Positions 1-64,000 of a stretch of DNA of 64,000 nt are shown piece after piece. Both the position numbers and the translations under genes were made by a program. The stretch is taken from contig NZ_RQWJ01000003.1 of NCBI RefSeq assembly GCF_003934285.1, positions 124,001-188,000 of the forward strand, in the 5' to 3' direction. Each line of letters opens with the position of its first letter. Positions within the stretch are counted from its first letter, which is position 1. This stretch comes from Brevundimonas fluminis. GTDB lineage: Bacteria > Pseudomonadota > Alphaproteobacteria > Caulobacterales > Caulobacteraceae. The notes beneath the pieces were generated by a model, which was not told where the DNA came from, ran no database searches, and saw only the letters and a program-made list of their open reading frames with translations.

Positions 1-40
1 AGCCGCGGCGGTTCGAGGCGGCGGTTCTCAGGTTCCTGCG

Positions 41-1204
41 CTAGGTCTCCGGGATCAGGGCCCCGCCCTCGACCCGGATGAAGCCGGCACGGCCGCGCAA
101 GGGGGCGAAGAGCTCGGGCTCGGTTCCCGTCATGAAGGCCTGCAGTCCGAGCGCCTCGACCTCATCGAACAATGCGGCGCGGCGGGCGGCGTCGAGGTGG
201 GCGGGCGCCTCGTCCAGCAGCAGCAGGGGCGTTCCGGCCCGGGGCTTCGCCGCGTCCGGAATGAGGAGGGAACCGGTCAGTCGGTTGAGCTGGGCCAGGA
301 CCAGATTCAACACGAGCGCCTTCTGCTCGCCGGAGGAGCCCTCGGCGGCGGGGCGATTCTTCTCGCGGTGCAGCGCCGTCAGGTCGGAGCGGTGCGGGCC
401 GAACAGGCTGCGGCCGGCGGCGGCGTCGCGGGCACGGGAGCGCGACAGACCCTCGCGGATCGAGGCGGCGATGGCCTCGGCGTCGGCGCCCTCGGCGGCC
501 ATGGTCTCGGCCTCTCCGGTCAGGCCCAGGTCGGCCTGGGGGAAGGGGCGGTCGCCCCGCGCGTCGATGGCGGTCTGCAGGTCCCTCCGCGCGCCGGCCC
601 GGGCGAGGGCGGCGGCCGCGCCCGACTGGCCCAGCCGGCTCTCCAGAGCGTCCAGCCACAGCGGGTCGGCGGCGCGCCCCTCGGCTCCGTCGACGAGCAG
701 GCGCAGCCGCTCGCGCAGGGCCTTCTCATAGGCGGCGACGTGGGCGGCGTGGTCCGGGTCCGCGGCGAACACCAGACGGTCGAAGAATTTCAGCCGCTCG
801 GCGCGCGCGTCCGAGAACAGCCGATCCTGCTCCGGCGTCGCCCAGACGGGGCGCAGCCAGTCCAGCAGTCGGCCGGGCGGGGCGGTCTCGCCGTCGATGC
901 GCACCGTGCGCCGGGCGCCGCCGGCGGACTGGACGCCCGTCCCCAGTCTCACCTCGTCGCCGTCGACGGTCAGGACCGCCGCCACGGCCCAGGCCCGGCC
1001 CGACCGCTCGCCCGGCTCGCGCCGCCCCATCTCCGGCGCGGTCGCCCCGCGCAGGCCCCGGCCCGGCGTGAACAGGCTCAGCGCCTCCAGCACATTGGTC
1101 TTCCCCGCCCCGTTGGCCCCGTGCAGCACGGTGATCGCGCGGTCGGGTTCCAGCCGCGCGGCGGCGTAGGAGCGGAAGTCGGTGAGGGTGAGGGCGGTGA
1201 TCAA
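41..1204 (-). CDS. recF: DNA replication and repair protein RecF
   Basis: SMC-like ATPase that binds gapped DNA and helps load RecA at stalled forks. The 387-residue product has all family landmarks: Walker A GANGAGKT at about residues 29-36, an ABC-type signature SSGEQ at about 290-294, and Walker B LLLLDE followed by the D-loop APAHLD at about 327-338. Length is normal for RecF. It is the last gene seen in the rpsT-dnaA-dnaN-recF group, all on the minus strand, as in many alphaproteobacteria where gyrB usually follows. The 40 bases to the window edge hold nothing recognisable. The small GIY-YIG gene and its repeats separate recF from dnaN. Confidence 0.97.
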
Positions 1205-1250
1205 GCGCCCGGTTTAGCGGGGCTGGCCTGCTCCCGCCATGCCGACGACG

Positions 1251-1595
1251 CTAGGGTGCCGCAGGGTCGTCTGAGGGAGGTGTCCAATCCTTGGCCTGTC
1301 TGCCATGGCCGGCTTCCAGATCGGCGAAGAGATCTCGCCAGCCGGGGTTGGCGCGTTCGATCAGTTCAAGCTTCCAAGGGCGCTTCCATTCCTTGATGCG
1401 ACGCTCGCGGATGAAGGCGGCTTCGCGTGTCGGATGCTTCTCGAACCAGACCAGCATCGCGACGCCGTGCCGCTTGGTGAAACCCCTGAACGTGCCCTCG
1501 CGATGCTGAAGGGTCCGGACATAGAGTCCGTCAGTTGACCCCGTGTACAGCGTTCCGTTGCGGCGGCTCGCAACGATGTAGGTGAAGAAGGCCAT
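1251..1595 (-). CDS. GIY-YIG domain nuclease, small (YhbQ-like)
   Basis: A 114-residue single-domain GIY-YIG protein. The hallmark is split as TYI near residue 5 and LYTGST near residues 16-21. R and E residues follow in AAFIRERRIKEWKR, typical of the stand-alone UPF0213/YhbQ-like group. It probably cleaves DNA, but substrate and role are unknown. A strong purine-rich ribosome site (GGAGGGGGAG) precedes the ATG at 1595. That site abuts an inverted pair of REP-like palindromes starting only 8 bases upstream. The gene splits the usual dnaN-recF neighbourhood, which suggests insertion together with the repeats. Confidence 0.9.
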   Translation of the reverse strand: MAFFTYIVASRRNGTLYTGSTDGLYVRTLQHREGTFRGFTKRHGVAMLVWFEKHPTREAAFIRERRIKEWKRPWKLELIERANPGWRDLFADLEAGHGRQAKDWTPPSDDPAAP

Positions 1596-1602
1596 CTCCC
1601 CC

Positions 1603-1732
1603 TCCGCTCATCCCGGCGAAAGCCGGGACCCAGTCCTTTGGGCGAACGGTGGCGCGGGGAGACGCGAACCTCAATCCCGGAAAGTCTGCCTCACGAAAGC
1701 ACTGGATCCCGGCTTTCGCCGGGATGAGCGGA
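1603..1732. repeat. Inverted pair of REP-like palindromes (BIME-like)
   Basis: Two 32-nt copies lie in inverted orientation at 1603-1634 and 1701-1732 and differ at one position by eye. Each contains the palindrome CCCGGC-GAAA-GCCGGG, which folds as a six-pair stem with a GAAA loop. The copies are separated by 66 bp. Translated, such elements give the familiar false peptides GESRDP and DPGFRRDE found in many alphaproteobacterial annotations. They fill the space between dnaN and the GIY-YIG gene, and the left copy reaches the ribosome site of that gene. Confidence 0.92.
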
Positions 1733-1743
1733 CTTTCGGGGAA

Positions 1744-2862
1744 TCACACCCGCAGCGGCATCAGCACGTACTGGACGCCCGGGTCGCCCGGATCGAGGAC
1801 CAGCGTCGGCGACGCCGGGTCGGCGAACTTGAAATGGGCGGTCTCGCCGGTGATCTGGCCGGCGACGTCCAGCAGGTAGCGGGCGTTGAAGCCGATCTCG
1901 AAGGGCTCTTCGGAATAGCCGATCTCGACCTCCTCGACGCCCTGGCCGGCCTCCATGTTGCGCACGGTCAGGGTGACGCGGTCGTTGTCGAAGGCCAGCT
2001 TCACGCTGCGGCTCTTCTCGGCCGAGATGGTGGCTACGCGGTCGACGGCCGAGGCGAAGACGGCATTGTCGATGTCGGCCTGCTTGTCGTTCCCCTTGGG
2101 AATGACCCGCATGTAGTCGGGGAAGGCGCCGTCGATGACCTTCGACGTCAGGCTGGCCTGGCCGAACTCGAAGCGGATCTTCTGCGGGCTGACCATGACC
2201 TCGACCGGGCCGGAGCCGTCGTCGAGCAGGCGGCGAACCTGATCCACCGTCTTGCGCGGCACGATGACGCCGGGGCCGCCGGCCGCGCCCTCGGGCGCGG
2301 GGGTCTCGGCTAGGGCCAGACGGTGGCCGTCGGTCGCCACGGCGCGCAGCAGGGGCACGCCGCCCTCGGCCACGGTGTGGAGATACAGGCCGTTCAGATA
2401 GTAGCGCGTCTCTTCGGTCGAGACGGCGAAGCGGGTCTTGTCGATCAGCCGGGCCAGATCCTCCTTGGGCATGGAGAAGCGGGCGCCGCCGGTTTCGGTC
2501 GACATGACGGGGAAGTCGCCGGCCGGCAGGACCGGCAGGTTGAATTTGGACCGCCCGGCCTGGACCACCAGTCGGGGGTCGTCGCCGTCGTAGGACAGGG
2601 AGACCTCGGCGCCGTCCGGCAGCTTGCGGGCGATTTCGTACAGGGTGTGGGCGGGGGCGGTGATCTGGCCCTCGACGTTCACCGTCGCCTCGGCCTCGTC
2701 GACCATCTCCATGTCCAGATCGGTGGCGGCGAACGACAGCTTGTCGCGGCCGGCCGACAGCAGGACGTTGGACAGGATCGGAATGGTGTTGCGGCGCTCG
2801 ACCACGCTCTGCACATGGCCCAGGGCCCGAAGGAGCGCGGATCGTTCGATGGTCAGCTGCAT
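1744..2862 (-). CDS. dnaN: DNA polymerase III beta subunit (sliding clamp)
   Basis: Ring-shaped processivity clamp that tethers the replicative polymerase to DNA. The 372-residue protein has the three-fold repeated clamp architecture. It opens with MQLTIERSALLRALGHVQSVVERRNTIPIL-type sequence typical of DnaN and ends with the conserved YVLMPLRV tail that forms part of the client-binding pocket. Length matches the family. It lies 206 bp downstream of dnaA, but that gap contains an unusual heptamer repeat and two DnaA-box-like sites, so separate or attenuated expression is possible. The ribosome site before 2862 is weak. Confidence 0.98.
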   Translation of the reverse strand: MQLTIERSALLRALGHVQSVVERRNTIPILSNVLLSAGRDKLSFAATDLDMEMVDEAEATVNVEGQITAPAHTLYEIARKLPDGAEVSLSYDGDDPRLVVQAGRSKFNLPVLPAGDFPVMSTETGGARFSMPKEDLARLIDKTRFAVSTEETRYYLNGLYLHTVAEGGVPLLRAVATDGHRLALAETPAPEGAAGGPGVIVPRKTVDQVRRLLDDGSGPVEVMVSPQKIRFEFGQASLTSKVIDGAFPDYMRVIPKGNDKQADIDNAVFASAVDRVATISAEKSRSVKLAFDNDRVTLTVRNMEAGQGVEEVEIGYSEEPFEIGFNARYLLDVAGQITGETAHFKFADPASPTLVLDPGDPGVQYVLMPLRV

Positions 2863-2950
2863 GTCGTCTCGCCCGGGCGACTCACAGGCCGCCTTACACT
2901 GTGGCCCGGAACACTAGCGGATTGGGGATGGGGGGCAAGAAAGGCGGTAG

Positions 2951-3062
2951 GGCTTAGGGCTTGGGGTTCAGGACGCATCGCCGCCGCCCGTGGATAAGCC
3001 GGTGGACAAAGGGGTGACGGCCGCCATCGCGACCTAAGCCCTAAGCCCTAAGCCCTAAGCCC
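2951..3062. repeat. Intergenic element: (CCTAAGC)4 tract, inverted arm and two DnaA-box-like sites
   Basis: The dnaA-dnaN gap holds four perfect tandem copies of CCTAAGC (3033-3060). An opposed arm, GGGCTTAGGGCTT at 2951-2963, can pair with the tract. Between the arms lie two sites resembling DnaA boxes on the minus strand, TTATCCACG (2990-2998) and TTGTCCACC (3001-3009), 11 bp apart. A related sequence occurs at 10421-10536. The arms could form a large hairpin or cruciform. Whether DnaA binds here is inference. Confidence 0.75.
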
Positions 3063-3068
3063 TCGGCC

Positions 3069-4508
3069 TCAGCCGCGCAGCTTGCGGGTCAGCGCCTCGA
3101 CGTCGCGGGCGACCTGGTCGTCCTGCGTCATCAGCTCGCCGACCTTGCGCACGCCGTGCAGGACGGTGGTGTGGTCGCGCCCGCCGAAGCGCCGGCCGAT
3201 GTCGGGATAGGACCGCGTCGTGTGCTGCTTGCACAGATACATGGCGATCTGGCGCGGACGGGCCACGGCGCGGTTGCGGCGGTCGCTGAGCAGGTCCGCC
3301 TGCTTCAGCTGGAAATGTTCGGCGACGGTCTTCTGGATCTCGTCGACGGTGATGCGGCGCTCCGGCCCGCCGCGGAAGGCCGCGCCCAGCAGGCCGCGCA
3401 CCTCGTCGGTGGTCAGGGTCGACAGGCGGGCGCCGGCGGCGGCGGCGACGGTGTTCACCGCGCCCTCCAGCTCGCGCATCGTCCCCGGGGTCTGGTCGAC
3501 CAGATGCTCCAGCACCGCGTCGGGCGCCTCGCCGGAGACGACGCCCAGCCCCGCCAGGGTCTGGAACCGGTTGCGGGCCACGGCGAGCTTCAGCGCACGG
3601 TCGCCCGCCTCGATCGGGCAGGTCAGGCCGGCGGACAGGTGGCTGCGCAGGCGCGGCTCGATCTCGGTCAGGGCCATCGGCGCGCGGTCGGCCGACAGGA
3701 TGACCCGCTTGCCGTCCTCGATCAGCGAGGTGAGCGTGGACAGCAGCTCTTCCTGGGTCGCGGCCTTGTTGCCGACGAACTGGACGTCGTCGATCAGCAG
3801 CATGTCGGCGCCGCGCAGGGCCTCCTTGAAGCCGGCGGTGGTGCGGTCCTGAACCGCACGCATGAAGTTCGACAGGAAGCGCTCGGCGGTCAGATAGATG
3901 ACCTTCGCGTCGGGGCGCAGGCGCTGCGCCTCCCAGGCGATGGCGTTCAGCAGGTGCGTCTTGCCGTAGCCGTAGGGGCCGCAGAAGACGACGGGGTTGA
4001 AATGGCCGTCGGCCCAGGCGGCGATCTGGCGCGCCATGGCCAGGGCGAAGCCGTTGCCCTGGCCCTCGACGAAGCCGTCGAAGGTCAGGCGCTCCTGCAG
4101 ACCGGCGGCGCGCACCGCGCGCGCGCCGTCGGCGACCGGACCCACGGTCGGGGCGGGCATGGCGGGACGGGCGGGGCTCGGGGCGACGGCGGGCGTCGCG
4201 GCGATCACGGACGGGGTGACGGCCGGCATGTCGGCGCGGCAGCGCACCTCGAGGCGGCGCGACAGGCCGTCGAGGCCCAGCCACAGTTCGTTGAGCCGGC
4301 GCAGCGCGTTCTTGCGCACCCAGTCGCGGGCGTAGCCGGTGGGGGTGACCAGCACCAGTTGGCCGGCCCCGTCCAGACGCACGGCCGAGGGGGCGATGTA
4401 GCTGCTGAACGGGCCGTCGCCGATCTCGGCGCGCAGCCGGCCGGCCGCCTCCGCCCAGATCCGGTCCGGATCGGTCATCACGCTACGCGCCGCTTCTGCC
4501 GCCATCAT
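3069..4508 (-). CDS. dnaA: Chromosomal replication initiator protein DnaA
   Basis: AAA+ ATPase that opens oriC and, in Caulobacter relatives, is also a transcription factor for gcrA and podJ. With the start at 4508 the product is 479 residues. An N-terminal helicase-interaction domain (WAEAAGRLRAEIGDGPFSSYI) is followed by a Pro/Ala linker, Walker A GPYGYGKT at about 177-184, Walker B LLIDDVQF at about 237-244, and the DnaA signature RRFGGRDHTTVLHGVRK near the C terminus. The 4508 ATG has an AAGGG ribosome site. An in-frame ATG at 4478, right before the conserved part, is the alternative. A longer frame to 4625 lacks support. The stop lies just after the heptamer repeat. Confidence 0.97.
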   Translation of the reverse strand: MMAAEAARSVMTDPDRIWAEAAGRLRAEIGDGPFSSYIAPSAVRLDGAGQLVLVTPTGYARDWVRKNALRRLNELWLGLDGLSRRLEVRCRADMPAVTPSVIAATPAVAPSPARPAMPAPTVGPVADGARAVRAAGLQERLTFDGFVEGQGNGFALAMARQIAAWADGHFNPVVFCGPYGYGKTHLLNAIAWEAQRLRPDAKVIYLTAERFLSNFMRAVQDRTTAGFKEALRGADMLLIDDVQFVGNKAATQEELLSTLTSLIEDGKRVILSADRAPMALTEIEPRLRSHLSAGLTCPIEAGDRALKLAVARNRFQTLAGLGVVSGEAPDAVLEHLVDQTPGTMRELEGAVNTVAAAAGARLSTLTTDEVRGLLGAAFRGGPERRITVDEIQKTVAEHFQLKQADLLSDRRNRAVARPRQIAMYLCKQHTTRSYPDIGRRFGGRDHTTVLHGVRKVGELMTQDDQVARDVEALTRKLRG

Positions 4509-4696
4509 CGCCACCCTTGGTCTTCGTTCCCCGCCAGCGACGCGCCGGAGGCCTGGGACCGGGCAAGCCTTCCCCGATCCCTGAACCGAAGGTTTCAGGG
4601 GCTGGGCGACCGACCGGACAGACATCTCCCGCCGACGCGAAACGTTCGTCTCGCGCCGTCTTCATCCGTGGTGGGATGGAAGTGCGTCAGGGCTGA

Positions 4697-4738
4697 AAAC
4701 TACTCCCCGGGCAGGGAGCGTCAACGCTGATTCGAATC
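4697..4738 (-). promoter_or_regulatory. Candidate dnaA promoter with a GANTC pair upstream
   Basis: Reading on the minus strand, TTGACG (4719-4724) and TAGTTT (4697-4702) form a sigma-70-like -35/-10 pair with 16-bp spacing. That would place transcription start near 4690 and give a leader of roughly 180 nt before the ATG at 4508. Directly upstream of the -35, at 4729-4738, is the palindrome GATTCGAATC, which contains two adjacent GANTC methylation sites. In Caulobacter crescentus dnaA transcription depends on GANTC methylation near its promoter and the mRNA has a long leader. The assignment here is by analogy and inspection. Confidence 0.45.
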
Positions 4739-4826
4739 CTTCGAAGCAGTTAATTCGCTTGACTCGCGCAAGCCCAAAAACGGCCTTGGAATTTTTCCCT
4801 GCGGCGGTCTGCGGAGAGGCAGAATC
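4729..4826. promoter_or_regulatory. Cluster of four GANTC (CcrM) sites in the rpsT-dnaA gap
   Basis: GANTC occurs at 4729-4733, 4734-4738, 4761-4765 and 4822-4826, four times within 98 bp of a comparatively AT-rich stretch. CcrM methylates the adenine in this motif in Caulobacterales. Hemimethylation after fork passage turns genes on or off. The 435-bp gap between the dnaA start and rpsT otherwise holds the candidate promoter and the rpsT hairpin. No further open reading frame or DnaA-box array was seen in it. Confidence 0.75.
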
Positions 4827-4856
4827 TCACGAATTGAGTTAGCGCCGGACATGACG

Positions 4857-4886
4857 AAGGCGAGACAGGTGATCCTGTCTCGCCTT
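4857..4886 (-). terminator. Hairpin terminator/attenuator after rpsT
   Basis: A perfect 13-bp stem (AAGGCGAGACAGG with its complement) closes a 4-nt loop, 57 bp beyond the rpsT stop. No run of T follows on the minus strand, so termination may be weak or the hairpin may protect the 3' end. It separates rpsT transcription from the dnaA promoter region. Confidence 0.7.
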
Positions 4887-4943
4887 TGAAATTGTTCGCA
4901 TTTACCATGACGGAGCGGTGAAGCCCCATCCGGAAGCGGTCGA

Positions 4944-5213
4944 TCAGGCCGCCGACATTTTCTTCAGCTGGGCGGCCAGACGGCCGACCTTGCGCGAGCC
5001 CGTGTTCTTGTGAACGACGCCCTTGGAGACGGCGCGCATCAGCTCGGACTGGGCGGTGATGAAGGCGCCCTTGGCGGCCTCGGCGTCGCCGCCGGCGACG
5101 GCTTCCTGGAACTTCCGCAGGAAGGTGCGGACGCGCGTGCGGCGCGACTTGTTCACCTCGGTGCGGGCGGCGATCTTGCGGATCGCCTTCTTGGCGCCGG
5201 CGTTGTTGGCCAT
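4944..5213 (-). CDS. rpsT: Small ribosomal subunit protein bS20
   Basis: Binds 16S rRNA in the 30S subunit body. The 89-residue, strongly basic protein starts [30 protein letters not shown] and ends with the conserved [20 protein letters not shown] region. Length and composition are standard for S20. It lies upstream of dnaA on the same strand, a conserved arrangement in alphaproteobacteria, and a perfect hairpin follows its stop. Its promoter must lie in the 117 bp shared with the divergent cyclase-family gene. Confidence 0.98.
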
Positions 5214-5330
5214 CAGTCAAACCTATCGAACGGAAAGCGCCGCGGAACACACGTCCACGGCGCGGAAATCTCAAGAGGCGCGGCGTATAGCGGAAAGGTC
5301 CGGGGGAGGCAAGGCGATGGGAGACGCGAC

Positions 5331-5987
5331 GTGAGGCTGATCGATCTGAGCCACCCGATCGAGCACGGCATGGTCACCTACAAGGGTCTGCCCGCTCCGG
5401 TGATCTGCGATCACCTGACGTTCGAAGCCTCGCGGGCGCTCTACGAAGGGGGCGAAGAGTTCAGCATCGCCCGCATCGACATGGTCGCCAACACGGGCAC
5501 CTACATCGACGTCCCCGCCCATCGATGGCGCGACGGCGACGATCTGGCGGCGGTGGTGCTGGAGCGGGTGGCGGACCTGCCCGGCCTCTGCGTCGACGCG
5601 ACGGGAGCGGACGGTCCGGCCCTGGGCCCGGAGCTGTTCGAGGGGCTGGAGTTGGCGGATCACGCCGTGCTGGTGCGGACCGACTGGAGCCGGAACTGGC
5701 GCACCGACGCCTATTTCGAGGACCACCCCTTCCTCACCGAGGTCGCCGCCACCCAGCTGCGGGACCGGGGCGCGGCGCTGGTGGGCATCGACTCCCACAA
5801 CATCGACGACACCCGCGTGCGGACCAGGCCGGCGCATTCGGTCCTGCTGCGCGCCGGCGTGCCGATCGTCGAGCACATGACCAACCTCGCCGCCCTGCCG
5901 CCGAAGGGGTTCCGCTTCACCGCCGCTCCGCCCAAGGTCCGGGGCATGGGCACGTTTCCGGTGCGGGCGATGGCCCGCATTGGCTAG
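5331..5987 (+). CDS. Cyclase-family hydrolase (kynurenine formamidase-like)
   Basis: A 218-residue metal-dependent hydrolase of the PF04199 cyclase/arylformamidase fold. Conserved parts include the N-terminal LIDLSHPIEHGMVTYKGLP and the metal-site segment NTGTYIDVPAHRWRDGDDL near residues 53-71. The classical motif is HxGTHxDxPxH. Here the first two His are Asn and Tyr, as in a known NTGTY subgroup. The C-terminal part VEHMTNLAALP is typical. The GTG at 5331 is preferred because it follows GGGAG and begins the conserved sequence. The stop overlaps the crotonase stop by 4 bp (convergent). The real substrate is unknown. Confidence 0.85.
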   Translation: MRLIDLSHPIEHGMVTYKGLPAPVICDHLTFEASRALYEGGEEFSIARIDMVANTGTYIDVPAHRWRDGDDLAAVVLERVADLPGLCVDATGADGPALGPELFEGLELADHAVLVRTDWSRNWRTDAYFEDHPFLTEVAATQLRDRGAALVGIDSHNIDDTRVRTRPAHSVLLRAGVPIVEHMTNLAALPPKGFRFTAAPPKVRGMGTFPVRAMARIG

Positions 5988-6772
5988 CGCCCCCTGAACG
6001 CCGGCTTCCGCTTCTCGACGAAGGCGCCCATGCCTTCCTTCTGGTCCTCGAAGGCGAACAGGGAGTGGAACAGGCGGCGTTCGAACTGGACGCCCTGGGT
6101 CAGGGTCGTCTCCAGCGCGGCGTTGACCATCTCCTTGTTGGCCATGACGGCCAGCGGGCTCTGCTCGGCGATGCGTGCGGCGATCTTGCGGACCTCGTCC
6201 AGCAGCTGGTCGTGCGGCACGACGCGGGAGGCCAGGCCCGAGCGCTCGGCCTCCGCCGCGTCCATCATCCGGCCCGTCAGGCACATGTCCATGGCCTTGG
6301 ACTTGCCGACCAGACGGGTCAGGCGCTGCGAGCCGCCGATGCCGGGCGCCACGCCCAGATTGATCTCCGGCTGGCCGAATCTCGCCTTCTCGGACGCCAC
6401 GATGAAGTCGCACAGCATGGCCAGTTCGCACCCGCCGCCCAGGGCGAAGCCGTTCACCGCCGCGATGATCGGCTTGCGGAAGCGGGTGATGCGGTCGTGG
6501 CCGAGCGCGAAGTAGTTGCCGACGTACATCTGGGCATAGGTCTGGTCGGCCATCTCCTTGATGTCGGCGCCGGCGGCGAAGGCTTTCTCGCCCGAGCCGG
6601 TCAGGATCAGACAGCGCACGCCGTCGTCGTGCTCCACCGCGTCGAGGAAGTCCGCCAGATCCTTGAACAGCGCCGAGTTCAACGCGTTCAGCGCCTCGGG
6701 CCGGTTCAGGGTGACCACGGCATAGCCGTCGGCGTGGCGCTCGATCAGGAGATTGGCGTAGCTTTCGGTCAT
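5984..6772 (-). CDS. Enoyl-CoA hydratase/crotonase family protein
   Basis: Hydrates trans-2-enoyl-CoA in beta-oxidation or related acyl-CoA chemistry. The 262-residue product has the oxyanion-hole loop GSGEKAFAAGADIKEM at about 59-74. Both catalytic glutamates are present in the expected contexts, GGGCELAML and GQPEINLGVAPGIGG. The C-terminal FHSLFAFEDQKEGMGAFVEKRKP is a standard crotonase end. A crotonase near rpsT-dnaA and mutM is a recurring gene order in alphaproteobacteria. A GGAG ribosome site precedes 6772. Confidence 0.93.
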   Translation of the reverse strand: MTESYANLLIERHADGYAVVTLNRPEALNALNSALFKDLADFLDAVEHDDGVRCLILTGSGEKAFAAGADIKEMADQTYAQMYVGNYFALGHDRITRFRKPIIAAVNGFALGGGCELAMLCDFIVASEKARFGQPEINLGVAPGIGGSQRLTRLVGKSKAMDMCLTGRMMDAAEAERSGLASRVVPHDQLLDEVRKIAARIAEQSPLAVMANKEMVNAALETTLTQGVQFERRLFHSLFAFEDQKEGMGAFVEKRKPAFRGR

Positions 6773-6846
6773 GGCGGGCTCCGTGCGGGGACCGCCTGTC
6801 TAGCGGCCCCGCGCCGCGGGCGTAAAGCGGCGCGGGGCGGCAGGTC

Positions 6847-7569
6847 TCAGGTCAGGGGGCGCAGATCGTCGCGACGAGCTTCCTCACGACGGGCCTCTTC
6901 ACGGCGCAGCTCGTCGCGGCGCACGTCGGCCGCCGTGCCGTCGCCCGCGGCCCGCTCCAGCCAACGATGGCGGCGCGCGCCGTAAAGACCGCCGAAGACG
7001 GCCGCCACGGCGCCCAGCAGCATGGTCAGGAAGGCCCACAGCGCCAGGGTGGCGGTGGCGTCGGCCGCACGCTCGGTCTCGACGGGGGCGGGCGGCGGCG
7101 GCGCGGCGATCAGCTCGCCCTCGACCACGCGGCTGGGCGGATAGTCGAGATAGGCCCGGGTCTCCGCCTCGTCCTGCGCGTCGGCGCCCATCAGGGCCGC
7201 CGAACCGCCCGCGGCGGCGCCGGCCACGGTGATGGCCAGCAGGAAGGCCAGGGCCCAGACGCCCAGGCCGTGCAGGCCGCCCTTGTGGTGGTCGCCGTAC
7301 TTGGCGGCGCGGCTGGCCACGGCGCCGCCGACGAACAGGGCGATGGCGTTGGCCAGCGCCATCCACATGCCGGCCGCGGCGGTGAATTCGCCCACGTCGC
7401 CGCGGTCGAAGTCGTACGGGTTGAAGGCGGAGGCGCCGAGCGCCACGCCCAGCAGGTTCAACATGGCGCCGACGGCCACGGCGACCACGGCTCCGGCGAT
7501 GACGGCGGGCCAGGAGATCAGGGTGTGCAGCGGGTGGCGCAACGGGTCGTGCGCGAAGGTCTCGGTCAT
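6847..7569 (-). CDS. Conserved integral membrane protein (PhnA-like annotation group)
   Basis: A 240-residue inner-membrane protein with about four hydrophobic segments: near residues 18-44 (WPAVIAGAVVAVAVGAMLNLLG), 67-88, 102-130 and 172-196. A charged C-terminal tail has repeated REEARR units. The N-terminal WPAVIAGAVVA and GGAVASRAA segments match a family common in Caulobacter and sphingomonads that is sometimes misnamed PhnA-like. No catalytic motif is visible. A strong GGAGGGAC ribosome site precedes the start. Function unknown. Confidence 0.8.
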   Translation of the reverse strand: MTETFAHDPLRHPLHTLISWPAVIAGAVVAVAVGAMLNLLGVALGASAFNPYDFDRGDVGEFTAAAGMWMALANAIALFVGGAVASRAAKYGDHHKGGLHGLGVWALAFLLAITVAGAAAGGSAALMGADAQDEAETRAYLDYPPSRVVEGELIAAPPPPAPVETERAADATATLALWAFLTMLLGAVAAVFGGLYGARRHRWLERAAGDGTAADVRRDELRREEARREEARRDDLRPLT

Positions 7570-7627
7570 CGGTGTCCCTCCAGAAACGTGATGGAGGCTG
7601 AATGACCGCGCGGCGGCGGGGTTCCGC

Positions 7628-8071
7628 TCAGCGCCGCGGCAGCAGCATCAGGGTGAAGGCCGCGCGGACCAGCTCGGTCAGCACGACGAGGGCCAGCAGC
7701 ACGTTGGCCGCGACCGCCTGCGCCCGCGCGGTCGACAGATCGAAGCTCCAGCCGAAGCGCGAGCCCAGCGCCAGCGCCGCCGCGCAGACCAGCAGCAGGC
7801 CGATCAACGCCATCAGCGCCACGTGTCCCGCCTTCAGCGCCGCGTTCAGGCTTGGGCCGTCGTCCAGATCGCGGGCGCGCTTGCGGAATAGCCAGGCTAC
7901 GACGGACGTCGCCCCAGCCTCCAGCGCCACGGCGCCGACCAGCGCGGCCAGGAACCACCAGATCAGGCCCGACAGATCGTCGGCCCGCACCGCCTGCGCC
8001 ACGTGCAGGAAATAGGCGCCCCAGACGCCGGCGCCGACCAGCAGACTGATCCAGAGGTGGACTTTTCTCAC
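7628..8071 (-). CDS. Four-helix membrane protein, conserved hypothetical
   Basis: The 147-residue product has four hydrophobic stretches, beginning with VHLWISLLVGAGVWGAYFLH, and almost no soluble domain. The GTG at 8071 is chosen because it overlaps the DUF1697 stop by 4 bp (GTGA), which implies translational coupling. Frames running further upstream give low-complexity sequence. It is the last gene of the TraB-like/DUF1697 operon. No family function recognised. Confidence 0.7.
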   Translation of the reverse strand: MRKVHLWISLLVGAGVWGAYFLHVAQAVRADDLSGLIWWFLAALVGAVALEAGATSVVAWLFRKRARDLDDGPSLNAALKAGHVALMALIGLLLVCAAALALGSRFGWSFDLSTARAQAVAANVLLALVVLTELVRAAFTLMLLPRR

Positions 8072-8610
8072 GGAACCGCCCCCACCATCTCCGCCAGTCT
8101 CGTCACCGTGTTCCAGTTCCGCGCCGTGCCCATGCCGGTCAGGCGGACCTGCGCGGCCTTCTCGGCCAGCTTCGACTGGCCGACGCCGTCGGGATGGAAG
8201 AACCACAGTGCGCCGGGCGTGACCTCGAGCCGCTCGTCACCGACGGCGAAGGCGCGCAGGGCGTCGGGCACGTCGTCCTTCACCGCCTCCTTCATGACCA
8301 TGAGCAGGGTCCGCGACGGATGCGCCACCGCCTCGGCCGGAAAGGGGCAGGCGGCGATCAGTCCGGCCCACTGAGCCGTCGTGCGGACCATGGCGGCGAT
8401 CCTGAGGCCGAAGGTCGCCTGCATGGCCGCCTCGACCTCACCTTCCAGGGCGATGGGATCGCGGTCGCTCTCGACCACCAGATTGCCGCTGGCGAGCAGG
8501 GTGCGGGGGTTCCGCAACCCCATGCGCGCCGCCATCGCGCGCTGCTCCGTCACCGGCGCGCGGACGCCGCCGGTGTTCATGCCGCGAAACAGGATGACGC
8601 GATGGCCCAT
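8068..8610 (-). CDS. DUF1697 family protein
   Basis: A 180-residue protein of the DUF1697 family, recognised by RVILFRGMNTGG near the N terminus, LASGNLVV at about 43-50 and the C-terminal ARNWNTVTRLAEM motif. The family is widespread in bacteria and has no established function. The ATG at 8610 shares a base with the stop of the upstream TraB-like gene (TGATG), and its own stop overlaps the next start, so the three genes form one coupled operon. Confidence 0.9.
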   Translation of the reverse strand: MGHRVILFRGMNTGGVRAPVTEQRAMAARMGLRNPRTLLASGNLVVESDRDPIALEGEVEAAMQATFGLRIAAMVRTTAQWAGLIAACPFPAEAVAHPSRTLLMVMKEAVKDDVPDALRAFAVGDERLEVTPGALWFFHPDGVGQSKLAEKAAQVRLTGMGTARNWNTVTRLAEMVGAVP

Positions 8611-9494
8611 CACGGACCCTCGACGTCGTAGCCGGCGGCCCGCAGCAGCGTGGGCAGACCGTCGGGACCCACCAGATGCAGCGCGCCCACGACCACGACG
8701 ACGCGCCGTTCGGTCGCCATGACTTCGATCAGGGCGGGCATCCAGCCTTCGTTCCGGGCCGTCATCATGGCGGCATACAGATGGGGCGCCTCGGCCTTCA
8801 TCATCTCCGCATCCTCGATCAGCATGCTGAGGTCGCCGGCCGCCCACGCCTCTTCCCACTCCCATGAGGTTTCAGCATCCTCGGCCTCAAGCATGTCGAG
8901 CGCCTCGACCAGCATGGCCTCCCCCTCGGCGTCCGCCATGTCGGCGAAGGCGGAGAACGAGGCGTGCAGCAGCTCCGGCGTGTCCAGCGCCAGAGTTCGC
9001 TGATCGGGCCTGAGGGACGTCTCGATCACCTGGTCCACCCCGAGCGTCCAGTCCGAGCCGCCGTCGCCGCCGACGAGGCTGTCGAGCATGAACGCCGCGG
9101 CCCACGGACGCAGAAATTTCAGTTCGTCCGCCGAGGCGCCGACTTCCGACAGGGCGGCCTCCAGCCGGGCCCAGACGTCCGCCGAGACGATCTCGTCCAG
9201 GGGCCGTTCGGCGAAGAAGTACTGGAAGTAGGGCGCGTAGAGGGCCAGTTCCTCATTCGGGTCGGCGGGGATCAACACCTCGAAGACCACCAGCTCCGCC
9301 TCCGAGACGGCCGCGTCCAGCGCCGGCGTCCGCCATTCGATGTGGTCCGGCAGGGCGTGGAGGGAGCCGACCAGAAGCATCTCGGTATCGTCGTCGGTGA
9401 CCCGCCAGACGACCGGATCCGCCCGGACCGGCCCCGCCAGCGCGGTCGCGACGTAGATGACAAGGGAGGCGAACAGGACGGGCAGGCGGGTCAT
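8610..9494 (-). CDS. TraB/GumN family protein, secreted
   Basis: Member of the TraB/GumN fold, which includes putative metalloprotease-like (Tiki-type) proteins. The usual landmarks are present: VWRVTDDDTEMLLVGSLHALP near the N terminus, with the family GS-H motif, and VVVGALHLVGPDGL near the C terminus. A signal peptide (LPVLFASLVIYVATALAGPVRA) points to the periplasm. The ATG at 9494 starts directly at the signal peptide and gives 294 residues. An ATG 21 nt upstream is the alternative. It leads a three-gene coupled operon. The substrate is unknown. Confidence 0.85.
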   Translation of the reverse strand: MTRLPVLFASLVIYVATALAGPVRADPVVWRVTDDDTEMLLVGSLHALPDHIEWRTPALDAAVSEAELVVFEVLIPADPNEELALYAPYFQYFFAERPLDEIVSADVWARLEAALSEVGASADELKFLRPWAAAFMLDSLVGGDGGSDWTLGVDQVIETSLRPDQRTLALDTPELLHASFSAFADMADAEGEAMLVEALDMLEAEDAETSWEWEEAWAAGDLSMLIEDAEMMKAEAPHLYAAMMTARNEGWMPALIEVMATERRVVVVVGALHLVGPDGLPTLLRAAGYDVEGP

Positions 9495-9546
9495 GGCGGC
9501 TCCGGTGACTTTCACCCCGGGGTCGTAGCGCGCCGCCCGGCGCGCG

Positions 9547-10410
9547 TCACCGCTTCTGACAGTCCGGGCAGAAGAAGGTGGAGCGGCCGCCCTGGACGAT
9601 GCGGCGGATCACGGGGTGGCGCTCCGAACGGCGGCAGGGCCCGCCCTCGCGGCCGTAGACGTCGAAGCGGTGCTGGAAATAGCCCTGGCCGCCGTCGGCG
9701 TTCGCGAAGTCGCGCAGGGTCGAGCCGCCGGCCTCGATGGCTTCGACCAACACGTCGCGGATCGCCATGGTCAGGGCTTCCAGTCGCGGTCGGGAGACCT
9801 TGCCCGCCGCCAGCCGAGGGGAGATGCGCGCGCGCCACAGAGCCTCGCAGACGTAGATGTTGCCCAGCCCCGAGACGATGCGCTGGTCGAGCAGGCTGAC
9901 CTTCACGTTCTGCGCCTTGCCCTTGAAGGCCGCCTTCAGGTGCTCCGCCGAGAAGGCGTTGCCCAGCGGTTCGGGCCCCAGGGCGGCGAACCAGGGGTGC
10001 GTCTCGACCTGATCGTCGGGGATCAGGCCCATGAAGCCGAACCGGCGGGCGTCGGCGAAGCCGATGCGGGTGCGGCCGGATCCCGCGTCGGCGCACAGGC
10101 TCAGGTGTTCGTGCTTGCCCGTGATCGGCGCCGGTTCCTCGAACTCCCCCAACTGGCGACCGTCCAGGGTGAAGCGGCCGGTCATGCCCAGATGCGTCAC
10201 CCAGGTCTCGCGGGTGGACAGCGGCATGAGCAGATACTTGGCCCGGCGCAGCACCCGCTCGACCCGCGCGCCGTCCAGCCGGGCGGCGAACCGGTCAGGA
10301 AAGGGAAAACGCAGGTCCGGCCGGTTGACCCGCACCGACGACAGACGCGCGCCGGTCAGCACGGGCTCCAGTCCACGGCGGACGGTTTCGACCTCGGGAA
10401 GCTCGGGCAT
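9547..10410 (-). CDS. mutM: Formamidopyrimidine-DNA glycosylase
   Basis: Bifunctional glycosylase/AP lyase that removes 8-oxoguanine and FaPy. The 287-residue protein begins PELPEVETVRRGL, placing the catalytic Pro and Glu at the mature N terminus. It has the conserved Lys in RRAKYLL (about 58) and THLGMTGRF, and ends with a zinc-finger hairpin containing GRSTFFCPDCQ. The finger is atypical: the first pair reads CRRSERH, so the second Cys ligand of the usual CxxC (or Cx4C) is missing, with Ser or a shifted His in its place. In many relatives mutM is followed by divergent ubiE-ubiB. Here an OPT transporter lies there instead. Confidence 0.95.
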   Translation of the reverse strand: MPELPEVETVRRGLEPVLTGARLSSVRVNRPDLRFPFPDRFAARLDGARVERVLRRAKYLLMPLSTRETWVTHLGMTGRFTLDGRQLGEFEEPAPITGKHEHLSLCADAGSGRTRIGFADARRFGFMGLIPDDQVETHPWFAALGPEPLGNAFSAEHLKAAFKGKAQNVKVSLLDQRIVSGLGNIYVCEALWRARISPRLAAGKVSRPRLEALTMAIRDVLVEAIEAGGSTLRDFANADGGQGYFQHRFDVYGREGGPCRRSERHPVIRRIVQGGRSTFFCPDCQKR

Positions 10411-10420
10411 GGGGTCGGTC

Positions 10421-10536
10421 GGGCTCAGGACTTGGGGCTTGGGCTCAGGCTTAGTACGGGTCCGGGAGGGTCAGGCTCAAGCGCCGCCCCGCCCCGCCGT
10501 CTCCCAAGGCTGCGACCTGAGCCCTGTGCCCTCTGG
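10421..10536. repeat. Diverged copy of the dnaA-dnaN intergenic repeat element
   Basis: Left part (10421-10454) carries GGGCTCAGG, GGGGCTTGGG and CAGGCTTAG blocks. Right part (10512-10536) carries GCGACCTGAGCCCTGTGCCCT. The dnaA-dnaN gap has the same layout: GGGCTT-type left arm, GC-rich middle, then GCGACCTAAGCCCT. This suggests a dispersed intergenic element. It fills most of the space between mutM and the OPT transporter. The match was made by eye. Confidence 0.5.
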
Positions 10537-10591
10537 TAACCACGCCCGTTTCGCGCTTACTTCCCGCTCTCTTGGGAGAGGGAATTCCGCA

Positions 10592-12640
10592 ATGACCGAC
10601 GTGCCGAGCTCCGCCGGGGGCGGGCGCCGCATCGAACTGACGCTGCGCGCGCTGGTTCTGGGCTGCCTGCTGGCGGTGATCTTCACCGCCGCCAACACCT
10701 ATCTGGGCCTTCAGGTGGGCCTGACCTTCGCCTCGGCCATTCCGGCGGCGGTGATCTCCATGGCCGTTCTGCGCGCGCTGCGCGGTTCGACCATCTGGGA
10801 GAACATGACGGTCCAGACCGTGGCGTCCGTCGGCGGCGCGATGAGCGCGATCATCTTCGTCCTGCCCGGCCTGGTCATGGTCGGCTGGTGGCTGGAGTTC
10901 CCGTTCTGGGAGTCGGTGCTGATCTGCGGCCTGGGCGGCGTTCTGGGCGTGACCTTCTCCATCCCCCTGCGCCGGGCGCTGGTGGTCAACGGCGGGCTTC
11001 CCTACCCGGAAGGCGTGGCGGCCGCCGAGGTGCTGAAGGTCGGCTCGCCGGGCGCGGAGCAGACCGAGGAGGCCGTGCGTGAGAACAAGGCCGGCCTGTG
11101 GGTCGTGATCTGGGGCGCGGTCGTCTCGGCCGCCTATGCCTTCGGCGCCGCGGCCCGGGCCTTCGCCGGCGAGGCGGCGCGGTTCGTCAGCCTGCCCGCC
11201 TCGCTGGGCGGCGGCGCGACGGGCGTCGGCGTGGGCATGCAGTTCGCCCTGCTGGGCGCCGGTCACCTGATCGGTCTGGCCGTCGGTCTGGCGCAGCTCT
11301 TCGGTCTGGCGCTGGCCTGGCTGATCGCCGTGCCGATCCTGACCAGCCCCGACACCATCGCCTGGCTGACCGCGAACGGAATTCCGTCGATCGCCACCAC
11401 GCTGGAGCCCGGCGTGGGCGCCGAGGAACTGGCGGGCACGGTCTGGGCGCGCGAAGTCCGCTTCATGGGCGCCGGCGTCATCGGCATCGCCGCCATCTGG
11501 ACCCTGATCAAGCTGGCCGGGCCCCTGATCGGCGGGGTGACCTCGGCGCTGGCGGCCAACCGCCGCCGCACGTCGGGCGAGGCGCTGGACATCACCGAGC
11601 AGGACATTCCGATCACCCGCGTGGCGATCCTGTCGCTTCTCTCCCTGGGGGCCATCGGCGTGCTGCTGGCGGTGATCGCCAACGGCATGGGGCTGGGCGC
11701 GGCGACGCCGATCCTTGTGATCGGCGGCCTCATCTACGTCGTGGTCATCGGCTTCGCGGTCGCGGCCATCTGCGGCTACATGGCCGGCCTGATCGGAAGC
11801 TCCAACAGCCCCGTTTCCGGCGTCGGCATCCTGGCCATCGTCATCGCTTCGCTGTTGATGCTGGTGGTGCTGGGGATCACCGGTCTGCCGGCCAACCCGA
11901 ACGTCGTCGCCTTCGCCCTGATCGTGACCGCCATCGTCTTCGCCGTGGCGGTCATCGCCAACGACAACCTGCAGGACCTCAAGACCGGTCAGCTGGTGGC
12001 CGCCACGCCGTGGCGCCAGCAGACGGCCCTCATCGTCGGCGTCGTCGCCGGCGCCTTGGTCATCCCCTTCGTGCTGAACCAGCTGAACGCGGCGTTCGGC
12101 TTCGAAGGCGGCCCTCCGGGGCTGGCAGACGAGCCCTTGGCCGCGCCGCAGGCGACCCTGATCTCGGCCCTGGCGCGCGGCGTCATCGCCGGCGACCTGC
12201 GCTGGGATCTGATCGGCATCGGCGCGGCGATCGGCGTCGTCATCATCATTCTGGACGAAGTGGCCCGCGCGGCCACGAAGAACCGGATCAAGCTGCCGCC
12301 GCTGGCGGTGGGCATCGGCTTCTACCTGCCGGCCGCGGTGACCTTCATGCTGGTGATCGGCGCTGTGGTCGGCTTCGTCTACAACCGCATGGTCGCCGGC
12401 CGCGCCTACGGCGAGGTGGCCAAGCGGATGGGCGTGCTGCTGGCGTCCGGCCTGATCGTGGGCGAGAGCCTGTTCGGGGTCTTCAACGCCGCGACCATCG
12501 TGGCCACGCAGAACGCCGAATGGGCCAACGTTCTGGGTCTGGCCGACACCTGGCCGGCGATGACGATCGGCATCGCCGTCTTTGCGGTCCTGACCCTGCT
12601 GCTGTACGGCTGGATCATCAACCGTTCGGCCAGGGTGTGA
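10592..12640 (+). CDS. OPT family oligopeptide transporter
   Basis: Inner-membrane proton-coupled oligopeptide/metal-chelate transporter. The 682-residue product is almost entirely hydrophobic, with about 14-16 membrane segments. It has OPT features such as the N-terminal FTAANTYLGLQVGLTFASAIPAA, the ENMTVQTVASVGG stretch, the SSNSPVSGVGILAI motif and the C-terminal VGESLFGVFNAA. The ATG at 10592 follows a GGGAGAGGG ribosome site, and longer upstream frames are shadow sequence. A perfect hairpin begins within its final codons. Confidence 0.93.
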   Translation: MTDVPSSAGGGRRIELTLRALVLGCLLAVIFTAANTYLGLQVGLTFASAIPAAVISMAVLRALRGSTIWENMTVQTVASVGGAMSAIIFVLPGLVMVGWWLEFPFWESVLICGLGGVLGVTFSIPLRRALVVNGGLPYPEGVAAAEVLKVGSPGAEQTEEAVRENKAGLWVVIWGAVVSAAYAFGAAARAFAGEAARFVSLPASLGGGATGVGVGMQFALLGAGHLIGLAVGLAQLFGLALAWLIAVPILTSPDTIAWLTANGIPSIATTLEPGVGAEELAGTVWAREVRFMGAGVIGIAAIWTLIKLAGPLIGGVTSALAANRRRTSGEALDITEQDIPITRVAILSLLSLGAIGVLLAVIANGMGLGAATPILVIGGLIYVVVIGFAVAAICGYMAGLIGSSNSPVSGVGILAIVIASLLMLVVLGITGLPANPNVVAFALIVTAIVFAVAVIANDNLQDLKTGQLVAATPWRQQTALIVGVVAGALVIPFVLNQLNAAFGFEGGPPGLADEPLAAPQATLISALARGVIAGDLRWDLIGIGAAIGVVIIILDEVARAATKNRIKLPPLAVGIGFYLPAAVTFMLVIGAVVGFVYNRMVAGRAYGEVAKRMGVLLASGLIVGESLFGVFNAATIVATQNAEWANVLGLADTWPAMTIGIAVFAVLTLLLYGWIINRSARV

Positions 12641-12659
12641 GGGGGCCGACGCCCCCTCA
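12638..12659 (+). terminator. Hairpin overlapping the OPT transporter stop codon
   Basis: TGAGGGGGC and GCCCCCTCA form a perfect 9-bp stem with loop CGAC. The left arm includes the TGA stop, and the pyrimidine-rich TTCTCTCC follows. Probably a terminator for the transporter gene, or a processing hairpin before the YeiH-like gene 15 bp on. Confidence 0.65.
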
Positions 12660-12674
12660 TTCTCTCCTGAGGCC

Positions 12675-13697
12675 ATGACGGGCGTCCTGCGCTTCCTGCC
12701 GGGCGTGCTGCTGAGCGCGGCCGTGGGCGCCCTGGCGTTCGGGGCGCAGGCGCTGGAGGCCCGGATGATGGGCCGCGCCTGGATCGAGGCGCTGGTGCTG
12801 GCCATCCTGATCGGGGCGGCGCTGCGGCTGATCTGGACCCCGTCGGAGACCTGGCGGCCCGGCATCCGGCTCAGCGCCCGCACCCTGCTGGAGATCGCCG
12901 TGGCCCTGCTGGGCGCGACCATCAGCGGGACCGCGGTGATGGCGTTGGGGCCCGCCCTTCTGATGGCCGTCGTGGCGGTGGTCGCTCTCGCCCTCATCGG
13001 CGGCTACGCCCTCGGGCGGATGCTCGGCCTGGCGCCGGCCATGGCCATGCTGGTGGCCTGCGGCAACGCCATCTGCGGCAACTCGGCCATCGCCGCCGTG
13101 GCGCCCGTGATCCGGGCCGAGGGGGAAGACGTCGCCGCCGCCATCGGCTTCACCGCCGTGCTGGGAATCGCCGTGGTCCTGCTGGTGCCCGTCGTCGGCG
13201 CCCTGGTGGGCTTCGACGCGCTGGAGACCGGGGCGCTGGCGGGGCTGACGGTCTACGCCGTGCCGCAGGTGCTGGCCGCCGCCGCGCCCGCCGGGGCTGC
13301 GGCGATCCAGCTGGGGGCGATCGTCAAGCTGGTGCGGGTGCTGACGCTGGGCCCCCTGTGTTTGATCCTGGCCCTGCTCGGGCCCGAGCGGTTCGGCGGC
13401 GAGGCGCCGGGGCGGCGGCCGCCGCTGCACCATCTGGCGCCGTGGTTCATCGTCGTCTTCCTGATCCTGACGGCGCTCAGGTCCGCCGGCCTGATCCCTG
13501 AAGCGGTCCTGCCGCCGCTGGAGGCGACGGTGACGGTGCTGACCCTCATGGCCATGGCCGCGCTGGGGCTGAGCGTCGATCCGCAGGCCGTGGTGCGCGC
13601 CGGACCGCGCACCGCGGCGACGGCGGCGCTGTCGGCCTTGCTGATCGGGGCCCTGGCCCTGGTCGCGATCCTGCTCTTGCCGCTGCCGACCGCCTGA
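12675..13697 (+). CDS. YeiH/UPF0324 family putative sulfate exporter
   Basis: A 340-residue polytopic inner-membrane protein of the UPF0324 (YeiH) family. It shows the family motif CGNAICGNSAIAAVAPVI at about residues 134-151, TVYAVPQVLAA, and KLVRVLTLGPLCL. About 10-11 membrane helices are visible. Members are proposed sulfate or organosulfonate exporters, but the substrate here is not shown. It lies 34 bp after the OPT gene and ends 2 bp before the convergent cytochrome gene. Confidence 0.9.
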   Translation: MTGVLRFLPGVLLSAAVGALAFGAQALEARMMGRAWIEALVLAILIGAALRLIWTPSETWRPGIRLSARTLLEIAVALLGATISGTAVMALGPALLMAVVAVVALALIGGYALGRMLGLAPAMAMLVACGNAICGNSAIAAVAPVIRAEGEDVAAAIGFTAVLGIAVVLLVPVVGALVGFDALETGALAGLTVYAVPQVLAAAAPAGAAAIQLGAIVKLVRVLTLGPLCLILALLGPERFGGEAPGRRPPLHHLAPWFIVVFLILTALRSAGLIPEAVLPPLEATVTVLTLMAMAALGLSVDPQAVVRAGPRTAATAALSALLIGALALVAILLLPLPTA

Positions 13698-13699
13698 GA

Positions 13700-14167
13700 T
13701 CAGTCGGCCTTGTAGGCCTCGTGGCACGACTGGCAGGCGGCGCGAACGACGGTCCACTGCGCCGCGAAGCCCGCCGCGTCGTCGGCCCGGGCCAGCTCGC
13801 CCAGCTTGCCCGCCTCGGTCGCGAAGTTCGCGGCCTTCGCCTCGAAGTCGGCGCGGTCGGTCCAGATCCCGTCCTTCGCGTCGGTGGCCTCGGCGCCCAG
13901 CGCGCCCTGACCGGTACCGGCGGGGAACATGCCGGGGATGGCCTGGCCCCAGCGGGCGACGCCGCCCGCGGCGAAGGCCTGACCTCTCACCGGGCCGCCG
14001 GCGTCGATGGTCGCCTTCATCGCCGACATGGCGGCGCCCGACAGGGCCATGGCCGCCTTGCGACCGGCGACCACGTCGGCCGCGCCCACGCTGACCGGAT
14101 CCTGCGCGGCGGCGGTCACGGATGTGCAGATCAGGCCGACGACGGCGGCGATGGCGACGGTTCGCAT
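13700..14167 (-). CDS. Cytochrome c' family protein
   Basis: Periplasmic four-helix-bundle cytochrome with one c-type haem. The 155-residue precursor has a signal peptide (MRTVAIAAVVGLICTSVTAAA) and the C-terminal haem motif CQSCHEAYK, the location typical of class II cytochromes c'. These proteins bind NO or carry electrons. The start at 14167 has a GGAGGG ribosome site 7 bases upstream. It lies 40 bp downstream of thiD on the same strand and could be co-transcribed. Confidence 0.92.
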   Translation of the reverse strand: MRTVAIAAVVGLICTSVTAAAQDPVSVGAADVVAGRKAAMALSGAAMSAMKATIDAGGPVRGQAFAAGGVARWGQAIPGMFPAGTGQGALGAEATDAKDGIWTDRADFEAKAANFATEAGKLGELARADDAAGFAAQWTVVRAACQSCHEAYKAD

Positions 14168-14207
14168 GAAGGGTCCCTCCCGAGGAACCGCCACGCTCCG
14201 CCCGAAC

Positions 14208-15020
14208 TCAGCGTTTGTCCAGCCGCTCGCGCACGGGCCAGCCGTGATCCAGCGGGCCGTGGCCGCCGCCCAGGCCCGGCGCGCGGCGGATGGCCTCGGC
14301 CACGTAAGCCCAGGCTTCCGCCACCGCGGCCTCCAGCGGCAGTCCCCGTGCAAGACCGGCGGCGCAGGCGCTGGCGAGCGTGCAGCCGGTGCCGTGGGTG
14401 TGGCGCGTCTCGACCCGCTCCCCCTCCAGGAGGGTCTCGCCCGACGGCGTCAGCAGCAGGTCGATCACAGTCTCACCCGGCACATGGCCGCCCTTCATCA
14501 GCACCGCGCGCGCGCCCAGCTTCAGGATCGCCTCTCCCGCGCGCCGCTGGCCGTCGAGGTCGCGCACCTCGATCCCGGTCAGGGCTTCGGCCTCGGGCGC
14601 GTTGGGCGTCAGCAGGGCGGCGCGGGGGACCATCAGCGACTTCACCGCCGCCACGGCTTCGACCGGCAGCAGGGGGTGGCCGCCCTTGGCCACCATGACC
14701 GGATCGACGATGGCCGGGGCTTGTGCGCGGTCGAGAATGGCGGCGACCGTCTCCACGACCTCGACCGAGCCCAGCATGCCGGTCTTCACCGCGTCCGCAC
14801 CGATGTCGTCCAGCACGGCGTCGGCCTGGGAGGCGATCAGGTCGACGGGCAGGGGATGCACGGCGTGGACGCCCAGGGTGTTCTGGACCGTGATCGCGGT
14901 GACGGCGGTGGCGGCGAACCCGCCGAGCAGGGTCACGGCCTTCACGTCGGCCTGAAGTCCCGCCCCGCCGCCGGCGTCGGAACCTGCGATTATCAAAACC
15001 CGGCCGAGATTTGAGGTCAT
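14208..15020 (-). CDS. thiD: Hydroxymethylpyrimidine/phosphomethylpyrimidine kinase
   Basis: Phosphorylates HMP and HMP-P in thiamine biosynthesis or salvage. The ribokinase-fold product (270 residues from the ATG at 15020, 273 from a GTG at 15029) shows IIAGSDAGGGAGLQADVK at the N terminus, VDPVMVAKGG in the middle and the ATP-site motif HTHGTGCTLASA. All are standard for ThiD. It lies downstream of a DUF486 gene (about 30 bp gap) and upstream of cytochrome c'. No thiamine riboswitch was noticed. Confidence 0.95.
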   Translation of the reverse strand: MTSNLGRVLIIAGSDAGGGAGLQADVKAVTLLGGFAATAVTAITVQNTLGVHAVHPLPVDLIASQADAVLDDIGADAVKTGMLGSVEVVETVAAILDRAQAPAIVDPVMVAKGGHPLLPVEAVAAVKSLMVPRAALLTPNAPEAEALTGIEVRDLDGQRRAGEAILKLGARAVLMKGGHVPGETVIDLLLTPSGETLLEGERVETRHTHGTGCTLASACAAGLARGLPLEAAVAEAWAYVAEAIRRAPGLGGGHGPLDHGWPVRERLDKR

Positions 15021-15056
15021 CCGCGCCACATGGACCGCGCCCGCCTCTCCGGCAAG

Positions 15057-15410
15057 TCAGCCCGGGATCGGCGCCCTGAACACGAAGAAGGCGCCGGCGG
15101 CGATGAGGGCGAAGCCGACGGCGTGGTTCCAGGTCAGCTTCTCGCCCAGCCAGAGCACCGAGAAGGCGGCGAACACGATCAGGGTGATCACCTCCTGCAT
15201 CGTCTTCAACTCGGCCGCCGAATAGACCTGGTGGCCGATGCGGTTGGCGGGCACGGCGAACCAGTACTCGAAGAAGGCGATGCCCCAGCTGATCAGCACC
15301 AGCGCCCAAAGAGGGCGGCCGTCGACCTTCAGATGGCCGTACCAGGCGAAGGTCATGAAGACGTTCGACACGATCAGCAGCAGGATCGGCGCGAGGTGCG
15401 GCATGCTCAT
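15057..15410 (-). CDS. DMT-like small membrane protein, DUF486
   Basis: A 117-residue, four-helix inner-membrane protein of the DUF486 family, distantly similar to small multidrug resistance proteins. Recognisable parts are FMTFAWYGHLK, ISWGIAFFEYWFAVPANR and the C-terminal HAVGFALIAAGAFFVF. The start is 15410 or 15404. It is divergent from the arsR operon, and a perfect palindrome in the 80-bp gap could control both directions. Transport substrate unknown. Confidence 0.88.
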   Translation of the reverse strand: MSMPHLAPILLLIVSNVFMTFAWYGHLKVDGRPLWALVLISWGIAFFEYWFAVPANRIGHQVYSAAELKTMQEVITLIVFAAFSVLWLGEKLTWNHAVGFALIAAGAFFVFRAPIPG

Positions 15411-15464
15411 GGATCGCCCATGCCGCAGGGGCCGGCGGTCGGCAAGCGATGTAGGATTGCCATG

Positions 15465-15478
15465 CAGCAATATTGCTG
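15465..15478. promoter_or_regulatory. Perfect 14-bp palindrome, probable ArsR-type operator
   Basis: CAGCAATATTGCTG is a perfect dyad in an AT-rich patch 12 bp before the arsR start codon, between the divergent DUF486 and arsR genes. ArsR/SdpR-type repressors bind short AT-centred dyads near their own promoters. The site is well placed to block the arsR promoter or ribosome access. Binding is inferred. Confidence 0.65.
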
Positions 15479-15490
15479 TAGGGTGATGTT

Positions 15491-15805
15491 ATGAATCTCG
15501 CCGCCCTCCACGCCCTGGCCGAACCGAACCGCCTGGCGATGCTGAACATGCTCGCGTCCGGCGAGCGGCCGGCGGGCGACTTCGTGCGCGCCCTGCCGAT
15601 CGCCCAGCCGACGGTGTCGAAGCATCTGGGCGTCCTGAAGGACGCCGGTCTGGTGACCGTGCGCAAGGACGGGACGCGGCGCCTCTACAGCCTCGACCCC
15701 CGGCCGCTGGCCGAGCTGGACGCCTGGCTCGAGACCTATCGCCGCTTCTGGCGTGACCGGCTGGAGGCGCTGGAGGCCCATCTGGCCAGGGAGTTTCCGC
15801 AATGA
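15491..15805 (+). CDS. ArsR/SmtB family transcriptional regulator
   Basis: A 104-residue winged-helix repressor of the ArsR group usually found before SRPBCC genes. It has ALAEPNRLAMLNMLASGE at the N terminus, the recognition helix region QPTVSKHLGVLKDAGLV at about 38-54 and the wing RKDGTRRLYSL. No metal-binding CxC in the helix is present, so it is not a classical arsenic sensor. Its stop overlaps the SRPBCC start by 4 bp. The palindrome just upstream suggests self-repression. Confidence 0.93.
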   Translation: MNLAALHALAEPNRLAMLNMLASGERPAGDFVRALPIAQPTVSKHLGVLKDAGLVTVRKDGTRRLYSLDPRPLAELDAWLETYRRFWRDRLEALEAHLAREFPQ

Positions 15806-16356
15806 CCGAAGGTACGGACAGCGTCGCGCTCGGCCCCGACGCGGGCGAACTGAGCCGGATCGAGGGCGGATGGGCGCTGCGTTTCGAGCGCCGCCTGCGG
15901 CATTCTCCCGAACGGGTCTGGCGCGCGCTGACGACACCCGAAGGCTTGGCCTGCTGGCTTGCCGAGGCGAAGATCGACGCCGAGCCCGGCGGCCGCATGG
16001 ACCTGCATTTCCGCCAGCCGGACCACGAGTTCATGCCCGACGTGCCGGAGCGGCGGATGCAGCAGAACGAGGTGCTGGTCGCCCGGCCCTTCACGCGGTT
16101 CGAGCACACCTTCGGCGGCAACCCCGAGTCGATCGTCGTCTGGACGCTGACGCCCGACGGCGACGGCACGCTGCTGCGGCTGGAGCACCGCGTGCCCGAA
16201 AGCTGGACGGACGCGCGGAGGAACGTGCTGAGCGGCTGGCACCACCACATGGAGGGGCTGGACGACGCCTGCGCCCTGACCCGCCACGCCTGGGACTGGG
16301 ACCGCTGGTTCGCCCTGCGCGACGCCTACGCCGAGCGACTGGAGACCATGACATGA
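15802..16356 (+). CDS. SRPBCC/AHSA1-like protein
   Basis: A 184-residue START-like (AHSA1/CalC) domain protein. The fold is indicated by FERRLRHSPERVWRALTTPEGLACWLAEAKIDAEPGG at about 29-65 and GWHHHMEGLDDAC near 143-155. Such proteins bind hydrophobic ligands and often sit behind an ArsR repressor, as here. Coupled by 4-bp overlaps to arsR before it and to the DUF1579-like gene after it. Confidence 0.88.
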   Translation: MTEGTDSVALGPDAGELSRIEGGWALRFERRLRHSPERVWRALTTPEGLACWLAEAKIDAEPGGRMDLHFRQPDHEFMPDVPERRMQQNEVLVARPFTRFEHTFGGNPESIVVWTLTPDGDGTLLRLEHRVPESWTDARRNVLSGWHHHMEGLDDACALTRHAWDWDRWFALRDAYAERLETMT

Positions 16357-16778
16357 CCGACTGGTTGGACCAGATGGTGGGCGACTGGGTTCTGGAGGGC
16401 CGTTCCGTGCCCGACGATCCGGCCCAGGTACGGACCGGCGTCGAACGTGTGATCCGTCAGGACGCCTGGATCGTGATCGAGGGCGAGGGCTATCGCTTCC
16501 AGCTGGCGAACGATCCCGCGACCGGACGCGTGACCGGCGACTTCGTGCACTGGGAGCATCCGCAGCTCTGGACCTATGACGGCGCGGTCGAGGAGGACGG
16601 CGCCCTGCATCTTTACAGCCGCGGCCCGGACATGACCGGCCGGGGAGTGGAGACGGACTACGTCGACGTGTTCGAGATCGTCTCCCCGGACGAGCGACGC
16701 TCGATCGGTCGCGTGCGGGCGGCGGACGGGTCGTGGCAGGACTTCAGCCGGACGACGTATCGGCGGCGGGAGGGATGA
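16353..16778 (+). CDS. DUF1579-like hypothetical protein
   Basis: A 141-residue soluble protein opening WLDQMVGDWVLEGRS, which resembles the beta-barrel DUF1579 group. No catalytic motif is visible. The ATG at 16353 overlaps the upstream stop and its stop overlaps the next start (ATGA junctions), so it belongs to the arsR operon. Family placement is tentative. Confidence 0.7.
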   Translation: MTDWLDQMVGDWVLEGRSVPDDPAQVRTGVERVIRQDAWIVIEGEGYRFQLANDPATGRVTGDFVHWEHPQLWTYDGAVEEDGALHLYSRGPDMTGRGVETDYVDVFEIVSPDERRSIGRVRAADGSWQDFSRTTYRRREG

Positions 16779-17131
16779 TGACGGCCGACGCGCGTGCGAA
16801 CTATGTGGCCGCCGCGCCAGCGCCGCTTGGCCCGCTTCTGGAGGACGTCCGCGCCGCCTTGGCCAGCGCTCTGCCGGACGCGGATGAGATCATGATGTAC
16901 GGCATGCCGGGCTTCGCGATCGAGGGCGTGGTGGTCGCGGGCTATGCCGCTTTCAGCAAGCAGTGCGGCCTGTACATCGATCCCGCCGCAATCGCCGCGC
17001 ACGCGGACGCGCTGAAGGCGCTGCAGTTGAAGCCGACGAAGACGGGCGTCACCTTTACGCCGGGCAGGCCGATCCCGGCCGCGCTGGTGGCCGAACTGGC
17101 CCTCGCCTCGCGACGGGCGAAGGGGCTCTAG
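16775..17131 (+). CDS. DUF1801 family protein
   Basis: A 118-residue protein of the DUF1801/YdhG-like fold. It shows DADEIMMYGMPGF at about 36-48, YAAFSKQCGLYI and the TFTPGRPIPAALV C-terminal region. Members occur with SRPBCC and ArsR genes, but their activity is not known. Two in-frame ATGs exist at 16775 and 16778, and the first overlaps the upstream stop. Last gene of the arsR operon, converging on folP with a 4-bp overlap. Confidence 0.88.
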   Translation: MMTADARANYVAAAPAPLGPLLEDVRAALASALPDADEIMMYGMPGFAIEGVVVAGYAAFSKQCGLYIDPAAIAAHADALKALQLKPTKTGVTFTPGRPIPAALVAELALASRRAKGL

Positions 17132-17931
17132 CGCCGGGCCAGCGCCGCCTGCACGGCCAGCGCCTGAACCGTCTCGCGCACGTCGTGGACCCGGACGATT
17201 TCCGCGCCCCGCCGCGCCGCCTCCAGCGCCAGCGCCAGACTTCCGCCCAGACGGTCGCCCGGGTCGGTCGCGGTGGGGTCCACCGACTGGATCGTGCGCT
17301 TGCGGCTGGCGCCGTACAGGACCGGGAAACCGGTGGCGGTCAGGGCGTCGAGCCGTGCGGTCAGCGCCAGATTGTGCGCCGCCGTCTTGCCGAACCCGAT
17401 GCCGGGGTCGAGCCGGATCCGCTCGCGCGCGACGCCGGCGGTCATCGCCGCCTCGGCGCGGTCCAGCAGCCAGTCGCGCACTTCCGCCACCACGTCGTCG
17501 TAGAGGGGATCGGCCTGCATGGTGCGCGGCTCGCCCTTCATGTGCATCAGGACGACGTCACAGCCCAGCTGGGCGGCGACCGCCGGAGCGTCGGGGCTGA
17601 AGGTCAGGGCGGTGACGTCGTTCCACATGGTCGCGCCGGCCGCGACTGCCGCCCGTGCCACCGGCGGCTTCATGGTGTCGATGCTGATCTGGCCATTCCA
17701 GGCGGCGCGCAGACGGGCGATGACGGGCACGACGCGGGCGATCTCCTCGGCCTCCGACACCGGCTCCGCCCCCGGCCGGGTGCTCTCGCCGCCGACGTCC
17801 AGCAGATCTGCGCCCTGGTCCACCAGCCGCAGCCCGTGCGCCACCGCCGCCTCGACCGAGGACAGGCGTCCGCCGTCCGAGAAACTGTCGGGCGTCACGT
17901 TGACGATGCCCATGACGCGGGGGCCGACCAT
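17128..17931 (-). CDS. folP: Dihydropteroate synthase
   Basis: Condenses p-aminobenzoate with 6-hydroxymethyl-dihydropterin pyrophosphate in folate synthesis, and is the target of sulfonamides. The 267-residue TIM-barrel protein has MGIVNVTPDSFSDGG at residues 7-21, LLDVGGESTRPGAEPV at 43-58, LMHMKGEP and DPGIGFGKT at 175-183. The start is placed at 17931, sharing one base with the stop of the upstream HTH gene. The N terminus is slightly short because the conserved core begins almost at once. Confidence 0.96.
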   Translation of the reverse strand: MVGPRVMGIVNVTPDSFSDGGRLSSVEAAVAHGLRLVDQGADLLDVGGESTRPGAEPVSEAEEIARVVPVIARLRAAWNGQISIDTMKPPVARAAVAAGATMWNDVTALTFSPDAPAVAAQLGCDVVLMHMKGEPRTMQADPLYDDVVAEVRDWLLDRAEAAMTAGVARERIRLDPGIGFGKTAAHNLALTARLDALTATGFPVLYGASRKRTIQSVDPTATDPGDRLGGSLALALEAARRGAEIVRVHDVRETVQALAVQAALARR

Positions 17932-18233
17932 CAGCCGCGCCCTCCGATCAGGCCGCCCAGCGCTTCCAGATAGGCGGCGAAGGCCTTGCGTCCGGCGGGG
18001 GTGATCGACGCCCGGGTCAGCGGCTTGTTGTCCCGGAAGCTCTTGGAGATCGACACGTATCCCGCCTCCTCCAGCTTCTTCAGGTGGACCGACAGGTTGC
18101 CCTGGGTCGCCTCCAGCACGGTCTTCAGCTCGGTGAATTCGGCGGTCTCCGCGTCGGCCAGATACACCATGATCCCCAGCCGCATGCGGCCGTGGATGAC
18201 CTCGTCGATGCGTCCGAGATCGTGCAGGCCCAT
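17931..18233 (-). CDS. Winged-helix transcriptional regulator (HTH_34 type)
   Basis: A 100-residue single-domain regulator. The helix-turn-helix is EFTELKTVLEATQGNLSVHLKKLEEAGYV at about 32-60, followed by a wing with KPLTRASITPAGRKAFAAYLEAL. This matches the small MarR/PadR-like PF13601 group. It sits between a membrane-protein gene (3-bp gap) and folP (1-bp overlap), so it is probably co-transcribed with both. Such pairs usually regulate the membrane-protein gene. The link to folP may be only positional. Confidence 0.88.
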   Translation of the reverse strand: MGLHDLGRIDEVIHGRMRLGIMVYLADAETAEFTELKTVLEATQGNLSVHLKKLEEAGYVSISKSFRDNKPLTRASITPAGRKAFAAYLEALGGLIGGRG

Positions 18234-18236
18234 GCG

Positions 18237-18866
18237 TCAGCCGGCCCTGCGCGCGTCTTGGAACAGGATCCAGCCGGGCAGGGCGAACAGCAGGAACAGG
18301 GCGACGGTGCAGATGCCCAGATAGATCATCGGCTCGCGCACCGTCACGCCCAGCGCCACCGCAGTCACCCAGCCGCCCAGCGCCGTGGCCAGCATCCAGC
18401 CCCTCTTCTTCAGCGTCCACGCCACGAACCAGGCCGCGGCCTGAAGCGCGAAGACGATCGACGCGTAGTAGAGCCAGACGGCGAAGTCCTGATCGCGCCA
18501 GGCGCCCACGGCGAAGACGATGATCACCGCCGTGTTGGCCATGCCCGTGGCGCTGAAGGCGGCGTTCAAGGTGCGGCCGGCGACCGGGCCGCGATTGGCG
18601 CCGCCGTCCTTGCGGTCCTTCAGGATCGCCCAGGTCAGGATGGCCAGGAAGGTCGCCGAGATGCCGACGACGAACAGCAGGTTGGCCGGATCGGGCCAGC
18701 GGATCAGACCGAACGCCTGGCCGACGTGGAACAGGCATTGCAGCCCGTACAGCAGGCCGCCGGCCAGGTAGCAGACCGCCAGAGTCATGGGCGGACGGCC
18801 GCCGCCCTCCACGATCGAGCGCAGGAAGGCCAGATCGGCTTCGGCGGAGGCGCGGGGTTCGGGCAT
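18237..18866 (-). CDS. Membrane protein, conserved hypothetical
   Basis: A 209-residue protein with a short soluble N terminus (DLAFLRSIVEGGGRPP) and about six hydrophobic segments, first near residues 28-52 and last at 179-203. The N terminus with RSIVEGG is shared by a group of membrane proteins encoded beside small winged-helix regulators, as here. The start at 18866 fits the conserved segment. No function recognised. Confidence 0.75.
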   Translation of the reverse strand: MPEPRASAEADLAFLRSIVEGGGRPPMTLAVCYLAGGLLYGLQCLFHVGQAFGLIRWPDPANLLFVVGISATFLAILTWAILKDRKDGGANRGPVAGRTLNAAFSATGMANTAVIIVFAVGAWRDQDFAVWLYYASIVFALQAAAWFVAWTLKKRGWMLATALGGWVTAVALGVTVREPMIYLGICTVALFLLFALPGWILFQDARRAG

Positions 18867-18882
18867 GTCGACTCTCACGGAT

Positions 18883-18913
18883 GACCGGCCCGTCCGGGGT
18901 GGACGAGCCGGTC
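18883..18913. other. Long imperfect hairpin between two minus-strand genes
   Basis: GACCGGC and GCCGGTC enclose an inner CGTCC/GGACG stem with loop GGGGT, with one mismatch between the two stems. It lies just past the acyltransferase stop and before the membrane-protein gene. No T tract follows on either strand, so it may be a weak terminator or an mRNA-end hairpin. Confidence 0.5.
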
Positions 18914-18925
18914 GGGGTTGGCAAG

Positions 18926-20134
18926 TCATTCGGCGGGCCGGAGCGCCGCCTCGCGCGGCTTCCGCCACGGCACGCGGCGCCCGTTCAGCGCCTTGCCGAC
19001 GAAGGTGTGACGGACCAGCAGCTCGTAGGTGACGAGGCAGACGATCATCACCGTGGCGACCACCGTGCCCATCTTGGCCCACCACGGCGCATCGAGGCCG
19101 AGGACCAGCACCTGCGCCGCCATCACCAACGGCAGGTGGATCAGATAGGTCCAGTAGGACGCGTCTGACAGATAGCGGATCACGGCGTTGGCGCGGCCGA
19201 GAAGGGTGACGCACAGTCCGAGGAAGGCGAAGGCCGAGGCATAGGTCGCCAGGGCGACCACCCAGGCCAGCGTCGTCTTCATGGCGGGGTCCGCCATCGG
19301 CTCCAGCGCGGGCTGAAGGCCGCCGGACAGATGGAACGCCGCCGTGCCGGTCGCCGCGCCGACGATCAGGAACAGCGGCCACAGCCGGGCCAGTCGGGGC
19401 AGCAGGTCCAGCCGCCGCGCCAGCAGCCAGCCCACCGTGAAGGCCGCGCCGTAGGCGACCAGGGCGGCTGCGTTCGGCACGAAGCCGTAGTCGGGCGTCG
19501 GCACGCCGAACATCGGATACCACTGCGGATGGGCGTTCAGCGCGAAGGCCAGCGGAACGGCCGGGATCAGCGGCGTCCAGGGCCCGACCATCAGGGTCGC
19601 CAGCCGGTCGGCCGTCCTGCCGTCGCGATCGATCAGTCGGGCCAGGGGCCGCAGCATCAGCGCGGCGGCGTAGAAGATCAGCAGCACCCACAAAAACCAC
19701 AGGTGCGTCAGCGGAAACGTCTCGAGCGTCAGCGGAGGCGGCGGCGGGCCGTCGGTCGGGATCGACCCGCCGTTGTCGATCGCGGCCTTCCACACGATCA
19801 CCGCGACGATGGCCGGGAACACGATCCACCACATCCCGAACAGGGGATTGGCGATCCGCGCCAGACGGTTCTTCGTGAACCCCCAGGCGCCGCGGCGCGC
19901 CATCAGCATCTGCGCGAACAGCCCGGCGATGACGAAGAAAGCCGCCATGCGGAACAGGTGGATGACGAAGAAGGCGACGTAGGCGCCGCTCGAAGTCTCC
20001 GCGTCAGGCACCGGCCAGATGGGAAACGGCAGATATGACATCGACGCATGCAGGACGACGCCGAGCGAGAGCGCGATCGCGCGGGCGGCGTCCAGACCGT
20101 GAAGGCGGTCGCCGTTTGATGGGGTGTGGGACAT
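18926..20134 (-). CDS. Acyltransferase family 3 membrane protein (OpgC/MdoC-like)
   Basis: A 402-residue polytopic protein of the PF01757 group, which transfers acyl or succinyl groups to surface sugars. The N-terminal RLHGLDAARAIALSLGVVLHASM contains the family Arg and His. About ten membrane helices follow, with conserved THLWFLWVLLIFYAAALML. It resembles OpgC/MdoC (glucan succinyl transfer) more than O-antigen acetylases, but the substrate is not determined. The ATG at 20134 is favoured by a GGAGGAGG site. It is divergent from the ABC permease. Confidence 0.85.
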   Translation of the reverse strand: MSHTPSNGDRLHGLDAARAIALSLGVVLHASMSYLPFPIWPVPDAETSSGAYVAFFVIHLFRMAAFFVIAGLFAQMLMARRGAWGFTKNRLARIANPLFGMWWIVFPAIVAVIVWKAAIDNGGSIPTDGPPPPPLTLETFPLTHLWFLWVLLIFYAAALMLRPLARLIDRDGRTADRLATLMVGPWTPLIPAVPLAFALNAHPQWYPMFGVPTPDYGFVPNAAALVAYGAAFTVGWLLARRLDLLPRLARLWPLFLIVGAATGTAAFHLSGGLQPALEPMADPAMKTTLAWVVALATYASAFAFLGLCVTLLGRANAVIRYLSDASYWTYLIHLPLVMAAQVLVLGLDAPWWAKMGTVVATVMIVCLVTYELLVRHTFVGKALNGRRVPWRKPREAALRPAE

Positions 20135-20213
20135 GACGCCTCCTCCTCGAATGACGCGCATATCTCACGAACCTGTTTATAGTGCAAACTAGTCTTTCGA
20201 GAGAGGGGCAGTC

Positions 20214-21104
20214 ATGCGTTCAGCTGCTCGGCCGAAGACGGTGGAAGGCTTGCGGACTCGCGGTCCGGGGCGCATCTCTCGCGCCATGTCCGCCGACGCC
20301 CTGACCCCGCCCGCCCCGCCGCAGCCGCTGGAACATCGCGGCGTCAACTGGATCGGGCTGAGGACCCTGTACCTCAAGGAGGTGCGGCGCTTCTGGAAGG
20401 TCGGCGCCCAGACCGTGGCGGGGCCCGTGGTGACGACCCTGCTCTACATGCTGGTCTTCGTGGTCGCGACGCAGGGCACGCGCGCGCCGCTGCACGGCAC
20501 GCCGTTTCCGGAGTTCGTCGCGCCCGGCCTGATCATGATGGCCATGCTGAACAACAGTTTCGCCAACGCCTCGTCCAGCCTGATCCAGGCCAAGATCATG
20601 GGGACGGCGACCGACTTCCTGACCCCGCCGCTCAGCCCGTTCGAGGTGACGACGGCCTTCACCCTGGGCGCGGCGACCCGTGGGCTGGTGGTCGGGGTCG
20701 TGACGGCGATCTGCGTCCTGCCCTTCGCGGGTCTGGCGGTGTCCAATCTCGCGATGGTGCTGGGCTTCGGTCTGGCGGCCTGCCTGATCATGGGCATGCT
20801 GGGCGTGTTCGCGGGGCTGTGGGCGCAGAAGTTCGACCAGCTGGCGGCGGTCCAGAACTTCGTCGTCATGCCCATGACCTTCCTGTCGGGCACCTTCTAT
20901 CTGGTCGAGCGACTGCCTGAGCCGTTCGCCACGATCAGCCACTGGAACCCGATGTTCTATCTGATCGACGGCTTCCGCGCCGGCTTCATCGGCCGGGCCG
21001 AGAGCGACGTGACGGTCGGCGCGATCATGGCGGCGGTTCTGACCGCCGTGCTGGCCTGGACCTGCTGGGCCGTGTTCCGCTCGGGCTGGCGGCTGAAGAG
21101 CTGA
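20214..21104 (+). CDS. ABC-2 type transporter permease
   Basis: Inner-membrane permease of the ABC-2 superfamily (polysaccharide/drug export type). The 296-residue frame has about six helices and the C-terminal family signature [35 protein letters not shown]. The ATG at 20214 has a GAGAGGGG site. A second ATG at 20286 begins the more typical sequence (MSADAL) but has no clear ribosome site. No ATP-binding subunit gene is adjacent, so the partner ATPase must be encoded elsewhere. Stop and the next ATG share a base. Confidence 0.9.
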
Positions 21105-21508
21105 TGGCCGTCCATCCCGCCCGCATCCTGCACGTCGGCATCGACCGCGACTGGCGGGAGGTGGCGGATTTCGTCATGGACCCGGCCAACATGCCCGCGT
21201 GGGCGACGGGCCTGGGCGCCGGCCTGAACCGCGACGGCGACGACTGGATCGCCGACGGCGGTCCGATCGGTCAGGTCCGCGTCCGCTTCACGCGGCCGAA
21301 CGATCTGGGGGTCGCGGACCACGTGGTGACGATGGAGAGCGGTCTCGTCGTCCACAACGCGCTGCGCGTCACGCCCAACGGCGACGGCGCCGAGGTCGCC
21401 TTCGTCCTGCTGCACCGTCCCGACATGGATGACGCGGCCTTCGAGGCCGACGCCGCCCACGTGGAGAAGGATCTGGCTGCGCTGAAGGCGTTGCTGGAGC
21501 GGGGTTGA
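21104..21508 (+). CDS. SRPBCC-like (polyketide cyclase-type) protein
   Basis: A 134-residue protein with START-like features: [25 protein letters not shown] at about 14-38 and a C-terminal helix ending [15 protein letters not shown]. It probably binds a small hydrophobic ligand. Coupled to the ABC permease (TGATG), which suggests a shared role, but neither function is known. Confidence 0.82.
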
Positions 21509-21607
21509 CGCCAAGCGCCCCCGGTTCGACAAGACGGCATCGAGACTGAAGGCGGTCCCGGCGCAGGCGCGTTCGGGGCCGCGTCGCTTTTCCGGGAGGA
21601 TACCGCC

Positions 21608-22807
21608 GTGTCGACCGAGCACCTGATGGGCGTCTACAACCGCGCGCCGCTGGAGGTGGATCGCGGCCAGGGCGCGCGCCTGTGGTCGACCGACGGCACG
21701 GAATACCTGGACTGCGTCATGGGGATTTCCACCAACGCCCTGGGCCACGCCAATCCGGTGCTGGTCGAGGCGGTGAAAGCCCAGGCCGAAAAGCTGTGGC
21801 ACGTGTCCAACATCTTCCGCATCCCGGATCAGGAGGCGCTGGCCGACGATCTGTGCAGCAAGTCGTTCGCCGACGTGGTCTTCTTCACCAACTCGGGCAC
21901 CGAGGCGGTCGAGTGCGCGCTGAAGACGGCGCGCAAGTTCCACGTGGCGAACGGCCAGCCGGAGCGGATCGACGTTTACGGGTTCGACGGCAGCTTCCAC
22001 GGCCGCACCTACGGCGCGATCAATGCGGCGGCCAACCCCAGCTACACCGAGGGCTTCGGCCCTAAGATGGAAGGCTTCCACCAGCTGAAGTGGGGCGACC
22101 ACGACGCCATCAAGGCGGCGATCGCCTCGCCGACCTGCGCGGCGATCATCGTCGAGCCGGTGCAGGGCGAGGGCGGCTGCCGCGCCATGCCGGAGCAGTG
22201 CCTGCGCGGCCTGCGCGAGCTGTGCGACCGGCACGGCGTGCTCATCATCTTCGACGAGGTCCAGTGCGGCATGGGCCGGACCGGCAAGCTGTGGGCGCAC
22301 GAGTGGGCCGGCATGGCGCCGGACATCATGGCGGTGGCGAAGGCGCTGGGCGGCGGTTTCCCCGTCGGCGCCTGCCTGGCCACCGAGCGGGCGGCCAAGG
22401 GCATGACCGTGGGCGTCCACGGCTCGACCTTCGGCGGCAATCCGCTGGCGATGGCGGTCGGCCGCGCCGCCTTCGGCGAGATCTCGAAGCCCGAGACCCT
22501 GGCCAACGTCAACGAGGTGGCGGGCTATCTGAAGCAGCAGCTGGTGGGCCTGAAGGACCGCTTCCCGGACGTGATCGTCGACGTGCGCGGCAAGGGTCTG
22601 CTGATCGGGGTCAAGCTGGTCCCCAACAATCGTGAGTTCATGGGCTGGGCCCGCGACGGCCAGCGCCTGCTGGTCGCCGGCGGCGGCGACAACTGCGTGC
22701 GCATCCTGCCGCCCTTGAACCTCACGCTGGACGAGGCCCGCGAGGCGGTCTCGCGCTTCGAGGCGACGTGCGAGGCGGCGCGGAGCAAGATGGGCGCGGC
22801 GGCGTGA
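21608..22807 (+). CDS. argD: Acetylornithine/succinyldiaminopimelate aminotransferase
   Basis: PLP enzyme of arginine (and often lysine) biosynthesis. The 399-residue class III aminotransferase has [19 protein letters not shown] at about 96-114, the PLP phosphate/ring motif [16 protein letters not shown] at about 213-228, and the Schiff-base Lys in [14 protein letters not shown] at about 246. It starts with GTG at 21608 after a GGGAGGA site. Its stop overlaps the argF start by 4 bp, so the two form an arginine operon. Confidence 0.94.
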
Positions 22808-23718
22808 CTCGCCACTTTCTCGACATCCACCGGCTGGACGCCGCCGCCCTGCGCGGCATCCTCGACGACGCCCACGCCCGCAAGGCGGCGCGCAAGGGCT
22901 GGCCCAAGGGCCGGGTCGACGCCGACGCGCCGGCGAAGGACCGCGTGCTGGCCATGGTGTTCGAGAAGAACTCCACCCGCACGCGCTTCAGCTTCGACGC
23001 GGCGATGCGCCAGCTGGGCGGGTCGTCGATCATCGTCAACGCCGGCGACATGCAGCTGGGGCGCGGCGAGCCGGTGGAGGACACGGCGCGCGTGCTGTCA
23101 CGCATGGTCGACGCGGTGATGATCCGCGCAAATCGGCACGAGGACGTGGAGAATTTCGCGCGCGTCGCGACGGTGCCCGTCGTCAACGGCCTTACCGACC
23201 GCAGTCACCCGTGCCAGATCCTGGCCGATCTGATGACGATCGAGGAGCATCGCGGGCCGGTCGCGGGCAAGACGATCGCCTGGGTCGGAGACGGCAACAA
23301 CGTCTGCCACAGCTTCATGCACGCTGCGCCGCTGTTCGACTTCCGGTTCCGCGTCGCCTGCCCGGCGGCGTACCATCCCGACCTGCACGACCTGGCCAGG
23401 GGCGGCGACCACGTCTTCCTGATCAGCGATCCGCGCGAGGCGGTGCGGGGGGCCGACGTCGTGGTCACCGACACCTGGGTGTCGATGGGCGATCAGGATT
23501 ACGAGGAGCGGCTGGAGGCCTTCGACGGCTACGGCGTCGACGACGCCCTGATGGACGCCGCCGCGCCCGACGCGGTCTTCCTGCACTGCCTGCCGGCGCA
23601 CCGGGGCGAGGAGGTGACGGACGCCGTCATCGACGGCCCGCGCTCCCTGGTCTGGGACGAGGCCGAGAACCGCATCCACGCCCAGAAGTCGGTCCTCGCC
23701 TGGTGTTTCGGCGGCTGA
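22804..23718 (+). CDS. argF: Ornithine carbamoyltransferase
   Basis: Makes citrulline from ornithine and carbamoyl phosphate. The 304-residue product has the carbamoyl-phosphate site STRTRFSF at about 57-64, [11 protein letters not shown] near 136-146, the ornithine loop DTWVSMGDQ and the catalytic [13 protein letters not shown] near 259-271. The GTG at 22804 is used because it overlaps the argD stop (GTGA) and directly precedes the conserved [11 protein letters not shown]. Ends one base before the convergent PNPOx-like gene. Confidence 0.96.
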
Positions 23719-24222
23719 TCAGTTCAGCCGCACGTCCTGCACGCCGCCGGCGTCCGGGATCGACTTCGTGACGTTGGCCTTGGCGATCTCGTAGGCGAAT
23801 TTGAAGAAGCCGCCCTCGTTGACCCAGACGCGGCCGTCCTCGGCGTCGAAGCGCAGCAGCGTCAGATGGGGGTCGTCCTTGCCGTCGGGATACCAGGCGG
23901 CGAGAACCGGGTTCCAGTAACGGTCGACGATCTCCGGATCGCGTCCGTGGGCCGTCAGGGTTCCGGCGATGCAGGCCCAGACGTTCTGGTCCTTCGAGCC
24001 ATAGTGGAACATGGCGTCCTGCTCGCCCGAGGCGACCTCGCGCGCCATGTCGGTGTCGTCGCGGGTGAAGAACCAGATCGTCCCCGTCTCCTCCTCGCGG
24101 AAGGCGGTCATCGGCTGGGCGTGGTGGCCGGGACGGTCGATGCCCAGCATGCCGGTGTTGGATTTCTTCAGCGAGTCCCAGAACGCCTCTTCGGCTTTCT
24201 GCGGGGTCAGATCGTCGGACAT
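23719..24222 (-). CDS. Pyridoxamine 5'-phosphate oxidase family (general stress protein 26-like)
   Basis: A 167-residue split-barrel flavin-binding-type protein of the stress-induced PNPOx-like group. Typical segments are NTGMLGIDRPGHHAQPMTAF near the N terminus, TIWFFTRDDTDMAREV, WACIAGTLTAHGRDPEIVDRYWNP and the C-terminal VTKSIPDAG. The group probably binds FMN or FAD rather than making PLP. The ATG at 24222 has an AAAGGAG site, and an upstream ATG at 24246 is weaker. Confidence 0.9.
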   Translation of the reverse strand: MSDDLTPQKAEEAFWDSLKKSNTGMLGIDRPGHHAQPMTAFREEETGTIWFFTRDDTDMAREVASGEQDAMFHYGSKDQNVWACIAGTLTAHGRDPEIVDRYWNPVLAAWYPDGKDDPHLTLLRFDAEDGRVWVNEGGFFKFAYEIAKANVTKSIPDAGGVQDVRLN

Positions 24223-24288
24223 GGGGAGGCTCCTTTCGCGTCCCAAGCCAATGCCCGTCCTCGGACCGCGTTCCAGCTTGGCCGGAAG

Positions 24289-24483
24289 TCAGCCGCCCTT
24301 GGCCAGTGCGGCGAGATGCACCAGAAGCAGAAAGACGAGGACGCCGCCCAGCAGCATGACGAAGCGCCAGGGCACCATCCGCGGGCCCTTCACGACGTTC
24401 GGAAGCTGCGCGCCCCGCCACCCGGCGAAGACGGTGACGGCGACGGCGACCGCCAGGAGGAACAGGGTCAGGGTCAGGCTCAT
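24289..24483 (-). CDS. Small two-helix membrane protein, hypothetical
   Basis: A 64-residue protein with two hydrophobic segments, LTLFLLAVAVAVTVFAGW and FVMLLGGVLVFLLLVHLAAL, joined by a short polar loop (LPNVVKGPRMVPWR). The ATG at 24483 begins at the first helix. The longer upstream frame is not membrane-like. It is divergent from podJ, and the 230-bp gap between them carries CtrA-like boxes that could act on both. No function recognised. Confidence 0.6.
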   Translation of the reverse strand: MSLTLTLFLLAVAVAVTVFAGWRGAQLPNVVKGPRMVPWRFVMLLGGVLVFLLLVHLAALAKGG

Positions 24484-24557
24484 GGTCGCGGGCAGATGGC
24501 GGACCGGAACGGCGCGCGCAAGCGCGACCCAAGGCAAAGCTTACGGACTCCTTAATC

Positions 24558-24572
24558 TTAAGGCAGCGTTAA
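24558..24572. promoter_or_regulatory. CtrA-type box TTAA-N7-TTAA upstream of podJ
   Basis: TTAAGGCAGCGTTAA is an exact match to the CtrA recognition pattern TTAA-N7-TTAA and is followed by CC, as in many functional sites. It lies 142 bp before the proposed podJ start. In a GC-rich genome two TTAA words at this spacing are uncommon by chance. Confidence 0.7.
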
Positions 24573-24646
24573 CCGGCGCGCGGCGAGATGGAGAGCGGGC
24601 GCGGCGGCCATCCACAGGAACCTCCCGGCGCCCCCACATCTTGGGG

Positions 24647-24661
24647 TTAACAGCGCGTTTA
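24647..24661. promoter_or_regulatory. Second CtrA-like box TTAA-N7-TTTA upstream of podJ
   Basis: TTAACAGCGCGTTTA matches the CtrA pattern with one mismatch in the second half-site. It lies 53 bp before the podJ start, a position suited to repression or to overlap with the promoter. The same TTAA-N7-TTTA variant occurs upstream of gcrA. Confidence 0.6.
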
Positions 24662-24713
24662 CACCCCGGATTTGGACAAGTAGCGTCTGCGTATGGGTCG
24701 GGAGGCGAATCAG

Positions 24714-27386
24714 GTGAGCGCAGCCGCGCCGTGGAGCGTTAAGGGCATCGACCCCAAGGCCCGCGAGATCGCCAAGGACCTCGCGCGTCGCTCGGGCATG
24801 ACGCTCGGCGAGTGGCTGAACTCCATGATCATGGAAGACGAGGACGACGGCGTGGTGCCGCTGGGCCGCCGTCCGCACGCCGCCGAAAGCTATGAGCGCC
24901 GCGGGCGGAGCCGCCGGCTGGACGACGCCTACCAGATGGAGGAGCGCGGCTGGGACCGCCTCGGCGCCTCGGTCGACGCCATCGCCGCCCGGCTGGAAGC
25001 CGCCGAACGCCGCTCGACCACCGCCATCCAGGGAGTCGATCAGGCCGTGACCGGCCTGCTGCGCCGGCTGGACGAGCAGGACAAGGCGGCCGCTGCCCTG
25101 AACCGCCGGATGGACGACGTGGCCGAGGAGCTCCGCGAGGGCCATCGCCGCCTGCGTCGCTTCGAGCAGGAGACGGGGCCGTCGACGCAGGAGGCGTTCG
25201 GCAAGGTCGAGAAGGGTCTGCAGGCCATCACCGGCAGGCTGCTGGAGGTCGAGGACCGTCAGGGGCGCACGGCCGAGGACCTGCGTCGCCGCATCGAGGC
25301 GGTCGAGAAGTCCGCCCCCGGAGCGGGCGCCGAGGTGTTGGGCGAGGTCGGCCGGCGGCTTGACGCGGCCCAGAACCAGACGGCCGACGCGCTGCGCCGG
25401 CTGGAGGCCAGCTTCGCGCAGCTGGACCGACGCCTGCACGCCGCCGAGAGCCGCGTCGAGCCCGAAGGCGCCCGCGAGGCCGCCCGCTTCGAGAAGCTAG
25501 CCGAGACGCTGAGCCGTCAGGTCGAGGCCAACCGCGCCGAGATGATGCGCCGCATGGACGCCGCCGAGGCCGAAGGGCGGATGGACCGGATCGAGCGCGC
25601 GGTTCTGGCCATCGGCGACCAGGTGAAGTCGTCCGAGCAGAAGTCGGCTCAAGGCATCGAAGCCATGGGTCGGGAGGTGCTGCGCATCGGCCAGAACCTG
25701 CACGGCCGCATGCAGGTGGTGGAGCAACAGGGCGCGCGTCAGGCCCAGGCGCTGGAACAGCGTCAGGCCGCGGCCGAGGACCGCCACGCGCTCGCGCTGG
25801 AGAAGCTGGGCGTCGAGATCACCCGCATCTCCGACCGCCTGACCGACCGCATCGCCCAGTCGGAGCGCAAGTCGGCCCAGGCCATCGAGGAGATCGGCAG
25901 GCGGCTGGCCGACGGCGCGGGCCGCATCGAGCAGCGCTACGACCGGGCCTCCGGCGAGTTGGCCGAGCGGATGCGTCAGTCCGAGGAGCGCACCGCGAGA
26001 CTTCTGGCCGAGGCGCGGGAGGCGATGGAGACGCGCACGGCCGCCGCTCCGGCGCCGAAGCCCGCGCCGGTCCCCGAGCCGACGGCCCGGCCGGACGCCG
26101 TCTTCGCCCCGATCCCCGAGGCGCCCATCGAGCCCGCGCCGGTGCAGGCCGACTGGCGCGCCGCCGCCTTCCCGGACGTCGACCTGGGACTGGACGATCC
26201 CTTCACCGCCCCGGCCGAGCCGTCGTTCGAGCCTCTGTCCGAGGCGGCGGCGCGGCCGTTCGCCGCTCCGCTGGAGCCGACCGCCGGCGGACCTTTCGGC
26301 GCCGCGACGTCGATCGCCGCGGAGCCGCACTCGTCGCCGGAGGCGCCGCCCCCCGGTCCCTTCGGCCGCGCGGCGGCGGGCGGCTTCGGCGGCGCGGACG
26401 TGTCGGACGCCCTGGCCGCCACCGCGCCGGATATGGGCCATGAGGAGTTCGCCGCCGAGACCGACTTCGTCGATCCGCGCGCCCTGCGGGCCGCCGCCCA
26501 GGCCGGCCGCGCCTCCTCGACCCGCGCCGCCATCGACCAGGCCCGCGCCGCCATGGCGGCCCCGGCCGCCGACGACGCCCCCGCGCGCGGCGCCTTCGGC
26601 CTGAAGAAGGGCGGCAAGTCGCGCCTCCAGGAGCGGCTGGACCGCCAGTCGCAGGGATCGACCGTGCGCAAGGCGCTGGGCGCCTCGGCCATCGCCGTGG
26701 CCCTGACCGGCGGTCTGTACGGCTTCGCCCGGGTGCAGGGCATCGAGGCTCCGTGGGCGGCCCTGACGGGCGTCGGCGCGGCGGAGGCGACGCCGACGAC
26801 GCTGGCGCTGGCCACGACGGACGCCGCTCCCGTCGCCACGCCCGACCAGCTGGCCGAGGGCGCCCGCCTGTTCGACGAGGCCCTCGCCGCCCTGGACGCC
26901 GACGACCAGACCGGCGTCGAAACGCTGCGTCGTGCCGCCGAACTGGGACATCCGCCGGCCCAGCTGATGATGGCGGGCCTGTACGAGACGGGCGACGCCG
27001 GCCTGGCGTCGGACATGACCGAGGCCCGCCGCTGGATTCGTCGCGCGGCCGAAAGCGGCGACGCCCGAGGCATGTTCGGCTACGGCATGTACCTGTTCGA
27101 GGGGCAGGGCGGGCCGCAGGACCGGGCCGCGGGCTTCGACTGGATCCTCAAGGCGGCCGAGGCCGGTCTGGTCGACGCCCAGTTCAACGCCGGTCTGATC
27201 CTGAAGACGGGCGAGGCGGCGACCGAGGCCGATCCGGTCGGCGCCTATCGCTGGCTGCTGATCGCCGCGCGCGGCGGCGACGTTCAGGCGCGGGAGGAGG
27301 GCCAGGCCCTCGCGCCCACCCTGACCGAAGCCCAGCGCGCCGAGGCGCGGCAGGCCGCCGCCGACTTCCAGACCGGCGCGGAATGA
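24714..27386 (+). CDS. podJ: Polar organelle development protein PodJ
   Basis: Polar scaffold that in Caulobacter recruits PleC and pilus/flagellar factors to the new pole. The first 40 residues (PWSVKGIDPKAREIAKDLARRSGMTLGEWLN) match the PodJ/SpmX-type N-terminal motif. Residues about 80-440 form a long coiled coil rich in RLEAAE and RRIEAVE repeats, then comes a Pro/Ala-rich stretch, one membrane helix at about 655-675 (ASAIAVALTGGLYGF), and three Sel1-like repeats at about 712-862 in the periplasm. It ends soon after these, without an evident peptidoglycan-binding domain. GTG at 24714 is chosen (GGGAGG, 8-nt spacing). An upstream ATG at 24693 is possible. About 890 residues. Confidence 0.88.
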   Translation: MSAAAPWSVKGIDPKAREIAKDLARRSGMTLGEWLNSMIMEDEDDGVVPLGRRPHAAESYERRGRSRRLDDAYQMEERGWDRLGASVDAIAARLEAAERRSTTAIQGVDQAVTGLLRRLDEQDKAAAALNRRMDDVAEELREGHRRLRRFEQETGPSTQEAFGKVEKGLQAITGRLLEVEDRQGRTAEDLRRRIEAVEKSAPGAGAEVLGEVGRRLDAAQNQTADALRRLEASFAQLDRRLHAAESRVEPEGAREAARFEKLAETLSRQVEANRAEMMRRMDAAEAEGRMDRIERAVLAIGDQVKSSEQKSAQGIEAMGREVLRIGQNLHGRMQVVEQQGARQAQALEQRQAAAEDRHALALEKLGVEITRISDRLTDRIAQSERKSAQAIEEIGRRLADGAGRIEQRYDRASGELAERMRQSEERTARLLAEAREAMETRTAAAPAPKPAPVPEPTARPDAVFAPIPEAPIEPAPVQADWRAAAFPDVDLGLDDPFTAPAEPSFEPLSEAAARPFAAPLEPTAGGPFGAATSIAAEPHSSPEAPPPGPFGRAAAGGFGGADVSDALAATAPDMGHEEFAAETDFVDPRALRAAAQAGRASSTRAAIDQARAAMAAPAADDAPARGAFGLKKGGKSRLQERLDRQSQGSTVRKALGASAIAVALTGGLYGFARVQGIEAPWAALTGVGAAEATPTTLALATTDAAPVATPDQLAEGARLFDEALAALDADDQTGVETLRRAAELGHPPAQLMMAGLYETGDAGLASDMTEARRWIRRAAESGDARGMFGYGMYLFEGQGGPQDRAAGFDWILKAAEAGLVDAQFNAGLILKTGEAATEADPVGAYRWLLIAARGGDVQAREEGQALAPTLTEAQRAEARQAAADFQTGAE

Positions 27387-27491
27387 TCGCGCGAAGCGTG
27401 CGGCCGGTGGCGCCGGCCCGCGACGCGCACTAAACCCGAGGCGTCGTTCCCCGGAGCGGCCTTCCTTCACCCCGCACCGAAGGCGCGCCCT

Positions 27492-28415
27492 TTGGACCTG
27501 TATTTGCCGATCGCCGAGGTTTCGGTGAACTGGCCCCTGATGCTGATGCTGGGGGCCGTGGTCGGCTTCGTGTCCGGTCTGTTCGGCATCGGCGGCGGCT
27601 TCCTGATGGCGCCTGTGCTGGTGTTTCTGGGCATCCCCCCGACGGTGGCCGTGGCCAGCCAGGCCAGCCACGTGGTCGCCTCCTCGACCTCGGGCGTGAT
27701 CGCCTATTCCGGTGCGGGCCAGGTCGATTTCCGCATGGGCGGGATCATGGCGGCGGGCGGGGTGCTGGGCGCCTTTCTGGGCGTGGAGGTTTTCCGCTGG
27801 CTGCGTCTGCTGGGTCAGGCCGACCTCGTGGTGGCCCTGTCCTATCTGATCTTCCTCGGCGTCATCGGCAGTCTGATGCTGAAGGAGAGTCTGGAGCAGA
27901 TCGTCCGCCGCCGCCGCGGCCTGCCGCCGCCGCGCAAGGACCGCCGCCGGCCGCTGTGGCTGTATGGCCTGCCGTGGAAGGTGAAGTTCCCCAAGTCCGG
28001 ACTCTACATCTCCGCCATCCCGCCGCTGGCGCTGGGCGGGTTCGTCGGGGTCCTGTCCGCCATCATGGGCGTGGGCGGCGGCTTCATCCTGGTGCCGGTG
28101 ATGCTCTACGTCCTGCGGATGAAGGCGTCGGTCGTGGTCGGCACCAGCCTGTTCCAGATCATCATCACGACGGCGGTGACCACGGTGCTGCAGGCCGGGC
28201 GGAACCAGACGGTGGACATCGTGCTGGCCTCGCTGCTGCTGTTCGGCGGCGTGGTGGGGGCCCAGATCGGCGCGCGCTGGTCGGGCCGGTTCCGCGCCGA
28301 CACCCTGCGCGCGGCGCTGGGCCTGATCGTTCTTCTGGTCGGCATCCAGATGGGGATGGAGCTGATCGTGCGGCCGTCAGACATGTTCGAGATCGCGCCG
28401 GGAGCTCCGGAATGA
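27492..28415 (+). CDS. TSUP family sulfite/anion exporter (TauE/SafE)
   Basis: A 307-residue inner-membrane protein of the TSUP family with two similar halves. Each half has the signature of glycine-rich motifs, FVSGLFGIGGGFLMAPVL at about 27-44 and LSAIMGVGGGFILVPVML at about 188-205. About eight helices are present. The likely start is TTG at 27492 (no good ATG nearby). It overlaps a TIGR02186 gene by 4 bp, the standard partner in alphaproteobacteria. Transport of a sulfur or organic anion is inferred from the family. Confidence 0.92.
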   Translation: MDLYLPIAEVSVNWPLMLMLGAVVGFVSGLFGIGGGFLMAPVLVFLGIPPTVAVASQASHVVASSTSGVIAYSGAGQVDFRMGGIMAAGGVLGAFLGVEVFRWLRLLGQADLVVALSYLIFLGVIGSLMLKESLEQIVRRRRGLPPPRKDRRRPLWLYGLPWKVKFPKSGLYISAIPPLALGGFVGVLSAIMGVGGGFILVPVMLYVLRMKASVVVGTSLFQIIITTAVTTVLQAGRNQTVDIVLASLLLFGGVVGAQIGARWSGRFRADTLRAALGLIVLLVGIQMGMELIVRPSDMFEIAPGAPE

Positions 28416-29221
28416 TCCAGGACCTGCCCCCCGCCGATCCGGCCGTCGTCATCGAGCGGTCGATCACGACGTTGAACGCGGGCGAGCCGGTGCGCGTCTC
28501 GGCCGCCCTGACCAATGCCGAGGTCAAGGTCGACTCCGGCTTCCAGGGCGCGTCGATCGTGCTCTACGGCGCGGTGTTCAATCCGACCGACGCGCCGGTG
28601 GACGTGGTCGTGGTGGTGCGCGGTCCCGACGCCCCCCTGCGTCTGGTGCGCAAGGTGCAGGCCGGGCCGTTCTGGCTGAACAGCCGGCCCGTGGTGTTCG
28701 AGGGGGCGCCCGGCTTCTACATGACGGCCTCGACTCGGCCCCTGTCGGACATCGCCAACTTCGGCCAGCTGCGCCGGCTGGGCGTCGGCGTCGACCATCT
28801 GCGCATCGCCGCGCCGGAGGAGCGGCGGGTCGAGACCCGCTACGGCGTGCGCGACGTCGTCGTCAGCCGGCTGGGCGACGACTATCTGGACTGGCGCCGG
28901 GCCGTGATCCGGCTGCGGGAGGAGGGCGGCCTGTACGCCACCCGCCCCGAGGGCGTGACCTTCGTCGACCGCGGCCTGTTCCGCGCCCAGCTGGACCTGC
29001 CGACCACCGCGCCGACCGGCGCCTATTTCGCCGAGGTCTGGCTGTTCCAGGACGGCGAACCGGTCGCCTCGTCCAACCTGACGCTGACGGTGCGGAAGGT
29101 CGGGATCGAACGCGACGTCTACGAGTTCGCCCACCGCCGGCCGTGGCTCTACGGGGTTCTGTGCGTGCTGCTGGCGGCCTTCACGGGCTGGGCGGCGAGC
29201 CGGGTCTTCAGGAGGGGGTGA
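28412..29221 (+). CDS. TIGR02186 family protein, TSUP partner
   Basis: A 269-residue protein of the TIGR02186 family. It has an exported-type domain with beta-rich sequence (VLYGAVFNPTDAPVDVVVVVRGP) and a C-terminal membrane helix at about 245-263 (PWLYGVLCVLLAAFTGWAAS). Normally it has an N-terminal signal, which is not obvious here (MIQDLPPADPAVVIERS), so the true start may differ. Coupled to the TSUP gene (ATGA). The family is almost always found with TSUP transporters, but its activity is unknown. Confidence 0.85.
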   Translation: MIQDLPPADPAVVIERSITTLNAGEPVRVSAALTNAEVKVDSGFQGASIVLYGAVFNPTDAPVDVVVVVRGPDAPLRLVRKVQAGPFWLNSRPVVFEGAPGFYMTASTRPLSDIANFGQLRRLGVGVDHLRIAAPEERRVETRYGVRDVVVSRLGDDYLDWRRAVIRLREEGGLYATRPEGVTFVDRGLFRAQLDLPTTAPTGAYFAEVWLFQDGEPVASSNLTLTVRKVGIERDVYEFAHRRPWLYGVLCVLLAAFTGWAASRVFRRG

Positions 29222-29224
29222 GCC

Positions 29225-29554
29225 TCAGCATCCGCCGCCGGGCTTGACCGGTCCGACCTCGTGGCGGGCGCTGGTGGCGCCGGGGCCCTGATAGGCGATG
29301 TCGGCGGTCTGACCGGGCTGCACGATGACCCAGCGCTGTCCGGCCACGCGGGCGCACACGGGTTGGGCGTGCGGATTGTGCGCGCGGTGGACGATCTGGG
29401 CCCCGCCCAGAACGGCGTCTTCTTCCCGGTAGACCATGAAGCTGACGCCTTGCATCTCGTGATAGTCGAGCTGCTCCGACATCAGCGTGGCCTCGCAGGC
29501 CGACAGGCTCAGGAACAGGGCCGGCAGGCCGGCGACGACGACGAACTTACGCAT
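29225..29554 (-). CDS. Small lipoprotein, hypothetical
   Basis: A 109-residue precursor with a lipoprotein signal ending in the lipobox LSAC (Cys about residue 20). The mature part is short and beta-rich, with two further Cys (PVCARV and the final C) that could form a disulfide. A GGAGGGAG ribosome site supports the start. No family recognised. It converges on the TIGR02186 gene with a 3-bp gap. Confidence 0.75.
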   Translation of the reverse strand: MRKFVVVAGLPALFLSLSACEATLMSEQLDYHEMQGVSFMVYREEDAVLGGAQIVHRAHNPHAQPVCARVAGQRWVIVQPGQTADIAYQGPGATSARHEVGPVKPGGGC

Positions 29555-29628
29555 GGCTGAACTCCCTCCACTGGCGCACAGCCTAGACGTGCGGTGAGGG
29601 GATGCAAATTACGATGCCTGACGAGACA

Positions 29629-30717
29629 TCACCGCGCCGCGAACTCGCTCATGGCGTCGATGACGGCGCGGTTCTGGTCGTCCGTGCCGACGGTGATCCG
29701 CAGGCACTCGGGCAGGCCATAGCCGCCGACGGGGCGGACGATGATGCCCTTCTGGTTCAGCCAGTCGTTGGCCGCCTGGCACGTTTCCACGTCCTTGAAC
29801 CGCACGAGCACGAAGTTGCCGGCGGACGGCAGGACGTCGAAGCCGAAGCCGCGCAGCGACTGTGTCAGGCGGGGACGCCAGGTCTGGATCAGGTCGCGCG
29901 ACGCCTTCTGGTGCGCCTCGTCGCCCAGCGCCGCCACCGCGGCCTCGATGCCCGGCACCGAGACGTTGAAGGGCAGGCGGATGCGGTCGACGGCCTCGGC
30001 CACCTTCAGCGGCGCATAGCCGAAGCCGATGCGCAGGCCGCCCAGACCGTGGATCTTGGAGAAGGTGCGCGTCACGACGACGTTCTCGCTGGTCCGCCCC
30101 AGTTCGAAGCTGGTCTCCCAGTCCGGCTCGGTGACGTATTCGGCATAGGCCTCGTCGATCACCAGCAGCACGTCGGGGCGTAGGCCCTCGTGCAGGCGGC
30201 GGATCTCGTCGGGGGTGTTGTAGCTGCCGGTCGGGTTCGAGGGGCTGGAGACGTAGACGATGCGGGTGCGGTCCGTGACCTGTTCCAGCAGGGCCTCGGG
30301 CGTGGCCTTGAACTGGGGCTCCGGGGCCAGGCGCACGCTGGCCTGATTGGCCAGCGCGGAGATGCGATAGGCGAGGAAGCCGTACTGGCCCGTCACGATG
30401 TCGTCGCCCGGCGTCAGATAGGTCTGGTTCAGCAGGGCGAAGACCTCGTCCGAGCCGTTGCCGAAGATCAGCCGTTCCGGCTCCAGCCCGTGGTGCTCGG
30501 CGACCGCGGCGCGCAGCTTCGTGGCCCGGCCGTCGGGATAGATGTGGATGTTCCTGATCGCCGCCTCATAGGCCGCGCGCGCCTTCTCGCCCGCGCCCAG
30601 CATGTTCTCGTTGGACGACAGCTTCATCGGCTCGGCCACGCCGTCGATCTTCGACTTGCCGCCGACGTAGGGGGCGATGTCGAGAATGCCGGGCTTCGGC
30701 GTGGGGGCGTCGGTCAT
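29629..30717 (-). CDS. hisC: Histidinol-phosphate aminotransferase
   Basis: PLP aminotransferase for histidine synthesis, in many alphaproteobacteria also used for phenylalanine/tyrosine. The 362-residue class II enzyme shows KLSSNENMLGAG at about 32-43, SSPSNPTGSYN, VIDEAYAEY near 189-197, and the Schiff-base Lys in TRTFSKIHGLGGLRIGF. It is last in the DUF2125-chorismate mutase-like-hisC operon, which favours a role in aromatic amino acid synthesis. Confidence 0.94.
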   Translation of the reverse strand: MTDAPTPKPGILDIAPYVGGKSKIDGVAEPMKLSSNENMLGAGEKARAAYEAAIRNIHIYPDGRATKLRAAVAEHHGLEPERLIFGNGSDEVFALLNQTYLTPGDDIVTGQYGFLAYRISALANQASVRLAPEPQFKATPEALLEQVTDRTRIVYVSSPSNPTGSYNTPDEIRRLHEGLRPDVLLVIDEAYAEYVTEPDWETSFELGRTSENVVVTRTFSKIHGLGGLRIGFGYAPLKVAEAVDRIRLPFNVSVPGIEAAVAALGDEAHQKASRDLIQTWRPRLTQSLRGFGFDVLPSAGNFVLVRFKDVETCQAANDWLNQKGIIVRPVGGYGLPECLRITVGTDDQNRAVIDAMSEFAAR

Positions 30718-30728
30718 GTGTCGAGCTT

Positions 30729-31397
30729 TCAGAAAACGGGGGCGGCGCCGATGACGCCGGTCAGGGTTCCCGGCAGCCCGATCAGGCGCGGATCTTCAGC
30801 CTGCACATAGCCCGCCAGCAGGAACAGCTTCAACCCGCCCGCCTGCGACAGGGGCGTGCCGGCCAGACCGTTCTGCGCCAGCGCGGCCAGCAGGGCGTGG
30901 TCGCCCTGGGCCGCGTCGGTGACCCAGAAGGTGCGGTCCTCGCCCGTGGGTCCGGGCCGGGCGGTCGAGACGCGCAGGGCGCGGGGCACGCGGTTCGCGT
31001 CGTCGGGCAGGGCGCCGACCACGCGCAGCCTCGGCCGCGCGAGCAGCCGCCCCCACCACGCCGTCACGCCGGACAGGCCGATCACGGCGGAGCCGCCGGC
31101 CTCGGCCGCGGCGAGCGCCTTGTCCGCCGTATCGTGCAGGGTGAAGCCCAGCCCGTGACGGTCGGCGGCCAGCAGGGCCGCGTCCGCGCCGTGGACGTGC
31201 AGCGGCTGCTGGTCCAGCCGGCCCCACATCGCCTTGATCGTTTCGGTGCGCTCCGGCGCCCGCGCCAGCAGCCGGCGCAGGGCCAGAGCCTCCGCGTCCG
31301 GCGCGGTCGCCGCCAGCCTCAAGCGTTCCGCAAGCGCGCCCAGCAGGGCGTCGTCCGCCACCTCTCTCGCGGGATCGGCGTCCGGTTCGACCAGCAT
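30729..31397 (-). CDS. Chorismate mutase-like / prephenate dehydratase-like protein, divergent
   Basis: A 222-residue protein. The N-terminal 60 residues (DDALLGALAERLRLAATAP, ERTETIKAMWGRL) have the spacing of an AroQ chorismate mutase but lack clear catalytic Arg/Lys/Glu residues. The rest resembles the region found after chorismate mutase in alphaproteobacterial homologues, with TAWWGRLLARPRLRVVGALP and GPTGEDRTFWVTDAA. The position directly before hisC and after DUF2125 supports this reading. The ATG at 31397 shares a base with the DUF2125 stop. Whether it is still active is unclear. Confidence 0.6.
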   Translation of the reverse strand: MLVEPDADPAREVADDALLGALAERLRLAATAPDAEALALRRLLARAPERTETIKAMWGRLDQQPLHVHGADAALLAADRHGLGFTLHDTADKALAAAEAGGSAVIGLSGVTAWWGRLLARPRLRVVGALPDDANRVPRALRVSTARPGPTGEDRTFWVTDAAQGDHALLAALAQNGLAGTPLSQAGGLKLFLLAGYVQAEDPRLIGLPGTLTGVIGAAPVF

Positions 31398-32392
31398 CAG
31401 AACAGGCGCGGGGCCGGCGCGACCGCGAACGGCCCCAGCCAGGCGCGTCCGTCGCGGAAGTCGAGAACCAGAGCGACGTCGCTGCCGGCCGCTCCGGCCA
31501 TGCGGGCGGCCCCCGCGCCGCGTCCGGCGATGCCGGCCACGACCGCCGCAGGGCGATCCGCGCTCATCGAGATGCGCCCTTCCAGCCGCCCGTCCTCGCG
31601 CGCCGACAGGCTCTCGCTTTCGATCCGCGCCCGGTTGTCGCCGCTCTCGAGGAGGCCGCGCACATGGGTGAACCGCCCGCCGCCCCGGCTCCATCCGGCC
31701 ATCAGCCCCTCGTCCGAGGGGGTGCGCAGACCTTCGGCGTTCTCCATCCGCAACTCGACCCGCGCGCTCAGCAGGCCGCTGTCCGTGACGCCCTCCACCG
31801 GGCCGCCCGCGCGGCCGCGCGCGTCGACCATCTGGAACAGGACGTCGACGGCCTGATTCTGCGGACCCGGTTTGGCTTCCAGCGAGACGTGTTCCGCGCG
31901 CGAGATGGGAAACGCCTCGGCCGAGCCCACCGGCGTGAAGGTGGGGCGGATCAGCTCCATGGCGAAGCGCGGCCACGGGCGGTCGATGCCGGCCAGGCTC
32001 ATGCGCGCGCCGTCGCCCTCGATGCGGATGCGGCCCTTGTCAGGACGGGTCAGGGTCAGGTCGTCCGGCGCGATGGCGACCCAGGTCAGAGGCGCCCAGG
32101 CGTTGGCCTCGGCGACCAGCCGCGACGCTTCCAGCCCGTGGCCGGACGGAGCGACGACCCGCGCCTGACCCAGGTTCAGCCGCACCCGGAAGGGCCAGCC
32201 GTCGACCGACAGGGGCGCCGTGTCGATGGTCCAGCCCGCCTGCCGCAGGCTCTCGATCTGCCCGGTCGCCCGGGTCTCCACCTGCCGCGCCAGCGCGAAC
32301 CACCAGACGGTCCATGCCGCGAGGATCAGCCCCGCGATGGCGAAAGGCACGATCAGGCCGCGGCGGGAATGGCGGACGGGGGCGTCGGTCAT
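31397..32392 (-). CDS. DUF2125 domain protein, membrane-anchored
   Basis: A 331-residue protein with one N-terminal membrane anchor at about residues 12-34 (LIVPFAIAGLILAAWTVWWFAL) and a large periplasmic beta-rich domain of the DUF2125 family. The early motif GWTIDTAPLSVDGWPFRVRLNL is diagnostic. Function is unknown. In alphaproteobacteria the gene commonly precedes aromatic amino acid genes, as it does here. First gene of the hisC operon. Confidence 0.88.
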   Translation of the reverse strand: MTDAPVRHSRRGLIVPFAIAGLILAAWTVWWFALARQVETRATGQIESLRQAGWTIDTAPLSVDGWPFRVRLNLGQARVVAPSGHGLEASRLVAEANAWAPLTWVAIAPDDLTLTRPDKGRIRIEGDGARMSLAGIDRPWPRFAMELIRPTFTPVGSAEAFPISRAEHVSLEAKPGPQNQAVDVLFQMVDARGRAGGPVEGVTDSGLLSARVELRMENAEGLRTPSDEGLMAGWSRGGGRFTHVRGLLESGDNRARIESESLSAREDGRLEGRISMSADRPAAVVAGIAGRGAGAARMAGAAGSDVALVLDFRDGRAWLGPFAVAPAPRLF

Positions 32393-32480
32393 GGGCGGCT
32401 CATGGCAGATCGGGGCGCGCGGTCAAGCCGAGGGGGAACGCGGCCGGTCGCCGCGCCGTTCATCGCGCGAAGGAGTCGCC

Positions 32481-32915
32481 ATGGAAACGCAGCATCTTCA
32501 TCGCGGTCGTCTGATCGACCACCTGCACCTGGTGGTGCGCGACATCGAGGCCAGCCGCCGCTTCTACGGCGCCCTGCTCGAGGTTCTGGGCGTGCCCGTC
32601 GGCGGCGAGGAAGAGACCTTTTTCTGGGCCGACGAACTGTTCGTCTCGTCCGCCGACAGCCCGGCCGCCACCGGCCGGCTGACGGGCCGGCATCATCTGG
32701 CCTTTCAGGCCCGCGACCGCGCCATGGTCGAGGCGTGGCACGCGGCTGGGCTGAGGGCCGGCGGCACGGACAACGGCGCCCCGGGCGAGCGGCCCTATCA
32801 CCCCGGCTACTACGCCGCCTTCCTGCTGGATCCCGACGGCAACAACGTCGAGGCCGTCTTCCATGGCGAGGCGCGAAAGAGCGCCGACAGCGTGGAGATC
32901 ACGTTCGACGGTTGA
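32481..32915 (+). CDS. VOC family (glyoxalase-like) protein
   Basis: A 144-residue single-domain vicinal-oxygen-chelate protein. It contains the paired motifs DHLHLVVRDIEASRRFYGALLEVLGV at about 12-37 and GYYAAFLLDPDGNNVEAVFH at about 111-130, with metal-ligand candidates His14, His71 and Glu126 by position. AAGGAG precedes the ATG at 32481. The 3' end overlaps the convergent helicase gene by 17 bp. The substrate is not predictable. Confidence 0.88.
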   Translation: METQHLHRGRLIDHLHLVVRDIEASRRFYGALLEVLGVPVGGEEETFFWADELFVSSADSPAATGRLTGRHHLAFQARDRAMVEAWHAAGLRAGGTDNGAPGERPYHPGYYAAFLLDPDGNNVEAVFHGEARKSADSVEITFDG

Positions 32916-35745
32916 GGAAGTCGCCGACCGTCTCGACCGCCTCGGCCAGCCCCATGCGCTGCACATCCGTCCCGGGCGGCAGGCCGGCGAACAGGCGGGT
33001 CGGGCAGGCGGCGTCCAGCATGACGAAGGCGCCCCGGTCGTCGGCGCGGCGGATCAGGCGGCCGAAGGCCTGGGCCATGCGGCCGCGGGCCAGGGCGTCG
33101 TCGTAAGCCTTGCCGCCGAAGCGCTCGCGCCGCGCCTTGTGCAGCAGGTCGGGCCGGGGCCACGGCACGCGGTCGAAGGCGAGGATTCGCAGGGATCTTC
33201 CCGGCACGTCCACCCCGTCCCGCACGGCGTCGGTGCCCAGCAGGCAGCTGTCCTCCTCCGCCCGGAACACGTCCACCAGCGCGCCCACCTCCAGCGGATC
33301 GACGTGCTGGGCGTGCAGGGGGATGCCCGCCTTCGCCAGATCGGGCCCCAGCCGCTCGTACACCGCCTTCAGCCGGCGGATGGCGGTGAACAGGCCCAGC
33401 CCTCCGCCGCCCGCCGCGAGGAACAGCTCGCGCATCGCCGTGGCCGTCTGGCGCGGGTCGTCCTTGGTCAGGTCCGTGATCACGATCACCCGGCTGTTCG
33501 CCGCATAGTCGAACGGGCTCTCGACCTTCAGCGTCCGCGCCGGCTCGATCAGCCGCGCCGCCCCGGTGCGCAGGCGGGCCAGCTCGAACGGGTCCTCCGC
33601 CAGCGGGTCGCTGAGCGTGGCCGAGGTCACCAGCACGCCGTGCGACGGCATGACCACCGCCGCCTCCAGCGGCACGGTCGGGTCGATCCAGTGCCGCCTC
33701 AGGGCCACGTCGTGGATCCGGCCGAAGGCCGCCTCGGCCGACAGCCAGTCGACGAAGTCCGGGTCCGGCTCGCCGGTGTCCGACTCCAGCGCCTGCAGCA
33801 TGGCGCGCCAGCCGGGCAGGGTCATGCGCGCGCGTCGGTCCAGCCCACGCAGGGCGCCCTCGATCCGGGCGCGCGACGAGGGCTCCAGATCGGCCGCCTC
33901 GTCGTCGAGGATGTCCTCAAGATGACGCGACAGGGCCAGCAGGGGGGCCTCGACCGCCGCCAGCGCCTGCGCCGCCGCCCGCGCCGTCTCCAGCACCGGC
34001 TCGGTCACGGGGAACAGCGAACATTCCATGCCGAACTCGCCGCCGCCGGGCGTGCTGTTCTCGCTGGTCCGCGCGCGCAGCTGCTCCAGCGCGGCCACCA
34101 GAAATCGCTCGATCGGCCCGACCGGGTTGATCTCGCCCGACGGGGGCGCGATGCGGCTGGACACGCCCTCGCCGGGCAACTGTGCCGCGGCGCGCACGGC
34201 GTCGTTCAAGGCGGTCACCGCGGCTTCGGAGTCGGCGCACAGTTCGCCGATGCGCGCCTCCAGCCCGCGCCCCCGCCGGCCGCGCCCCTCCGGCCCCCGG
34301 ATCCAGCGGCGCAGCTCCGCCGCCTCCTGCCCCGACAGGGCGGCGGAAAAGGCGCCGTCGGCGGCGTCGAACAGGTGGTGCCCCTCGTCGAAGACGATGC
34401 GCTTCAGCGCCGCCGTCTCCCCGTCCTGCTTCAGCCCGCGGGCGGTGCGGGCGCCGTCGAAGGCGGCCTGGGTCATCACCAGCGCATGGTTGGCGATGAC
34501 AAGATCGGCCCGGCGGCTGGCGCGGATCGTCTTCTCGACGAAACAGGTCCGATAGTGCGGACAGGCGGCATGCACGCACTCGCCCCGCCGGTCGACCAGA
34601 TTGGCCGCGCCGGCCTGCTGCCCCGGCGAGACGGCGAAAAGCGTCGGCAGCCAGCCGGGCCAGTCGCCGCCCGTCATGTCGCCGTCGCGCGTGTGCAGGG
34701 CCCAGCGCGAGGCCAGCGCCGCGCCGATCAGGTCGCCGTTCCCCAGCTGCGCCGCCTGCACCGTCTCCTGCAGGTTCAACAGGCAGAGGTAGTTCTCGCG
34801 TCCCTTGCGGACGACGGCCTTCTTCCTGCACTCGGCCGGATCGGGCCACAGGCTGGCGCTCTCGCGATCGATCTGCCGCTGCAGGGCGCGGGTGTAGGTC
34901 GACACCCAGGCCGCGCCCGCATTGCGCTCGGCCCACAGGCTGGCGGGCGCCAGATACCCCAGCGTCTTGCCCGTGCCGGTGCCCGCCTCGGCCAGCAGCA
35001 CGCGCGGCCGCCCCTCCTCGTCGCGCGGCGAAAAGGCGAAGGCGGCCTCGGCGGCATAGTCGCTCTGCGTCGGCCGCGCCTCGTCCAGTCCCGACGCCTG
35101 CAGCAGCTTCTCCAGCCGGATGCGCGCGCTCTCGCTGTCGACCGGCGCCGAGCCCGCCTCGCCGCGCGGCGCCTCGTCCTCCCATTCCGGCAGGCGCGAC
35201 CAGGCGTCGAGGCCGGATCCCCGCTGCCGCCGCTCGCGCACCGGCTGGGCGCGCAGCGCCTCCAGCACCCGCCCGCCCCAGGCCCAGCCCGCGCGGTTCA
35301 GCGTCTCGGCCAGGGTCACGGCCTCCTCGCGGCCCGGCCAGGCCGCCTCGGTCATCTCCTCCAGCAGCAGCCGCGCCGCCTCGCGCAGGGCCAGGGCCTG
35401 CGCCTCCGCCCCCTTCGGCTCCGCCTGACCGGTGGCCAGCGCCAGTCCGGTCGGCGAGGGGGCGCAGAACCGCGCCGGCCGGACGAAGGCGAACAGCTCC
35501 AGCACGTCCAGCAGGTCCCGCGACCGCGGCGGCGGCGCGAGGCCCAGCCGCCGCGCCGTCAGGCTGGCGTGGCACACCAGAACCGGCCCGCCGGTGAACA
35601 GCCCCTCCGCCGCCCCCCGCCCGATCCGGCGCGCGCCTTCCGCGTCCGCCACCGCCCCGCTGCCGGGCGGCACGGCCAGTGCGGGGGGCAGGGCGGCGAG
35701 CGCGACCGCGCGCGTCGTCAGGGATGTCGGCGAGTCGAGGGACAC
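32899..35745 (-). CDS. DinG/XPD-like Fe-S ATP-dependent DNA helicase
   Basis: Superfamily 2 helicase with an iron-sulfur domain. From the GTG at 35745 the protein is 948 residues. An N-terminal region of about 230 residues holds a piece (RDLLDVLELFAFVRPA) resembling a DEDD-type exonuclease remnant. Walker A AEAGTGTGKT is at about 252-261. A Cys cluster follows (ENYLCLL, GECVHAACPHYRTCF), expected to bind 4Fe-4S, then the DEGHH box IVFDEGHHLF and C-terminal motif VI MAQAFGRLIRRADDRG. A longer frame to 35826 exists. It is divergent from the Lhr-type helicase, 68 bp away, suggesting a DNA-repair neighbourhood. Confidence 0.9.
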   Translation of the reverse strand: MSLDSPTSLTTRAVALAALPPALAVPPGSGAVADAEGARRIGRGAAEGLFTGGPVLVCHASLTARRLGLAPPPRSRDLLDVLELFAFVRPARFCAPSPTGLALATGQAEPKGAEAQALALREAARLLLEEMTEAAWPGREEAVTLAETLNRAGWAWGGRVLEALRAQPVRERRQRGSGLDAWSRLPEWEDEAPRGEAGSAPVDSESARIRLEKLLQASGLDEARPTQSDYAAEAAFAFSPRDEEGRPRVLLAEAGTGTGKTLGYLAPASLWAERNAGAAWVSTYTRALQRQIDRESASLWPDPAECRKKAVVRKGRENYLCLLNLQETVQAAQLGNGDLIGAALASRWALHTRDGDMTGGDWPGWLPTLFAVSPGQQAGAANLVDRRGECVHAACPHYRTCFVEKTIRASRRADLVIANHALVMTQAAFDGARTARGLKQDGETAALKRIVFDEGHHLFDAADGAFSAALSGQEAAELRRWIRGPEGRGRRGRGLEARIGELCADSEAAVTALNDAVRAAAQLPGEGVSSRIAPPSGEINPVGPIERFLVAALEQLRARTSENSTPGGGEFGMECSLFPVTEPVLETARAAAQALAAVEAPLLALSRHLEDILDDEAADLEPSSRARIEGALRGLDRRARMTLPGWRAMLQALESDTGEPDPDFVDWLSAEAAFGRIHDVALRRHWIDPTVPLEAAVVMPSHGVLVTSATLSDPLAEDPFELARLRTGAARLIEPARTLKVESPFDYAANSRVIVITDLTKDDPRQTATAMRELFLAAGGGGLGLFTAIRRLKAVYERLGPDLAKAGIPLHAQHVDPLEVGALVDVFRAEEDSCLLGTDAVRDGVDVPGRSLRILAFDRVPWPRPDLLHKARRERFGGKAYDDALARGRMAQAFGRLIRRADDRGAFVMLDAACPTRLFAGLPPGTDVQRMGLAEAVETVGDFLNRRT

Positions 35746-35813
35746 GCGGGAAAGATAGCGACGAAACGGATGAAACGGAACGGGAACATCTGCTAAGGGG
35801 TGGATCGATCCCG

Positions 35814-38336
35814 ATGCTGCCGACATTGGAGACGGGACAGCCGGAGCCGACGCTGACGACCCTTCCCCCCCTTTTCGCCGACTGGTTCGCCTCGCGCGGC
35901 TGGGCGCCGCGGCGGCATCAGCTTGAGATGGTCGCGGCGGCTGAGGCCGGGTCGCACGCCCTGCTGGTCGCGCCGACCGGGGGCGGCAAGACGCTGGCGG
36001 GGTTTCTGCCGTCGCTGATCGAACTGGCGGAGCGCGGCCCGAAGCCGGAGCATGGCCCGGGGTCCGGAGTGCACACCCTTTATCTGTCCCCGCTCAAGGC
36101 CCTGACCACGGACGTCGAGCGCAACCTGATGACGCCGATCCGCGAAATCGGCCTGAACATTCATGTCGAGAGCCGCACCGGCGACACGAAACAGTCCAAG
36201 CGGGCGCGCCAGCGCGAGTTTCCCCCGGACATTCTTTTGACCACGCCGGAGCAGCTGGCCCTGTTCTGCGCCTGGGAGGGCGCGCGGGCGTACTTCGCCG
36301 ACCTGAAATGCGTCGTGCTGGACGAGGTGCATGCCATCTGGAGCGGCAAGCGCGGCGACCTGCTGAACCTCGGTCTGGGCCGGCTGCAGCGGTTCGCGCC
36401 GGACATGCGCCGCGTGGCGCTGTCGGCCACCGTCGACGACCCGGACATGATCGCGGACTGGCTGAGGCCGACGATCGACGCCCCCGTCACCCTCGTCCGC
36501 GGCGATCCCGGCGCGCAGCCGGTCGTGGACGTGCTGATCTCCGAAGGACGCGTGCCGTGGGCCGGGCACACCGGGGTTCACGCCATTCCCGAGGTCTACG
36601 AGGCCATCAAGCGCTCGGGCATGAGCCTGATCTTCGTCAACACGCGCTGGCAGTCGGAGTTCGTCTTCCAGCGCCTGTGGGAGATCAACGAGGAGAACCT
36701 GCCGATCGCCCTCCACCACGGCTCCCTCGCCGCCGAGCAGCGGCGCAAGGTCGAGGCGGCCATGGCGCGGGGCGATCTACGCGCCGTGGTCTGCACCTCG
36801 ACCCTGGACCTCGGCATCGACTGGGGCGACGTCGACCTGGTCATCCAGCTGGCGGCGCCCAAGGGGGCCAGCCGTCTGGTCCAGCGCATCGGCCGCGCCA
36901 ATCACCGGCTGGACGAGCCCAGCCGCGCCCTGATGGTGCCCGCCAGCCGGTTCGAGATGCTGGAATGTCAGGCCGCGCGCGAGGCGGTGGCCGAGAACGC
37001 CTTCGACTGGGAGCCGATTCATACGGGCACGCTGGATGTCCTGGCCCAGCACGTCATGGGCTGCGCCTGCTCCGAGCCCTTCGCGCTCGACGATCTGTAT
37101 GCGGAGATCGCCGGCTGCGGGCCCTACCGCGGCCTGACGTATGAGACCTTCGAAGAGGTCGTCGATCTGGTCGCCACCGGAGGCTATGCCCTGCGCACCT
37201 ACGAGCGCTTCGCCCGCATCGTCCGGACGAAGGACGGGAAGTGGAGGGTCCGCAACGGTCAGGTCGCCCAGCGCCACCGCATGAATGTCGGCGCCATCGT
37301 CTCGGCCGGGACGCTGAACATCAAGGTCGCGCACCGGCGGGGCGGCGGAACCGGCGCGGCGCGCTGGACCGCGGGCCGAAAGGTCGGCGAGGCCGAGGAG
37401 TGGTATTTCGAGCAGCTGACCCCCGGCGACACCTTCGTCTTCGCCGGTCAGGTCTGGGCCTATCAGGGCATCAGCGGCACCGACGCCCTGGTCACCCACG
37501 CCCGCGACGTCGATCCGAAGATACCCTCCTGGGGCGGGTCCAAGTTCCCGCTGGGCACGTCGCTGGCCGAGCGGGTGCGCGACATGATTCAGGACCGCGA
37601 CCACTGGCGCGTGCTGCCGCCCGACGTGCAGGAGTGGCTGGAGCTGCAGGAGAACCGATCGATCATTCCGACGGCCGGCGACATGCTGGTCGAGACCTTC
37701 CCGCGCGGGTCGCGGCATTTCCTCGTCGCCTATCCCTTCGAGGGGCGGCTGGCGCATTCGACGCTGTGCATGCTGTTGACCCGGCGACTGGACCGGCTCG
37801 GGGTCGGGCCTTTGGGCTTCGTCGTCACCGACTATTCGCTGGCGATCTGGTCGATCCGACCGATGGACGGGCTGGACCTCGACGCCCTGTTCGAGCCCGA
37901 CATGCTGGGCGACGATCTGGAGACCTGGCTGGAGGAGAGCTTCATGATGAAGCGCACCTTCCGCAATTGCGCCCTCATCTCCGGCTTGATCGAGCGCCGC
38001 CAGCCGGGCGCCGAGAAGACGGGGCGCCAGGTGACCTTCTCCACCGACCTGATCTACGACGTGCTGCGCCGCCATCAGCCCGACCACCTCCTGCTCCGAA
38101 CGGCGCGCGCCGACGCGGCCGCCGGCCTGCTGGACGTGGCGCGGCTGGGCGCCCTTTTGACCCGCATCCAGGGTCGCATCGTGCATCAGCCGCTGGAGCG
38201 GCCGTCCCCCTTCTGCGTCCCCGTGCTGGTTCAGATCGGCCGCGAAAGGGTCGGCGGCGGCGCGGCCGAGATGATCCTGGACGAGCACGCCATGGAGTTT
38301 TCCGAAGAGGCCCTGATCGCGGAAGTGATGGCGTGA
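35814..38336 (+). CDS. lhr: Ligase-associated DNA-damage-response DEXH-box helicase (Lhr-like)
   Basis: SF2 DNA helicase of the Lhr core type, about 840 residues. Walker A APTGGGKT lies at about 59-66, the DEVH box CVVLDEVHAIW at about 166-176, SAT motif VALSATVDDPD, and motif VI LVQRIGRANHRL. A winged-helix and DUF4145-like C-terminal part follows. The next gene, pdeM, overlaps by 4 bp. This matches the bacterial Lhr-phosphoesterase module linked to DNA damage repair. The ligase and exonuclease genes that often accompany it are not in the window. Confidence 0.93.
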   Translation: MLPTLETGQPEPTLTTLPPLFADWFASRGWAPRRHQLEMVAAAEAGSHALLVAPTGGGKTLAGFLPSLIELAERGPKPEHGPGSGVHTLYLSPLKALTTDVERNLMTPIREIGLNIHVESRTGDTKQSKRARQREFPPDILLTTPEQLALFCAWEGARAYFADLKCVVLDEVHAIWSGKRGDLLNLGLGRLQRFAPDMRRVALSATVDDPDMIADWLRPTIDAPVTLVRGDPGAQPVVDVLISEGRVPWAGHTGVHAIPEVYEAIKRSGMSLIFVNTRWQSEFVFQRLWEINEENLPIALHHGSLAAEQRRKVEAAMARGDLRAVVCTSTLDLGIDWGDVDLVIQLAAPKGASRLVQRIGRANHRLDEPSRALMVPASRFEMLECQAAREAVAENAFDWEPIHTGTLDVLAQHVMGCACSEPFALDDLYAEIAGCGPYRGLTYETFEEVVDLVATGGYALRTYERFARIVRTKDGKWRVRNGQVAQRHRMNVGAIVSAGTLNIKVAHRRGGGTGAARWTAGRKVGEAEEWYFEQLTPGDTFVFAGQVWAYQGISGTDALVTHARDVDPKIPSWGGSKFPLGTSLAERVRDMIQDRDHWRVLPPDVQEWLELQENRSIIPTAGDMLVETFPRGSRHFLVAYPFEGRLAHSTLCMLLTRRLDRLGVGPLGFVVTDYSLAIWSIRPMDGLDLDALFEPDMLGDDLETWLEESFMMKRTFRNCALISGLIERRQPGAEKTGRQVTFSTDLIYDVLRRHQPDHLLLRTARADAAAGLLDVARLGALLTRIQGRIVHQPLERPSPFCVPVLVQIGRERVGGGAAEMILDEHAMEFSEEALIAEVMA

Positions 38337-39064
38337 ACGCCGCCCTGCGCGAGAGCCTGTCTCCGTTGCGCCACCCGTGCGGCGGGCTGAAGGTGCGGGT
38401 GAACGGCGAGGCCTGCGTGCTGCGGTGCTCGGGCGCCCTCTGGGTTCCGGACCGGCGGACGCTGGTCGCCTCCGACCTGCACCTAGAGAAGGGGTCGGCC
38501 TTCGCCGCGCGAGGTCAGATGCTGCCGCCGTACGACAGCCCGGCCACGATCGCGAAACTGGAAGCGGAGATCGAGGCGCTGGCGCCGGCGACGGTCGTCC
38601 TGTTGGGCGACAGTTTCCACGATTCCCGCGCGATCGAACGTCTGGACGGGGCCGACCACGCGCGGCTTGAGAGGCTCGCTCAGGGCCGAACCTGGGTCTG
38701 GCTGGAGGGCAACCATGACTTCAAGGCGCTGGCCGACGCCCTGGACCGGCTGACGGGCGAGGTCGTCACGACCATGGCTGTGGGCGCCCTGACCCTGATC
38801 CACGAACCGCAGGCCGAGCCGGCGCCCGGAGAAGTGGCGGGCCACCTGCACCCCTGCGCCGCCGTGGTCGCCTATGCGCGCGGGGTGCGGCGGCCGGCGT
38901 TCGTGACGGACGGCCGGCGTCTGATCCTGCCGGCCTTCGGCGCCTTCACCGGTGGGCTGGACGTGCGGCACGCCGCTTTCGAGGGCCTGTTCGCCGGCCT
39001 GCCCCTCGTCGCCGTGCTGGGGCGGGACAAGGTTCACGCCATCGGCTGGGACCGGTTGGCCTGA
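38333..39064 (+). CDS. pdeM: Ligase-associated DNA-damage-response endonuclease (metallophosphoesterase)
   Basis: Binuclear metallophosphoesterase of the PdeM type, 243 residues from GTG 38333. All metal motifs are in order: SDLHLEKG near 44-51, VVLLGDSFHDSR near 86-97, LEGNHDF near 123-129, IHEPQ near 147-151 and AGHLHPCA near 161-168. It is coupled to the upstream helicase (GTGA) and probably acts with it in repair of damaged DNA ends. Confidence 0.93.
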   Translation: MNAALRESLSPLRHPCGGLKVRVNGEACVLRCSGALWVPDRRTLVASDLHLEKGSAFAARGQMLPPYDSPATIAKLEAEIEALAPATVVLLGDSFHDSRAIERLDGADHARLERLAQGRTWVWLEGNHDFKALADALDRLTGEVVTTMAVGALTLIHEPQAEPAPGEVAGHLHPCAAVVAYARGVRRPAFVTDGRRLILPAFGAFTGGLDVRHAAFEGLFAGLPLVAVLGRDKVHAIGWDRLA

Positions 39065-39067
39065 GGG

Positions 39068-39310
39068 TCAGCGGGCGCGCTCCTTCCGCCGGGCGTCTTC
39101 CGCGGCGAGGCGCGCGTCCTGACGCGCACCGGCCTCGACCGCCTGCGCCTCGATCTGGGCGTCACGGGCGTCTTTCCGGGCGGTGTCTCGCGTGAGCAGG
39201 GCGTGGGCCCCGAACATGGCGATCATCGCCACGACGGCGGCCCCCAGCAGAAGCCAGATGGCCCAACCGCGATCGCTCCAGCGGTGCGGGGCGACGTTTC
39301 GATGGCGCAT
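39068..39310 (-). CDS. Small single-pass membrane protein, hypothetical
   Basis: An 80-residue protein: basic N terminus, one membrane helix at about residues 16-40 (AIWLLLGAAVVAMIAMFGAHAL), then a charged Ala/Arg/Asp/Glu-rich helix with likely cytoplasmic coiled coil. GGAGG precedes the start by 5 bases. Lies 3 bp from the convergent pdeM stop and just downstream of the cspA terminator. No family recognised. Confidence 0.7.
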   Translation of the reverse strand: MRHRNVAPHRWSDRGWAIWLLLGAAVVAMIAMFGAHALLTRDTARKDARDAQIEAQAVEAGARQDARLAAEDARRKERAR

Positions 39311-39326
39311 GTGACCTCCGGACAGG

Positions 39327-39357
39327 AAAAACCCCCGGTCGGCGGACCGACCGGGGG
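39327..39357 (-). terminator. Rho-independent terminator of cspA
   Basis: A perfect 11-bp GC-rich stem (CCCCCGGTCGG with its complement) closes loop CGGA and, on the minus strand, ends in a run of five T. Located 38 bp after the cspA stop. A textbook intrinsic terminator. Confidence 0.92.
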
Positions 39358-39395
39358 CGAAATCGTCGAGCGGCCCCGGGGCCGCCCTGGCGGCT

Positions 39396-39605
39396 TCAGC
39401 CGGCCTTCAGCTGGCCCGCCGATTCCTTGCCCGAGCGACGGTCCTGCTCGATCTCGTACGAGATCGTCTGGCCTTCGTTCAGCGAGCCCAGGCCCGCGGC
39501 CTCAACCGCCGTGGCGTGAACGAACACGTCCTTGCCGCCGTCGCTCGGCTCGATGAAGCCGTAGCCCTTGGTGGAATTGTACCATTTCACTTTACCGGTC
39601 GCCAT
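39396..39605 (-). CDS. cspA: Cold-shock domain protein
   Basis: A 69-residue single cold-shock domain that binds single-stranded RNA/DNA. It contains both RNP motifs, KGYGFIEP at about 13-20 and DVFVHATAV at about 26-34. GGAGG precedes the ATG at 39605. The next gene upstream is about 175 bp away, so a long 5' leader is likely, a known feature of cold-shock mRNAs. The sequence does not show which leader structures are used. A strong terminator follows. Confidence 0.95.
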
Positions 39606-39781
39606 TTTCTGGACCTCCGTCTTGAGTGACCGACGCGCAGGATCGCGCGCCGGCGAGGTCGGTCTTTTGTGGGAGCGGCTGAAGTCTCTGGCGAAGCGCG
39701 GGAGAACGAGAGCGTTACGCAGAAGAGATCGACCCCGGCACCCTGCGCCTTCGGCGGGGCGAAAGCAAGGCGGGGCCGACG

Positions 39782-39976
39782 TCAGTCCTCGACGCGGGAG
39801 AGGGCGGCGGCGCAGCGGTCGCGAAGGGCGTTGGTCACGGTGCGCCCGTACAGCTGGTCGGCGATGCGGTCGTAGCCTTCGGCCTGCAGCCGCTTCTTCA
39901 CCTCGCCGACGGTGCGGCACTCGCCGGAGTCCGCCAGCTGATAGGCCCGCTCCAGCGTCGTGGGTCGAAAAGTCAT
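39782..39976 (-). CDS. Small conserved alphaproteobacterial protein
   Basis: A 64-residue acidic/basic mixed protein, [40 protein letters not shown] in its core. The pattern of an ERAYQLA helix followed by [19 protein letters not shown] recurs as a small conserved module in Caulobacterales and sphingomonads. It looks like a short helical bundle or a degenerate HTH. A G-rich ribosome site precedes the ATG at 39976. Function unknown. Confidence 0.65.
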
Positions 39977-40054
39977 GCCCCCCATATGGGCAAGGTGAAG
40001 CTGGATTGCGACCCCGGACTGTCCAGCGCCGCGCCGGCGTGACAGGGTTCCGTC

Positions 40055-40810
40055 GTGAAACCGAACGCCGCCATCGCCGGGATCATGCTGCCGCTCACAG
40101 CCGTCGTCGTCGTCGGTGGATGGATCATGATGCGATCGGTGGACACCTACTTTCCACCCGAACTCGTCGACGACGAGGTTTGCGCGAGGCGGACCTCGCC
40201 CAAGGAGGGGGCCGCGCTCGATGAGCTTGAGGCCGGCTGGTACGGCGACGCGCTTCGCGAGCTGGGCGAGATGCCGCTCGACGCATCCGCGAATGAGGGG
40301 CGCCCGGTCATGCGTTTCACCTACCTGCCCAGCTTTTTCTCTCCGATCTCGGTCAGGCTTGAGGAACAGGTCGATGGCGGCGCGATAATGTCGGCGGTCC
40401 GTGGCGTCGGCTTCGCGTGCCGGCCGGGCGCGGCGGACTGCCGTGTCGTGCGACGGTTGTCGGCAGAGGAATGGGCCGAGGTGGCCAGGTGGCGAAAGGA
40501 CCTGAAGGCCATGGCTCCGACGGACTGCGTCATCGGCGTCGACGGCACGCGGTGGGTGCATGAGGAGGTGGAGGCCGGGCGCTACCGGCTGGTTCACCGC
40601 TGGGGGCCCGAGGACGATGCCGTGTTTCGCGCGGGCGTCGCAATGCTAGGACTGACGGGCTGGCGGATGGAGCCTGATCGGGAACTGCGCCCCACCTCCA
40701 TCCGCGACTATATTCGCCGGCATCGCCCGGAAGCGGCCGCGGGCTTCAACGGACCTCAGGCAGCAGCGCCCGCGACGCCGCTTCCAGCTCGGTCTCCAGC
40801 CGCTCCATGA
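40055..40810 (+). CDS. Hypothetical protein with N-terminal membrane anchor
   Basis: A 251-residue protein starting with GTG at 40055. A hydrophobic segment at about residues 7-25 ([19 protein letters not shown]) is followed by a soluble, exported-looking domain with four Cys (residues about 43, 121, 127, 157). No family recognised. The C-terminal 20 residues overlap the convergent plsC gene by 65 bp and are low complexity, so the true end might be under weaker constraint. Confidence 0.6.
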
Positions 40811-41459
40811 ACTCCGCCCGTTTCAGCCCGGGCGGGATGGCGGGGAGGAATTCGAACACCACCAACCCGGGCGTGCGGCGGAAACCGTGGGCCGGCCAGT
40901 GCTCGCCGGAGTTCGTGGCCATCGGCACGCAGGGCACGTCGAGATCGCGATAGAGGGCCGCGATCCCGGGCTTGTAGTCGGGCGCGGCGCCGATCTCCTG
41001 ACGCGTCCCCTCAGGGAAGATCAGGATCTGGCGGCCTTGCGCCAGCCGCGCGCGGGCGTGGCGGACCATGTCCTTCAGCGCCTTGGCCCCGGCCGAGCGG
41101 TCGACGGGGATCATCCGCGTCTTCCACGCGAACCAGCCGAAGAAGGGCAGGGGCATCAGCTCCTTCTTCATGACGAAGCAGTTGTCCGGCAGGACGGCGA
41201 ACGGGGCGATCACGTCCAGCATGCTCTGGTGCTTGCCGGCGACCAGCGCCGGGCCGGTCGGCCGATGCTCCAGCCCGCGGAACTCCACCCGCACGCCCGC
41301 GATCCAGCGCAGGCCGAACAGTACGAACCGCGCCCAGCCCTTGATCACGCCCATGGCGGCCCGATGCGGCAGGATCAGCGCCGGCGACAGGCCGACGGCG
41401 AAGATCGCCATCGACAGATAGAGCCAGGCCACGAAGAGCAGGGAGCGGACGGTCGTCAT
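40746..41459 (-). CDS. plsC: 1-acyl-sn-glycerol-3-phosphate acyltransferase
   Basis: Makes phosphatidic acid from lysophosphatidic acid at the inner membrane. The 237-residue protein has an N-terminal membrane helix, the catalytic HQSMLD (Hx4D) at about residues 76-81 and the FPEGTRQE motif at about 150-157. It is last in an ftsE-ftsX-ydcF-plsC gene run. The same order occurs in other Caulobacterales as far as I recall. No clear ribosome site motif decides the start. Confidence 0.94.
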   Translation of the reverse strand: MTTVRSLLFVAWLYLSMAIFAVGLSPALILPHRAAMGVIKGWARFVLFGLRWIAGVRVEFRGLEHRPTGPALVAGKHQSMLDVIAPFAVLPDNCFVMKKELMPLPFFGWFAWKTRMIPVDRSAGAKALKDMVRHARARLAQGRQILIFPEGTRQEIGAAPDYKPGIAALYRDLDVPCVPMATNSGEHWPAHGFRRTPGLVVFEFLPAIPPGLKRAEFMERLETELEAASRALLPEVR

Positions 41460-41491
41460 GAGCGTGTTCTAGCGCCCGGGACGCGCGGCCG

Positions 41492-42139
41492 TCACGCCGC
41501 CTTGCGCGCGTCGCCGGCCGCCTCGGCGGCGTCCTGCACCGCCCGGGCGCCCTCGTCGCCGGACACGCGCCGGACCAGCTCACGGAACAGGACGGCGAGG
41601 TACTTCATGTACTCCAGCGTCATGCGCCGCGCGGTGACGGTGGCCCGCCACCAGCGCGAATCGTCCAGCGACGGCGTCGACACCGCGTGCGGGACCAGCG
41701 TCAGCTCCGGCGCCGCGGTGCGAATCTCCACCAGGCTGCGCGGCATGTGATAGTCGGACGTCACCACGATCAGACTCTCGTAGCCGCGCGCGCGCGCCCA
41801 GGCGGCGATCTCCTCGGCGTTGCCCCGGGTGTCCTCGGCCTCGAAACCCAGATCGACGCAGCAGTTGAACAGGCGTCGCGAGCCGGGGGTGACCTCACGC
41901 AACTCCTGTCGGCGGACCTGTCGGTTGACGCCCGAGATGAGCAGGCGGTCGCCCTTGCCCTGCTCCAGCAGTCGCACGGCAGCGTTGACCCGCTCCGGCG
42001 ACGGCCCGGTCAGGGCCACGATGCCGTCGGCGCGCGCCGGCTCGTCGGCCGGCGTCAGGCCGCGTACGCGCTCGGCGAAGGCGAACAGCCCCACCAGCCA
42101 GACGAGGGCCACGATGGCCAGAGCCGCGATCAGCTTCAT
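41492..42139 (-). CDS. YdcF/SanA family protein (DUF218)
   Basis: A 215-residue protein with an N-terminal membrane anchor (IAALAIVALVWLVGLFAFAERV) and a DUF218 domain: IVALTGPSPERVNAAVRLLEQGKGDRLLISGVN near 43-75, RARGYESLIVVTSDYHMPRSLVEIR. Family members such as ElyC and SanA act in envelope integrity and peptidoglycan precursor handling, by unknown chemistry. 12 bp after ftsX, so part of the division-gene operon. Confidence 0.9.
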   Translation of the reverse strand: MKLIAALAIVALVWLVGLFAFAERVRGLTPADEPARADGIVALTGPSPERVNAAVRLLEQGKGDRLLISGVNRQVRRQELREVTPGSRRLFNCCVDLGFEAEDTRGNAEEIAAWARARGYESLIVVTSDYHMPRSLVEIRTAAPELTLVPHAVSTPSLDDSRWWRATVTARRMTLEYMKYLAVLFRELVRRVSGDEGARAVQDAAEAAGDARKAA

Positions 42140-42151
42140 GATGAACGAAGC

Positions 42152-43036
42152 CTAGCCGTGGGCGGACGGTCCGCCAAGGACTTCGCGCAGGACGCGAGCG
42201 GTCGACAGGGCGGCCGCGAGGACCGCGACCGCCACCGCCGCCGGGGCCAGCAGCAGGTCGCCCCACGCCAGCGGGAGGGCCGAGGCCGCCTGCCCTCCGG
42301 ACGCGAGAAGCTTCCAGAGGGCTCCCAGCGCCACGCCGCCGGCCGCGCCGCCCGCCGCCGCCGCCGCGACGAACGGGAGGACCGCCCTCAGCGTCAGGCC
42401 GCGCAGTCGCCCCGGACCCGCGCCCAGCCCCTGCAACACCGCGAGGTCGTGGCGCATCGCCACGACGGCCGAGGCCGCCCGGGCCCAGGCCAGCGCGGCC
42501 AGGGCGCCCAGAGCCGCCAGCGCCAGCGCGATGGCGAGCGCGCGCACGCCGACGGCGGCGCGCGCCGCCTCCGCCCGCCATGGCCCGGCGTCGTCCACCT
42601 CGGCGTCCAGCCCGGCCTCGGCCAGCGCCCGATTCAGGGTCAGGGGCCCGGCCGGCGTCTCGGGGTCCAGCCGCGCCACCACCAGCATGGGCAGGGGCAG
42701 GTCGGCCAGATCGGCTTCGCGCACCCAAGGGCGAAGCAGCTCCTCGGCCTCGGCGCGATCCAGCGCGCGGGCCTCGGTCACGCCCTCCACGCCCGCGGCC
42801 GCCTCGGCCGCGCGGGCGGCCGCGGTGGGACCCGTCTCGTCGACGCGCGGCCTCACGACGATGGTCAGCTCCCGCGCGACCCCGGCCGTCCAGCCGCTGG
42901 CGCCCCGGCCCGCGGCGACCGCGCCGAGCAGGGCCAGACAGGCCAGCAGGGCGGCCAGCCCTATGGCGACGCCGGACGCCCGCCGCACGGGCGCGCGCAG
43001 CAGCGAGGTTCCGCGAAACTCCGTCCAACCCTTCAT
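42152..43036 (-). CDS. ftsX: Cell division protein FtsX
   Basis: Membrane subunit of the FtsEX complex that controls septal peptidoglycan hydrolysis. The 294-residue protein has the FtsX layout: one N-terminal helix at about 23-43, a periplasmic domain to about 165, then three C-terminal helices (ALAIALALAALGALAALAW, LPFVAAAAAGGAAGGVALGAL, LLLAPAAVAVAVLAAALS). The sequence is unusually Ala-rich and divergent. The ATG overlaps the ftsE stop by 4 bp. Identity rests on topology plus pairing with ftsE. Confidence 0.88.
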   Translation of the reverse strand: MKGWTEFRGTSLLRAPVRRASGVAIGLAALLACLALLGAVAAGRGASGWTAGVARELTIVVRPRVDETGPTAAARAAEAAAGVEGVTEARALDRAEAEELLRPWVREADLADLPLPMLVVARLDPETPAGPLTLNRALAEAGLDAEVDDAGPWRAEAARAAVGVRALAIALALAALGALAALAWARAASAVVAMRHDLAVLQGLGAGPGRLRGLTLRAVLPFVAAAAAGGAAGGVALGALWKLLASGGQAASALPLAWGDLLLAPAAVAVAVLAAALSTARVLREVLGGPSAHG

Positions 43037-43716
43037 CCGGCGCCGTCCAGCGTCAGGACGGTCGCGCCCGCCTTGCGGGCGGCGGCGGGATCGCGCCCGG
43101 TCATCACCACGGCGGCCTCCCCCTTGCCGAGGGCGGACAGCAGCCCCAGCACGCGGTCGGCGACTTCCGGCGTCAGGTCGTCCATCGGGTCATCGATCAG
43201 GATCAGCTCCGGCTGCGCCACCAGCGCACGGGCCACGCAGAGCGCCCGACGGCGCGCGCGGTCCAGCGTCCCGGCCGCCCGCGCGGCGACCGGCGCCAGC
43301 CCCAACCAGTCCAGCATCTCCACCACGTGAGCCCGGCCCTCGGCGGGAGCGCCGGCCAGCGCAAGGGGCAGGGCGGCGTTCTGGAAGGTGGTGAGCCGAT
43401 CGACCAGGCCGTCGTGGCGGCCGGCGAAGCCGATGCGGCGGCGCAGGGCGGCCCGCCCCGACTCGTCGCCCGCCCATGGGTCGATGCCGAACAGTTCGAC
43501 GGCGCACCCCTCGTCCGGCTTCCGGAGCAGCGCCAGCGTCTCCAGCGCCCGCGACTTCCCGGCGCCGGACGGCCCGGTAAGGAAGTGGAAAGAGCCGCGC
43601 GGCATGGTCAGGTCGAGGATTCCGCGTCGTGCGGCCCCCTTCACGCGCACGCCCGACAGGCGGGCGACGGTCGCGGAAGCGGCCGGAGGGGCGCGGCGGG
43701 CGTGCGTCGTCGGCAT
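43033..43716 (-). CDS. ftsE: FtsE-type ABC protein with degenerate ATPase motifs
   Basis: Cytoplasmic partner of FtsX, 227 residues. Walker A GPSGAGKS is intact at about residues 48-55, but the rest is not. The Q-loop Gln is replaced (IGFAGRHDG), the LSGGQ-type signature reads LDRARRRA, Walker B is LILIDDP with Asp for catalytic Glu, the D-loop is DDLT, and the H-loop reads MTGRD with no His. ATP may be bound but hydrolysis by the standard mechanism looks impaired. First gene of ftsE-ftsX-ydcF-plsC. The frame is open throughout, so this is not a frameshift artefact. Confidence 0.88.
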   Translation of the reverse strand: MPTTHARRAPPAASATVARLSGVRVKGAARRGILDLTMPRGSFHFLTGPSGAGKSRALETLALLRKPDEGCAVELFGIDPWAGDESGRAALRRRIGFAGRHDGLVDRLTTFQNAALPLALAGAPAEGRAHVVEMLDWLGLAPVAARAAGTLDRARRRALCVARALVAQPELILIDDPMDDLTPEVADRVLGLLSALGKGEAAVVMTGRDPAAARKAGATVLTLDGAG

Positions 43717-43782
43717 GGGACCAGGATCGGAACGGGGCCTGAGGCCCCAACGGGAGGCGGCCCTCGGGCCACGCAGTCGGCG

Positions 43783-44685
43783 ATGATACTGACCTGCCCG
43801 TCCTGCGCCACCGGCTATTTCGCCCCCGACGACGCGATCGGTCCGCTGGGCCGCACCGTCCGCTGCCAGTCCTGCAAGCACACCTGGAAGGCGCTGCCGG
43901 AAGAGCCGCTGGACCTGACGGCGTCCGCCACGCCGGTCGTGGCGTCGGCGCCGACGGCCGAGCCCGTCCTGGAGACTCTCGCGGAAACTCCTGCGCCCGA
44001 GTTGCCCAAGGCCTTCCGCGCGCGGGCGGAGCAGCAGCGCCGCCTGCGTCGCGCCGCCGCCCACGGCGTGGCCTGGTCCGGCACGGCCTGCCTCGCGCTG
44101 GGCATGCTCGGCGCGGCGTGGCTGTTCCGGGCGGAGGTCGTGGACGTGCTGCCGCGCACGGCCGCCGCCTACGCCGCAGTCGGCGTCGACGTGAACCCGG
44201 TCGGTCTGGATTTCGAGGCGCTCAGCGCGCGCGCCGCCCCCGACGATCCGGCGATCGTCATCGTCTCCGGCGCCGTCCGCAACGTGCGCGACGACGAACG
44301 CGTGGTGCCGACCATCCGGGTCGCCCTGCTGGACGAGGAGGGGCACGAGGTCGCCCACGACTACGTCCGCCTCGACGCGCCGCCCGTGCTGCCGGGCAAG
44401 GTGCAGGGCTTCGCCGTGCGCCTGTCCGATCCCGGGGGGCGCGCGCAGGAGGTGGCGACCGACTTCGCGCCCGACGCCCGGGTCGCTCCGAAGAAGCCCG
44501 CGACCCCGCCGCCGGCGGCGCGGCCTCTCCCGCAGGCGGACGTTCCGGCCACGCCGCTGACCGCCGCACGTCCCGCGCTCCGGCCGGCCTTGTCGCCGGC
44601 CGTCGCCAACGGAGGGGCCCCGGTCGATGCCGTGCCTCTGGACGAAGCCCATGCCGAGGCGCCATTGACCTCGGCGCATGGCTGA
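43783..44685 (+). CDS. Zinc-ribbon MJ0042/DUF3426 membrane protein
   Basis: A 300-residue protein. The N-terminal zinc ribbon has two CxxC pairs (CPSC at 5-8 and CQSC near 29-32). A Pro/Ala linker, one membrane helix at about 99-116 (GTACLALGMLGAAWLF) and an extracytoplasmic DUF3426 domain (VIVSGAVRNVRDDERVVPTIRVALLDEEG) follow. The family is common in alphaproteobacteria beside ftsEX, as here (divergent), but its role is unknown. The C-terminal 70 residues are low-complexity Pro/Ala. Confidence 0.9.
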   Translation: MILTCPSCATGYFAPDDAIGPLGRTVRCQSCKHTWKALPEEPLDLTASATPVVASAPTAEPVLETLAETPAPELPKAFRARAEQQRRLRRAAAHGVAWSGTACLALGMLGAAWLFRAEVVDVLPRTAAAYAAVGVDVNPVGLDFEALSARAAPDDPAIVIVSGAVRNVRDDERVVPTIRVALLDEEGHEVAHDYVRLDAPPVLPGKVQGFAVRLSDPGGRAQEVATDFAPDARVAPKKPATPPPAARPLPQADVPATPLTAARPALRPALSPAVANGGAPVDAVPLDEAHAEAPLTSAHG

Positions 44686-45214
44686 TCCCGCGAGCGCGAC
44701 CCCGACCGTCCTTCTCCCCGCCGACCAGGTGGCCGCGACCGTCGAGGCCCTGGCCGACCGCATCGCGCCGGTCGTCGACGACGAGACCGTGGCCATGGTC
44801 CTGTTGACCGGCGGGCTGTGGTTCGGCGCCGACCTGACCCGGGCGCTGGCGCGGCGGGGCAAGCATCTTCGCTTCGACGCCCTGTGGCTGGCTTCCTACG
44901 GCGACGGCACCACCAGCCGGGGCCGCATCGACGTGCATGGCAAATTCCAGCGCGAGGTTCAGGGGCGGCGCGTCCTGATCCTCGACGACGTCTTCGACAC
45001 CGGCCTGTCCCTGTCCGAGGCCGTGGCCCTGCTGAAGCGGGAAGGGGCGGCCGAGGTGTTGACCTGCGTGTTCGCCCGCAAGCCCTGGCCCGAGCCGCGG
45101 GCGCTGGTCCCCGACTTCGTCGGCTGGGAGGCGCCCGAGCGATTCCTGGTCGGCTACGGCCTGGACCACGCCGGCAAGTGGCGCGGCCTGCCCGACGTCT
45201 GCGCCCTGGACTAG
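44678..45214 (+). CDS. Purine-type phosphoribosyltransferase (Hpt-like)
   Basis: A 178-residue type I phosphoribosyltransferase. The PRPP-binding motif is RVLILDDVFDTGLSLSEAV at about 100-118. The substrate loop region ends in LVGYGLDHAGKWRGLPDVCAL, as in hypoxanthine-guanine phosphoribosyltransferases. Purine salvage is likely, and the exact base cannot be told. It overlaps the DUF3426 gene by 8 bp and converges on lysA with a 4-bp overlap. Confidence 0.9.
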   Translation: MADPASATPTVLLPADQVAATVEALADRIAPVVDDETVAMVLLTGGLWFGADLTRALARRGKHLRFDALWLASYGDGTTSRGRIDVHGKFQREVQGRRVLILDDVFDTGLSLSEAVALLKREGAAEVLTCVFARKPWPEPRALVPDFVGWEAPERFLVGYGLDHAGKWRGLPDVCALD

Positions 45215-46485
45215 AGCCAGTCCGGCGCCGGCTCGCGGGCGAGCATGTCCTCGTAGGTCGGCCGCTTCCGCACCGCCGCCCATCGACTGCCGTCGACGAG
45301 CACCTCGGGGACCAGCGGGCGGCTGTTGTACTCGCTGGCCATGGTGGCGCCATAGGCGCCCGCGCCGGTGAAGGCGACGAGGTCTCCGGCCTGCAGCGGT
45401 GCCAGTGGCCGGTCCCGCGCGAAGGTGTCGCCCGTCTCGCACACCGGCCCGACCACGTCGTGCGGCAGGGCCTCTCCCTCGCGAGGAGCGACCGGGACGA
45501 GGTCGTGGAAGGCGTCGTACAGCGCGGGGCGCAGCAGGTCGTTCATGGCCGCGTCCAGCACCAGGATGCGTCTGCCGTCGCCGCGTTCCGTCACCTGGAT
45601 CACGCGAGCCAGCAGCACCGCCGCGTTGGCGGCGATCAACCGCCCGGGCTCCAGCGTCAACGCGACGCCCAGCCCGCCGACCGTCTCCGCCACCATGGCC
45701 GCATACTCCGCCAGCGGCGCCGTCGGATCGTCGCCCGCATAGGCGACGCCCAGCCCGCCGCCCAGGTCGAGACGGGGCACGTCCAGGCCCTCTGCCCGCA
45801 AGGTCCGCGTCATCGCCGCCAGCACGCCGAACGCGGCCCGCAGCGGGCCCAACTCCGTGATCTGGCTGCCGATGTGACAGGCCAGTCCGACGAGGTTCAG
45901 ACGCGGATCCCGGCCGAAGCGGCGGTACAGATCCAGCGCCTCCTCCACCGGCACGCCGAACTTGTCGCCCTCGCCGCCGGTGGTGATCTTGGCGTGGCCG
46001 CCGGCGCCGATCTTCGGATTGACCCGGACCGCCACGTCCGGGACCCGCCCGGCCCGCCCGGCGACGGCGGCCAGCCGCTCCATCTCAACCGTGCTCTCGA
46101 CGTTGATCTGGCGCAGGCCCAGGCCGACGGCGAAGGCCAGTTCCGCGTCGGTCTTGCCGACGCCGGAAAAGACGATGCGCTCCGCCGGCACGCCCGCCGC
46201 CAGCGCTCGCCGGATCTCGCCCTCGGAAACGGTGTCGGCGCCAAGGCCGGACCGGGCGAGAACCCTCAGGACCGAGACGTTGGAAGCGGCCTTGACGGCG
46301 AAGGCCACCAGCGGTTGGCCCAGCGTCGCCTCGTGGGGGGCGAACGCGCGGGTCAGGGCGTCGGCATGTCGCCTCAAGGTGGCGGCGGAGTAGACGTAGA
46401 CGGGCGTGCCGACCGCCTCGGCGATCGTCTTCAGCGGCACGTCCTCGGCGTGAAGCGCCCCCCCGTTCAGGGCGAAATGGTGCAC
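45211..46485 (-). CDS. lysA: Diaminopimelate decarboxylase
   Basis: PLP enzyme giving lysine from meso-diaminopimelate. The 424-residue alanine-racemase-fold protein has the Schiff-base Lys in FAVKAASN at about 62-69, the PLP loop DLGGGLGVAY near 240-249, EPGRLIAANAA, and the substrate/dimer motif VCETGDTFARDR near 348-359. Last gene of argH-lptM-lysA, with a 6-bp gap after the lipoprotein. Confidence 0.96.
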   Translation of the reverse strand: MHHFALNGGALHAEDVPLKTIAEAVGTPVYVYSAATLRRHADALTRAFAPHEATLGQPLVAFAVKAASNVSVLRVLARSGLGADTVSEGEIRRALAAGVPAERIVFSGVGKTDAELAFAVGLGLRQINVESTVEMERLAAVAGRAGRVPDVAVRVNPKIGAGGHAKITTGGEGDKFGVPVEEALDLYRRFGRDPRLNLVGLACHIGSQITELGPLRAAFGVLAAMTRTLRAEGLDVPRLDLGGGLGVAYAGDDPTAPLAEYAAMVAETVGGLGVALTLEPGRLIAANAAVLLARVIQVTERGDGRRILVLDAAMNDLLRPALYDAFHDLVPVAPREGEALPHDVVGPVCETGDTFARDRPLAPLQAGDLVAFTGAGAYGATMASEYNSRPLVPEVLVDGSRWAAVRKRPTYEDMLAREPAPDWL

Positions 46486-46491
46486 CCGAAC

Positions 46492-46722
46492 CTACTCCTG
46501 GAAGGGCGCGCCGGAGCCGCGGTAGGGGTTGTTCGGCCCGCCGTCGATGGGGATCTGGTTCGAGGAGCGGTTCTGCGTCGCCGGGTCGGGCATGGGCTCG
46601 GTCTCGGCGCCCCGCGGGGCACGCTCGGTCTGGCGGGCGGGCGGGGCCTCGAGATCGGCCATGCGACCGCAGGCGGAAAGCAGCAGGGCGGCGCCGAGGA
46701 TCAGGGTCAGTTTACGGCTCAT
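46492..46722 (-). CDS. Small lipoprotein, LptM-like
   Basis: A 76-residue precursor with lipobox LSAC (Cys about residue 18). The following GRMADLEAP fits the short LptM/YifL pattern (Cys-Gly, then L-x-x-P), a lipoprotein that aids LptD maturation in enterics. The location immediately before lysA is also typical of such genes. The ATG overlaps the argH stop by 4 bp. Family assignment is probable rather than certain. Confidence 0.75.
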
Positions 46723-48188
46723 GACAGGCGCGCCTTCCACTCTGCGATGCGCGCTCGGACCTGTTCCGGCGCCGTGCCGCCATAGCTGGTGCGACTGGCG
46801 CACGAAGCCTCAGGCGACAGCACCTTGTAAACGGCTTCGGTGATCCGGGGCTCGATCTTCTGCATTTCCGAGAGGGGCAGTTGCCCCAGGTCCACGCCCA
46901 TCTCCTCGGCACGCTTCACCGTCGCGCCGGTGACGTGATGGGCGCGGCGGAACGGCAGGTCCAGCTCGCGCACCAGCCAGTCGGCCAGATCCGTGGCGGT
47001 CGAGAAGCCCGCGCCCGCCGCCGCGGCCATTCGCTCGCGGTTCGGCGTCAACGCCGCCGCCATGGCCGTCATGGCCGAGACCGCCAGACCCAGGGCGTCG
47101 AACGCCTCGAACACCGGCGGCTTGTCCTCCTGCATGTCTTTGGAATAGGCCAGCGGCAGTCCCTTCATCACCGTCAGCAGCGCGACCAGAGATCCGGAGA
47201 TCCGCCCCGCTTTGGCCCGCACCAGCTCCGCCGCGTCCGGATTGCGCTTCTGCGGCATGATGGAGCTGCCGGTGGTCAGGTCGTCGGGCAGGGAGACGAA
47301 GCCGAACTGCGGCGTCATCCACACCACGATCTCCTCGCCCAGCCGGGACAGGTGCCCGGCGCAGATGGCGGCGGCCGACAGGGCCTCCAGCGCGAAGTCG
47401 CGGTCCGACACGGCGTCCAGACTGTTGGCCATCGGCCGGTCGAAGCCCAGCGCCGCCGCGGTCGCGTGGCGGTCGATGGGGAAGGGCGATCCCGCCAGCG
47501 CCGCGGCGCCCAGCGGGTTCTCGTTCATGCGCGCCCGCGCGTCGGCGAACCGGCCCGCGTCCCGTCCGAACATCTCGACGTAGGCCATGAGGTGATGCCC
47601 GAACGTCACCGGCTGGGCGGGCTGTAAATGGGTGAAGCCGGGCATCAGGGCGTCGGCGTGGGCCTCGGCCTGAACCAGCAGGGCGCGCTGCAGTCCCTTC
47701 AGACCCTCGGCCGCTTCGTCGCACGCGTCGCGCACCCACAGGCGGAAGTCGGTGGCCACCTGGTCGTTGCGGCTGCGCGCGGTGTGCAGCCGTCCCGACG
47801 GATCGCCGATCAGCTCGGCCAGCCGCGCCTCCACGTTCATGTGGACGTCTTCGTATGCGTCGCGAAAGGGAAAGGTCCCGGCGGCCATCTCCTCGCGGAT
47901 GATCGCCAGCCCGCCCAGGATGGCGTCGGCGTCCTCCTGCCGGATGATCCCCTGCGCCGCCAGCATGCGGCAGTGCGCCTCCGACCCCGTCAGATCCTGT
48001 GCCCACAGGCGCCGGTCCACGCCGATCGAGACGTTGATCGCCTGCATGATCTCGGCCGGCTTCCGGCTGAACCGCCCGCCCCACATGTCTTGACCTTCGG
48101 CCGGGCCGGGGGCTTTGTGATCGGCGTCGAAGGCGGGGTTTTCGGTCATGGGGCTGTCCAGGGCGGCGATCGCGGCGATCGCGGGCAT
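46719..48188 (-). CDS. argH: Argininosuccinate lyase
   Basis: Last step of arginine synthesis, cleaving argininosuccinate to arginine and fumarate. The roughly 476-489 residue fumarase-fold protein shows [22 protein letters not shown] near 135-147, and the signature [12 protein letters not shown] with catalytic Ser. Two starts are possible. The ATG at 48188 has a GAGGA site and would overlap the divergent tlpA gene by 41 bp. The ATG at 48149 shares a CATG with the tlpA start. Operon with lptM-like and lysA. Confidence 0.95.
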
Positions 48189-48768
48189 CGTGATCCTCGG
48201 CGCGGCCGGGGGCGCGCTGCTCTATGCCAAACCCGACGCCCTGTTCAAAGGCTCGACGCCCGCGGAAGCGCGGAAGAGCGATCTGGCCCGCTTCGCAACG
48301 CGCTCGCTGGCGCGGCTGGAAACGCCCGCGGAAACGCCCGTCGCCCCCGACTACGTGTTCAAGGCCCGCGACGGCCGGGACGCCCGCTTCGCCGACTTCC
48401 GGGGCAAGGTGGTGGTGGTCAACCTGTGGGCCATGTGGTGCGCGCCGTGCCGGACCGAAATGCCGACCCTGCAGGCGCTGGCCTCGGCCTACGAGGGCAA
48501 GGATCTGGTCGTCCTGCCGATCAACGTCGACGCCACCGACGACGCCGTCGCCGACGCCCTCAGCTTCATCGACGTGCACGAGCCCCTGCCGTTCTACGGC
48601 GACCGGGACTTCAAACTGCCCTTCGTCCTGCCGGGCGAGGGCAAGATGCCCCAGACGGTGATCCTGGACCGTCAGGGGCGCATGCGCGCCAGCTTCTCGG
48701 GCGAGGCCGACTGGGCCGGTCCGGAAGCGCGGGCGCTGGTCGACGCCCTGCTGGCCGAACCGGCCTGA
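48148..48768 (+). CDS. TlpA/CcmG-type membrane-anchored thioredoxin
   Basis: Periplasmic thiol-disulfide protein, 206 residues. One N-terminal membrane anchor at about 7-26 ([20 protein letters not shown]) is followed by a thioredoxin fold with active site [13 protein letters not shown] at about 93-105 and the cis-Pro segment [13 protein letters not shown]. It probably reduces disulfides in cytochrome c maturation or similar. Its start codon overlaps that of argH on the other strand. A TlpA gene beside argH is common in alphaproteobacteria. Confidence 0.93.
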
Positions 48769-48806
48769 CCGCCCTCAAGACGCGGGCGACAAAGCAAGGA
48801 AAGTGA

Positions 48807-49103
48807 TCAGTTGCCGCGGGCGTCTGCGGCCGTCTCGGCTTCCTGCTCGCGGGCTTCCTGGGCCAGGCGATCGGTGCCCTCGTCGATCTCCTGCGCGACT
48901 TCTTTTGCGCCGGCCTTGACCGCCGTCCCCAATTGGGCGGCTTCCTCGGCCAGGGCCGAGCCCGCGTCCTCGGCGGCCTCGCCGGTGTTTGCCGCGGCGG
49001 CCTCGGCGTCCGCTTCGGCGCTCTCCTGCGTCGACTCCGAACAGGCGGCGGCCCCCAGGGCCAGAACGGCGACGGCGGCGAGCGAAAGGCTGTGGATGCG
49101 CAT
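48807..49103 (-). CDS. Ala/Glu-rich small lipoprotein
   Basis: A 98-residue precursor with signal peptide and lipobox GAAAC (Cys about residue 21). The mature part is one long Ala/Glu/Asp-rich amphipathic helix with repeated EAAxxAxxA pattern, likely coiled coil or LEA-like. No catalytic motif. A GGAG-containing ribosome site supports the ATG at 49103. Could be a stress lipoprotein. Confidence 0.7.
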   Translation of the reverse strand: MRIHSLSLAAVAVLALGAAACSESTQESAEADAEAAAANTGEAAEDAGSALAEEAAQLGTAVKAGAKEVAQEIDEGTDRLAQEAREQEAETAADARGN

Positions 49104-49207
49104 GGCGGTCTCCTCGATGTGAACCTTGGCCGTGAACGCGGCGGGCACGGAGAGGTTGCGCTCCGGCCCCCGTGTGTCATGGTGCGGAAACCGGAAGGAG
49201 AATCTTG

Positions 49208-49579
49208 ATGCGCATGCTGGCTTTCGCCCTCGCGGGCGCCTCCACCCTCCTGATCGCCGGAGCCGCGTCGGCCCAGTCCACGGGCGGCGGAGGCAGCACG
49301 ATGAGCGTGCGGCAGCAGAACGGCCAGATGGTCGGCCGCATGACCCAAAGCCAGCATTACAACCGCTTCACGGCCGAAGAGCAGCGTCGGGCGGGGGAAT
49401 CGGCGCCCTCGACCGAAGAACTGGCGGCCGAGTACGGCGCGGAGCGGGTCGATCTGGCGCTGCGGGTTTCCGAACTCATCGAACAGGGCCGGTGCCGCGA
49501 GGCCCGCGACGTGGCGCGGGCGGCGGGCGAGCGCGCCATGGTCATCCGCATCCGGCAGACCTGCCGGGGCGCCGGGTGA
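49208..49579 (+). CDS. Secreted hypothetical protein, tandem copy 1
   Basis: A 123-residue precursor with signal peptide (MRMLAFALAGASTLLIAGAASAQ). The mature C-terminal half, AERVDLALRVSELIEQGRCREARDVARAAGERAMVIRIRQTC, is helical with two Cys. The following gene encodes a clear paralogue of this half. AAGGAG precedes the ATG at 49208. It overlaps the next gene by 4 bp. No family recognised. Confidence 0.8.
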   Translation: MRMLAFALAGASTLLIAGAASAQSTGGGGSTMSVRQQNGQMVGRMTQSQHYNRFTAEEQRRAGESAPSTEELAAEYGAERVDLALRVSELIEQGRCREARDVARAAGERAMVIRIRQTCRGAG

Positions 49580-49932
49580 CGGTCGGACTGCCGGCGGGCT
49601 TGCTCGCCGGGATTGGAGCCTGGGCGCTGGCCGGCGCGGTCGCCGCACAGTCGCCGTTCCAGCTGTCGTCGGACCAGTACCGGGACCGCTTCGAGCGTGA
49701 GCGCCTGTCCAGGCGTGGTCCGTCGTGGCTGGAGCTGATCGAACACCACGGTCTGGAACGGGTGGATCGTGCCGTCCGCGTCGATCACCTGATTCATCAG
49801 GGTCTTTGCCGCGAGGCGCGCGAACTGGCCAACGCCGAGGGGGACCGGAACATGGCTCTGCGCGTGCGACAGGTCTGCCCGGGAGACACCGGCATCGTGA
49901 CCCCGCTGGGGCGCCGGCTGAGGGGCGACTGA
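49576..49932 (+). CDS. Secreted hypothetical protein, tandem copy 2
   Basis: A 118-residue protein from GTG 49576 (GTGA overlap with copy 1). It has a signal peptide (GLLAGIGAWALAGAVAA) and a C-terminal half, LERVDRAVRVDHLIHQGLCREARELANAEGDRNMALRVRQVC, matching copy 1 with both Cys conserved. The two look like an old tandem duplication with divergent N-terminal mature parts. Function unknown. Confidence 0.75.
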   Translation: MTVGLPAGLLAGIGAWALAGAVAAQSPFQLSSDQYRDRFERERLSRRGPSWLELIEHHGLERVDRAVRVDHLIHQGLCREARELANAEGDRNMALRVRQVCPGDTGIVTPLGRRLRGD

Positions 49933-49945
49933 ACGGCCCCGTCCT

Positions 49946-50022
49946 TGGTGGCTGGGGGCGGGCTCGAACCGCCGACCTGTGGGTTATGAATCCACCGCTC
50001 TAACCAGCTGAGCTACCCAGCC
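49946..50022 (-). tRNA. tRNA-Met (CAT anticodon)
   Basis: A 77-nt cloverleaf including an encoded CCA end. The acceptor stem is GGCTGGG with CCCAGCC, the D arm is GCTCAGCTGGTTAGAGC, the anticodon loop TTCATAA gives CAT, and the T arm is GGCGG-TTCGAGC-CCGCC. The top anticodon-stem pair next to the loop is an A-C mismatch. The first pair G-C rules out the initiator, which has a mismatched first pair. Elongator tRNA-Met is most likely, and tRNA-Ile2 with a modified CAT anticodon cannot be excluded by eye. Confidence 0.9.
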
Positions 50023-50191
50023 CCAAGAAGGGAGCCCGCGCCCGACCGGTCGAGGGCCGCGCGAGGGATCGTGGCCTATAACGACCGAAGGCCTCCGGTT
50101 CAAGCGGCCTTCCGCGACGTTTCGAAGCCTTGCGGATCGCCGGCGGGCGTCCGAGGTTGGGGGCCGCATCCCGTCGCCCGGAGCTCGTCCC

Positions 50192-51406
50192 ATGATCCGC
50201 CTCGCCGCCCTCTCCACCGCCGCCCTTCTCGCCGCCTGCGGACAGGGCGCGGCCCAGGATCCCGCCCCGGGCGCCCCCGTGGAGACGCGCGCCCCCAACG
50301 CGCCGAACCAGACCCCCGCCTTCGAGGGCCAGACCCGGGCGCCCGGGGTGCGCACCGAGGCGGCTCTGACGCACGCGGTGGTGGCCGAAGGCCTTGTCGA
50401 GCCGTGGGGCCTCGCCTTGCTGCCGGACGGAAACTGGCTGGTGACCGAGCGGCCGGGTCGCCTCCGCATCGTCACGGCGCAGGGACAGGTGGGGGAGCCG
50501 ATCGCCGGCCTGCCCGCGGTCGACGCGCGCGGACAGGGAGGCCTGCTGGACGTGGTGCTGTCCCCGACGTTCGGGCAGGACCGCATGATCTACTGGAGCT
50601 ATGCCGAGCCTCGCCAGGGCGGCAACGCCACCTCGGTGGCGCGCGGGCGGCTGTCTGACGACGGGACGCGGGTGGACCAGGTGCGGGTCATCTTCCGCGC
50701 GAGCCCGACCTTCGACGGGACCATGCACTATGGCTCGTCCCTGGCGTTCGGCCGGGACGGCACGCTGTTCATCACCACCGGCGACCGGTCGGTGCCGCAG
50801 ATGCGGCCGCAGGCCCAGGACCTGGGCAGCCACATGGGCAAGACCATCCGCATCAACGCCGACGGCAGCGTGCCGGCGGACAATCCCTTCGTCGGCCGCG
50901 AGGGCGCCCTGCCCGAGATCTGGACCCTGGGCCACCGCAATGTGCAGGGCGTCGCCGTGGCCCCGGACGGCCAGGTGTGGAGCGTCGAGCACGGCACGCG
51001 CGGCGGGGACGAACTGAACCTTGAGCGAGCCGGGCTGAACTTCGGCTGGCCCGACGTGGCGTACGGCATCGAGTATCGCGGCGGCGCCATCAACGACGGC
51101 ATCACCCAGAAGGAAGGCACGGAGCAACCGGTCTATTACTGGGACCCGGTGATCGCGCCGGGCGGCATGACCTTCTACGACGGCGCCATGTTCCCCGGCT
51201 GGCGGGGCGACGCCCTGATCGCCGGCCTCGGCTCGAAGCACCTTGCGCGGCTGGTCATCCGCGACGGTCGCGTGGTCGGCGAGGAGCGGCTGCTGACCGA
51301 GCTGGGCGAGCGCGTCCGCGACGTCGCCGTGGGCCCGGACGGCGCCGTCTGGGTCGTCACCGACGAGGAAAACGGCAAACTGGTGCGGCTGTCGACGGGC
51401 GGGTGA
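50192..51406 (+). CDS. PQQ-dependent soluble aldose/sugar dehydrogenase-type lipoprotein
   Basis: A 404-residue exported six-bladed beta-propeller of the glucose/sorbosone dehydrogenase family. The lipobox is LLAAC (Cys about 16). Typical motifs are GLVEPWGLALLPDGNWLVTERPGRLRIV, GGLLDVVLSPTF, LFITTGDRS, EIWTLGHRNVQGVAVAPDG and VEHGTRGGDELNL. The Cys-anchored form places it at the envelope. It would oxidise aldose sugars with PQQ if the cofactor is available. No PQQ genes are in the window. Confidence 0.92.
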   Translation: MIRLAALSTAALLAACGQGAAQDPAPGAPVETRAPNAPNQTPAFEGQTRAPGVRTEAALTHAVVAEGLVEPWGLALLPDGNWLVTERPGRLRIVTAQGQVGEPIAGLPAVDARGQGGLLDVVLSPTFGQDRMIYWSYAEPRQGGNATSVARGRLSDDGTRVDQVRVIFRASPTFDGTMHYGSSLAFGRDGTLFITTGDRSVPQMRPQAQDLGSHMGKTIRINADGSVPADNPFVGREGALPEIWTLGHRNVQGVAVAPDGQVWSVEHGTRGGDELNLERAGLNFGWPDVAYGIEYRGGAINDGITQKEGTEQPVYYWDPVIAPGGMTFYDGAMFPGWRGDALIAGLGSKHLARLVIRDGRVVGEERLLTELGERVRDVAVGPDGAVWVVTDEENGKLVRLSTGG

Positions 51407-51427
51407 GGCGAGCGACGTCGGACGAGA

Positions 51428-51838
51428 TCAGGGGGCGCTAGCCGCGCAGCTCTCGCCGTTGAGCGGCCAGACGGCGAGGCGGGCCCGGGCTCCAGCCGGT
51501 GAACCGTACGCATTCTGCACCCAGGCGATGCGGGTGCGGCCGGACCGCGGCGGCAGTTCATAAATGCCGTTGTGGCTGTAGCCGCCGTCGCCGACACGCT
51601 CGACGAACCGGGCCCTCGCGCACATGATCCAGTCGCTCCCGTTCGTCGCGACCCAGCGGTACATGGTCTCGTCCGGCAGGCCAGGCAGGAAGTCGAAGGT
51701 CACGTGCTCGATGACCACGCGCATGCCGTTGCTGGAATAGACCTCGGTCGTGGACTGAATGTTGCCGTCGTTGACGTAGTCGGTGCTCGCGCAGCCCGCG
51801 ACGAGCAAGAAAGACGCGGCGATCGCAAGGCGACCCAT
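51428..51838 (-). CDS. Lipoprotein, hypothetical
   Basis: A 136-residue precursor with lipobox VAGC (Cys about residue 16) and a beta-rich mature part including MRVVIEHVTFDFLPGLPDETMYRWVATNGSD. Two further Cys may pair. AAAGGA lies before the ATG at 51838. Converges on the sugar dehydrogenase gene (21-bp gap). No family recognised. Confidence 0.72.
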   Translation of the reverse strand: MGRLAIAASFLLVAGCASTDYVNDGNIQSTTEVYSSNGMRVVIEHVTFDFLPGLPDETMYRWVATNGSDWIMCARARFVERVGDGGYSHNGIYELPPRSGRTRIAWVQNAYGSPAGARARLAVWPLNGESCAASAP

Positions 51839-51915
51839 GTGAGAATCCTTTCCCTGACTGGCGCCCTGGCGTTCGTCGGCGTTCACCGTCGTGTCAAACC
51901 GTCCGGCGGAAATGC

Positions 51916-51937
51916 TTGACGTTGACGTAAACGTAGG
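51916..51937. promoter_or_regulatory. Three phased ACGT repeats upstream of fadA
   Basis: The stretch TTGACGTTGACGTAAACGTAGG contains ACGT three times at exact 6-bp steps (51919, 51925, 51931), 50 bp before the fadA start. ACGT-containing dyads are recognised by MerR-type regulators (LiuR-like) of acyl-CoA and branched-chain amino acid catabolism in proteobacteria. Assignment to such a regulator is inference. Confidence 0.45.
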
Positions 51938-51985
51938 CTTTCTGGCCCGCGCCCCCCATCAGCGACCTGCGCTCAGGAGAGACCC

Positions 51986-53191
51986 ATGACCGACGCGTAC
52001 ATCTACGACGCGGTGCGCACGCCGCGCGGCAAGGGCAAGAAGGACGGCAGCCTGCACGAGATCACCGCCCTGTCGCTGGCGACCCAGGTGCTGGAGGCGC
52101 TGCGCGACCGCAACGGGCTCGACACGTCGAGGGTCGACGACGTCATCCTGGGCTGCGTCTCGCCGGTGGGCGAGCAGGGCGCCGACATCGCCCGCACCGC
52201 CGTGCTCAACGCGGGCTGGGCCCAGACCACCGCCGGCGTCCAGATCAACCGCTTCTGCGCTTCGGGCCTTGAGGCCGTGAACATGGCCGCGGCCAAGGTG
52301 AAGTCCGGCGAGGCCGATTTTGCCGTCGGCGGCGGCGTCGAGGCCATGAGCCGGGTGCCGATGGGTTCGGACGGCGGCGCCTGGCCGGTCGATCCGTCCT
52401 CGGCCTTTCCGACGTATTTCGTGCCCCAGGGCGTCTCGGCCGACATGATCGCGTCCAAGTGGGGCTTCAGCCGCGACGACGTCGACGCCTATTCGGTGGA
52501 GAGCCACAAGCGCTCGGCCAGGAGCTGGGCCGAGGGCCGCTTCTCCAAGTCCGTCGTGCCGGTCAAGGACCAGCTGGGCCTGACCATCCTGGACCACGAC
52601 GAAACCATCCGTCCGAACACGGACATGCAGACGCTGGGCGCGCTGAACCCGTCCTTCGCCATGATGGGCGAGATGGCCTTCGACGCCGTGATCAACCAGC
52701 GCTACCCCGAGGTCGAGCGCGTCAATCACGTCCACACGCCGGGCAACAGCTCGGGCATCGTCGACGGGTCGGCGGGCGTGCTGATCGGCTCGCTGGAAGC
52801 CGGCAAGGCGCTCGGCCTGAAGCCGCGTGCGAAGATCCGGGGCGCCGCCTCGATCGGCTCGGAGCCCTCGATCATGCTGACGGGCCCGGAGTTCGTGGCC
52901 AACAAGCTGCTCGGCAAACTGGGCATGTCCACCTCGGACATCGACTTGTGGGAGCTGAACGAGGCCTTCGCCGCCGTGGTGCTGCGCTTCATGCAGGCGC
53001 TCGACATCCCGCACGACCAGATCAACGTCTGCGGCGGCGCCATCGCCATGGGCCACCCGCTGGGCGCCACCGGGGCCATGATCACCGGCGTGGTGCTGGA
53101 CGAGCTGGAGCGCTCCGACAAGGAAACCGCCCTGATCACCCTGTGCATCGGCGGCGGCATGGGCACCGCCACCGTCATCGAACGCGTCTGA
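51986..53191 (+). CDS. fadA: Acetyl-CoA acyltransferase (thiolase)
   Basis: Thiolytic step of fatty acid beta-oxidation. The 401-residue thiolase has the acyl-accepting Cys in [11 protein letters not shown] at about 88-98, the HEPLGATGA-type motif [10 protein letters not shown] near 355-364 with catalytic His, and the C-terminal Cys in [13 protein letters not shown]. It is followed by fadB after 17 bp, giving a complete beta-oxidation pair. A phased ACGT site lies just upstream. Confidence 0.95.
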
Positions 53192-53208
53192 TCCGGGAGC
53201 TGAGCGAC

Positions 53209-55380
53209 ATGGAAAACTTCAAGATCGACGTCGACGCCGACGGCATCGCCATGATCACCTTCGACGTCCCCGGACGGTCGATGAACACCCTGACCTCGGG
53301 CGTGATGAGGGAGATCCCGGAGTGGGTCGAGCGCATCAAGTCCGACGAGGGCATCAAGGGCGCGGTCCTGACCTCGGGCAAGACGTCCGGCTTCTGCGCC
53401 GGCGCCGATCTCGGCGACATGGCCGGCGGCATGCTGGCCGGCGGCTCGCTCCAGGACGCCTTCGACGCGGGCTGGCGGCTGAACGGCGCCCTGCGCGCGC
53501 TGGAAACCTGCGGCAAGCCGGTGGCGGCGGCCATCAACGGCCTCGCGCTGGGCGGCGGTCTGGAGCTGACGCTGGCCTGTCATTACCGCGTGGTCGGCGA
53601 CAGCCCCAAGATCCAGCTGGGCCTGCCCGAGATCAAGGTGGGCCTGTTCCCGGGCGGCGGCGGCACCCAGCGCCTGACGCGCCTGATCGGCGTGCAGGCC
53701 GCCATGATGGCCATGACCGAGGGCAAGTCCTTCCGGCCCAACGACGCCAGGGGCGCGGGCATCGTGCATGAGGTCGTGCCGGTCGGCGACGAGGTCGAGG
53801 CCGCGAAAGCCTGGATCAAGGGCGGCGGCAAGGCCGTCCAGCCGTGGGACGACAAGTCCTTCAAGCTGCCCGGCGGCGGCCCCTACCATCCCGCGGGCAT
53901 CCAGAATTTCCTCGTCGGCAATGCGATGATCCGCAAGCAGACCTACGGCAACTACCCCGCCGCCACCAACCTGATGAAGGCCGTCTATGAGGGCGTGCAG
54001 CTGCCGATGGACGCCGCCCTGCGGGTCGAGACGCGCTATTTCATCAAGACCCTGATGACGCCGCAGGCGCAGGGCATGATCCGCTCGCTGTTCCTGTCGA
54101 AGCAGGAGCTGGACAAGGGCGCCGTGCGCCCCGCCGGCGTGCCGAAGTCCGATCCGAAGAAGGTCACCGTTCTGGGCGCCGGCATGATGGGCGCGGGCAT
54201 CGCCTATGTGCAGGCGCTGGCCGGCATCGAGACGATCCTGATCGACCGCGATCAGGAAAGCGCCGACAAGGGCAAGGCCCACGTCGAGGAGCTGCTGAAG
54301 AAGCGTCTGTCGCGCGGCCAGATCGACCAGGCGAAGTTCGACGCCCTTCTGGGCTCGGTCACGGCCACGACCGACTACGACCTGATCAAGGGTTCCGATC
54401 TGGTCATCGAGGCGGTGTTCGAGAACCGCGAGATCAAGGCCGACGTGACGAAGCGCGCCGAGGCCCAGCTCGCGCCCGGCGCCGTCTTCGGCTCCAACAC
54501 CTCGACCCTGCCGATCACGGGGCTGGCCAAGGCCAGCGTGCGGCCCGAGGACTTCATCGGCATCCACTTCTTCTCGCCCGTCGACAAGATGATGCTGGTC
54601 GAGATCATCCTGGGCGAGAAGACCGGTCAGGCGGCGATCGCGAAGTCGCTCGACTACGTCATGAAGATCAAGAAGACGCCGATCGTGGTTCAGGACGGCC
54701 GCGGCTTCTACACCTCGCGCTGCTTCGGCACCTATGTCGCCGAGGGCCTGGCCATGCTGGAGGAGGGCTACGCCCCGGCGCTGATCGACAACATCGGCCG
54801 CATGACCGGCATGCCGCGCGGCCCGCTGGAGATGCACGACGACGTCGCGCTGGACCTCAGCGTGAAGATCGCCAAGCAGACCAAGGAAGACCTGGGCGAC
54901 GCCTACGTCCCGCTTCCCGGCTGGAAGATCGTCCAGACCATGGTCGAGGATCTGGGCCGCTACGGTCGCAAGAACGGCATGGGCTTCTACGACTATGCGT
55001 CGAAGCCGAAGACCCTGTGGAAGGGGCTGTCCGACCTCGCGCCGGTGACGATCGCCGATTCGACCCCCGAAATGGTCGAGGACCAGAAGCGTCGCCTGCT
55101 GTTCCGTCAGGCGGTCGAGGTGGCTCGCTGCTGGGAAGAGGGCGTCATCGACGACCCGCGCGAAGCCGACGTCGGCGCCATCCTGGCCTGGGGCTTCGCG
55201 CCGTGGACGGGCGGTCCGATCACCTACATCGAGCAGTACGGGCTCAAGGCCTTCGTCGAACAGGCCGACGCCTATGCGGCGAAGTACGGCGACCGCTTCG
55301 CCCCGCCGCAGCTGCTGCGCGACATGGCGGCGAAGGGCGAGACCTTCTACGGGAAGTTCGTGGGCAAGCAGGCGGCATAG
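53209..55380 (+). CDS. fadB: Fatty acid oxidation multifunctional enzyme (enoyl-CoA hydratase/3-hydroxyacyl-CoA dehydrogenase)
   Basis: A 723-residue fusion. The N-terminal crotonase domain (about 1-190) has GKTSGFCAGADL and GLPEIKVGLFPGGGGTQRL. The NAD-binding Rossmann domain starts at VTVLGAGMMGAGIAYVQALAG (about 319-339) and includes IHFFSPVDKM with the catalytic His. The C-terminal 3HCDH domains follow, with GRKNGMGFYDY. FadJ/FadB-type alpha subunit that works with the upstream FadA thiolase. The ATG at 53209 begins the conserved N terminus. Confidence 0.95.
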   Translation: MENFKIDVDADGIAMITFDVPGRSMNTLTSGVMREIPEWVERIKSDEGIKGAVLTSGKTSGFCAGADLGDMAGGMLAGGSLQDAFDAGWRLNGALRALETCGKPVAAAINGLALGGGLELTLACHYRVVGDSPKIQLGLPEIKVGLFPGGGGTQRLTRLIGVQAAMMAMTEGKSFRPNDARGAGIVHEVVPVGDEVEAAKAWIKGGGKAVQPWDDKSFKLPGGGPYHPAGIQNFLVGNAMIRKQTYGNYPAATNLMKAVYEGVQLPMDAALRVETRYFIKTLMTPQAQGMIRSLFLSKQELDKGAVRPAGVPKSDPKKVTVLGAGMMGAGIAYVQALAGIETILIDRDQESADKGKAHVEELLKKRLSRGQIDQAKFDALLGSVTATTDYDLIKGSDLVIEAVFENREIKADVTKRAEAQLAPGAVFGSNTSTLPITGLAKASVRPEDFIGIHFFSPVDKMMLVEIILGEKTGQAAIAKSLDYVMKIKKTPIVVQDGRGFYTSRCFGTYVAEGLAMLEEGYAPALIDNIGRMTGMPRGPLEMHDDVALDLSVKIAKQTKEDLGDAYVPLPGWKIVQTMVEDLGRYGRKNGMGFYDYASKPKTLWKGLSDLAPVTIADSTPEMVEDQKRRLLFRQAVEVARCWEEGVIDDPREADVGAILAWGFAPWTGGPITYIEQYGLKAFVEQADAYAAKYGDRFAPPQLLRDMAAKGETFYGKFVGKQAA

Positions 55381-55441
55381 AGACGGCCCGGAGCGCGAGG
55401 GGGCGCTTTGGCGCGCGTCCTTCCCGCGCTATCCCGTCCCC

Positions 55442-56428
55442 ATGATCGCGCCCCTGCCCGACGCCGCCCCGACCAACTGGGTCGACCGCCATGCGCCGGA
55501 GGGGCTGAAGGACTGGCTGAAACTGGGGCGGTTCGACCGGCCGATCGGAATCTGGCTGCTGCTGCTGCCCGGCTGGCAGGGGATCACCCTCGCGCTGGCC
55601 GCCTACCGCAAGACGCCCGACGCCTACGACGTCTGGCTGTACGTCGGCTTCCTGATCGGGGCCTGCCTGATGCGCGCGGCCGGCTGCGCCTTCAACGACG
55701 TGGTGGACCGCAGGATCGACGCGCAGGTGGCGCGCACGGCGTCTCGCCCGGTCGCTTCGGGCCGCATCTCGGTGAAGGGGGCGTGGGCCTATATCGTCAT
55801 ATGCAGCCTGATCTCGCTGGGGGTCCTGCTGACTCTGGGGCCAGTCGCCATCGCGCTGGGCGTCGCCTCGCTGGCGCTGGTCGCCGCTTACCCCTTCATG
55901 AAGCGCATCACCTGGTGGCCTCAGGCCTGGCTGGGGATGACCTTCAACTGGGGCGCCCTGATGGGTTTTGCGGGGGCCAGCGGCCTCATCGCGGCCTGGC
56001 CGATCCCGCTGGCGGCCACGATAGGCGGCGCGCCCATCCATCCCATTCTCACCCTTATGGCCCCCGCCGTCCTGCTCTGGCTCTCGGGCGTCTTCTGGAC
56101 GCTTGGCTACGACACCATCTACGCGCTGCAGGACGTCGAGGACGACGCCATGATCGGCGTGAAGTCGTCGGCGCGGCGGCTCGGCGCCAACGTGCGCATG
56201 GGCGTCGGCGTCTTCTATGCGGTCGGCGTCGCCTTCGCGGCGCTTGCCGGGGCGAGCGCCGGCCTCGGCCCCTGGTTCTGGCCCGGCCTCGCCCTGTTCT
56301 CCCTGCAGCTCGCGTTCCAGACCGCGCGCGTCCGGCGCGAGGACGGCGCCCTGGCCCTGCGCCTCTTCAAGTCCAACCGCGACGCGGGTCTGATCCTTCT
56401 TTTCGCCATCGGCCTGGGCGCACTCTGA
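55442..56428 (+). CDS. ubiA: 4-hydroxybenzoate octaprenyltransferase
   Basis: Attaches the polyprenyl chain to 4-hydroxybenzoate in ubiquinone synthesis. The 328-residue protein has about eight to nine membrane helices and both Asp-rich prenyl-diphosphate motifs, NDVVDRRID at about 79-87 and DTIYALQDVEDD at about 223-234. The ATG at 55442 gives the expected N terminus. A start further upstream would add low-complexity sequence. Confidence 0.95.
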   Translation: MIAPLPDAAPTNWVDRHAPEGLKDWLKLGRFDRPIGIWLLLLPGWQGITLALAAYRKTPDAYDVWLYVGFLIGACLMRAAGCAFNDVVDRRIDAQVARTASRPVASGRISVKGAWAYIVICSLISLGVLLTLGPVAIALGVASLALVAAYPFMKRITWWPQAWLGMTFNWGALMGFAGASGLIAAWPIPLAATIGGAPIHPILTLMAPAVLLWLSGVFWTLGYDTIYALQDVEDDAMIGVKSSARRLGANVRMGVGVFYAVGVAFAALAGASAGLGPWFWPGLALFSLQLAFQTARVRREDGALALRLFKSNRDAGLILLFAIGLGAL

Positions 56429-56518
56429 AGTCGCCTGATCCACGCGCCGGCCTGAACCGCGACGCGGTTCCGTCCGCCACGATCAGGCTCTAGGGTGAAG
56501 CTCTCGAAGGAGACCGCC

Positions 56519-57331
56519 ATGACCGCCCGCGCCCGCTTCCTGCTGCTCGCCTCCGCCGCCGTGATGACGCTCTCGGCCTGCAATCGCGACAGGGAGCCGG
56601 CCGCCGACGGCGCGGCGCCCGCCGCTCCCGGCGCCGCGGTCACGCCGGCGGAGGCCGCTGCGCCGCTGATCTTCTCGGAAAAGACCGCCTTCGCCAGCGT
56701 CAGCCTCAAACTGCCCGAGGCGATCAAGGCCCAGCCCGATCTCCACGCCAAGGTCTATGCCCAGGAGGTCGCCCACCTGCGCGAGTTCGCCGAGGGGGCG
56801 CAGGCCGACAACACCGAGGCGGGCGCGCCCAACGTCGCCTATGAGCAGTCGGTCGAGCTGGCAGCGGTCCACGAGACCGGCAAGCTGATGAGCCTGAAGC
56901 GCACCGCCTTCGAATTCACCGGCGGGGCCCACCCGAACACCGTCACGACGGGCGTGCTGTGGGACAAGGCGCTGAAGCGCCAGATCGGCTGGGCCGACGT
57001 CTTCACCAAAGGCGCGGACTTCTCAGCCCTGGACCGCGCGCTGTGCGCGGCCATCAACACGGCCAGGCGCACGCGCATGCCGGATGCGGAGCCGGTGGCG
57101 CTGGGCGGGAAGATGTGGGCCTGCCCCCGCGCGGCCGAGACGCCGTTCGTGCTCGCGCCGTCGACCACCGGCGGCAAGGCGGGCGGCCTGATCTTCCTGA
57201 TCGGGCCCTATCAGGTCGGCCCCTACGCCGAGGGGCCGTACGAGGTCGCCGTGCCGCTGTCCGCGTTTCAGTCGCTTCTGGCCCCCGCCTATGCCGACGA
57301 GTTCGCGGGCGGCCCGGCGAAGGCGCCCTGA
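56519..57331 (+). CDS. DUF3298-type lipoprotein (RsiV-like domain)
   Basis: A 270-residue precursor with lipobox LSAC (Cys about 21), a Pro/Ala linker, and a soluble domain of the DUF3298/DUF4163 type: FEFTGGAHPNTVTTGVLWDKALKRQIGWADVFTKG and GPYQVGPYAEGPYEVAVPLSAFQSLL. In other bacteria this domain binds lysozyme or peptidoglycan (RsiV), but the function here is unknown. AAGGAG precedes the ATG at 56519. Confidence 0.85.
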   Translation: MTARARFLLLASAAVMTLSACNRDREPAADGAAPAAPGAAVTPAEAAAPLIFSEKTAFASVSLKLPEAIKAQPDLHAKVYAQEVAHLREFAEGAQADNTEAGAPNVAYEQSVELAAVHETGKLMSLKRTAFEFTGGAHPNTVTTGVLWDKALKRQIGWADVFTKGADFSALDRALCAAINTARRTRMPDAEPVALGGKMWACPRAAETPFVLAPSTTGGKAGGLIFLIGPYQVGPYAEGPYEVAVPLSAFQSLLAPAYADEFAGGPAKAP

Positions 57332-57342
57332 TCCAAACGGAA

Positions 57343-57371
57343 ACCCGGCCCGATCGTGGATCGGGCCGGGT
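57343..57371. terminator. Perfect hairpin between convergent genes
   Basis: A 13-bp perfect stem (ACCCGGCCCGATC with its complement) and loop GTG lie between the convergent DUF3298 lipoprotein and the repeat-rich secreted protein. On the minus strand it is followed by TTTCC, so it can serve as a terminator for the minus-strand gene and perhaps for both. Confidence 0.8.
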
Positions 57372-57394
57372 CGCGTGTGCCGACTGAGCCGGGA

Positions 57395-58003
57395 TCAGTT
57401 CGGGTCGACCTGATCCTGCTGGGGCGGACGATCCGCCGACTGGCTGCGGCCGCGGGCCGCCTCGTTGTCGGGTCGATTCCCCGCGTCGCCGGAGCTGCCG
57501 CCGGTCGTGCCGCCGCCTGCCGCCGGGCTCGACCCGCCGCCCACGGGGCGTCCGCCGTCGCGGGCGCTCTGGGCGTTCAGCTCGGCGGTGGTCATCCCGG
57601 AAGCCGAGGCCGCGCCCCGACGGACGGTCGCCGCTGCGCCGCCCGCGGCGTTGCCGGTCGAGCTGACCCTGCCGGCGGTGGCCGATGCCTGGCCTGAGGC
57701 CGACCCGTCCGCCGAGACTTCGCGGTCGCGGCCGGCCGACACGGACCCGTTCGCCGAAACGCCGCCGTTGGCGGACACGCCCGGACGGGGCGGCGTGGGC
57801 GCACTGACGCCGGGAGTCGTCACCGACGGGACGCTGACGGCGGGGGTCGTCACCGAAGGCACGTTCACAGGCGGCGTGGTCACGCGCGGCACGGTCACCG
57901 GAGGGGTCGTGACCGGACGGACGCCGGGCAGGACCTGAGCGGACGCGGCTCCGGCGAGAAGCAGGCCGGCCACGGCAGTGGAGAGTAGAAGCGCTGGTTT
58001 CAT
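57395..58003 (-). CDS. Secreted low-complexity protein with decapeptide repeats
   Basis: A 202-residue precursor with signal peptide (LLLSTAVAGLLLAGAASAQ). It then has four tandem units of about ten residues, PVTTPPVTVPR-like, at about residues 32-70, followed by Ser/Asn/Gly-rich (VSANG) and Gly-rich stretches. Probably unstructured or wall/envelope associated. An ATG at 58003 is preferred, with AAGGA 8 bases upstream and a GTG directly before it as alternative. Downstream of the beta-barrel gene, so possibly co-transcribed. No function recognised. Confidence 0.7.
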   Translation of the reverse strand: MKPALLLSTAVAGLLLAGAASAQVLPGVRPVTTPPVTVPRVTTPPVNVPSVTTPAVSVPSVTTPGVSAPTPPRPGVSANGGVSANGSVSAGRDREVSADGSASGQASATAGRVSSTGNAAGGAAATVRRGAASASGMTTAELNAQSARDGGRPVGGGSSPAAGGGTTGGSSGDAGNRPDNEAARGRSQSADRPPQQDQVDPN

Positions 58004-58071
58004 CACAGTAAATCCTTGTCGTTACCCCGACCGAAAACTCGGATGCACACGGCGGGTTCCTAAGGCAAAGC

Positions 58072-58845
58072 TCAGAATGCGCGTCCCAGGACGAAGCCCA
58101 CGCCATAATCGGGGGTGGTCTCGGTGAGGCCGGCGGTGGCGTAGCCCGTGACGAACCATCCGCTCGCCGCGTCGAGCCGGAAGTAAGGATTGACGACGAC
58201 CTGCTCTTCGAAGCCGGCGAGATATTCGTTGCGGTAGTTCACCTGCACGCCGAAGTTCCGGCGGGGCGTGGCCGCGTAGTTCACGCCCAGCATGGCCGTG
58301 GGACCATCTTCCAACTCGAAGGCGGCGGGATCGCCCAGCCACTGGTAGCCGACGCTGCCCATCAGGGTGAGCTTGTCTCCCACGGGCTGCCGCACTCCCA
58401 GCTGCACCTGGTAGTCCGCCTTGCCGGTGCCCAGATCATCGTCCGCGGTAGGCAGCTTGACCGTGGCGCCGACCTCCCACTGGGTTCGACCGGCCTGCGG
58501 TTCGACCAACTGGTAGGTGCCCGAGAGCGTGACGTCCCCGAGTCCGCTTCGCTTCACCACCGGTCCGGCGCCGGGGATGACGACGCCCCCCACCACGGCT
58601 CCGGCAGGCCCCTCGATGGTGAGGTAGGGGACGTTGGCGTCGAACCTCCAGCGGGTCGTGCTGGCCCGGAGACCGACGGGCACGTAGATGACCTCGGTGT
58701 CCTCGGCCGCGCCGTAGGAGCCACGCGAATAGTCAAGGCCGATCGACGGCTCCCAGCGCACCTGCGCTTGAGCCTCGGGCGCCGTGATCAGAAGGCAAAC
58801 GCCCACCAGCCCGAGAGCCGCGATGGGTTGAGAGACACGGTTCAA
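58072..58845 (-). CDS. Outer-membrane beta-barrel (transporter-like) protein
   Basis: A 257-residue precursor with signal peptide (VGVCLLITAPEAQAQ) and alternating beta-strand pattern throughout, ending in GRAF. The C-terminal Phe is the outer-membrane assembly signal. The pattern fits the PF13557 MetA-pathway transporter-like barrels with about 12 strands (YIGLDYSRG-, GDVTLSGTYQLV-, LMGSVGYQWLG-type turns). The substrate is unknown. It precedes the repeat-rich secreted protein by 68 bp on the same strand. Confidence 0.8.
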   Translation of the reverse strand: MNRVSQPIAALGLVGVCLLITAPEAQAQVRWEPSIGLDYSRGSYGAAEDTEVIYVPVGLRASTTRWRFDANVPYLTIEGPAGAVVGGVVIPGAGPVVKRSGLGDVTLSGTYQLVEPQAGRTQWEVGATVKLPTADDDLGTGKADYQVQLGVRQPVGDKLTLMGSVGYQWLGDPAAFELEDGPTAMLGVNYAATPRRNFGVQVNYRNEYLAGFEEQVVVNPYFRLDAASGWFVTGYATAGLTETTPDYGVGFVLGRAF

Positions 58846-58941
58846 GGGGTTCCTCCCGGCAATGTTGAACGTGGCCGTAATGCCGGGAGCGGCTTTCGGT
58901 TGCCCGAACGCCCTACGGCCGTGAGAGGCCGGCCACGTGGC

Positions 58942-59967
58942 TCATTCCCACACCCTGAAGTGCTTGCTCAGCTTCAGCCCCTGCCGCTGGTAGTGGCTGC
59001 CGCCCTGGCCATAGAGGCGTGACGGTTTCTCCGTGAGCGGCTCATAGACCAGCCGCGCGACGGTCTGGCCGTGCTCCAGCAAGAAGGGCGTGTCGTGGGT
59101 GCGCACTTCCAGCACGCCCTTGGACCCCTTGCCCGCCGCCTCGTCGGTGCCGAAGCCGGGGTCGAAGAAGCCGGCGTAATGGACGCGGAATTCGCCCACC
59201 GACGGATCGATCGGCGTCATCTCGGCGGCCTGCAGCACCGGAATCTCGACCGCCTCGTTGGAGGCCAGGATGTAGAACTCGCCCGGATCCAGCAGCAGCT
59301 CGCCCCGGCGGGCGTGAAGCGGCTCCCAGAAGTCGCGCGGGTCGTGCCCGTCGATGCGGTCCAGGTCGACCACGCCGGCGTGGCGCCGGCCGCGGAAGCC
59401 GACGATCTCTCCGGCGGCTCCAGCCAGATCCACCCCGACCGAGCGGGTCTCCAGCTTCGGCGGCTCGCCGGCCTTCAGCCGCAACTGGTTCAGACGGGTG
59501 CCGGGCCGCACCAGGATGGAGAAGGTCTGCGGCGCGATCTCCAGATACAGGGGTCCGTCATAGCCCTCGGCCACGTCGTCGAAGGCGTCGCCGCGATCGG
59601 TCAGCAGGCGCACGAAGACGTCGACCCGGCCGGTCGAGCTCTTGGGGTTGGCGCGGGCGATCAGACCCTTGGGCAGGGTCAGCCGCTCCTGCAGCTTGGC
59701 GATGTAGACGCAGCCCTTTTCCAGGACCACGCCGGGCGTCAGATCGATGGCGTGCATGGCCACGTCGGCGATGCGCTCCTCGACCCGCCGCGCGCCCGGC
59801 AGGAAGCTGGCGCGCACGCGCCACGCCCGGGCGCCCAGCCGCAGGTCGAGGCTGGCGGGCTGCACCTGGTCGGCGTCCCACGGCGTGTCGGTGGTCACCG
59901 CGCCCGCGGCGATCAGGGCCTCGATGCCCTGGCAGGGCAGGATGCCCGGAATGTCGGTCAAGCTCAT
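58942..59967 (-). CDS. dcd: 2'-deoxycytidine 5'-triphosphate deaminase, double-length type
   Basis: Converts dCTP to dUTP for dTTP synthesis. The 341-residue protein is about twice the E. coli Dcd and appears to contain two dUTPase-like halves, as is usual in alphaproteobacteria. The first half has QVQPASLDLRLG and LIARANPKSSTGRVDVFVRLLTD. The second has the segment EFRVHYAGFFDPGFGTDEA. The ATG at 59967 is favoured over one 39 bases upstream by the conserved N terminus. It lies divergent from apaG with a 44-bp gap. Confidence 0.9.
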   Translation of the reverse strand: MSLTDIPGILPCQGIEALIAAGAVTTDTPWDADQVQPASLDLRLGARAWRVRASFLPGARRVEERIADVAMHAIDLTPGVVLEKGCVYIAKLQERLTLPKGLIARANPKSSTGRVDVFVRLLTDRGDAFDDVAEGYDGPLYLEIAPQTFSILVRPGTRLNQLRLKAGEPPKLETRSVGVDLAGAAGEIVGFRGRRHAGVVDLDRIDGHDPRDFWEPLHARRGELLLDPGEFYILASNEAVEIPVLQAAEMTPIDPSVGEFRVHYAGFFDPGFGTDEAAGKGSKGVLEVRTHDTPFLLEHGQTVARLVYEPLTEKPSRLYGQGGSHYQRQGLKLSKHFRVWE

Positions 59968-60011
59968 GTGACCGGGTTTGCACGGTTTGCGCGCGCGCGT
60001 CACCATGGGGG

Positions 60012-60419
60012 ATGCACGACGGCCCCGCCTATTCCGCCGAAACCCACGACGTCGTCGTGCGCGTCCGGCCCAGCTATCTGGCGGGCCAGTCCGACCCCGA
60101 GGCGGGGCGCTGGGTCTGGGCCTATCAGATCGAGATCGTGAACCTCCGCCTGCACCCCGTTCAGCTGCTGGCGCGGCACTGGACCATCACCGACGCCATG
60201 GGGCGGGTCGAGGAGGTCAGGGGGCCGGGCGTGGTCGGTGAACAGCCGGTCATCCCGCCGGGCGGCTCGCACAGCTATGCCTCGGGCTGCCCCCTGTCGA
60301 CGCCGTCGGGCGCCATGGTCGGGACCTACACGATGGCGGACGAAAAGGGCGGACGGTTCGAGGTGGCCATCCCCGCCTTCAGCCTCGACGTTCCCGATGC
60401 GGGCCGCACGCTGAACTGA
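60012..60419 (+). CDS. apaG: ApaG domain protein
   Basis: A 135-residue FnIII-like beta-sandwich protein. Landmarks are VRVRPSYLAGQSDPEAGRWVWAYQIEIVN, the hallmark HWTITDAMGRVEEVRGPGVVGEQPVIPPG at about 56-84, and SGAMVGTYTM. The family is linked to cobalt/magnesium resistance and, in eukaryotic fusions, to substrate recognition. Its direct activity in bacteria is not settled. Followed by two hairpins. Confidence 0.94.
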   Translation: MHDGPAYSAETHDVVVRVRPSYLAGQSDPEAGRWVWAYQIEIVNLRLHPVQLLARHWTITDAMGRVEEVRGPGVVGEQPVIPPGGSHSYASGCPLSTPSGAMVGTYTMADEKGGRFEVAIPAFSLDVPDAGRTLN

Positions 60420-60434
60420 GCGGGAAGGCGAGAC

Positions 60435-60503
60435 CGGGGCTGCGTCAACCCGGAGAACCGCAGCCCCGTCCCGATCCGGCGTCGCATTGCGGGGCGACGC
60501 CGG
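60435..60503 (+). terminator. Two consecutive hairpins after apaG
   Basis: Stem 1 pairs CGGGGCTGCG (60435-60444) with 60459-60468 across a 14-nt loop. Stem 2 pairs CCGGCGTCGC (60476-60485) with 60494-60503 across an 8-nt loop. Neither has a T run, so termination efficiency is uncertain. They sit in the 175-bp gap between the convergent apaG and gcrA genes, which holds nothing else recognisable. Confidence 0.6.
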
Positions 60504-60594
60504 GTGGACGGCGGGCCTGTTAGAGGCCGTTCATGACGCCGGTGTGGCGCTGCCCTCAAGCAGCGAGCCGCCGCGCGGCGAGTGGCAGGGCTGA

Positions 60595-61110
60595 CTAGAT
60601 GTAGCGCCGCAGCGACCGCGCCAGCTCGCCGGCGCCGTTCTTTTTCAGCGCCGGCTGGTAGGCGACGCGCGCGTGCTCGACGCAGTAGACGCCTTCCGAG
60701 GCACGACGGCCGCAGAAGCTGAACTCCGCCGACGACGGGTCGCCGATCGGCCACTTGCACATGTGGGCGCCCAGGGTCATCACCGTCGCCGTCCCCGGCA
60801 GATCCGGGATCGGCTCGGGGCGCGGAGCGACCGGCGCGGCCGGACGCGGCTGGGCCGCCTCGATCCGGCGCGGGGCGCTGGGCTGGGCCGGCGCCGTGGC
60901 GGCCGGACGCGGGCGTGTCGGGCGGAAGGTGGTGCGCGCGGGCTGCGAAGGGGCGGCCCGGCCCGACAGGCCCAGGCGGTGGACCTTGCCGATGACGGCG
61001 TTGCGGGTCACGCCGCCGCCCAGCTGTTTGGCGATCTGGCTCGCCGACTGGCCTTCCAGCCAGAGTTTCTTCAGCGCGCCGACGCGGTCTTCGGTCCAGC
61101 CCAGGCTCAT
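60595..61110 (-). CDS. gcrA: Cell cycle regulator GcrA
   Basis: Sigma-70-associated transcription activator that works at promoters with methylated GANTC sites in Caulobacterales. The 171-residue protein has the diagnostic N terminus WTEDRVGALKKLWLEGQSASQIAKQLGGGVTRNAVIGKVHRLGLSGRA (residues about 4-52, a HTH). The C-terminal CKWPIGDPSSAEFSFCGR and GVYCVEHARVAYQP form the zinc-like Cys/His domain that contacts sigma-70. GGAGG precedes the ATG at 61110. It is separated from ftsH by an intrinsic terminator and has its own promoter with CtrA-like and DnaA-like sites. Confidence 0.96.
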   Translation of the reverse strand: MSLGWTEDRVGALKKLWLEGQSASQIAKQLGGGVTRNAVIGKVHRLGLSGRAAPSQPARTTFRPTRPRPAATAPAQPSAPRRIEAAQPRPAAPVAPRPEPIPDLPGTATVMTLGAHMCKWPIGDPSSAEFSFCGRRASEGVYCVEHARVAYQPALKKNGAGELARSLRRYI

Positions 61111-61122
61111 GTCGCCCTCCAC

Positions 61123-61213
61123 GATTCAACATCTGGTGCCGGAACGACGTTCGCGGACCGGCGACCTACCACCAATCGTAAACCAGCCCTTAAGACACGC
61201 AATATGTGGATTT
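61123..61213 (-). promoter_or_regulatory. gcrA control region: GANTC, CtrA-like box and DnaA-like box
   Basis: Upstream of gcrA (minus strand) lie GATTC at 61123-61127 in the leader, the CtrA-like sequence TTAA-N7-TTTA at 61179-61193 (read on the minus strand), and TGTGGATTT at 61205-61213, which matches the DnaA box TGTGGATAA in seven of nine bases. In C. crescentus gcrA is activated by DnaA and repressed by CtrA. Sites were assigned by eye. Confidence 0.6.
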
Positions 61214-61259
61214 CCGCCGTCCACAGGAGACTAGATTTAGAGGGCGTCTCCCCGGCATG

Positions 61260-61293
61260 AAAAAACGCCGCCCCGGTTTCCCGGAGCGGCGTT
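61260..61293 (-). terminator. Rho-independent terminator of ftsH
   Basis: A long GC-rich stem (AACGCCGCTCCGGG with its nearly perfect complement) has a short A-rich loop and, on the minus strand, ends in five to six T residues. It lies 25 bp after the ftsH stop and isolates gcrA from ftsH transcription. Confidence 0.92.
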
Positions 61294-61317
61294 CAAGCGT
61301 TCGGCGTCGACCGTCGA

Positions 61318-63239
<1,922 letters not shown>

Positions 63240-63243
<4 letters not shown>

Positions 63244-64000
63244 TCGGTCCTCTCGGTCAGGCGGTCGCCGGCAGCGGCCGCCGCGTCGGTCTCAAAATAG
63301 GCGGTCGGACGGTCGGGCGCCATCCGGGGGCGGATCAGGTCGGCCTCCTGCGACGTCGCGTCCAGCGCCGCCGCCAGGCGCGCCTCGACCAGCGACCGCA
63401 CCGTCGCCGCCGTCCTTGCAAGAACCGGGCGCGGGTCGCCGTCCCGGATCAGGACCGGCTCGGCGCCGCGCGCGGCGGGGGGCAGGGCGGCCAGCGCGGC
63501 GCGGTCCGACGGCGACAGCCGGTTCAGCCGTCCCTGGGCGGGCACCACGGTCAGCTCCGGCTCTTCGACGCTGATTTCGTATCGCCCGTCCCAGACGATG
63601 GGGAGACCGGGCCTCAGCCGCACCGGGGCCAGACCCTCGCGCCGCTGCTCCCCCGGCTCACGATGGACGACCACCGCGCCGTCGCGCATCGACAGACGCG
63701 CGCCGCACAGGACGGCGTCGAAATCCCTGCCCTCGGACAGGCGGCTCCGGAGCGAGGCCAGCCGATCTCCGCGGGGCGTTCGCGCGCTCCCGCCCGCGCA
63801 GGTCAGCAGCGCGGCCAGACGCCGTCCGCGGGAGGCGGCGTCCGCGGCTCGGTCTGCCGTCGGGACGGGTCTGCGCTTCCGCGCGCGGCTTCGTGCGAAC
63901 CGCAGGTCCAGGTTCGCGGGATCCTCGATCCAGTCGAGCCGGCGCGCGCGCAGCAGATCGCGCAGCGCCTCTCGCCGTTCGCCCAGAAGCGGCCGCAGCA
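63240..64000 (-). CDS. tilS: tRNA(Ile)-lysidine synthase, 3' part
   Basis: Modifies the CAU anticodon of tRNA-Ile2 to lysidine. Only the C-terminal part (about 250 residues) is in the window. The frame stays open to position 64000 and the gene begins beyond it. The end-of-window sequence reads [16 protein letters not shown] then [18 protein letters not shown], the conserved TilS motif following the ATPase domain. Nearer the stop is [24 protein letters not shown], typical of the C-terminal domain. tilS directly before ftsH with overlapping stop/start is a conserved bacterial order. Confidence 0.88.

Follow-up and report, generated by a model that had tools for sequence, protein, structure and literature searches.

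Short GIY-YIG nuclease genes accompany CGTC-type REPs in several phyla and are candidate movers of these repeats

What does a small nuclease gene do beside an inverted pair of palindromes, between two replication genes of Brevundimonas fluminis? The window, a stretch of 64,000 nucleotides from this genome, holds such an arrangement close to its beginning (Table 1), between genes that are named dnaN and recF from reading of their translations only. A sequence-only reading had picked out two inverted 32-nt palindromes with GAAA loops, 66 bp apart and one base different, with one copy reaching the start of a stand-alone GIY-YIG nuclease gene and no RAYT present, and all of this held up. Sequence comparison finds a single base difference (C/T) between the two units, a gap of 7 bp separates the gene-proximal unit from the start codon at 1595, the open reading frame has its own profile match, and a Y1_Tnp (PF01797) profile search of the window's own genome (99.99% complete) gave no match at E<=0.01.

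Table 1. Positions of the nuclease gene, the REP pair and their neighbours in the window.
Feature	Position	Strand	Remark
Stand-alone GIY-YIG nuclease gene, 114 aa	1251..1595	-	PF01541, E 6.5e-14
Gene-proximal CGTC-type REP, + strand TCCGCTCATCCCGGC-GAAA-GCCGGGACCCAGT	1603..1634	+	tag end 7 bp from start codon
Gene-distal CGTC-type REP, inverse orientation, ATCCCGGC/GCCGGGAT stem, GAAA loop, CCAG tail	1701..1732	-	
Inter-REP spacer, 66 bp	1635..1700	.	conserved only at REP-adjoining ends among the five pairs of the own genome
Full REP pair (gene-less unit), upstream of the GIY-YIG gene	1603..1732	.	one of five in the genome
GIY-YIG gene 3' side as far as recF	1205..1250	.	REP not recognisable, unlike many relatives
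dnaN (context)	1744..2862	-	name from reading of translation
recF (context)	41..1204	-	name from reading of translation

REPs are common bacterial repeats, and the palindromes of the window are REPs of the CGTC type. The stem, loop and tail of this super-family (8–9 bp with AT first, 4–5 nt and CCA) are met by the gene-distal unit, ATCCCGGC-GAAA-GCCGGGAT-CCAG; the gene-proximal unit carries an A-C mismatch at the first pair of its stem. In the part of the CGTC survey available to us (PMC3733652), the super-family is likewise described with an 8-bp stem starting with AT, a 4-nt loop, a CCA tail, head-to-head dimers with variable spacers and a mostly alphaproteobacterial distribution; unlike it, the window's repeats have the tag CGCTC rather than the unpaired CGTC (or TGTC or CCTC) expected at one end of such a repeat, and they have a possible enzyme partner, of which that part of the survey reports none. 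The exact CGTC tag is found at relatives of the same GIY-YIG gene family. The arms at 1603–1639 and 1696–1732 are 95% complementary, and the pair folds as single-stranded DNA with −52.2 kcal/mol, compared with −24.9 ± 2.6 for shuffled sequences (z −10.4). Reading the repeats as RNA was rejected after an Rfam search of window positions 1–4800, which gave no match even at E<=1.

The window pair is not a chance match, because the 2.64-Mb genome holds five such convergent pairs, which also meet the head-to-head dimer trait of the super-family, with start-to-start distances of 95–99 bp and 111–115 bp from outer stem to outer stem. Their ends read CCGCTCATCCCGGC-GAAA-GCCGGGA[CT]CCAG, with a GAAC loop in one of the ten arms, and their spacers are mostly unconserved. 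Only the window pair adjoins a GIY-YIG gene, which is the sole stand-alone GIY-YIG match of the genome; the other PF01541 match lies inside a 649-aa frame that we read as UvrC. In gene orientation the window order is a REP, the spacer, an inverted REP and then the gene, which the pair therefore does not enclose; many relatives instead have the gene flanked by a REP on either side. Neither reading of the sequence nor a tag-stem-tail scan recognised a REP on the 3' side of the window gene. Where a 3' REP exists, the gene often reads through it, which gives the C-terminus ...DWVPAFAGMSG at L034, L036, L041, L046 and other loci; the end of the window protein, ...DWTPPSDD, may, by inference, be a relic of that REP tail.

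By its PF01541 match and conserved residues the window protein belongs to the GIY-YIG nuclease superfamily, its nuclease activity being inferred. Residues Y6, Y17, G19, R27, H31, E64 and N83 are invariant in 14 of 14 diverse members, and of these we take Y6, Y17, R27, E64 and N83 to be catalytic. The AF2 model (mean pLDDT 85.5) has a predicted fold that matches UPF0213 (1zg2, E 1.2e-4) and, weakly, Slx1 chains (E 0.017 and higher). UPF0213 is also of single-domain size, but differs in sequence (a weak match, E 0.0065), and an NCBIfam search of the window protein gave no named family at E<=0.01.

Beyond the window, the association between REPs and gene is firm. We compared the 150 bp upstream of each gene with the reverse complement of the 150 bp downstream, without reference to any repeat type, at loci L023–L142 from the window's genus and phylum (119 loci used, one dropped for a short flank). 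Flanking inverted repeats with a score of at least 14 were present at 80 of 118 loci (79 of 116 without the duplicate rows L074 and L075) and in none of 453 shifted windows drawn from those loci. A scan for tag, stem, loop and tail at threshold 6 placed a REP within 220 bp at 89 of 117 loci against 41 of 447 control windows, and a correctly oriented REP bracket at 51 of 117 loci against 1 of 447 controls. Thresholds of 5.5, 6 and 6.5 give 91, 89 and 89 of the 117 loci and 61, 41 and 26 of the 447 controls. An earlier tag-stem-tail scan, positive at 56 of 119 loci, was too strict because of the A-C mismatch of the window-type REP; the relaxed scan is partly fitted to the data, because its threshold was loosened after that first attempt. 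Chance clustering of REPs near the gene was rejected on the strength of the shifted-window controls. The tested loci are best matches and mutually related, not a random sample, and shifted windows and shuffles leave this relatedness uncorrected.

At 26 of the 117 loci no REP was found even at threshold 5.5, and 14 of these still have a flanking inverted repeat scoring at least 14. Four loci from other classes of the phylum (L107 and L111–L113) seem to lack both REPs and flanking inverted repeats, and their members are possibly domesticated or act on a different substrate. In subfamily D (for example L053, L057, L061 and L063), inspection by eye found longer-looped REP pairs directly upstream of the gene.

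A replicate in named genomes gave the same picture in several phyla. The genomes were scanned with a beta/gamma-type alignment, and REPs were then sought at the resulting loci with threshold 6, which had been set earlier on other loci; the titles of these loci include Neisseria, Xanthomonas, Pseudomonas, Sphingomonas, Nitrospira, Planctomycetes and others, with many metagenome bins. For the best 80 of 568 relatives, a CGTC REP is no more than 220 bp away from the gene at 76 of 80 loci compared with 18 of 281 control windows, the bracket is present at 45 of 80 compared with 0 of 281, and flanking inverted repeats scoring at least 14 are present at 51 of 77 compared with 2 of 281. Eight plasmid-collection records were inspected out of 31 matches (Azospirillum lipoferum, Neisseria gonorrhoeae, Rhizobium sp. 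CIAT894, Shinella sp. HZN7, Novosphingobium aromaticivorans, Sphingobium sp. TomMM7A, Rhizobium sp. K1/93 and Sinorhizobium meliloti), and tagged palindromes flank the gene on both sides in seven of them, the exception being Rhizobium sp. K1/93, where they are downstream only. Their tags are CGTC, but CCTC in S. meliloti, and the Novosphingobium palindrome has no CCA tail. Four groups that the CGTC survey names, A. lipoferum, Neisseria with dRS3, S. meliloti and N. aromaticivorans, are among those with tagged palindromes on both sides of a gene of this GIY-YIG family. On the A. lipoferum plasmid AZO_p3 (L193), the REP-flanked gene sits between sufB and sufC. Phage matches were distant only, comprising 10 Rhizobium phage records with 37–38% identity.

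Next, gene and repeat were counted across the genus. Relatives of the window protein (E<=1e-5) are present in 103 of 121 genomes, with up to 6 copies per genome among the matches listed, and the REP pattern is found in 104 of 121, with up to 96 matches, while a reversed control pattern was found in none of the 121. REP and gene counts correlate (Spearman 0.57, 121 genomes), which, together with the flanking repeats at most loci examined, contradicts an independent distribution of the two, an outcome that would have refuted the sequence-only reading. Eight of the 103 gene-positive genomes have no REP of the searched pattern, and 9 of the 18 gene-negative genomes have some. In the 51 genomes with a subfamily-A gene the median is 22 REPs with no zeros, and in the remaining 70 it is 5 with 17 zeros. 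The subfamily-A list was picked by eye (best E about 2e-35 or lower, among the matches listed), and its freedom from zeros depends on the exclusion of genome G010, which has zero REPs of the pattern and was left out because its gene is D-type.

The organisation of these repeats is regular. Transcription of 123 REPs from four genomes, two of these in part, gave 34 convergent pairs, 4 gene-sized pairs, 8 double-tagged palindromes and 31 singles, with no pair in a non-convergent orientation among them. Both arms share the same stem and loop in 31 of the 34 convergent pairs, and all four gene-sized pairs enclose a GIY-YIG match.

The REP loop type can be predicted from the protein subfamily. In a phylogeny of 117 proteins (95 columns; 63 of 114 inner branches open), the 81 labelled rows require 8 changes of loop length between 4 and 5 nt, compared with a mean of 19.6 and a minimum of 14 when labels are shuffled. 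Within the genus there are 2 changes against 8.4 shuffled (40 rows); outside it, loop type fits the tree only moderately, with 7 changes against 11.2 (41 rows) and 4 of 300 shuffles as low. Rows lacking a picked hairpin, and two whose loops are 6 nt long, were excluded from the count, L062, L065 and L133 were removed before the test, the picker having chosen non-REP hairpins, and L027 and L044 were kept because 4-nt-loop REPs are visible at both loci; the label shuffles carry no correction for relatedness. Single genomes can hold more than one such combination. Genome G108 has two subfamilies with two REP types (a four-nt loop at L050 and a five-nt loop at L067), and G051 and G026 each have two gene copies with two loop types (GGAC and GGAG), both of which are also present as REP populations. 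In G052 and G087 the gene-adjacent loop is GCAC, not the common loop of the genome.

Do the repeats and the gene come and go as units? We sought the site of one relative, L036, in 22 genomes. The full REP-gene-REP unit is present in 9 genomes, with G052 probably a tenth; 4 genomes have only 13 bp at the site, 2 have a gene-less GAAA-type pair and 3 a gene-less five-nt-loop pair, one of them worn. Two more distant genomes have 60–68 bp with no element, and one genome is unresolved. In the 13-bp genomes the flanks within about 250 bp are 91–96% identical to those of L036, and the whole right-hand piece only 83–85% in three of the four. Occupied and empty orthologous sites, a criterion for transposable elements, are thus met here and also, by eye, in Shinella, where two strains have the block and two relatives lack it. 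About 25 bp on each side, between the element ends and the shared flanks, differ from the empty L036 site, and no target-site duplication or exact junction was readable there.

Comparisons of Sphingobium and Sinorhizobium plasmids gave no clean pre-insertion site. In Sphingobium, filled plasmids stand against TomTYG64, which has a single palindrome tagged at both ends, and TomTYG74, which has a worn one; the TomTYG64 palindrome fits a deletion between 8-bp direct repeats of two REP arms, and no double-tagged palindrome was found in TomTYG72 or TomTYG65. Perfect double-tagged palindromes recur in genomes G087, G051, G009 and G117, and also at L201 (TomTYG64). Such palindromes resemble scars left by the deletion or excision of REP-bounded units. 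The spacers of 20 gene-less pairs reach best alignment scores of up to 0.44, compared with 0.13 in shuffles; the high scores are in part due to conserved ends, and many spacers are dissimilar.

The interval between dnaN and recF (1205–1743 in the window; L163–L192) is hypervariable in the genus. Of the 30 dnaN loci closest to that of the window, five (the window's own included) have a GIY-YIG gene in it, all five with REPs, so that a gene at this site in relatives without repeats, which would have spoken against the sequence-only reading, was not seen among these 30. Intervals of 58–130 bp are found in some species; other loci have other sequence there, and recF was not reached in two. One locus (L175) has a decayed 3' end of the gene with a REP, another (L174) has REP remnants, and the closest (L164, dnaN 99% identical) has an unrelated insert. 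Among the 114 genomes of the genus in which dnaN was matched, the gene follows it downstream within 300 bp in at least 24. The location was rightly placed between dnaN and recF, but it is less special than the description as striking implied, given the unrelated inserts and the many other genomes. The window copy groups with L024 and L025 (SH-aLRT 96), which lie beside dnaN and have the window-like form, with a REP pair upstream and none found downstream. At this hypervariable site the window copy represents a lineage form that the two relatives have in common with it.

The GIY-YIG enzyme is under purifying selection. Among 8 copies at the L036 site dN/dS is 0.01–0.29 in 27 of 28 pairs (one is saturated and several have dS >1), and a stop within the first 85 residues is found in 3 of 117 gene copies (L099, L128 and L139), with two more having a later stop. 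Reading internal stops as decay proved mostly wrong, as members shorter than the query end naturally there; L175 is a real gene remnant.

Starting from the observed association and orientation of REPs and gene, the pairing of subfamily and REP type, unit-wise presence or absence and purifying selection, we propose that a broad family of short (about 90–140 aa) GIY-YIG nucleases would be the dedicated partners of CGTC-type REPs. The basic unit would be REP, gene and inverted REP, about 350–450 bp in all, with the CGTC tag outward and the CCA tail inward, and the abundant gene-less pairs (about 110–125 bp) would be its non-autonomous, MITE-like relatives. Most likely the nuclease would recognise its cognate REP when folded as a hairpin or cruciform and would cleave the ends of the element; units with an inverted REP at either end, whether or not they include the gene, might in this way be excised or copied to intergenic positions. 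The window copy is perhaps semi-domesticated, and might act in trans on the four other pairs of its genome. We consider it probable that these nucleases partner CGTC REPs, cut element ends and mobilise REP-bounded units, in which cutting, its site and movement are inferred. The enzyme as REP mobiliser is the most likely reading, again by inference, there being no evidence of cleavage or transposition. The idea of a GIY-YIG-driven element or a domesticated remnant, raised by the sequence-only reading, is supported by the association and the correlated counts, but the word driven exceeds this evidence. Whether CGTC REPs and GIY-YIG genes form a new class of transposable element, with a single-domain GIY-YIG enzyme as transposase on hairpin ends, we regard as evenly balanced. 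Like MITEs and their autonomous parents, gene-less and gene-bearing units have common ends; unlike in MITEs, each end is a full hairpin, and target-site duplication is not readable.

The nuclease could instead have been domesticated as a host enzyme, with a structure-selective, Slx1-like role in trimming or resolving cruciforms formed by REPs, which would be kept as substrates and not moved. Slx1 is a nuclease of branched DNA, and most of the solved structures ranking next after UPF0213 are chains of Slx1; purifying selection, the few broken copies (a core stop in 3 of 117) and residence at dnaN-recF in the clade of L023, L024 and L025 would also suit a host function. We nevertheless hold it unlikely, since up to 6 copies per genome among the matches listed and REP-bounded presence or absence are the behaviour of a mobile element, and a host enzyme has no need to sit between its own substrates.

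The REPs might also be moved in trans by RAYT/Y1 or other transposases, with the GIY-YIG genes as passengers captured between them. As far as the available part of PMC3733652 goes, CGTC REPs have no dedicated transposase and do not flank transposase genes, and the super-family is suggested either to be on its way to extinction or to rely on transposases of many kinds for its movement, which leaves this possibility open; the same part describes RAYT genes with flanking GTAG REPs in much the same layout. REPtrons, of RAYT/TnpA_REP and GTAG REPs, resemble the present system, according to what was accessible of PMC3733652 and PMC8266576, in having one small nuclease gene with inverted REPs or REP pairs on its two sides, in their many gene-less pairs and in the co-variation of enzyme and REP. 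They differ in having an HUH/Y1 rather than a GIY-YIG enzyme and a GTAG rather than a CGTC tag, and the window's genome has no Y1 gene; the GIY-YIG/REP system works like a REPtron but is none, since tests for an HUH/Y1 enzyme and for a GTAG tag were both negative. Movement in trans seems to us very improbable, as Y1_Tnp, the only family searched, has no match in the own genome and occurs in 4 of 121 genus genomes, against REPs in 104, and as neither the pairing of subfamily with REP type nor recurrence in several phyla would be expected of a passenger.

We give slightly less credence still to free-standing homing endonucleases for which REPs are merely the favoured target or a scar of insertion: homing enzymes of the GIY-YIG type are known (PMC1564403, seen in part) and double-tagged palindromes could be targets or deletion scars, yet homing needs a homologous site while copies occupy several different sites in one genome, and gene-less pairs with matching arms, some with related spacers, behave as units with ends. 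Such endonucleases and the Penelope-like elements, in the same portion of PMC1564403, also place a GIY-YIG nuclease in mobile DNA; they differ in that the palindromic ends here are defined and that no intron or reverse transcriptase was seen beside the genes inspected.

This leaves the GIY-YIG family as the best candidate for the mover of CGTC REPs. The parts are known separately, and their coupling, if the enzyme does act on the repeats, is held to be new because no report of it was found: among the matches listed in the open-licence literature, no paper joins GIY-YIG with REPs, RAYT or dRS3, or a transposase with CGTC REPs since 2013. In the text available of PMC9465073, GIY-YIG and repetitive extragenic palindrome are unconnected, the one in a gene table and the other in a reference; 'palindrom' is absent from that of PMC1564403, and 'transposase' and 'nuclease' from that of PMC12306157. 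A conserved nuclease adjoining CGTC REPs in several phyla is a concrete enzyme-substrate pair to test, so that how these REPs spread becomes directly testable, and it could explain the dRS3 repeats of Neisseria and the REPs of Alphaproteobacteria. If the class is real, it would add GIY-YIG to the short list of DNA-moving chemistries, distinct from the DDE, HUH/Y1, tyrosine, serine and Cas1 enzymes, and its hairpin pairs would populate several phyla, from Neisseria (dRS3) to Planctomycetes.

Two loci hold more complex arrangements. At L157 (G008:C1:757822-758888), a 267-bp REP pair contains more palindromic sequence in its spacer, apparently a nested insertion. At L058 (G046:C60:72946-73254 and 74072-74380), two similar GIY-YIG genes lie about 0.8 kb apart in the same orientation.
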